Virus record (IMG/VR): IMGVR_UViG_3300030430_000208
Coordinates: 742-22,858 of that record
Length of the DNA stretch: 22,117 nucleotides
From: a virus
Direction: 5' to 3' (one strand)
Part shown: one piece after another, positions 1 to 22,117 of the stretch
Numbering within the stretch: position 1 is the first letter of the stretch
Layout: each line of letters starts with the position of its first letter
Position numbers and translations under genes: made by a program
Notes under the pieces: model-generated
What the model saw: only the letters and a program-made list of their open reading frames with translations
Database searches by the model: none
What the model was told of the DNA's origin: nothing

Positions 1-103
1 CGGAGTTCTTCCTGAAGGCTAACTGAACCTGCTTAGAGTAAATAACTGGGGAGAAATTACCATTAGGCAGATTTCCGTAACCTGCTGCAGTTTTAAATGC
101 CAT
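1..103 (-). CDS. Major capsid protein, N-terminal part (runs off left edge)
   Basis: Thirty-four codons are visible on the minus strand from ATG at 103, preceded by a good ribosome site (TGGAG, 7 nt upstream). The protein begins MAFKTAAGYGNLPNGNFSPV and continues with a Ser-Lys-Gln-Val helix start. From memory this Gly-Asn-Leu-Pro-Asn-Gly-Asn-Phe-Ser-Pro start is the N-terminal arm of HK97-fold major capsid proteins of marine podovirus-like phages. Its place directly downstream of a scaffold gene agrees, as portal-scaffold-capsid is the standard order. It has its own promoter (293-320) and a structured leader, which fits a highly expressed virion gene. Only the first 34 residues can be judged, so the family call leans on context. 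Confidence 0.75.
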   Translation of the reverse strand, partial: MAFKTAAGYGNLPNGNFSPVIYSKQVQLAFRKNS

Positions 104-129
104 TTTTATCTCCATTGAAATAAACAAAT

Positions 130-277
130 GTATACGTAAAGTATACGACAGTTTTACTCGTCATCGGCTAATAGTGTTTGAGGTGTATGTTTAATAGCTA
201 CTTAAACATAGGCTCTTTCCTATCAGGTAGGCTTCCAAGTTTGATATGATGTGAGTTGTCCACGTGGAGAGGTCACA
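130..277 (-). other. Structured leader of capsid mRNA: three inverted repeats
   Basis: The 221 bp between capsid and scaffold hold no gene. Downstream of the minus-strand promoter the transcript would meet three dyads. The first (250-277) is a symmetric 28-bp dyad: TGTGA, 4 nt, TCCAC/GTGGA, 4 nt, TCACA. The second (186-210) is a perfect 9-bp stem TATGTTTAA/TTAAACATA with a 7-nt loop. The third (130-146) is GTATAC repeated around GTAAA. None is followed by a T-run in the minus direction, so they are not obvious intrinsic terminators. Mapping is from the sequence. A role in stabilising or tuning capsid mRNA is inference. Confidence 0.5.
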
Positions 278-292
278 TTTTAGTTATCTATA

Positions 293-320
293 GTTATACC
301 TATAAATAACCTTTTGTCAA
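293..320 (-). promoter_or_regulatory. Sigma70-type promoter for the capsid gene
   Basis: On the minus strand TTGACA (315-320) is followed after 16 bp by TATAAC (293-298). This lies between scaffold and capsid and points at capsid, with transcription expected to start near 286. The -35 is perfect and the -10 matches five of six. Confidence 0.65.
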
Positions 321-324
321 CTAT

Positions 325-1221
325 TTATCTAGCAGAACCAGATATATCGTAGACAAAATTCCCTGAACGAATCGCTTCCATTATCGTGTCTGAATTTTTC
401 TCGTATTCATCTGCAGACATCTTTTGTACTTGCGATTCTAAAATTTTATTAGACTTTCCTTCAACGTCAGGAACAGACCGAGTATTTTTCGCTTTAACTT
501 CCGAAGCAGCACTCTTGCTACTCTTGCTCGTGTCTTTCTTACCAATGCCTCTATCTGATTTGTATAGGTCAATAGCTCTAGCTGCAGACCTTGCATCTTC
601 ACTATTTTCGTAGAGTGCATCTTGTACCCATTTTGGTTGCTCATCTGCCCATTCATGAAAATCGTCACTTTCTCTTATTTCTGTGAAATCAGGATGTAGT
701 TGTAATAATTGCACCTCTGCTTTTTCTTTTGCAGTTTTAGCATTTAATTCATCAATCTGTTTTAATTTTTCATTGATTGAATCTGATTGCTCTTTTGCTT
801 TCTTCATTGCAATAGTTTCAACTATGGCAGCAACATCAGGATATTCTTTTGCCCATTCGTCTAGGTCTTTGTCTGATTTAGGCAACTTCATTTCTTTTTT
901 TGTTGCCTTATTTAACTGTTCTTTTAACTCGTCAATTTGTTTTTGGAAGTCTCTCTCTTTTTCTTGAGAATGTCTTCGTAAATCTCCATAACGCTTTTTA
1001 AAAGTTTTTTCTTCAGCATTCTTCGGTTCTTCCTCATCCTCTGCCTTCTCTTCTTTAGTTTCTGTAGCAGGTTCTTCAACTTTACCTAATGCTTCTTTTT
1101 TTAATTTCTCTAGTTCTTCCTCATCTTTTTTAATTCTATCTTCATGAGTAGAACGTTTATTCATAAATGCTTTTTTAGTTGGTGTTGCATCTACCACCAT
1201 TTCTTGTGCTTGTTCAGCCAT
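325..1221 (-). CDS. Capsid scaffold (assembly) protein
   Basis: 298 residues, very rich in Glu, Lys, Asp and Gln, with long predicted coiled coils at about residues 25-60, 75-110 and 140-175. Two features recur in scaffolds of this phage group: KTFKKRYGDLRRHSQEKE (about 72-90) and a central Trp-containing stretch on LPKSDKDLDEWAKEYPDVA. The C-terminal third is Ser/Lys-rich and ends in a short hydrophobic-aromatic tail, where scaffolds usually contact capsid. It starts at ATG 1221 behind AGGAG. It lies between the large virion protein and the capsid gene, the normal scaffold position. No protease motif is visible, so a fused maturation protease is unlikely. Confidence 0.75.
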   Translation of the reverse strand: MAEQAQEMVVDATPTKKAFMNKRSTHEDRIKKDEEELEKLKKEALGKVEEPATETKEEKAEDEEEPKNAEEKTFKKRYGDLRRHSQEKERDFQKQIDELKEQLNKATKKEMKLPKSDKDLDEWAKEYPDVAAIVETIAMKKAKEQSDSINEKLKQIDELNAKTAKEKAEVQLLQLHPDFTEIRESDDFHEWADEQPKWVQDALYENSEDARSAARAIDLYKSDRGIGKKDTSKSSKSAASEVKAKNTRSVPDVEGKSNKILESQVQKMSADEYEKNSDTIMEAIRSGNFVYDISGSAR

Positions 1222-1277
1222 TTTTTACTCCTAGGGTTATCGTAGCCATCTTGTTGGGGGATAAGTAGCTAGTATTA

Positions 1278-1323
1278 TGAGCAAGACCCTGACACGTCAT
1301 CAGTACTTTCTCAATCTTGCTCA
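1278..1323 (-). other. Intergenic inverted repeat upstream of scaffold
   Basis: TGAGCAAGA (1278-1286) and TCTTGCTCA (1315-1323) form a perfect 9-bp stem. A smaller CTGA/TCAG stem (1290-1304) sits inside. No T-run follows on the minus strand, so it does not read as an intrinsic terminator. It could be an RNA-processing hairpin between the 1450-residue gene and scaffold, as RNase III sites are in T7 late mRNAs. That role is inference. Confidence 0.45.
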
Positions 1324-1340
1324 AATATGTATGTGGGTTA

Positions 1341-4300
1341 TTATCTTGAAGCTAACCCACCTCGCTTCATCTTCTTAACTTTTGGTTTCTTTTTACTTGC
1401 AAGTCCACCTTGTTTAAAAGCAGGGTCATCTCCTACAAAAGAAGTTTCTCCTCCACCTACATCTGTTCCCTCTCCACCAGTATAATCACCTTCTTCATAG
1501 CCTGAGTCACTTAAAGGGTCATCTATTTGTTTTCCAGTAGCAGGGTCAGTATATGTTGTAGGAATATCTTTAAAGAAATTTGCTTCTTCGTTTTTCTTTA
1601 CCTGTTCTACGTTTTTTTGTTTTTGTCTTTCTTCTTTAAATGTAGTGTCCATCACTAAACTATTAAGCATATTATTTACTTTTCGTTTACTAATTATATT
1701 AGTCTTTTGTCCTGTCTTAGTGACAATAGTAAAATCATCCATTGATAATTTTCTGCCTCCAACTTTACCTGATATTTCATTTACTTTGTCAATCAATTCA
1801 TTAATAGATAAAGATTTACCATCAGTATCTGTAAATAAATCTTCATACGTTTTACTAATTCCACTAAGTTTTCCAGCTAAATTATCTCTTTCGTTATCAG
1901 TTAAATCAACTAAATTAAAATTTGTAGTGCCTCTCACATCATTTTTGAAGTTTGTCATAGTTACTTTTTGTGCTTCTAAAATTGCGTTGTTAAGGTCTAT
2001 TGTTCCTGTTACCCCTCTGTCAACAGCACCATAAAGATTAAACAGATTAAATTGATTAGATGCTATATCTTTCAATTCTGTATCTAATTTGTCCATATTA
2101 AATATAGATTTATAACTCAAAGCAGCACCTGTTAAATCAACTGCTCCTTTTGGTTCTTCATCATCATCTCCACTTGATGTGTCCTCTACAACTCTAGTAG
2201 TTTGTGGTGTTACTTCTTTAGTTGTCACCTCTTCTGTCTTTGTAGCTTCAGGGTCTACAAATGTATATCCTTCAGGTATTGGATATATAGGCTCTCCATT
2301 TTTAAATGGTATGTTTAACACCATACCTGCCTCGTTTACATACTTACGAAATTCATCGTATTGTCCCGGAGTTGCTCCTAATAAAGTTTGAAATGTAGGT
2401 GCAGAGGTTTGTTGACCACCTTGACCTGTTTGAGCAGTAAATCTTGGCATAAATCCACCCACAGGTGCTGCTTCAGGAGTTGTTTTTGGAGGTGTGTATA
2501 ATGTTCTACGTGGTCCTATAGGTGTAGGATATGAATTTTGAGGTTGCATTACATTAGTACCTGCACCCGGAGCTACAAATGTACCTGTCTGTGCTTTTAC
2601 TACTCCACCCTCATTATACTCTTTTTCGTCTTCCATGTCAAGGTCTTCCATAGTAAAAGGTAGGTCATCTTGACTTGGATTAAAAGGTGCATCATCAGGT
2701 ATAGTTGCTTCGTCTGCATTACCCATCTGACCCATATCTTCCATTCTTTTCAGTCCTGCTTTTGCTTTTTGTCTTAGTTTCATAAGAAACTCTAATCCTA
2801 AATATCTTACGACATCTGCAGGAAATACAAACTCTCCTTCACTTAACTGTGCAGGTATATCATCTCTTACTTCTTCTTGAGTTGCACCCGGAGGGACATC
2901 ATTGCCTGATACAGGGTCAACTGTGTTCCCTTCATCTTTGAGTCCACCCTCATCAAATAATTCCATTTGTTTTTTCATAATGTCTCCACCTTTCGCTACT
3001 TCTCTTTTTTCCAAATTCTTTTTTAAGTCCATATCTCGGAACATATAAAATAAGTCATCAATAAACTTCTCATCAAAATCGTCAGTCCCATCTCCACCTG
3101 TTTTTATGTTTTTATATTTTAATCTGTCTTCAGGAGACAAATTTTTTAGAAGTATGTCTTCTTCTTTTTTACTTAAATTTAATAATCTATTTTTAATATT
3201 TTGTTTTATAGAAGGTAAGTTAGTTAATCTTTCTCCTGTTATTGCAGAAAAAACTTGTGTTCCTCTATTAAATGCATACTGTTCTGTTCCATATTTTTTT
3301 ACAGAGGCTTTCCTTGCTTCAGGACTTAAATTAGTAGAAGGTGCATCAAAACCAACATCCCCTACTACTACTTCTCCTCTTTTTGCTTTTCCTGATGCTT
3401 TATCAATATCTAAAAAACTTCTAGCTTTTATATTAGTTACTTTATCGGCTATGATGTAAATAGGTATTACACTACCCCTTCTACCTGCGTAGCCTGAAGC
3501 AAATGCAGGATTAGGAGTAGCAAAATTTCCTATGTATTTTCCCTCTTCATAAGTTCTACCTGATGGTTCAAATTTATTTTTTAACTTACCCGGTATTTTG
3601 CTAGGCTTAAATGATTTTGTTGTTTCATCATAAACTAAACCTGAATCTCCATAGTAAAGAACAAGAGGCTTACCATCTTTGTCTCTAACTAAATTTTTAG
3701 GAAGACCATCTTTATCCATTGGTGTTCTGCTTCCTAATGTTCCATCTCTTAGTTTTGTTATCTCACCTATTTTTTTTAAAGCAGGATTTTCTTTTACAGG
3801 TGTTCTTTCTATTGACTTTGATACTTCAAGCACTTCATCTGTATTTTTTCCTATAGCAATTCTAGGCTTTACTTTACCTGTTACAGGGTCTGTTCTAGCT
3901 ATTTTACTAAGTCTATCTCTTTCTGCACTGGTTACACCTTTCATATCTTTAGGTATAGGTTCATAAGCAGACATTTGTTTTTCTATACTTAAAAAATCAC
4001 CTGAGGGTGTTTTACCTTGTTTAATAGCTTCCTCACGTTGAGCTTTTAAATCTAATCTTCTTTCAAATCTATCCTGTACAAGTCTTGCTTCTCTTTCTCC
4101 ATAGTCATCTCTATATTTATTATATGCTACGTCATATTCATCATCTAGTGCTTTTTTATTAATATGATATTGTTTAACTTTTTGTACATAACTTTTAATT
4201 ACATTTTTAGTCATAGATGTAGTAGGCATAGGTATTCTTCTTAAATCATTAGTAACTTGGTCAACTAAAGAAGAAGTATCTATAAGAGGTAAAGATTTTT

Positions 4301-5693
4301 CATCAAAAGCTCTTTTAATTCTATCTACATTTTTATTTAATAAATCTCTATCCCTAATAGTTGGTAAAGCACCCTCTGCCTCAAAATTATCAATAAGATT
4401 ATTATACGAATTATTTAATAGAGCATCATTTGTTTTTAAGTCTTGACTGTAACCATCTCTTAAAAAATTTTGTGTATTACTACCTCTTGTGAATCCTTCT
4501 CTTCCTTGAATAGCATGTTGCACTTCATGAAGTAATGTACTCTCTAATCTAAATTTATATAATGTATCAAGACTTATTGTTTTACCCGTGCTTAAAATAA
4601 AATTAGCTTGGTCATCAATAGCTTTGGTAAGTATATTGTCAGTGTACAAAGTTATTTTATCAGTAGCAGGAGAATAATCTCCTAGAGTTCCCTCTTTATC
4701 CTTTTTTTTAAGTATAACACCTAAATTTTTTATAGGTTTATACTCGTAAAAACTTTTTTGTCCTTTAAATACTTGAGATGGTCTAGTTACTTTTATAGGT
4801 TTAAAATACTCTTGATATAGTTTATCAAATTTTAATAGGTTAGAAAGGAAAAAAGCATCACCATTTTTTGCATCTGTAATAGTCTGAACATTTTTTAGCT
4901 CTGCATCTGTTGTGTCTATTTCCCATCTAAACTTACCATCTTCTCCTTTGTATACTCCTGTCATTTCAAAAAGTTCATCAGGATTATATTTTTTTGTTTT
5001 GTCTAACTCTTTATACTTTTTAATTTGTTCTGCACCTGTAGGAGTGTTTTTTCCCCCCATGCTCATCTTGTCTACTTTAGGAGCATTTATAAATTCATCA
5101 GGTGGTATAGTTGTTGGTGCTTCTGTTGTTATAGCTTTTTGTTCATCTTTTAATAATTTTTTAGTTTGGTCTAACTGTCCAACTCCTGCAGTTTCAACTG
5201 CTGCTCCACCACTACCACCTGTAGGACCTTTAGTTAATAAATCTGTTTGTGTTTCAAATAATTTTTCAGTTCCTTTATAAGCATCTGATAAACTTTCTCC
5301 AAGTATTTTAGCACCTTTTACACCTGCTTTGGCTAAACTGCCTAAAGAAACTAACTCTCCTAATATTTGAGAGGGTCTAGATATATCAGATTTTATACCT
5401 GTTAGTTCTGTAAAACCTTTATCAAATTGTTCTCTACCATATTTTTCTTGTAGCTTGTCTAACTGTGGTTTTATAAGTTTAGAGAATTGAGCTATGGTTG
5501 TATCTTTACCATATTTAGCAATAGCATCATTAGCCATATCTGCTAAGTCTATTATGTCAGAGGGCAAACCAAGAAGACCTGTTACAGGTCCTATTGCCAT
5601 AGCTTTCAAACCCTCTTTAGCTTTTTCTGCTTGGAAAGCTTTTTCAGTTTCTGTTTTAGGTTCTCTTTGTTTTCTTCTTGACTCAACTGACAT
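1341..5693 (-). CDS. Large multidomain (polyvalent-type) virion protein: metallopeptidase-like plus ADP-ribosyltransferase-like domains
   Basis: 1450 residues. In order: an N-terminal region (1-150) with a Gly/Ala/Leu-rich possibly membrane-active stretch near 30-55; a metallopeptidase-like region (about 330-545) with H389-E390-x-x-H393 in LLHEVQHAIQGREGF, followed by GEREARLVQDR (about 532-542), the pairing seen in metallopeptidases of large phage polyvalent proteins; an ART-like region (about 675-820) with LVLYYGDSG and GNFATPNPAFASGYA, resembling ADP-ribosyltransferase-like domains of such proteins; a motif common in marine phage structural proteins, IPAQLSEGEFVFPADVVRYL (946-965); a low-complexity linker; and a Gly-Gly-Leu-Ala-Ser / Lys-rich tail with two copies of that motif. 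It lies between portal and scaffold, where internal or ejected proteins are encoded. Release into the host at infection is inference. The ART catalytic residues look divergent (YYGDSG rather than YHGT). Confidence 0.7.
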   Translation of the reverse strand: MSVESRRKQREPKTETEKAFQAEKAKEGLKAMAIGPVTGLLGLPSDIIDLADMANDAIAKYGKDTTIAQFSKLIKPQLDKLQEKYGREQFDKGFTELTGIKSDISRPSQILGELVSLGSLAKAGVKGAKILGESLSDAYKGTEKLFETQTDLLTKGPTGGSGGAAVETAGVGQLDQTKKLLKDEQKAITTEAPTTIPPDEFINAPKVDKMSMGGKNTPTGAEQIKKYKELDKTKKYNPDELFEMTGVYKGEDGKFRWEIDTTDAELKNVQTITDAKNGDAFFLSNLLKFDKLYQEYFKPIKVTRPSQVFKGQKSFYEYKPIKNLGVILKKKDKEGTLGDYSPATDKITLYTDNILTKAIDDQANFILSTGKTISLDTLYKFRLESTLLHEVQHAIQGREGFTRGSNTQNFLRDGYSQDLKTNDALLNNSYNNLIDNFEAEGALPTIRDRDLLNKNVDRIKRAFDEKSLPLIDTSSLVDQVTNDLRRIPMPTTSMTKNVIKSYVQKVKQYHINKKALDDEYDVAYNKYRDDYGEREARLVQDRFERRLDLKAQREEAIKQGKTPSGDFLSIEKQMSAYEPIPKDMKGVTSAERDRLSKIARTDPVTGKVKPRIAIGKNTDEVLEVSKSIERTPVKENPALKKIGEITKLRDGTLGSRTPMDKDGLPKNLVRDKDGKPLVLYYGDSGLVYDETTKSFKPSKIPGKLKNKFEPSGRTYEEGKYIGNFATPNPAFASGYAGRRGSVIPIYIIADKVTNIKARSFLDIDKASGKAKRGEVVVGDVGFDAPSTNLSPEARKASVKKYGTEQYAFNRGTQVFSAITGERLTNLPSIKQNIKNRLLNLSKKEEDILLKNLSPEDRLKYKNIKTGGDGTDDFDEKFIDDLFYMFRDMDLKKNLEKREVAKGGDIMKKQMELFDEGGLKDEGNTVDPVSGNDVPPGATQEEVRDDIPAQLSEGEFVFPADVVRYLGLEFLMKLRQKAKAGLKRMEDMGQMGNADEATIPDDAPFNPSQDDLPFTMEDLDMEDEKEYNEGGVVKAQTGTFVAPGAGTNVMQPQNSYPTPIGPRRTLYTPPKTTPEAAPVGGFMPRFTAQTGQGGQQTSAPTFQTLLGATPGQYDEFRKYVNEAGMVLNIPFKNGEPIYPIPEGYTFVDPEATKTEEVTTKEVTPQTTRVVEDTSSGDDDEEPKGAVDLTGAALSYKSIFNMDKLDTELKDIASNQFNLFNLYGAVDRGVTGTIDLNNAILEAQKVTMTNFKNDVRGTTNFNLVDLTDNERDNLAGKLSGISKTYEDLFTDTDGKSLSINELIDKVNEISGKVGGRKLSMDDFTIVTKTGQKTNIISKRKVNNMLNSLVMDTTFKEERQKQKNVEQVKKNEEANFFKDIPTTYTDPATGKQIDDPLSDSGYEEGDYTGGEGTDVGGGETSFVGDDPAFKQGGLASKKKPKVKKMKRGGLASR

Positions 5694-5898
5694 TTTTTAA
5701 AACTTCATCCCTTAGTAATTTTAATTTTTTCAAAGATGCCACTGCACCTTGAGAACGATACATAATAATATCATTGTCGGCTTGTTCTAATACTTTATGA
5801 TGTTGCTCTACTAGAGCATCTACATAATTACTGAATGCTTCCCATTGGTGGTTGTTGCTCACCATCGGCTTGAGTTTGCTGAGTATTTGCTTGTCCAT
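5683..5898 (-). CDS. Small conserved portal-adjacent protein
   Basis: 71 residues, MDKQILSKLKPMVSNNHQWE at the start, then two helical segments with an Arg-Ser-Gln-Gly-Ala motif (about 49-53) and a Leu/Lys-rich end. It overlaps the end of the portal gene by 71 nt and the start of the 1450-residue gene by 11 nt. I recognise the type as a small protein often found between portal and the next virion gene in marine phages, but know no function. The helical, charged make-up would suit a portal or assembly cofactor. That is inference. Confidence 0.7.
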   Translation of the reverse strand: MDKQILSKLKPMVSNNHQWEAFSNYVDALVEQHHKVLEQADNDIIMYRSQGAVASLKKLKLLRDEVLKNVS

Positions 5899-7978
5899 CT
5901 TGAGGTGTTCCTGTAAATCCTTGTTCTCCCGGAATAGGTGCTTGTCCTGTTCCTATAGTTGCTCCTCCTGCTCCTGTGGGGTCACTTGGGTCTGCACCTG
6001 CAGGTGGTTGTTGAGGTTGTCCTTCAGACTTAGGAGCTTGGAACTCTTTCATAAGCTCTGCTTGAATTGTTGCCTCATCCATATTGTTGGTAACTTTATC
6101 AGGGTCTAAGTCCATAGACTTTGCTATCTCACGTATAATATATTGAAACTTTGCAAAAGGTGCAAGTGCAGGATTAGAAGAAACTTGTAAGAACTGCATA
6201 AGTCTTTGACTACGCACTTCATTAGCCATAAGACTTTCTGTTCCACGTGCTTTAACTTCTAAGTCACCTCTTATCTCAGGAGTAAAATCAAACTGCATAT
6301 TAAATCTAAAGAAACCTTCTGCTAAAGGTCTTAGTAAATAATCATCTACGTTTTTAATTACAGTTTTAATACTTCCTGCTGCTGCATTCATGAGCATAGA
6401 TATACCTGAAGCAGTTCTACCTATACCTGTAACTCCTGTTTGTCCATGTGCAAAAGAAGGTAATCCTGTGCTTTCATCTGCTAACTGCCTTGCTTTATCA
6501 AAGAGTTGCATGTTTTCATTTGATACATTTGGAAACTTCGTGCCAAAAATAGCTTGACCCGGTGCTCCACCTTGTCTTCTAAACACCTTGCCCGGATACA
6601 CAGATAAATCTTGTCCCGGAACTAAGTTAGTTTCATCTACTTCTATTAATAAGTTTCCTGATAATACTGCATTATCCACTGCCATTCTCATAAAACCATT
6701 CATGAGAGTTTGTGTATCATCCATGTTTTCTGCTATACCTACACCAAAAAATGAATATGGATTTAATTCGTAAGGCACTGCCATGTAAGGTATCTTTGCA
6801 GGTTTAAATGGATTTAAAACCATTCTTAATAATTTACCATCACAAATCCAAATGTTTGCTTGTAATTCGTCAAAGTCTTCTAATTCTTTTGGTATTTCTA
6901 CTTCATTGTCTTTGAGTAATTGTGTATCACACATACCCCAATATTCTAATACTTCAAAACGATAAACTCCATGGTCAGGTGCATAGTCAGATAAATCATC
7001 TTCCCAATACTTTTTTACATAGGATTCTCCTGACTCAATAACTTGGTCTATCACAGTGTCTCTAAAGTATGGTCTCTTTTTTAAGGAACGCAACTGAGAC
7101 CTAGACATTTTATGTCTTTCAACGACATACTGTGCTTCATCCATATTATTAGCATCAGGGTCAGGATAAAAGTTCCAAACTGATACATGAGATGTAGAAG
7201 GAACTGTTTTAAATACAGGATTATAATTACCCTCATCATCCCAATTAGGATATTCTTTATCTATGGCAAAAGGTCCTTTCATAACCCCTGTTCCAAACAA
7301 AGCCATTTCAAATGCAGTGCTTCTTAATTGTTTAGTAGCACCTGACTCTTGTAATTGGTCAATAATTTTTTGTTCCATATTTTTTGCAGCAATCATAGCA
7401 GGACTAAACGTTACTGCAGTAGGTGTTTTACCTACACCTTCTTTTAAATTATCAATGCCTTCTAATTTTTCTTGTAAAGGTCCGAGACTTTCACGTAAAC
7501 TTTTTTCGGTAGCACCTTTTGGAAAATCTTGTCCATCACCTTCAAAACCATATGGAGAAGTTTCTTCATCCCTGTTACGCAATTCCTCAGGCTCTTTCGG
7601 GTCAAAACTAACATCTTTCGCCACACCTTCTGGTAAAACTGTTGGCTCAACGCTAATAGGAAATTTGTTACCTGCAAATAGTACGTCAACAATTTGTCCG
7701 TAAGCTGCGAGAGTTTTAGTTTTCGTAACTTTAATAAATACTCTTGACTTTTCTGCTTCAGTAAATTGAACATCACTTCCGTATATCCCCCTGTAATTTG
7801 TATAAGAACGTAACCAACGTTCTTCATCATTTCTTCTATAGTCCTCTGCTCTGTCATATCTCTCTTGTACAAAAGGTATGATACTATTTACTCCTGCATC
7901 GGCTATTTCAGATTCATCAGTATCTTCTAATGCTATTGCATCATCTTCAATCATTATTTCGTTATTTTCTTCTGCCAT
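5828..7978 (-). CDS. Portal protein
   Basis: About 716 residues from ATG 7978 (MAEENNEIMIEDD). An in-frame ATG at 7999 would add seven residues and overlap the TerL stop; neither has a strong ribosome site, and 7978 is preferred because it does not overlap TerL. An acidic N-terminus leads to the portal core: TEAEKSRVFIKVTKTKTLAA with AAYGQIVDVLFAGNKFP, a hallmark of portals in marine podovirus-like phages, then the long stem-helix region and a pattern around PSFAHGQTGVTGIGRTASGI typical of the portal wing. The last 70 residues are Gln/Pro/Gly-rich and probably disordered. It forms the dodecameric DNA channel at one capsid vertex. TerL lies directly upstream, as expected. Confidence 0.88.
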   Translation of the reverse strand: MAEENNEIMIEDDAIALEDTDESEIADAGVNSIIPFVQERYDRAEDYRRNDEERWLRSYTNYRGIYGSDVQFTEAEKSRVFIKVTKTKTLAAYGQIVDVLFAGNKFPISVEPTVLPEGVAKDVSFDPKEPEELRNRDEETSPYGFEGDGQDFPKGATEKSLRESLGPLQEKLEGIDNLKEGVGKTPTAVTFSPAMIAAKNMEQKIIDQLQESGATKQLRSTAFEMALFGTGVMKGPFAIDKEYPNWDDEGNYNPVFKTVPSTSHVSVWNFYPDPDANNMDEAQYVVERHKMSRSQLRSLKKRPYFRDTVIDQVIESGESYVKKYWEDDLSDYAPDHGVYRFEVLEYWGMCDTQLLKDNEVEIPKELEDFDELQANIWICDGKLLRMVLNPFKPAKIPYMAVPYELNPYSFFGVGIAENMDDTQTLMNGFMRMAVDNAVLSGNLLIEVDETNLVPGQDLSVYPGKVFRRQGGAPGQAIFGTKFPNVSNENMQLFDKARQLADESTGLPSFAHGQTGVTGIGRTASGISMLMNAAAGSIKTVIKNVDDYLLRPLAEGFFRFNMQFDFTPEIRGDLEVKARGTESLMANEVRSQRLMQFLQVSSNPALAPFAKFQYIIREIAKSMDLDPDKVTNNMDEATIQAELMKEFQAPKSEGQPQQPPAGADPSDPTGAGGATIGTGQAPIPGEQGFTGTPQDGQANTQQTQADGEQQPPMGSIQ

Positions 7979-7979
7979 A

Positions 7980-9533
7980 TTAATATCCAAAAGTTGCATC
8001 TGCTATTGGCATACCTTGTGAGGGTCTACCAACAGGGTCATAGTCAAATATACTAAATCGTGGTCTTGACATAATACCATATCTTAATGCATCATATATG
8101 TGGTCTTCTGCTTTAGTATCCACATCTTCAGGGTTTCTTTTATCTAGAGGTATTGCAGGTATCTGAGATATTGTATTAGTGCATGTGCTAAAAAACACAA
8201 GCCTAGGTTTTTCTGTAAAATCATCAACCTGTAATCTTCTGTGCAGTTCATTTTTACCTGCTACACGACTACCCTTGCTTCTATCAGAAGGTCTCCAACG
8301 ACACCCTCTTGAAATCATTTGTTCTGCTAATGAAGGTCCTGTATCTCCACGTTTATGCCAAAGTGAGCTATCAAGAACTCCATACTTTATGTTACCATCT
8401 TCTTGTTCTATTTCTAATACCATTTCTGCCAAATCTGTGGCAAGGACTTTAGAAACATATAGTTCTCTATAAAGAATAAGTTGCTCATCTGGAGAAACAG
8501 CAAACCACAACACGGCACTATAAGAGCCATAACCATAATCACATGCACGAAACTTAACCCAATTTCTTGGAACGTCAAAAGGTTCAACAACATGAATATC
8601 CCTGTTAAACTCAGTAAAAGCAGCACCTTCTTTAATATCCCAATCACCTTCAAGCAACTGCTTACGTTGGTGTTCAGGTAAGGAAAGAAGCATTGCTTCA
8701 TAGTCTCCTTGGCTTGATAGATATGGGTTATCAGATAATCTAGCAGGTATGAATCTTCTTTGAAATAATGGTTCACCTGCTTTTGAATGATTGCTAGGAT
8801 ACTGTAAAGTTTTTCCTGTCTCAATGTTTGTGGCATCAAAAGTCTTTCCATAAGGTGCAGGGTCAATAAACATTTTTTTAACCCACTGATGTCCCGGTCC
8901 TCCGGGGTTCGTTGTTGCTCTCATATATACAGGTAAATCAGGAGCAGTAGAACGAAGTCTTGACCTCATGTAGTTCCATGCGTATGGTGTTGCCCATTGT
9001 GTCAACTCATCAAAACCTATCCAACTAAAGGCTAAACCTTGATATCTTAATACGTCATCATCTCTATCTAAGTAAGACATCCATAGTCTAGCACCTGATG
9101 GTGCTTCCCATTGCATCTTTCTTTCTGACCACTTAATACCCTTCCATATTTGAGGATATAATTCTTTTGATTTAAATATAAGTTCTCTTAATTCTTCTGT
9201 TGTGTGTCTGAGTAACAAACCACTAAAAGATGGATGTCCCATATATCTCAGTGGGTCTGCTAACATAGCATAACTTTTTCCACCACCTGCAGAACCACCA
9301 TATAAAACTTCTCTTTCAGATGCTGCAAGAAACTCTGTTTGAGGTCCTTCGTTTGGTTTAAAAATAATATTGTGTTCTTCTAAAGGAACATCTTCAATAT
9401 CATCTATAATTTTTACCTTAGGCTTTTGCTCCTGTTCTACTTTCTTCAATCTCTTCTGCTTTTTGGATTGCTTTCTTCGCATACTCGGACCATTTTCTAA
9501 GAGTTCTAGCTTTGTTCTTACGTTGTTGCTCAT
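7980..9533 (-). CDS. terL: Terminase large subunit
   Basis: Up to 517 residues. ATPase features: Walker A GGSAGGGKS (79-87), Walker B FSWIGFDEL with D175-E176, and a TTNPGGPG coupling motif (207-214). Nuclease features: D332 in ACDYGYGSY, D388 in VLDSSLW, and EDHIYDALRYG (476-486), where acidic residues should bind metal. Together these give a complete RNase H-like packaging nuclease. The start is uncertain: ATG 9533 gives a 116-nt overlap with the gene before it, while an in-frame ATG at 9482 shortens it to 500 residues; the first 50 residues are Lys/Gln-rich and not needed for the fold. It drives ATP-powered DNA packaging with TerS and portal, its neighbours. Confidence 0.93.
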   Translation of the reverse strand: MSNNVRTKLELLENGPSMRRKQSKKQKRLKKVEQEQKPKVKIIDDIEDVPLEEHNIIFKPNEGPQTEFLAASEREVLYGGSAGGGKSYAMLADPLRYMGHPSFSGLLLRHTTEELRELIFKSKELYPQIWKGIKWSERKMQWEAPSGARLWMSYLDRDDDVLRYQGLAFSWIGFDELTQWATPYAWNYMRSRLRSTAPDLPVYMRATTNPGGPGHQWVKKMFIDPAPYGKTFDATNIETGKTLQYPSNHSKAGEPLFQRRFIPARLSDNPYLSSQGDYEAMLLSLPEHQRKQLLEGDWDIKEGAAFTEFNRDIHVVEPFDVPRNWVKFRACDYGYGSYSAVLWFAVSPDEQLILYRELYVSKVLATDLAEMVLEIEQEDGNIKYGVLDSSLWHKRGDTGPSLAEQMISRGCRWRPSDRSKGSRVAGKNELHRRLQVDDFTEKPRLVFFSTCTNTISQIPAIPLDKRNPEDVDTKAEDHIYDALRYGIMSRPRFSIFDYDPVGRPSQGMPIADATFGY

Positions 9534-9819
9534 GCATTAATCTTTTTCTTAATCCCACGTGAGATATATCTCTTCCTGTTTTTGTTGTAAGCCAATTAGC
9601 AACCTCACGATAAGAATACTGTTTTACATATTTTCTAGCTAATTCTATGGCTTCTAATTCATAAGGTATAGGGTCAAGTAAATCTGTATCATCTTCATTT
9701 AGCTTGTAACCAAAAGGTATAGTTCTAGCTATACGTGGTATTTGCATCCACTCTTTTTGTTCTTCATCTTTTAAATCTGTTGGTTGTGGTAACTTCCACT
9801 TACCTAAACTTCTGTCCAT
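9418..9819 (-). CDS. Helix-turn-helix-like protein between TerS and TerL
   Basis: 133 residues. The middle (about 60-95) reads as a resolvase/sigma-like helix-turn-helix: an ArgLys-Tyr-Val helix, SYREVANWLTTKTGRDISHV, then a recognition-like helix VGLRKRL. A long basic helix rich in Lys, Arg and Glu follows. The stop of TerS shares one base with this start, and the 3' end overlaps TerL. Its place inside the packaging cassette suggests a DNA-recognition role in packaging or regulation of late genes. It is not the usual TerS sequence. The HTH call is by eye. Confidence 0.7.
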   Translation of the reverse strand: MDRSLGKWKLPQPTDLKDEEQKEWMQIPRIARTIPFGYKLNEDDTDLLDPIPYELEAIELARKYVKQYSYREVANWLTTKTGRDISHVGLRKRLMHEQQRKNKARTLRKWSEYAKKAIQKAEEIEESRTGAKA

Positions 9820-10187
9820 TACTTTTTCTTTGGTGGTAATAACATAACACCACCTGTTGCTTCTACGTGTACTTTTTCAGTTTTAGTCAAACCTACTCTA
9901 TCTAATAATTCTTTAGCAGCAGATAGTCTATCTCTTATACCGAGTTGTGTAGGTTCATCAACTCCACTTACCATAGCCACTGCTGCCTTCGGAGCATTAC
10001 GACTCATATACATTTGAGTTGCGTCTAACACTTCATCTTTCATTGTAGCAAGAATAGAAGAAGTAGAAGAGTGCTCTGAATATCCTGCTAAAAGTTTAGC
10101 TTTAACAACATCACCATTTGCTTCATCAAATAAAACATCTAAGAATTTCTGTTGTCTTTCTGTAAGTTCTCTTTTCTTTGTTGTCAT
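9819..10187 (-). CDS. terS: Terminase small subunit
   Basis: 122 residues. It opens with LTERQQKFLDVLFDEANGDV followed by KAKLLAGYSEHSS, the N-terminal DNA-binding helices of small terminases in this phage group, then a helical oligomerisation core, and ends with AAKELLDRVGLTKTEKVHVE and a Leu-Pro-Pro-Lys-Lys-Lys tail. That C-terminal pattern is shared widely by small terminases. It overlaps the lysozyme stop as ATGA and is followed directly by the HTH protein and TerL. It recognises the packaging start site and regulates TerL. Confidence 0.85.
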   Translation of the reverse strand: MTTKKRELTERQQKFLDVLFDEANGDVVKAKLLAGYSEHSSTSSILATMKDEVLDATQMYMSRNAPKAAVAMVSGVDEPTQLGIRDRLSAAKELLDRVGLTKTEKVHVEATGGVMLLPPKKK

Positions 10188-10639
10188 ATAGGTATACCCT
10201 GTTTTACAACTCTGTCAATTAAACGTTGTGCTCTGTTAGTAGTTTGTTTAAACCATCTGCTATCTTCCATCTGCAAAGCCATTTCACGATAGTCCTCTAC
10301 CTCTACGGCAGCAATCATGAGTTTAAACTTACGTAAACGAGGACCTCCAAGTTGGAATGCCATATTTATCAATACGTGTTGTATATCTTCAGGTAAAGAA
10401 TCAAAGTCATTAAATATATCTTGACAGTCATTTATGGCAGTCTGCACATCTTTTTCAAACCACTCTTGTACTTGTTCTTCAGGTATAGAAGTGCCAATAG
10501 GTCCTGCATATATCTCTTCATCCCACTCAGTAATCAAATGTCCGATTCCCCCGGTCAAATGCCCTTCACTGCAATGATATGTTTCATATTTTACACCCTC
10601 GTCAGCTTCTATTTCTTTTCTTAATATATCTATGTTCAT
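10184..10639 (-). CDS. Endolysin, T4-type lysozyme (GH24)
   Basis: 151 residues. The N-terminus aligns without gaps over the active site with T4 lysozyme: E14 (T4 Glu11) in EADEG, C23 at the Asp20 position, T29 (T4 Thr26) in HLTGGIGHL. The C-terminal helical lobe is present, with FQLGGPRLRKF and SRWFKQTTNRAQRL, the usual substrate-cleft and closing helices. It should cut the MurNAc-GlcNAc bond in peptidoglycan. No signal peptide is seen, so it needs a holin; a holin-like gene lies at 11381-11773. Having Cys instead of Asp is common in phage lysozymes, and T4 D20C is known to stay active. Its start overlaps the preceding stop as ATGA. Confidence 0.9.
   Translation of the reverse strand: MNIDILRKEIEADEGVKYETYHCSEGHLTGGIGHLITEWDEEIYAGPIGTSIPEEQVQEWFEKDVQTAINDCQDIFNDFDSLPEDIQHVLINMAFQLGGPRLRKFKLMIAAVEVEDYREMALQMEDSRWFKQTTNRAQRLIDRVVKQGIPI
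10191..10218 (-). promoter_or_regulatory. Possible promoter upstream of terminase genes
   Basis: On the minus strand TTGACA (10213-10218), 16 bp, then TATACC (10191-10196), inside the 3' end of lysozyme. The -10 matches only four of six, and any start site would lie at about the TerS start codon, which is too close for a normal leader. Weak. Confidence 0.25.
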
Positions 10640-10761
10640 CTTCTAAGTCCTTTTTTACGTTGTTCTGCATGTAGAGACTCAACGTGTTTACGATAAAAAT
10701 AGTTTCCTATTTTACTAATTATACCTGATATATGTAAAAATGTCAAGGTTTTTACACTCAT
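10636..10761 (-). CDS. 41-residue protein upstream of lysozyme
   Basis: MSVKTLTFLHISGIISKIGN begins a 41-residue protein with a short hydrophobic first half and a basic second half (Tyr-Arg-Lys-His-Val-Glu-Ser-Leu-His, then Glu-Gln-Arg-Lys-Lys-Gly). Both ends overlap neighbours as ATGA (10758-10761 and 10636-10639), strong evidence that it is translated. A consensus promoter lies within its first third. Its size and place beside lysozyme and holin could fit a spanin-like or holin-helper protein, but it has no lipobox and only a weak membrane segment. Function unknown. Confidence 0.65.
   Translation of the reverse strand: MSVKTLTFLHISGIISKIGNYFYRKHVESLHAEQRKKGLRR
10718..10746 (-). promoter_or_regulatory. 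Perfect sigma70 consensus promoter inside a small gene
   Basis: Minus strand TTGACA (10741-10746), exactly 17 bp, then TATAAT (10718-10723). Transcription should start near 10711, leaving a leader of about 70 nt before the lysozyme start. It lies within the coding sequence of the 41-residue protein and would drive lysozyme, terminases, portal and downstream genes. Confidence 0.75.
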
Positions 10762-11372
10762 TTCTTTTTGTTGTCCACTATACTTGATGGATTTACATAG
10801 TCTTTAGATTTAAAAGACATACCACCTTTAGCTCTTTTTTGTGCAGAGGCACTTCTACGAAAAGCTATATCTCTTAACCTTATAAAATTTTTTGCTGCTT
10901 TTTGCTGTTCTCTAAATATATCTGCTATATTTTTTGGTGGTTTTCTTATACCTCTCTCTCTCGCTAGTGCATCTAATTGTCTTTTCATTAATGCTCTTTG
11001 TTCAGGTGTAGGTGTGCCTGTTGTTCTACGTCTTCTGTTTTCAAGTTCTCTTAAACGTCTATCTCTTTCCCTTTGTCTTCTCATAAAATCTTTTAATTTT
11101 TTAGGGTCTCTACGAATATCAGGACTAGGGTCTACTCTAGGTCCTCTTGGTCTTCTAGGTCCTCTAGGTGGTCTAACAGGTTGTCGTATAGGTATACGTC
11201 TTCCTGCTAATAATAAATCTTGCATACCTTTTGGTAATCTTCCAAAGTATCCCAAATTTCCTAAATTTACAGGGTTTCTTCTTATAGGTCTTATAGGTCT
11301 TCTAGGTCCTCCTCGTCTAGGAATATGTATAAATCCTCTATGTGCTTTTACTGTTGGGTTTTTATCTGCCAT
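10758..11372 (-). CDS. Arg/Pro-rich disordered basic protein
   Basis: 204 residues, extremely basic. Residues 18-90 are Arg-Pro-Gly repeats (RRGGPRRPIRPIRR, RQPVRPPRGPRRPRGPR). A charged helix follows at about 90-120 with clusters of Arg, then a helical region with KRQLDALARERGIRKPPKNI. The end has a Lys-Gly-Gly-Met-Ser-Phe-Lys-Ser segment and a Lys tail. Much of it should be disordered and could bind nucleic acid. The gene sits between the holin and the 41-residue protein. A DNA-condensing internal virion role is inference; I know no family. Confidence 0.7.
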   Translation of the reverse strand: MADKNPTVKAHRGFIHIPRRGGPRRPIRPIRRNPVNLGNLGYFGRLPKGMQDLLLAGRRIPIRQPVRPPRGPRRPRGPRVDPSPDIRRDPKKLKDFMRRQRERDRRLRELENRRRRTTGTPTPEQRALMKRQLDALARERGIRKPPKNIADIFREQQKAAKNFIRLRDIAFRRSASAQKRAKGGMSFKSKDYVNPSSIVDNKKK

Positions 11373-11380
11373 GTTGTCCT

Positions 11381-11773
11381 CTATTTTTTCTTTAGCATTT
11401 TTGCTGCTTGACCTACACCTTTAATACCAAAAGATGCAGATATAGCGATGTACAATAAGTATTGATACCAATCAGGTAATGTTGCTAATACTTCAAATCC
11501 ACTTTGTACATACTCTCTCATTCCCGGAATGAAGACTAAAATTGCAGGTGCTAATAAAACTACTAAGGCAAACTCGTCTTTCCAGCTATCATTTGTAGCA
11601 TCAGCCATTTTGCCTTCCCATTCTATTTGTCCTGTAGCCACTTTCTCTGCTACAGTTGCTCTAGCTTTTGCTTCTGCTACTTTTGCTTTACCTTCTGCTT
11701 TTGTTTTTTCTAGTTTGTTTTGAAACCATGTTCCTGCGAGATTTGCTATTGGTCCTATTAGTGCTTGTATCAT
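11381..11773 (-). CDS. Holin-like membrane protein (3TM / gene-transfer-agent type)
   Basis: 130 residues. The N-terminus (1-18) is amphipathic and hydrophobic; residues 20-60 are an Ala/Lys/Glu coiled coil ending in Trp-Glu-Gly-Lys; then DSWKDEF leads into a membrane helix (68-84, Val-Leu-Leu-Ala-Pro-Ala-Ile-Leu), a short linker and a second helix (101-118) with a basic tail. The Trp-Lys-Asp-Glu before the first helix and ASFGIKG in the last are typical of the 3TM holin family linked to phage and gene-transfer-agent release. It would make holes that let the lysozyme reach the wall. Lysozyme lies two genes downstream in the same operon. Confidence 0.75.
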   Translation of the reverse strand: MIQALIGPIANLAGTWFQNKLEKTKAEGKAKVAEAKARATVAEKVATGQIEWEGKMADATNDSWKDEFALVVLLAPAILVFIPGMREYVQSGFEVLATLPDWYQYLLYIAISASFGIKGVGQAAKMLKKK

Positions 11774-11820
11774 TGTCTATCTTTTCCTTTAATCTTTCTG
11801 CTCTTAGTCTTTCTTTTAAT

Positions 11821-12081
11821 TTAACTAAATTTACGAAATCTTGATGTTTTCTTTGCAATCTTTTTGGGTTGTTTAGATACCTGTCTACCTGCTCTCTTCG
11901 CTTTTCGTTTAGCAGCAGTAGAGGCTGCGTATTCACTGGGAGAAAGAGCCTTAATTGCTGCCGAAGGTAAATAACGTTCGCCAGTAGCCTTTGACCCTTG
12001 TGTACTAGGTTTACCTGACTTGGTTCTCCATTTTTGTTTTGTCCACGCAACTAACGACCTCTGTGATTTTTTTAATGCCAT
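11821..12081 (-). CDS. Small basic protein with conserved Trp-Thr-Lys / Tyr-Leu-Pro motifs
   Basis: 86 residues with a clear marine-phage pattern: SLVAWTKQKWRTKSGKPSTQ (9-28), then ATGERYLPSAAIKALSPSEY (32-51), then a Lys/Arg-rich tail with KQPKKIAKKT. From memory this family is widespread in virion-gene neighbourhoods and carries only a DUF name. The first base of its ATG is the last base of the preceding stop. It probably binds DNA or other virion proteins, judging only from charge. Confidence 0.75.
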   Translation of the reverse strand: MALKKSQRSLVAWTKQKWRTKSGKPSTQGSKATGERYLPSAAIKALSPSEYAASTAAKRKAKRAGRQVSKQPKKIAKKTSRFRKFS

Positions 12082-12524
12082 TATATTTTACCTGCCCATT
12101 TTGCTGCATAATAAATTACAGCCACTAATCCTGTAAACGATAAAGAAACTCCAACAACCCATTGTACCACTGTCAATATTTCTTCTCTTCGTTTACGTTC
12201 TAATCTCTCTTGTTCTCTTCTAGCTTTTCTAGCTTGTGCTTGAAACTTTTGCCAATCTGCCCACAATCCCGGTCTACCTACATATATCATGATTTGTTTA
12301 AGTTCTTCTTCTTTTTGTCTTAGCTCTTCTAGAGCCATGAACTCTTCTAAGTCTCCACCTGCAACTCCTTTTGCTTTTTGCTTGTTTACTTCTTTTTCTA
12401 TCTTCTCTTTAGCAAAAACAAAATCAGAAATTTGTTTGCCACAACTAGCAAGTTCTTTTCCGTTACTAACGAAACTTTTAATTACACCAAAGGCAGCATT
12501 AGCTGCTGCTAGTTCTGCTAACAT
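12081..12524 (-). CDS. Conserved membrane-anchored phage protein
   Basis: 147 residues. N-terminus: MLAELAAANAAFGVIKSFVS with NGKELASCGKQISDF, an Ala-rich helix; a charged coiled coil over 40-70 with LEEFMALEELRQKEEELKQI; the conserved block YVGRPGLWADWQKFQ (81-95); a basic helix; and one C-terminal membrane helix (about 115-140) with the last residues Lys-Trp-Ala-Gly-Lys-Ile. I recognise the pattern from many marine phages, where it sits near lysis or packaging genes with no known function. The tail anchor and nearby holin and lysozyme make a role in lysis or at the membrane plausible, as inference. Confidence 0.75.
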   Translation of the reverse strand: MLAELAAANAAFGVIKSFVSNGKELASCGKQISDFVFAKEKIEKEVNKQKAKGVAGGDLEEFMALEELRQKEEELKQIMIYVGRPGLWADWQKFQAQARKARREQERLERKRREEILTVVQWVVGVSLSFTGLVAVIYYAAKWAGKI

Positions 12525-12525
12525 T

Positions 12526-12702
12526 TTATTTCCTTATAGGTTTACAATATGCAGTTATGCGTTTACCTCCATCTTCTGTGGGTATAGTTGGTTGGTTATG
12601 CAGTCTTTCTGCAAAATATAAGCATCTGTCAATGCTTTTAAATCTCTGTGTTTGATTGACTATCTGTTTGTCTATCATGAATATCAGTAAGAACTCTATC
12701 AT
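12526..12702 (-). CDS. 58-residue protein with N-terminal hydrophobic segment and two Cys
   Basis: It starts MIEFLLIFMIDKQIVNQTQR and continues with FKSIDRCLYFAERLHNQPT, ending near Ile-Thr-Ala-Tyr-Cys-Lys-Pro. This shape (hydrophobic start, then Phe-x-Ser-x-x-x-Cys-x-x-Tyr-Ala-x-x-Leu, then Tyr-Cys-x-Pro) recurs in small marine phage proteins and suggests an exported or membrane-held peptide with one disulfide. The stop lies 1 nt before the ATG of the next gene. The proteins at 15443-15688 and 21978-22117 look like the same design. Function unknown. Confidence 0.7.
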   Translation of the reverse strand: MIEFLLIFMIDKQIVNQTQRFKSIDRCLYFAERLHNQPTIPTEDGGKRITAYCKPIRK

Positions 12703-12784
12703 TGTGATGACAATCGCATGAGCATTCTTCGCAATCGCAGTCGTAACATTCGCAAGTCTTACACCTTTTTCTTTTTTCGTTCAT
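12638..12784 (-). CDS. Cys-rich 48-residue microprotein (putative metal binding)
   Basis: From ATG 12784 the protein starts MNEKRKR and then has eight Cys between residues 8 and 25 (C8, 11, 13, 16, 18, 21, 23, 25), in repeating Cys-x-x-Cys-x-Cys steps, followed by His26-His27. Asp and Glu fill the gaps. The second half is polar. An AGAGAG stretch lies just upstream of the start. It overlaps the gene before it by 26 nt and the one after by 65 nt, in another frame. Cys density like this is typical of metal-thiolate proteins. I know no matching family, and the overlap means coding needs proof. Confidence 0.5.
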   Translation of the reverse strand: MNEKRKRCKTCECYDCDCEECSCDCHHNDRVLTDIHDRQTDSQSNTEI

Positions 12785-13067
12785 GTGCTCTCTTTAAACT
12801 TTCTTTCGCTTTTTTAAATATTGCTACAACTTCAGTCTTGCCCATTACTTTAGCTCGTTGCTCACCGACTGTAAGTATTTGTATCTTTCTCGCATATGGT
12901 TTATTGATTTTTTTAACTTTGGCAACTGTGGCTCTAGCATCTGCAGGTGTCGCAAATTTGATGCTAACTGTATCCTTAGGGTTCTCATCCGTATATAAAC
13001 GTCTACCAGAGCCTTTTGGTTTTTTTCCTGTACCAACTTTAGGGTCACGCTTTTTTCTTTTTGACAA
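12759..13067 (-). CDS. Small basic phage protein, TTG start
   Basis: 102 residues if the TTG at 13067 is used (SKRKKRDPKVGTGKKPKGSG after the start). No in-frame ATG occurs before residue 75, and a GAAAGG lies about 11 nt upstream, so TTG is likely. A conserved central block (about 22-75) with RRLYTDENPKDTVSIKFATP and an Ala-Arg-Ala-Thr-Val helix looks folded; the ends are Lys-rich. I have seen this block in marine phages with no assigned role. It overlaps both neighbours. Confidence 0.7.
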   Translation of the reverse strand: MSKRKKRDPKVGTGKKPKGSGRRLYTDENPKDTVSIKFATPADARATVAKVKKINKPYARKIQILTVGEQRAKVMGKTEVVAIFKKAKESLKRAHERKKKKV

Positions 13068-13194
13068 CTTTTTTGTAACCTTTCTTTTGGTCTTTCATTA
13101 TTCTTGTTAAGGTTCTAGCTTGACCTGCATGAGCCTTAGATGCTTTTTTTAATTTACCTATAACTTTTTTTAATGGTTTAGTGTAGTGTGGCAT
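13045..13194 (-). CDS. 49-residue Lys-rich protein
   Basis: MPHYTKPLKKVIGKLKKASK begins a 49-residue protein. A His-Ala-Gly-Gln-Ala motif and a Lys-rich end follow. The ATG shares its first base with the stop of the 61-residue gene, and the 3' end overlaps the 102-residue gene by 23 nt. The Pro-His-Tyr-Thr-Lys-Pro start and Lys-Ala-Ser-Lys-x-His-Ala-Gly-Gln pattern recur in marine phages. Probably a nucleic-acid-binding accessory protein, from charge alone. Confidence 0.65.
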   Translation of the reverse strand: MPHYTKPLKKVIGKLKKASKAHAGQARTLTRIMKDQKKGYKKVVKKKKA

Positions 13195-13379
13195 TATCCT
13201 CTATAGCCTCCACCTGCTTTTTTGTAGGCTTTAGCCATCATTTGAGCCTTACGAGCACTCCATTGTCCCGGAGCACCACCTTTGCCACCTGCTTTTATTC
13301 TGTTAAATATTCTTTTGCGTAGAGCAGGTTTAGTATAATTACCTGCTTTATTAACTGTACTTTTTCTTTTTACTGCCAT
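13194..13379 (-). CDS. 61-residue basic protein with Gly-Gly-x-Pro-Gly-Gln-Trp-Ser-Ala motif
   Basis: MAVKRKSTVNKAGNYTKPAL then KRIFNRIKAGGKGGAPGQWS, followed by AlaArgLys-Ala-Gln and a Tyr-Lys-Lys-Ala-Gly-Gly-Gly-Tyr end. The block around GGAPGQWSARKAQ is a small domain found in many phage proteins, where I recall it being annotated only as a DUF. It is basic throughout. The start overlaps the 47-residue gene. Confidence 0.75.
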   Translation of the reverse strand: MAVKRKSTVNKAGNYTKPALRKRIFNRIKAGGKGGAPGQWSARKAQMMAKAYKKAGGGYRG

Positions 13380-13494
13380 TTTTTTTCGCCTTTGATGGTA
13401 ACAATCCTTTGTTCACTGCTCTAGCTCTTTCAGAAAAACCAAGTTTCTTTTTACTTTTTATTTTTTTTCTTATTGTTTCTAATTTGGCTACCAT
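13351..13494 (-). CDS. 47-residue Lys-rich protein overlapping both neighbours
   Basis: ATG 13494 gives MVAKLETIRKKIKSKKKLGF, then SERARAVNKGLLPSKAKKNG and a Lys tail ending Tyr-Ser. The Phe-Ser-Glu-Arg-Ala-Arg-Ala-Val-Asn-Lys-Gly-Leu-Leu-Pro segment looks conserved rather than random and fills the space between the 231- and 61-residue genes, overlapping them by 44 and 29 nt. The role is unknown; strong positive charge. Confidence 0.6.
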   Translation of the reverse strand: MVAKLETIRKKIKSKKKLGFSERARAVNKGLLPSKAKKNGSKKKKYS

Positions 13495-14146
13495 CTGAAT
13501 ATAGATTGTTAAATGTCGTATGAGGGTCTAAATAGGATTCGTGTGCTTCTGCAGAATGTATCCACTGCGAGGGAGCAAAATCAGGAGCACCTTCTCCTGT
13601 AACCCATAATGCAGGACTTGTTGCTCTAACTCTATTATTTGGTAATGCAACAATGTTACCTGTCCACTCACCTGCATCTAATAAATACATCACATGTGAT
13701 TGTTTATGTTGTGCAGGGTCATCTGCTATTTCACTCTCAGTATAGTCTACTGTGAATAAATATCTTGCAGTATAAAATGCATTGTCTATTTTACAAAGCC
13801 AAGGGGAAGAACTGACTCTATCCATAACAATGACACTATGATTTCTAGATTCGCAATCCCAAGGTTGACACAAATGGTCTTCCATTGGTTCTGCCCATTC
13901 ATCTACAGGTATATCTGCTACAAGTGCCTGTATCGGCATTCTTGCCCACATTGCACCACCATGTACATTTTCTTTTTCTGTACAACCTGTGAATACAACT
14001 TGGAAGCTCAATGACCTATCGGGTATGGTATTGACTGCAAAAGCTAATGCATGAAGGAACTCACCATGATATTGTTGGTGATTACAAGTGAACTCTCTTC
14101 GCACCCAACACTTAAAGTGTGGGATGTTACTAATGAGATAAGACAT
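13451..14146 (-). CDS. Conserved 231-residue protein, unknown function
   Basis: Starts MSYLISNIPHFKCWVRREFT followed by CNHQQYHGEFLHALAFAV, a start I recall in several marine phages. The only near-neutral, well-folded-looking protein in this stretch: many Trp, His and Cys, with QPWDCESRNHSVIVMDRVSS in the middle (residues ~93-112) and a WVTGEGAPDFAPSQWIHSAE block near residue 185, then a disordered Lys/Asn tail. No signal peptide or membrane segment. Among Lys-rich small proteins it stands out as a probable enzyme or structural fold. I do not know the function. Confidence 0.75.
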   Translation of the reverse strand: MSYLISNIPHFKCWVRREFTCNHQQYHGEFLHALAFAVNTIPDRSLSFQVVFTGCTEKENVHGGAMWARMPIQALVADIPVDEWAEPMEDHLCQPWDCESRNHSVIVMDRVSSSPWLCKIDNAFYTARYLFTVDYTESEIADDPAQHKQSHVMYLLDAGEWTGNIVALPNNRVRATSPALWVTGEGAPDFAPSQWIHSAEAHESYLDPHTTFNNLYSDGSQIRNNKKKNKK

Positions 14147-14148
14147 TG

Positions 14149-14382
14149 TTAGCGTTTAGCTGCCCCACCTCTAGCCATCATTTTGGACTTTTTCATTCCA
14201 CCATAAGCCATTTTTACTTTGCCACCTCTAGCCATCATTTTAGATTTCTTTTTAGCAGCACCACCTTTATTCATCATTTTTGATTTCTTTTTCATAGCAC
14301 CACCTCTGTTCATCATCTTTGATTTTTTAGTAGCACCACCACGATTCATCATCTTGGATTTCTTTTTCCCATGCATCGGCAT
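14149..14382 (-). CDS. RGG-type repeat protein (Lys-Ser-Lys-Met-Met-x-Arg-Gly-Gly repeats)
   Basis: 77 residues, almost wholly repeats. The unit KKSKMMNRGGA appears five times (variants NRGG, NKGG, ARGG) with a KMAYGGM insert before the last. The charge is strongly positive; Met and Gly are enriched. The start ATG (MPMHGKKK) has a GGAGA about 9 nt upstream. Related short tags (Met-x-x-Gly-Gly or Gly-Gly-Leu-Ala-Ser-Lys-Lys) end the 1450-residue and LysM proteins. Function unknown; low-complexity RNA or DNA binding is a guess. Confidence 0.7.
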   Translation of the reverse strand: MPMHGKKKSKMMNRGGATKKSKMMNRGGAMKKKSKMMNKGGAAKKKSKMMARGGKVKMAYGGMKKSKMMARGGAAKR

Positions 14383-14396
14383 ATCTATTTCTCCTT

Positions 14397-14657
14397 CTAT
14401 GCAGTTCTATGAAGTTTACCTGCAGTTCTCGTTCTGCGATAACTTCTATTCTTACTCTGTCTTTGGACAGTAAGATTCTTTGGTCTATTGTCTCTAGGGT
14501 TTCCATTTTTATGAGAGACATCTTTTTTATCTCCCTTAGTAACTTTACCCTTTTTTATCATGATACGTCTAGCTGCATTTCTACTAGCTCTATCTTTCTT
14601 TTGTTTTTGTTGTTTTTGATAACGTCTATATTCTTCAAGATAATTACGTGAGGTCAT
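14397..14657 (-). CDS. Small HNH-like protein
   Basis: 86 residues. The N-terminal half is a Lys/Gln/Tyr-rich helix. The second half reads DVSHKNGNPRDNRPKNLTVQ followed by Ser-Lys-Asn-Arg-Ser, matching the second part of an HNH finger (Asp-x-x-His-x-x-Gly-Asn-x-x-Asp-Asn-x-x-x-Asn-Leu ... Asn). The usual DNA-binding lead-in is missing, so it may be a degenerate or virion-bound form rather than a homing nuclease. The start overlaps the LysM stop as ATGA. Confidence 0.7.
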   Translation of the reverse strand: MTSRNYLEEYRRYQKQQKQKKDRASRNAARRIMIKKGKVTKGDKKDVSHKNGNPRDNRPKNLTVQRQSKNRSYRRTRTAGKLHRTA

Positions 14658-15178
14658 GATTTTTTAGTTGTTTTCTTTTTTGTTGTCTTCTTCTTAGACT
14701 TTTTCATTTTGCCTATACCAATACTTACAACAATAACACCCTTGCCACCTTTAGCAGCACCTTTTGTTTTCTTTTTAGTTGCAAGAGAGCCTTTATTCAT
14801 AAAACCCATCTTGTTTCTAACAGGTTTAGGTAATTTAGATAGTCCTTTGCCTTTATTACCTGATGGAACAGGTCTAAGTGCTCCACCCCTAACTAATTTA
14901 ACTTTAGCTTGTTCTTTCACCTTTTCTGAAAAAGTATCATTATCTGCAGTAACACCTGTTGGCAGTTTTATTTTCATACCTTTTGGTAGTGTTTTTACAT
15001 TTGCTAATTTTTGATTGACTTGTTTTAGTTTAGATACAGTCGTTCCTAGCATTCTAGCAATATCACCTATACTGTCTCCACTTTTTGTAGTATAAGTTTT
15101 CTTTTTAGATTGCACTTGTTGATTTTTCTTTCTTGCCATTGCTTGTTCTTCGGCTTTTTTTACTTTAGGACTTGCCAT
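14654..15178 (-). CDS. LysM-domain protein
   Basis: 174 residues. A single LysM domain at 28-73: TYTTKSGDSIGDIARMLGTT, the Ser-Lys-Leu-Lys-Gln-Val-Asn helix, and a final KGMKIKLP strand. It should bind GlcNAc-containing peptidoglycan. The flanks are Lys-rich; the end carries Gly-Phe-Met-Asn-Lys-Gly-Ser-Leu-Ala-Thr-Lys and a poly-Lys/Thr tail. No signal peptide, so it probably works as part of the virion or after lysis rather than by export. Its Gly/Lys tail resembles those of the RGG-repeat and 1450-residue proteins. Confidence 0.85.
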   Translation of the reverse strand: MASPKVKKAEEQAMARKKNQQVQSKKKTYTTKSGDSIGDIARMLGTTVSKLKQVNQKLANVKTLPKGMKIKLPTGVTADNDTFSEKVKEQAKVKLVRGGALRPVPSGNKGKGLSKLPKPVRNKMGFMNKGSLATKKKTKGAAKGGKGVIVVSIGIGKMKKSKKKTTKKKTTKKS

Positions 15179-15179
15179 A

Positions 15180-15476
15180 TTAACATCTCCATCTTCTTCT
15201 AGCTTGTCTTAATCGGCTATTTGGGTTTTTTGCAGCTTTAGGGAATTTTTTCATCTGACCTGCACTTCTCGCACAGAAAGACTTACGTCTTTTAGCTCTA
15301 GCTTTAGATGGACTCTTTTCTGTTACTGCTGTTTTTAGTTTACTACCCGGATTTTGCCTTCTATATTTAGCGACTCCCTTTGCAGTCATACCTGCACCAC
15401 TTCTTGTGGGTCGCATATCTCCACTCTTTTGAGTGAATCCTTTTAATCCTCCACGTTTTCTCTTTTTCTCTGCCAT
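15180..15476 (-). CDS. Basic protein with Lys-Ser-Phe-Cys-Ala-Arg motif
   Basis: 98 residues. MAEKKRKRGGLKGFTQKSGD at the start, a central Gly-Met-Thr-Ala-Lys-Gly-Val-Ala-Lys-Tyr-Arg-Arg block, then RRKSFCARSAGQMKKF and NPNSRLRQARRRWRC at the end. This Ser-Phe-Cys-Ala-Arg ... Asn-Ser-Arg ... Arg-Trp-x-Cys end is widely conserved in phages (a DUF as far as I recall); two Cys and Trp suggest a small folded unit. Overlaps the 81-residue gene by 34 nt. Confidence 0.75.
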   Translation of the reverse strand: MAEKKRKRGGLKGFTQKSGDMRPTRSGAGMTAKGVAKYRRQNPGSKLKTAVTEKSPSKARAKRRKSFCARSAGQMKKFPKAAKNPNSRLRQARRRWRC

Positions 15477-15688
15477 GTTGTATTTATTTTACTACCTTCT
15501 ATTTCCATGTCTAAGCATTTATAGCTTTTGGGGAAGTACATGGGCATATGAATAGGCATTCCTTGTGCAATCTCATATGCTCTTGCTAAACATTTGTCGT
15601 GAGTCGGATGAGGACCATACAAATCTTTTAATGTTACGCACATATTCGGCTCTTGCATTAAACAAGCCAATACAAATAGTTCATACAT
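15443..15688 (-). CDS. 81-residue protein with hydrophobic start and paired Cys
   Basis: MYELFVLACLMQEPNMCVTL opens with a signal-like hydrophobic stretch; Cys at positions 9, 17, 33 and about 58 and a Pro/Met/His/Tyr-rich middle (AQGMPIHMPMYFPKSY) follow. The Ala-Cys in LACL could resemble a lipobox but is too near the start and lacks a basic n-region. Design resembles the 58-residue protein at 12526-12702: hydrophobic head, then Cys-x-x-Ala-Tyr. It overlaps the gene before it by 8 nt. Function unknown. Confidence 0.65.
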   Translation of the reverse strand: MYELFVLACLMQEPNMCVTLKDLYGPHPTHDKCLARAYEIAQGMPIHMPMYFPKSYKCLDMEIEGSKINTTWQRKRENVED

Positions 15689-15893
15689 CGTTCAACATTC
15701 CTTCTGCTTTCATAGCTCTTTCTACATGAGCTAGTGTGAAACGTTTTCCATGCTTCGCTTCTATTGCAGCACGAGCATAAAACACGGAACTATGAGGGAT
15801 ATGTAACTTATGTAGTGTATTAGTATGGATGGCATGGTAAAATGCCTCCAAAATATTCTCTGGTGTATATAGTTTTACTGATTTTCTTCTCAT
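15681..15893 (-). CDS. First gene of leftward operon, small basic helical protein
   Basis: 70 residues from ATG 15893 (MRRKSVKLYTPENILEAFYH); an in-frame TTG two codons upstream is possible. No good ribosome site is seen for either. The sequence is helical with many His and Tyr, and HGKRFTLAHVERAMKAEGML near the end could be a short helix-turn-helix-like element. As the first gene after the leftward promoter it could act in regulation, but nothing proves this. Confidence 0.65.
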   Translation of the reverse strand: MRRKSVKLYTPENILEAFYHAIHTNTLHKLHIPHSSVFYARAAIEAKHGKRFTLAHVERAMKAEGMLNDV

Positions 15894-15949
15894 TGTCAAG
15901 ACTTATTCTATTATTGTACGGAAATTTAACATTGAAGGGGTTTTATTTA

Positions 15950-15963
15950 AAATGTATACATTT
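15950..15963. repeat. 14-bp perfect palindrome in leftward leader
   Basis: AAATGTATACATTT, fully self-complementary. It lies about 55-67 nt downstream of the expected leftward start site. The core AAATGTATAC also occurs in the capsid leader (127-136). AT-rich, so partly expected by chance. Confidence 0.4.
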
Positions 15964-15987
15964 AGAATGTTTATTATCATCATATTT

Positions 15988-15999
15988 AATGTTAACATT
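15988..15999. repeat. 12-bp perfect palindrome in leftward leader
   Basis: AATGTTAACATT, about 20-30 nt downstream of the expected leftward start. A possible operator, but short and AT-rich. Confidence 0.35.
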
Positions 16000-16023
16000 T
16001 TAACTGTTATATTATAATACATA

Positions 16024-16052
16024 ATTATAGCCGAAATTTTTCATCTTGTCAA
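16024..16052 (-). promoter_or_regulatory. Perfect sigma70 consensus promoter for the leftward operon
   Basis: Minus strand TTGACA (16047-16052), exactly 17 bp, then TATAAT (16024-16029), identical in spacing to the promoter at 10718-10746. Transcription should begin near 16017 and enter the gene at 15893 after a leader of about 120 nt. No copy of the 17-bp palindrome overlaps it, unlike the rightward promoters. Confidence 0.85.
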
Positions 16053-16202
16053 CCCCCCTTCAAAAAATATAATAAAAACAACATACTAGTTTTACCCCAT
16101 TTATCAGTTATTACTTGTGGTTAACACTCTATTTTCCTAATCTGTGTATTTATCTGTATATGCGTACTATATGGGGGGTGGTGGCAATGGCAGTATGGCA
16201 TT

Positions 16203-16258
16203 GAAAACAGACAATTTTTAGCATTATGCGACAATCTGCAAGAAAAAAAATTGTTTTC
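16203..16258. repeat. Imperfect inverted repeat
   Basis: GAAAAC-AGAC-AATTTTT (16203-16219) is complementary to AAAAATTGTTTTC (16246-16258) apart from the 4-nt AGAC bulge. The spacer is 26 bp. It ends just before the first palindrome copy. Confidence 0.4.
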
Positions 16259-16259
16259 G

Positions 16260-16276
16260 TGTCCCAAGTTGGGACA
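16260..16276 (+). repeat. 17-bp palindrome, copy 1
   Basis: TGTCCCAAGTTGGGACA: 8-bp arms around a single central G. In the gene-free region, well upstream of the first rightward promoter. Confidence 0.9.
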
Positions 16277-16348
16277 TTTTACCTGTTAAACCCTTGAAAT
16301 TGCTAGTTTTTTAACTGTTTTAGTAACTGTTATGGTATCAGTTGCCAA

Positions 16349-16364
16349 TGTTTCACGTGAAACA
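16349..16364. promoter_or_regulatory. parS: Perfect parS site (ParB/Spo0J binding)
   Basis: TGTTTCACGTGAAACA is a full match to the 16-bp chromosomal parS consensus shared by most bacteria. ParB loads here and slides as a CTP clamp. No parA or parB is in this window, so host ParB or a phage ParB encoded elsewhere would be needed. Chance of this exact 16-mer in 22 kb is about 5 in a million with equal bases. Confidence 0.85.
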
Positions 16365-16420
16365 ATGTTAAAATATTCAAAATGGTATCACTATTTGATG
16401 TATGGATGTATACCCCTATT

Positions 16421-16460
16421 CGTTCATGTTTCGTTCCTGTTTCGTTCACGTTTCGTTCAC
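16421..16460 (+). repeat. 11-bp tandem iterons (3.6 copies)
   Basis: CGTTCATGTTT, CGTTCCTGTTT, CGTTCACGTTT, then CGTTCAC. Head-to-tail at one helical turn per unit (11 bp), as in iterons bound by replication or partition proteins. It lies between parS and the first rightward promoter. Confidence 0.6.
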
Positions 16461-16501
16461 TCCTGGAATTTCCAACATTCAAAATTTGAGGCTCACCCTA
16501 C

Positions 16502-16517
16502 GTTTCACGTGTCCCAA
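16502..16517. promoter_or_regulatory. Degenerate parS-like site fused to palindrome copy 2
   Basis: Aligned from 16501, GTTTCACGTG (16502-16511) matches ten consecutive bases of parS, and 12 of the full 16. Its last two bases are the first two of palindrome copy 2. Binding by ParB would be weak at best. Confidence 0.4.
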
Positions 16518-16526
16518 GTTGGGACA
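16510..16526 (+). repeat. 17-bp palindrome, copy 2 (abuts promoter)
   Basis: Exact copy ending 1 bp before the TTGACA -35 of the first rightward promoter, where a bound protein would touch RNA polymerase. Confidence 0.9.
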
Positions 16527-16527
16527 G

Positions 16528-16555
16528 TTGACAATGCTTTCACGATGTGCATAAT
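16528..16555 (+). promoter_or_regulatory. First rightward (early) promoter
   Basis: TTGACA (16528-16533), 16 bp, CATAAT (16550-16555). Start expected near 16562, giving a 27-nt leader to the ATG at 16589. TTGACAATGCTT is shared with the promoter at 17913. Confidence 0.75.
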
Positions 16556-16588
16556 GTGATTATGTCAATCATTCATAGGAGAAATAAA

Positions 16589-17173
16589 ATGACAAATTTA
16601 AATGCAAATACTTATAAGTCTTTTTTCGTAACAAGAACAGATAGACTAAACAATGATATTTTTAAAGATTTATCAAAGGGTAAAGATAGCCTAGTTTATA
16701 AAGCTTGTTCAGAATTGACTAATTTACCTAATGACGAATTAGTTGAAAAGGGTTATAAGTTCATGTTTGAGACTAACAAAAAAGGCGAATGGATTAAAAA
16801 GCGTGAGTTCAAAAATGATACTTCTGCACATAAATTCATAGTTGAAAATATTGATTTAGTTTCAGAATTTGCTAAATCTGATAAAGCCAAAAATTCTAAA
16901 GTTAATGGGGTTAGGGGGGTTCAATCAAAAGTTAATGCAAGTATTAGACCAAAAGTTGAAATGTCCCAAGTTGGGACAACTAAGGAAGTTGCAGAAGTTT
17001 CAGAAGTTGCAGAAACTACCAAAAGAACAAAGGCAGAAACTCTTAAAAACTTCGCAGATATATGGTTAAAAGAGCATAACGAAGATTTACTTGCAATGAT
17101 TGAATTTGCAATGTCTGAGGAAGGTGCAAAAATTTCTGATTATTCAGTTGACCAAAAATCAAAAGTTGCCTAA
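16589..17173 (+). CDS. First early gene, unknown 194-residue protein with embedded palindrome
   Basis: Start ATG 16589 behind AGGAGA (MTNLNANTYKSFFVTRTDRL). An in-frame ATG at 16547 lies inside the promoter and is rejected. Residues 1-95 look like a small helical fold with Lys/Asp pairs. Residues 125-130 (Met-Ser-Gln-Val-Gly-Thr) are the translated palindrome copy 3. A Val/Glu/Thr repeat follows (TTKEVAEVSEVAETTKRT), then a Lys-Asn-Phe-Ala-Asp-Ile-Trp helix. Located first after the early promoter and followed by a strong terminator, so it is its own transcription unit. Regulators often sit here, but I see no DNA-binding motif. Unknown. Confidence 0.8.
   Translation: MTNLNANTYKSFFVTRTDRLNNDIFKDLSKGKDSLVYKACSELTNLPNDELVEKGYKFMFETNKKGEWIKKREFKNDTSAHKFIVENIDLVSEFAKSDKAKNSKVNGVRGVQSKVNASIRPKVEMSQVGTTKEVAEVSEVAETTKRTKAETLKNFADIWLKEHNEDLLAMIEFAMSEEGAKISDYSVDQKSKVA
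16962..16978 (+). repeat. 17-bp palindrome, copy 3 (inside a coding sequence)
   Basis: Exact copy in frame inside the 194-residue gene, codons 125-130, read as Met-Ser-Gln-Val-Gly-Thr. Confidence 0.9.
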
Positions 17174-17186
17174 CCTAAAATAAACT

Positions 17187-17218
17187 TCCCCAATCAGAAA
17201 TGGTTGGGGATTTTTTTT
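17187..17218 (+). terminator. Strong rho-independent terminator
   Basis: A 10-bp stem (seven perfect pairs TCCCCAA/TTGGGGA, a T-G wobble, then CA/TG) closed by a GAAA loop and followed by eight T. It ends the transcript of the first early gene. Confidence 0.92.
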
Positions 17219-17236
17219 GTCCAAAATTTTTCTAGC

Positions 17237-17324
17237 ATGATAGTAGTATGATAGTAGGTTGGAGGTTATAGGTTATAGGTATGACAGTAGTATGATAGTA
17301 GGGTGTAGGTTATAGGTTATAGAT
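17237..17324 (+). repeat. 44-bp tandem duplication
   Basis: Units 17237-17280 and 17281-17324 differ at about four positions. Each contains nested ATGATAGTAG and GGTTATAGGTTATAG repeats. It lies between the terminator and palindrome copy 4 and holds no gene. Role unknown; iteron-like DNA is one reading. Confidence 0.75.
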
Positions 17325-17327
17325 TAA

Positions 17328-17344
17328 TGTCCCAAGTTGGGACA
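17328..17344 (+). repeat. 17-bp palindrome, copy 4
   Basis: Exact copy, 22 bp upstream of the -35 of the second rightward promoter. Confidence 0.9.
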
Positions 17345-17358
17345 CTTGTTAGCTTGTG

Positions 17359-17394
17359 TGTCCCATTTGACATCTCATATAGATGTGCTATAGT
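17359..17394 (+). promoter_or_regulatory. Second rightward promoter with a palindrome half-site fused to its -35
   Basis: TGTCCCATTTGACA (17359-17372): the palindrome left half runs into the -35 TTGACA (17367-17372). After 16 bp comes TATAGT (17389-17394), then GTGTAAGCA near the start site. Same design at 17905. Confidence 0.75.
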
Positions 17395-17435
17395 GTAAGC
17401 ATACTGAAAAAAGGTATTGATTTTAACAAATTAAA

Positions 17436-17452
17436 TGTCCCAAGTTGGGACA
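17436..17452 (+). repeat. 17-bp palindrome, copy 5 (next to ribosome site)
   Basis: Exact copy in the leader; its last base is followed directly by AAAGGAG, with the ATG 11 nt after the palindrome. Confidence 0.9.
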
Positions 17453-17463
17453 AAGGAGTGAGA

Positions 17464-17736
17464 ATGACAATTAAATTATTTTGGGAAAACAGTAATCCTG
17501 TTCCTGCTAGGACAACCAAGACACTCAAGTCTTCTTGGAACTTTGTACCTGATGCAGAACGTAAGCAAACTGTATCCATGTATCCTATTATGATTACAGG
17601 TGCAATGGGTCTAGGTATGCGAGATTATCTCAAGGCTAAACGTGATGAGTATAGACGTGAGGTGCTTGCAAAAGCTAAACTATTTATTGACAACAAAAGA
17701 ATGTCCCAAGTTGGGACACAAACAGAGGAGAAGTAA
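17464..17736 (+). CDS. 90-residue protein, palindrome forms its C-terminus
   Basis: Start ATG 17464 behind AAAGGAG (MTIKLFWENSNPVPARTTKT). An earlier in-frame ATG at 17383 lies in the promoter -10 and is rejected. A Leu/Trp/Asn-rich start is followed by a Met-rich middle, a basic helix (Ala-Lys-Arg-Asp-Glu-Tyr-Arg-Arg), and the tail Met-Ser-Gln-Val-Gly-Thr-Gln-Thr-Glu-Glu-Lys encoded by palindrome copy 6 plus the ribosome site of the next gene. The same 11 residues occur in frame ahead of 19674. Function unknown. Confidence 0.7.
   Translation: MTIKLFWENSNPVPARTTKTLKSSWNFVPDAERKQTVSMYPIMITGAMGLGMRDYLKAKRDEYRREVLAKAKLFIDNKRMSQVGTQTEEK
17702..17718 (+). repeat. 17-bp palindrome, copy 6 (end of a gene, before ribosome site)
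   Basis: Exact copy within the last codons of the 90-residue gene and 18 nt before the next ATG. The module of about 31 nt (palindrome, then CAAACAGAGGAGAA) is repeated at 19638. Confidence 0.9.
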
Positions 17737-17904
17737 ATGATGATTGAAAAACTAGGTGGAATAACGTTATTAATCGTGTCTGTTATATGCCTAATCATAT
17801 TAGGAGATAGCATAGCTTATAGTGCAGGATTAATACCATTAAGTATATATACAATGGGTGTGCTAGGTTTTTGTGGTGCAGTATATACATTACTGAAGAA
17901 GTGA
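17737..17904 (+). CDS. 55-residue two-helix membrane protein
   Basis: MMIEKLGGITLLIVSVICLI begins a first membrane helix (about 7-22); a second runs roughly 32-52 with Leu-Ile-Pro-Leu-Ser-Ile and Gly-Phe-Cys-Gly-Ala-Val, ending Leu-Lys-Lys. The ATG directly follows the TAA of the previous gene, and GAGGAG lies about 8 nt upstream. Likely a small inner-membrane protein, such as superinfection exclusion, membrane-potential or holin-like. Its early position argues against a classic holin. Function unknown. Confidence 0.7.
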   Translation: MMIEKLGGITLLIVSVICLIILGDSIAYSAGLIPLSIYTMGVLGFCGAVYTLLKK

Positions 17905-17941
17905 TGTCCCATTTGACAATGCTTATATCCTGTGGTAGGGT
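17905..17941 (+). promoter_or_regulatory. Third rightward promoter with fused half-site
   Basis: TGTCCCATTTGACA (17905-17918), TTGACA at 17913-17918, 17 bp, TAGGGT (17936-17941), then GTGTAAGCA as at the second promoter. The -10 is weak (TAGGGT), so this promoter may need help. Confidence 0.5.
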
Positions 17942-17986
17942 GTAAGCACAATAACAACAACGTTCAACACATGAAAGGAGCAACTT

Positions 17987-18205
17987 ATGTTTGTTATATT
18001 AGCTACTAAGCCATTAAATGATGGTACTAAAGGTTTTAGGTTCAATTTCTTAGGTCAAAAAGGCTTTTATAGAAAAAGGTCAAAGACTTCAAGAGGTTGG
18101 TATGTCCAACAAGGCGATACGTTCAAGCAGTATCACATGGGCAAAAGAACCATAGCTTTTGAACATAAGCAACCTGTGAGAGGTCTCAGACACTTCGCAG
18201 GATAA
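17987..18205 (+). CDS. 72-residue basic protein
   Basis: Start ATG 17987 behind AAAGGAG (MFVILATKPLNDGTKGFRFN). Strand-like residues, Gly, Arg and Lys dominate, with a GFYRKRSKTSRGWYVQQGDT segment and a His/Arg/Phe C-terminus. It looks like a small beta protein. The leader ACACATGAAAGGAGCAACTT resembles that near 18303. Function unknown; palindrome copy 7 follows 1 nt after its stop. Confidence 0.7.
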   Translation: MFVILATKPLNDGTKGFRFNFLGQKGFYRKRSKTSRGWYVQQGDTFKQYHMGKRTIAFEHKQPVRGLRHFAG

Positions 18206-18206
18206 A

Positions 18207-18223
18207 TGTCCCAAGTTGGGACA
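18207..18223 (+). repeat. 17-bp palindrome, copy 7
   Basis: Exact copy just after a stop codon. A TAGAGT (18237-18242) preceded by GTGG follows, as at 17936, but no TTGACA is at the right place, so any promoter here is weak or absent. Confidence 0.9.
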
Positions 18224-18370
18224 CCTAACAGGGTGGTAGAGTGAACAGTAATCGTCTGATACAGTTTAAAAGCTAGACGAGGTTTATACACATACCACTC
18301 AACACATGAGAGGAGCTAGGCATCTCATAAAACTGCCTACTTAATTAACTAACTATTTGTGGAGTTGCAT
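18224..18370 (+). other. 147-nt untranslated leader with hairpin
   Basis: Between palindrome copy 7 and the gp88-like gene. It holds a 6-bp hairpin TAGGCA/TGCCTA (18317-18339) and a copy of the ACACATG-A-GGAGC leader seen before 17987, which gives a tiny frame of 12 codons here. The true ribosome site (GGAG, 18361-18364) is just before ATG 18371. No tRNA fold is visible. Confidence 0.45.
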
Positions 18371-19057
18371 ATGTTACAACAAATTCATACATCAAAAATG
18401 ACAGGCAAACTTGTTGAGTTTGAGGCTATTAGTGATGATACACCTAGCAATGGCTTTTGCTACGACAGATACATCAAAGCTAAAGAAAAGAATGACAAGG
18501 CAGGATATGTCGTGGATATCTGTGGAGAATGCTACAGTCATACCATGCTACGTACCTATCGTAAGAGCATGAGACCTGCCTTGGCTCGTAATGAGTTCCT
18601 TGCAGAACGATTGCTAGAACAACACGAATTGCCTACATACCTCAAGGCTTTCATGCGACTTGATGCACATGGCGAATTGCGTACTGAAACTGTTGACCCT
18701 ACGAATGGCAAGATTATCAAGAAGTACGACAAGTACACACACATTGAAAACTATTGTAGGATTGCAGAACATAATCCACATTGTACCTTTGGTCTGTGGA
18801 CTAAGCGTACTGATATTATTAAAACATTTTTTGACTCAAGAGATAAACCCAAAAACCTTATCTTAATCTACAGTAATCCAAAAGTGGGGACAATCTTGAG
18901 CAAACCACCAAAGCACTTTGACAAGACATTCAATAATGTGCTAGAACATGAATACTTAGACGAGCAGAATTGTACAGGTCAAAAGTGTAAAGATTGTCTG
19001 TTGTGCTACAAGCATGGCACGACAGACACTATCGTAGAGAAAGTAAAGAAGTATTAA
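18371..19057 (+). CDS. gp88-like protein with Cys pairs, unknown enzyme
   Basis: 228 residues from ATG 18371 (GGAG 7 nt upstream); a GTG at 18359 would add four residues. Cys motifs: C51-x-x-C54 in DICGECYSH and C201, C206, C209, C212 in CTGQKCKDCLLC. Between them are RLDAHGEL (96-103), NYCRIAEHNPHCTFGLWTKR (127-146) and NLILIYSNP (162-170). This order resembles the phage gp88 family, Cys-based proteins of unknown role whose Cys may bind metal or an Fe-S cluster. Residues 168-174 (Ser-Asn-Pro-Lys-Val-Gly-Thr) include a degenerate half palindrome at 18876-18891. Function unknown. Confidence 0.75.
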   Translation: MLQQIHTSKMTGKLVEFEAISDDTPSNGFCYDRYIKAKEKNDKAGYVVDICGECYSHTMLRTYRKSMRPALARNEFLAERLLEQHELPTYLKAFMRLDAHGELRTETVDPTNGKIIKKYDKYTHIENYCRIAEHNPHCTFGLWTKRTDIIKTFFDSRDKPKNLILIYSNPKVGTILSKPPKHFDKTFNNVLEHEYLDEQNCTGQKCKDCLLCYKHGTTDTIVEKVKKY

Positions 19058-19066
19058 CATTAACAA

Positions 19067-19083
19067 TGTCCCAAGTTGGGACA
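19067..19083 (+). repeat. 17-bp palindrome, copy 8 (overlaps ribosome site)
   Basis: Exact copy; its final A begins AAGGAG, and the ATG is 11 nt downstream. Confidence 0.9.
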
Positions 19084-19094
19084 AGGAGTAAACA

Positions 19095-19235
19095 ATGCGT
19101 AATCAAGATACATTTCAAAAGATACCTGTTAGGAAAAAGCCTAACACAACTAACAAGAACTTATGGAAGTATAACAGGAAGTTACAACGTAAACTTAAAC
19201 TAAAACAACAGGAGAAGTTTTATGCAAAAGGTTAG
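19095..19235 (+). CDS. 46-residue basic protein
   Basis: From ATG 19095 behind AAGGAG: MRNQDTFQKIPVRKKPNTTN then a Lys/Asn/Trp/Arg-rich helix ending Phe-Tyr-Ala-Lys-Gly. It overlaps the next start by 14 nt. Good ribosome site and operon position support it. Function unknown; the charge suggests RNA or DNA contact. Confidence 0.65.
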   Translation: MRNQDTFQKIPVRKKPNTTNKNLWKYNRKLQRKLKLKQQEKFYAKG

Positions 19236-19635
19236 AGTATATTGGAACTTGCACAAAGATGTGTGGAGTGTACAAAGTTGCAAAACAAATTTAGTTATAG
19301 ACCACAAGTCACACATGACTTTAAAAGATGCTAAGTTTGTAGTTCGCAAAGGTGGACAAAAGCGAGTGCGTGAAGAGGGCAAAAAGAATGTTCATGCTTT
19401 TGCAGTAGGTTACATTTACGACAAAGGTGGTATAAGTATAAAGGCAAAGCCTGATGTAGATTGGGATAGAGTCAAGTACAATCCATATACTGATGATTAC
19501 TTCATGCATCAAGGCATGGATGAAAATCAATATAGACCTGACCATTGGAATGAGATACCAAGAGATTGGGTAGGTTGGGTGCGTATGGAATCATTACACC
19601 ACCCAAATGGTATAACACCAAGAGTTTACATTTAA
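19222..19635 (+). CDS. Conserved phage protein with Arg-Val-Arg-Glu ... Lys-Asn-Val-His-Ala-Phe motif
   Basis: 137 residues. The Trp-Asn-Leu-His-Lys-Asp-Val-Trp-Ser-Val-Gln start, a beta-like middle, and GGQKRVREEGKKNVHAF (44-60) match a small family I recall from many unrelated phages, of unknown function. The C-terminus is Asp/Tyr/Pro-rich with a Trp-Val-Gly-Trp-Val motif. It has a ribosome site (GGAG) inside the preceding gene, so the two are coupled. Confidence 0.75.
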   Translation: MQKVRVYWNLHKDVWSVQSCKTNLVIDHKSHMTLKDAKFVVRKGGQKRVREEGKKNVHAFAVGYIYDKGGISIKAKPDVDWDRVKYNPYTDDYFMHQGMDENQYRPDHWNEIPRDWVGWVRMESLHHPNGITPRVYI

Positions 19636-19638
19636 CCA

Positions 19639-19655
19639 TGTCCCAAGTTGGGACA
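19639..19655 (+). repeat. 17-bp palindrome, copy 9 (repeats the copy-6 module)
   Basis: Exact copy followed by CAAACAGAGGAGAA, as at 17702; the ATG is 18 nt downstream. The two modules match over about 31 nt. Confidence 0.9.
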
Positions 19656-19673
19656 CAAACAGAGGAGAAAATT

Positions 19674-19859
19674 ATGAAAGAATACTTTTTTAAAATACAT
19701 ATTGAGGGTATGAATGGCTACCTTTACTATTCAGTAGAGGCAAAGTCAGAACAAGATGCAGTAGACATGGTAGATTTCTACATGCAATCTGCACCACACA
19801 TAATAGAGAAAGATGAAGTATCAACCTATGGAAATAAAATAGCAAAGGAGTTAGCATAA
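19674..19859 (+). CDS. 61-residue small protein
   Basis: Start ATG 19674 behind GAGGAG (MKEYFFKIHIEGMNGYLYYS). An ATG made by the palindrome at 19638 is in frame but has no ribosome site; it would add Met-Ser-Gln-Val-Gly-Thr-Gln-Thr-Glu-Glu-Lys-Ile. The sequence has a beta start and an Ala/Asp-rich helix (SEQDAVDMVDFY), like small ferredoxin-like folds. Overlaps the next gene as TAATG. Unknown. Confidence 0.7.
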   Translation: MKEYFFKIHIEGMNGYLYYSVEAKSEQDAVDMVDFYMQSAPHIIEKDEVSTYGNKIAKELA

Positions 19860-20434
19860 TGAAGATACACAGAGTAGTACAAATGCTAGGCTTGACACAG
19901 GAGTCAGGTAGACTAGCGAGTGATATGTATGACTTGAATGACAAGGAATACTATTCAAAAGCAGAAGATAAGTTCATACCCATATCACATATGGACTTTC
20001 AACATTTGATACGAGCATTCGTTAAGTTCTGTAGTGAAGACCAAGACTTGACAATAGCTAGATGTGATACTCAAGCTAAAACTATTGCAGACTATATTGA
20101 TAAGGTTGAACAACTTGAGGATATCATTGACGAAAAAGACAAGACAATAGATAAGTTGTCTAAAGAAGAACAGAGATGGAGAAAGGCATATGCCAATGAT
20201 TGCTACACTCAAGGGTGGAGATATGTATTCTCTGAGATACCTAACGACACAGATGGTCAAGAGTTTGTGGACACTATGAAGAAGTATCTTAATAAAGAAT
20301 CATACAAGATGCGAGTAAAGGGACAACATCTCAAGCCTGAATTGTATGGACAAAACAGAGCCTATCATGGTGTTAACTTGGGAGATTCTACACACATGAG
20401 AGTTTATATTGATGTTAAAAAAGGAGATGAATAA
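19859..20434 (+). CDS. 191-residue protein with central coiled coil
   Basis: The start shares one base with the preceding stop (TAATG). N-terminal domain with a Tyr/Asp/Lys-rich stretch, then a coiled coil at about 75-110 (DYIDKVEQLEDIIDEKDKTI), then a Trp/Arg/Tyr-rich C-terminal region with a Gly-Trp-Arg-Tyr-Val-Phe motif and Asn-Arg-Ala-Tyr-His-Gly. Function unknown. Probably cytoplasmic and oligomeric. Confidence 0.7.
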   Translation: MKIHRVVQMLGLTQESGRLASDMYDLNDKEYYSKAEDKFIPISHMDFQHLIRAFVKFCSEDQDLTIARCDTQAKTIADYIDKVEQLEDIIDEKDKTIDKLSKEEQRWRKAYANDCYTQGWRYVFSEIPNDTDGQEFVDTMKKYLNKESYKMRVKGQHLKPELYGQNRAYHGVNLGDSTHMRVYIDVKKGDE

Positions 20435-20926
20435 ATGAATAGATTCATTATAGAAGATACACCAAGCAAGATTGCATCTTCTCTATGTGACCAACACGTA
20501 GTCAAGATGCCACTAGAGGAGACACAGATGCTATGTACTGCATTGTGGCATCATGCACCTAGCTTTGCAGAAGAATGTGAGTTGTACAAACCTGTACATA
20601 AAAGACACCCATGTACATTATGGGCAATGGAAAACAAGAGTAACTTCACTTTTGCATTTTGTTTGTTAGGTTGTATGTTCAAAGAATATACTAAAAGATA
20701 TAAAAAACGACATAGTTCAGAAGAACTTTTTGATTGCTTGTGGAAGGGTAGAATGTATATACCTGATGGTAAGATGACTGCACATCCACAATGTTTTAGT
20801 GGTCATGATGACTTAAAGACAGATGAGTTTATGCCCATAGAAGCCTATAGAAAGTTCTATATCGTTGACAAATCTAGGTTTGCAAGATATAATTATACAG
20901 AGAAACCAAAATGGTTTTTAAATTAA
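20435..20926 (+). CDS. Pyrimidine-dimer glycosylase-like (Pyr_excise-type) protein
   Basis: 163 residues. MNRFIIEDTP leads to CDQHVVKMPLEETQML (18-33), which matches the start of phage members of the family containing T4 endonuclease V (LADQHLMAEYREL in T4). The next blocks, YKPVHKRHPCTLWAMENKSN and the EYTKRYKKRH helix, are shared by this phage subgroup. Near the end KPKWF resembles Arg-Pro-Thr-Trp-Tyr of T4. In T4 the N-terminal Thr is the nucleophile; here residue 2 is Asn, so the same chemistry is not expected. Likely acts on damaged DNA or is a repurposed relative. Confidence 0.72.
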   Translation: MNRFIIEDTPSKIASSLCDQHVVKMPLEETQMLCTALWHHAPSFAEECELYKPVHKRHPCTLWAMENKSNFTFAFCLLGCMFKEYTKRYKKRHSSEELFDCLWKGRMYIPDGKMTAHPQCFSGHDDLKTDEFMPIEAYRKFYIVDKSRFARYNYTEKPKWFLN

Positions 20927-21054
20927 AAAAGATTAACCCAATAGCAAGATTGATTGCTTATACAAGAAGAAGGAAACAAATCGTACCACCTAAAAAGGGT
21001 AAAGGTTCTTACAGTAGAAAGAACAAGAACAGACGAGTTGACATTTCCTGCTAA
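20911..21054 (+). CDS. ArfA-like ribosome-rescue protein (47 residues)
   Basis: ATG 20911 overlaps the end of the previous gene by 16 nt. MVFKLKKINPIARLIAYTRR leads to Lys28-Lys-Gly-Lys-Gly-Ser-Tyr34-x-Arg-Lys, then Asn-Lys-Asn-Arg-Arg and a Cys end. This is the hallmark KKGKGSYxRK of bacterial ArfA. The alignment to E. coli ArfA (from memory) needs no gap from Asn9 (ArfA Asn14), with matches at the Ile, Leu and Arg before the motif. ArfA sits in the empty A site of stalled ribosomes and recruits RF2. The protein stops 13 residues after the Tyr, so it lacks ArfA's hydrophobic tail. Function is inference. Confidence 0.6.
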   Translation: MVFKLKKINPIARLIAYTRRRKQIVPPKKGKGSYSRKNKNRRVDISC

Positions 21055-21066
21055 CTGTTATATAAG
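21038..21066 (+). promoter_or_regulatory. Fourth rightward promoter
   Basis: TTGACA (21038-21043), 17 bp, TATAAG (21061-21066), at the end of the ArfA-like gene. Start expected near 21073, so palindrome copy 10 lies in the first 30 nt of the mRNA. Confidence 0.7.
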
Positions 21067-21084
21067 TAATTATCACTTAACCAA

Positions 21085-21101
21085 TGTCCCAAGTTGGGAC
21101 A
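21085..21101 (+). repeat. 17-bp palindrome, copy 10
   Basis: Exact copy in the leader of the DUF932-type gene, between a TTGACA promoter and AAAGGAG. Confidence 0.9.
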
Positions 21102-21123
21102 CATTTTAGAAAGGAGCATTAAC

Positions 21124-21978
21124 ATGCCATTAGACGCACAAATAACTGAACTCTTTAACTTAGAGGGAACTAACTTAGACTTCAAAGTTAAATATGAAGA
21201 TACTAAATTTGCAGGTAAAAGATATGTAAGGAACTCTGTTACAGGAGATTATCTAGGTATTGTAGGAGACAAGTTTAAATCTATCAATCACATTGATTAT
21301 TTTAATGGTATCAAAGAGGTTATACAAGAGAATAGATTACCCCAACACCTTGATGGTGCAAAGGTTAAAATATCAACTGCACGTAACTCTGCATTTGCTT
21401 TGGTAGATATTACATTGCCTAATGTAAAACATACTATTACTACAAATAAACATCAGACCACAATTAGTGAGAGGATTATTGCCTTACATGGTATTGATGG
21501 TTCTTGTTCTAACCAAGTATACTTTGGTGCTATTGATATGTTCTGTACCAATGGACAAATAGGTGGGGAGTATGATGCTATCAAGAGAAAGAATACAAGT
21601 GGTCTTAGACGTTCTGTATTACTCAATGAGGTACGTGAGGCAAAGAGTAACTTTGATAAACGTGCTAAACTTATGCAAGAGTGGGCAAACATACCTCTCA
21701 ATGTAGATGGTAAAACTTTCATGGCTAGTATTATTAAGTCAGAGAACCTTGCTAAAAAGATGTACGAGTTAGCTTGTCAAGAGATTAACAAAAGAGGTAA
21801 GAATGTGTTTGCCTTATACTCTGCATTCACTAACTATGCATCTTATGCAGATGAGAGAAATGGTTTTAACATTCGTAACACAGGCTTTGATACTAAAGCA
21901 GAGACCATGTGGAGAAGAGAGCAAGAAGTTGCCAAGTGGGTATCTTCCCCTCAGTTCAAGCAGTTGTTAGTAGCCTAA
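21124..21978 (+). CDS. DUF932-type (plasmid/phage) protein
   Basis: 284 residues from ATG 21124 (AAAGGAG upstream); an earlier in-frame TTG (21094) lies inside the palindrome and is rejected. Matches the phage/plasmid DUF932 pattern: a start with a Tyr/Arg/Val fold and GDKFKSINH (about 47-55), a middle with QVYFGAIDMFCTNGQIGGEY (about 136-155), and a C-terminal helical domain with ALYSAFTNYASYADERNGFN. These proteins are often next to single-stranded DNA annealing or repair genes; activity is unproven. The stop overlaps the next gene as TAATG. Confidence 0.8.
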   Translation: MPLDAQITELFNLEGTNLDFKVKYEDTKFAGKRYVRNSVTGDYLGIVGDKFKSINHIDYFNGIKEVIQENRLPQHLDGAKVKISTARNSAFALVDITLPNVKHTITTNKHQTTISERIIALHGIDGSCSNQVYFGAIDMFCTNGQIGGEYDAIKRKNTSGLRRSVLLNEVREAKSNFDKRAKLMQEWANIPLNVDGKTFMASIIKSENLAKKMYELACQEINKRGKNVFALYSAFTNYASYADERNGFNIRNTGFDTKAETMWRREQEVAKWVSSPQFKQLLVA

Positions 21979-22117
21979 TGATTTGGGTTCTCTACGTCAT
22001 GTTCATGACAGAGGATAGAACTCTGAACAGTATATCTGAACAGAGAACTTTCTCATCTTATAATGAGTGTAATTTATTTTACACTCAGAATAAGAAAAGT
22101 CTTGACGAAAGTATAGT
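21978..22117 (+). CDS. Partial small protein with hydrophobic start (runs off right edge)
   Basis: TAATG overlap with the previous stop. MIWVLYVMFMTEDRTLNSIS, then a Ser/Asn/Cys/Phe/Tyr-rich part; 46 codons are seen with no stop. A hydrophobic head then a Ser-x-x-x-Cys motif is like the 58- and 81-residue late proteins. Function unknown. Confidence 0.55.
   Translation, partial: MIWVLYVMFMTEDRTLNSISEQRTFSSYNECNLFYTQNKKSLDESI

Follow-up and report, generated by a model that had tools for sequence, protein, structure and literature searches.

The window analysed here is a stretch of 22,117 nt, positions 742 to 22,858 of the 55,310-bp IMG/VR record IMGVR_UViG_3300030430_000208. It contains a divergent control region with leftward late genes on one side (the nearest at 15681-15899, minus strand) and rightward early genes on the other, beginning with a gene for a 194-aa protein (16589-17173, plus strand). 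Within this region lies the palindrome TGTTTCACGTGAAACA (16349-16364, no strand assigned), annotated as an exact parS of the chromosomal type from the sequence match, the conservation in relatives and the identity with the chromosomal parS of the host group. The original prediction had placed it in a divergent intergenic region, and the directions of the flanking genes bear this out. A 75-aa open frame overlapping the palindrome (16332-16559) was judged spurious. The first early gene product has no Pfam, PHROGs or PDB-fold relative; its predicted structure is of low confidence (pLDDT 67.5) and gives no PDB matches at E <= 0.001. Further along the early operon of this marine phage a homologue of mycobacteriophage L5 gp82 is encoded (19222-19635, Pfam E 7e-28).

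Several other elements surround the palindrome. Directly before it stands the inverted-repeat element AACTGTTATGGTATCAGTTGCC (16325-16346, plus strand), found by sequence comparison, and 11-bp-spaced TGTTTCGTTC repeats lie at 16419-16458 (plus strand). A 17-bp near-palindrome, TGTCCCAAGTTGGGACA, which we call Q, occurs on both sides of parS, with the first copy, Q1, at 16260-16276 and the second, Q2, at 16510-16526 (both plus strand). Q2 abuts the -35 hexamer of a predicted early rightward promoter, TTGACA-16-CATAAT (16528-16555, plus strand, an 11/12 match), and a predicted leftward promoter, TTGACA-17-TATAAT, is located at 16024-16052 (minus strand, a 12/12 match). A half-parS adjoining Q2 (16502-16511) was considered and dropped, as it is not conserved. 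It was proposed earlier that iterons and promoters adjoin parS; the iterons are the repeats at 16419-16458, while the promoters are consensus matches only and promoter-like sites in the control region are no more numerous than expected by chance. The TTGACA of the predicted early promoter is kept in relatives.

The palindrome matches the chromosomal parS consensus in 16 of 16 positions (consensus form as in PMC10197239). It is the sole match in the window with up to 3 mismatches allowed and the sole match in the whole record with up to 2. Under a first-order Markov model the expected number of exact copies is 5.7e-6 for the window and 1.4e-5 for the record. Both the exact consensus, with 0 mismatches and a single copy in the record, and the earlier estimate of about 5 chance matches in a million per 22 kb thus hold.

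Judged from its sequence, the phage is an HMO-2011-type podovirus. The DNA polymerases of Roseobacter phage CRP-345 and Puniceispirillum phage HMO-2011 share about 62% identity with the one encoded here, and for the terminase the identity with CRP-1 is about 80%. The phage has the conserved terminase, the divergent late and early modules and a DNA polymerase with a partial DnaJ insert, in which the CXXCXGXG motif is visible. Isolates of this type infect SAR116, Roseobacter and SAR11 hosts. The phage also encodes a tyrosine integrase, its gene lying about 8 kb from parS; an integrase gene is present in most subgroup I and III members of this phage type (PMC9038755). No proteins of the ParB_N, HTH_ParB or ParA-type AAA_31 families were detected in the whole 55,310-bp record, and the same models were positive in control genomes, so that the reported lack of parA and parB extends to the full record.

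Relatives were reached in two ways, with the Q repeat and with the 194-aa product of the first early gene. The latter query found the parS clade, whose members are uncultured: parS is at the same place in 8 of the 9 fetched relatives, exact in 7 and with a single change in 1, and the 16-mer thus passes the conservation check on which the original prediction was to stand or fall. The ninth relative (L224) keeps Q1, Q2 and the neighbouring elements and has no parS. As some of the relatives are near-duplicates, the distinct parS-bearing lineages number about 6, including that of the window. Across six distinct lineages 15 of the 16 parS columns are invariant, as compared with 45% of columns on average, and only Q and the GTTCCTGTTTCGTTC element, the part of the 11-bp-spaced repeats that is conserved across the clade, match this level. 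The distance from Q1 to parS is 88-100 bp in every parS-bearing relative.

Beyond the clade, 18 named records (HMO-2011, eleven CRP phages, three pelagiphages, one spring-water phage genome and two rhizobial phages) have neither Q nor parS at fewer than 2 mismatches, the matches with 2 or 3 mismatches being stray ones. Hence, parS belongs to one clade, as 8 of 9 relatives keep it and the cultured HMO-2011-type phages are without it. HMO-2011, CRP-1 and CRP-345 share the genome plan and control-region elements of the window phage, but lack parS and Q. They carry the element that precedes parS in the window, in the form AACTGTTATGG(T/A)ATCAGTTGCC, and other sequence comes next; parS was thus either gained in this clade or lost elsewhere. 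It is also not essential for this phage type, since 18 related or more distant records do without it and one clade member has lost it. Some of these 18 phages infect bacteria that are likely to use parS. The control regions of CRP phages (L227, L228, L230, L233, L234) contain other palindromes, TTTGTGATCACAAA and TAGTTTAACGTTAAACTA.

In bacteria the exact 16-mer is present in 71 of 96 alphaproteobacterial genomes, usually in 1-3 copies, and the reversed control in none of the 96. In a Rhodobacteraceae genome exact sites at contig positions 36467 and 38381 and a near copy at 38675 are followed by parA (38980) and parB (39880), so that two exact sites and a near one fall within 3.5 kb of both genes. 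A Pelagibacter MAG has a one-mismatch site, TGTTTCACGTGAAACT, about 1.5 kb from parB. These results support a site of the host type. The search for the host itself with the first early gene gave no match across 84,980 genomes. The terminase matched only contigs in MAGs of conflicting taxonomy, which were judged mis-binned, and for this reason no host is named.

The palindrome is also over-represented in viral DNA. Exact parS is contained in at least 120 IMG/VR contigs, whereas two control palindromes matched to it in base composition are contained in 33 and 31. It is intergenic in 59 of the 120 listed contigs versus 1 of 64 control contigs (Fisher 4e-13 with rough gene calls, an optimistic value because the contigs are not independent, 35 of them belonging to one DNA-similarity cluster), and multiple copies are found in 17 of the 120 versus 1 of the 64. 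In several contigs of the 35-contig cluster the gene for the terminase large subunit, terL, lies 90-100 bp downstream of parS. Two contigs of another group have five copies apiece, most of which precede terL. Two uncultured groups (L030, L104, L114, L122 and L045; L020 and L047) have 1-5 host-type parS close upstream of this gene. In two tests ParB_N scored above threshold in none of 42 and in 2 of 17 parS contigs, respectively, many of the contigs being short fragments. That the parS contigs are fragments of host origin regions could largely be dismissed, as nearly all the records tested have no ParB and several contigs carry terminase or portal genes; the terminase, portal and polymerase genes of the parS-bearing groups show these to be real phages. 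Among cultured phages, Pelagibacter phage HTVC027P has a one-mismatch parS, CGTTTCACGTGAAACA, at 16412-16427 (L297:1913-1928), where two convergent genes leave a gap of 291 bp; ParB was not found in this phage.

We suggest, with a probability of about 0.7, that the site is a true centromere parS of the host kind, with which the phage DNA recruits host ParB, most likely for the benefit of the whole replicon. As parS is kept and the proteins that bind it are not encoded, the phage probably borrows those of its host. ParB is a CTP-dependent clamp that loads at parS and spreads over the neighbouring DNA (reviewed in PMC7022226). Upon infection host ParB would load at the phage parS and slide from it over the flanking control region, and the phage DNA would thereby gain a ParB complex resembling that at the host origin. 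The phage would supply the DNA site alone and use host ParB together with host ParA and/or SMC. An unintegrated genome, in a pre-lysogenic or carrier state, might in this way be positioned, tethered or shared out, or the phage DNA might be organised with the help of SMC; in addition or instead, ParB might repress the early promoter locally or be drawn away from the chromosome. The single parS copy of the window phage, the dispensability of parS in this phage type and the different palindromes that other HMO-2011-type phages have in this region argue against recruitment.

Known systems bracket this proposal. The palindrome is identical to that of bacterial chromosomal ParABS, where parS is usually present in 1-3 copies and, in the genome examined, beside parA-parB; in the phage, unlike there, a single copy sits on a replicon with neither gene. 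P1, N15 and the actinobacteriophages with parABS are phages that have a centromere site and encode their own ParA and ParB. The window phage shares with them the centromere site, but encodes neither protein. The closest precedent is SGI1, which carries parS and uses the ParABS of an IncC plasmid, as was established by experiment, so that borrowing the ParB of another replicon works (PMC10954446). Both are mobile elements with parS and without parB that use, presumably in the case of the phage, the partition proteins of another replicon, the matching ParB of the partner being deduced here from the host group. However, the donor for SGI1 is a plasmid, while the presumed donor for the phage is the host chromosome. 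In the open-access literature we found no report of a phage whose own parS serves to engage the chromosomal ParB of the host.

The main alternative concerns what the recruited ParB would do and overlaps with the proposal above: spreading ParB may repress the early promoter and thereby aid lysogeny or delay lysis. In this clade the location of parS, ahead of the predicted early promoter, would also favour an effect on it. Further in its favour, the phage encodes a tyrosine integrase, its relative CRP-3 inserts itself into a tRNA-Met gene of the host (PMC6918029), and in Pseudomonas aeruginosa ParB at the intergenic parS3 and parS4 represses adjacent genes (PMC7022226). On the other hand, parS is found upstream of terL or elsewhere in other groups, which leaves no particular promoter as the common target. 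As phage groups differ in where parS is located, a role for the replicon as a whole (positioning, partition or a carrier state, SMC loading) seems likelier than the control of one promoter, and we consider local repression a possible, though on the whole doubtful, main function. That the 16-mer is over-represented and intergenic in many unrelated viral contigs without ParB likewise speaks for a strategy of general use rather than for a function confined to a local promoter.

The 16-mer might instead be an operator for a phage-encoded regulator of the divergent region, its match to parS being convergent. Such a regulator has to be taken into account, since in other HMO-2011-type phages this region has palindromes of different sequence, such as TTTGTGATCACAAA and TAGTTTAACGTTAAACTA. 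It would also be suited by the position of parS, which is flanked on both sides by the operator-like Q and precedes the predicted early promoter by about 160 bp. However, only about one in 65,000 random perfect 16-bp palindromes would be parS, the 16-mer recurs between genes in unrelated phages, in some of them adjoining terL, and neither Pfam nor PHROGs revealed a candidate regulator among the early proteins that were searched. We regard this explanation as improbable. A decoy function, which is again a special case of recruitment, appears marginally less probable still. Here the replicating phage copies would pull ParB off the host origin and disturb segregation or replication; their number would far exceed the 1-3 chromosomal sites typical per genome, and some phages even have five copies of parS. 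The window phage, however, has one only, and within the clade the site stays in place, which a decoy would not require, although common descent alone could explain this.

It is very unlikely that the palindrome is the core of a phage attachment site for integration at the host parS. The tyrosine integrase, together with the lack of a tRNA T-arm-like attP in a simple pattern search, would be in line with it, but a core of perfect symmetry cannot set a direction, 2-5 copies are present in other phages, CRP-3 uses a tRNA gene and the integrase gene is distant. Least probable of all is a functionless chance match, for although rare matches are expected when many windows are scanned and one relative has no parS, the site is conserved across the clade while its flanks diverge, and it is over-represented and intergenic in viruses generally.

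Recruitment of host ParB for the replicon as a whole is the reading that we prefer. If it is correct, marine phages would recruit the host centromere protein with a 16-bp site alone, and phage biology would be tied to chromosome segregation. The presence of 1-5 exact host parS and no ParB in phages of several unrelated groups suggests, with about an even chance, a widespread and repeatedly evolved borrowing of the host segregation machinery, in which host ParB, ParA and SMC would treat the infecting DNA as an origin region. HTVC027P, with its one-mismatch parS, and its host HTCC1062, a harmless laboratory strain, make a cultured pair for study. Furthermore, a viral contig should not be taken for host contamination or a plasmid on the strength of parS alone.

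Last but not least, Q itself deserves a description. The record has 11 exact copies, all in the same orientation, which start at window positions 16260, 16510, 16962, 17328, 17436, 17702, 18207, 19067, 19639 and 21085 and at record position 26065. They often stand just upstream of ribosome-binding sites or within genes, where they encode SQVGT. In relatives the copies downstream of the start of the first early gene are in one orientation in 30 of 30 cases, and those upstream of the early promoter vary. With the stoperators of mycobacteriophage L5 type Q shares the many copies and the orientation fixed relative to transcription; it resembles a stoperator or, alternatively, an RNA hairpin of the early message. 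No repressor gene was recognised in the phage. Just upstream of one Q copy a 42-bp unit, ATGATAGTAGTATGATAGTAGG..., is present as a direct repeat (17237-17322).
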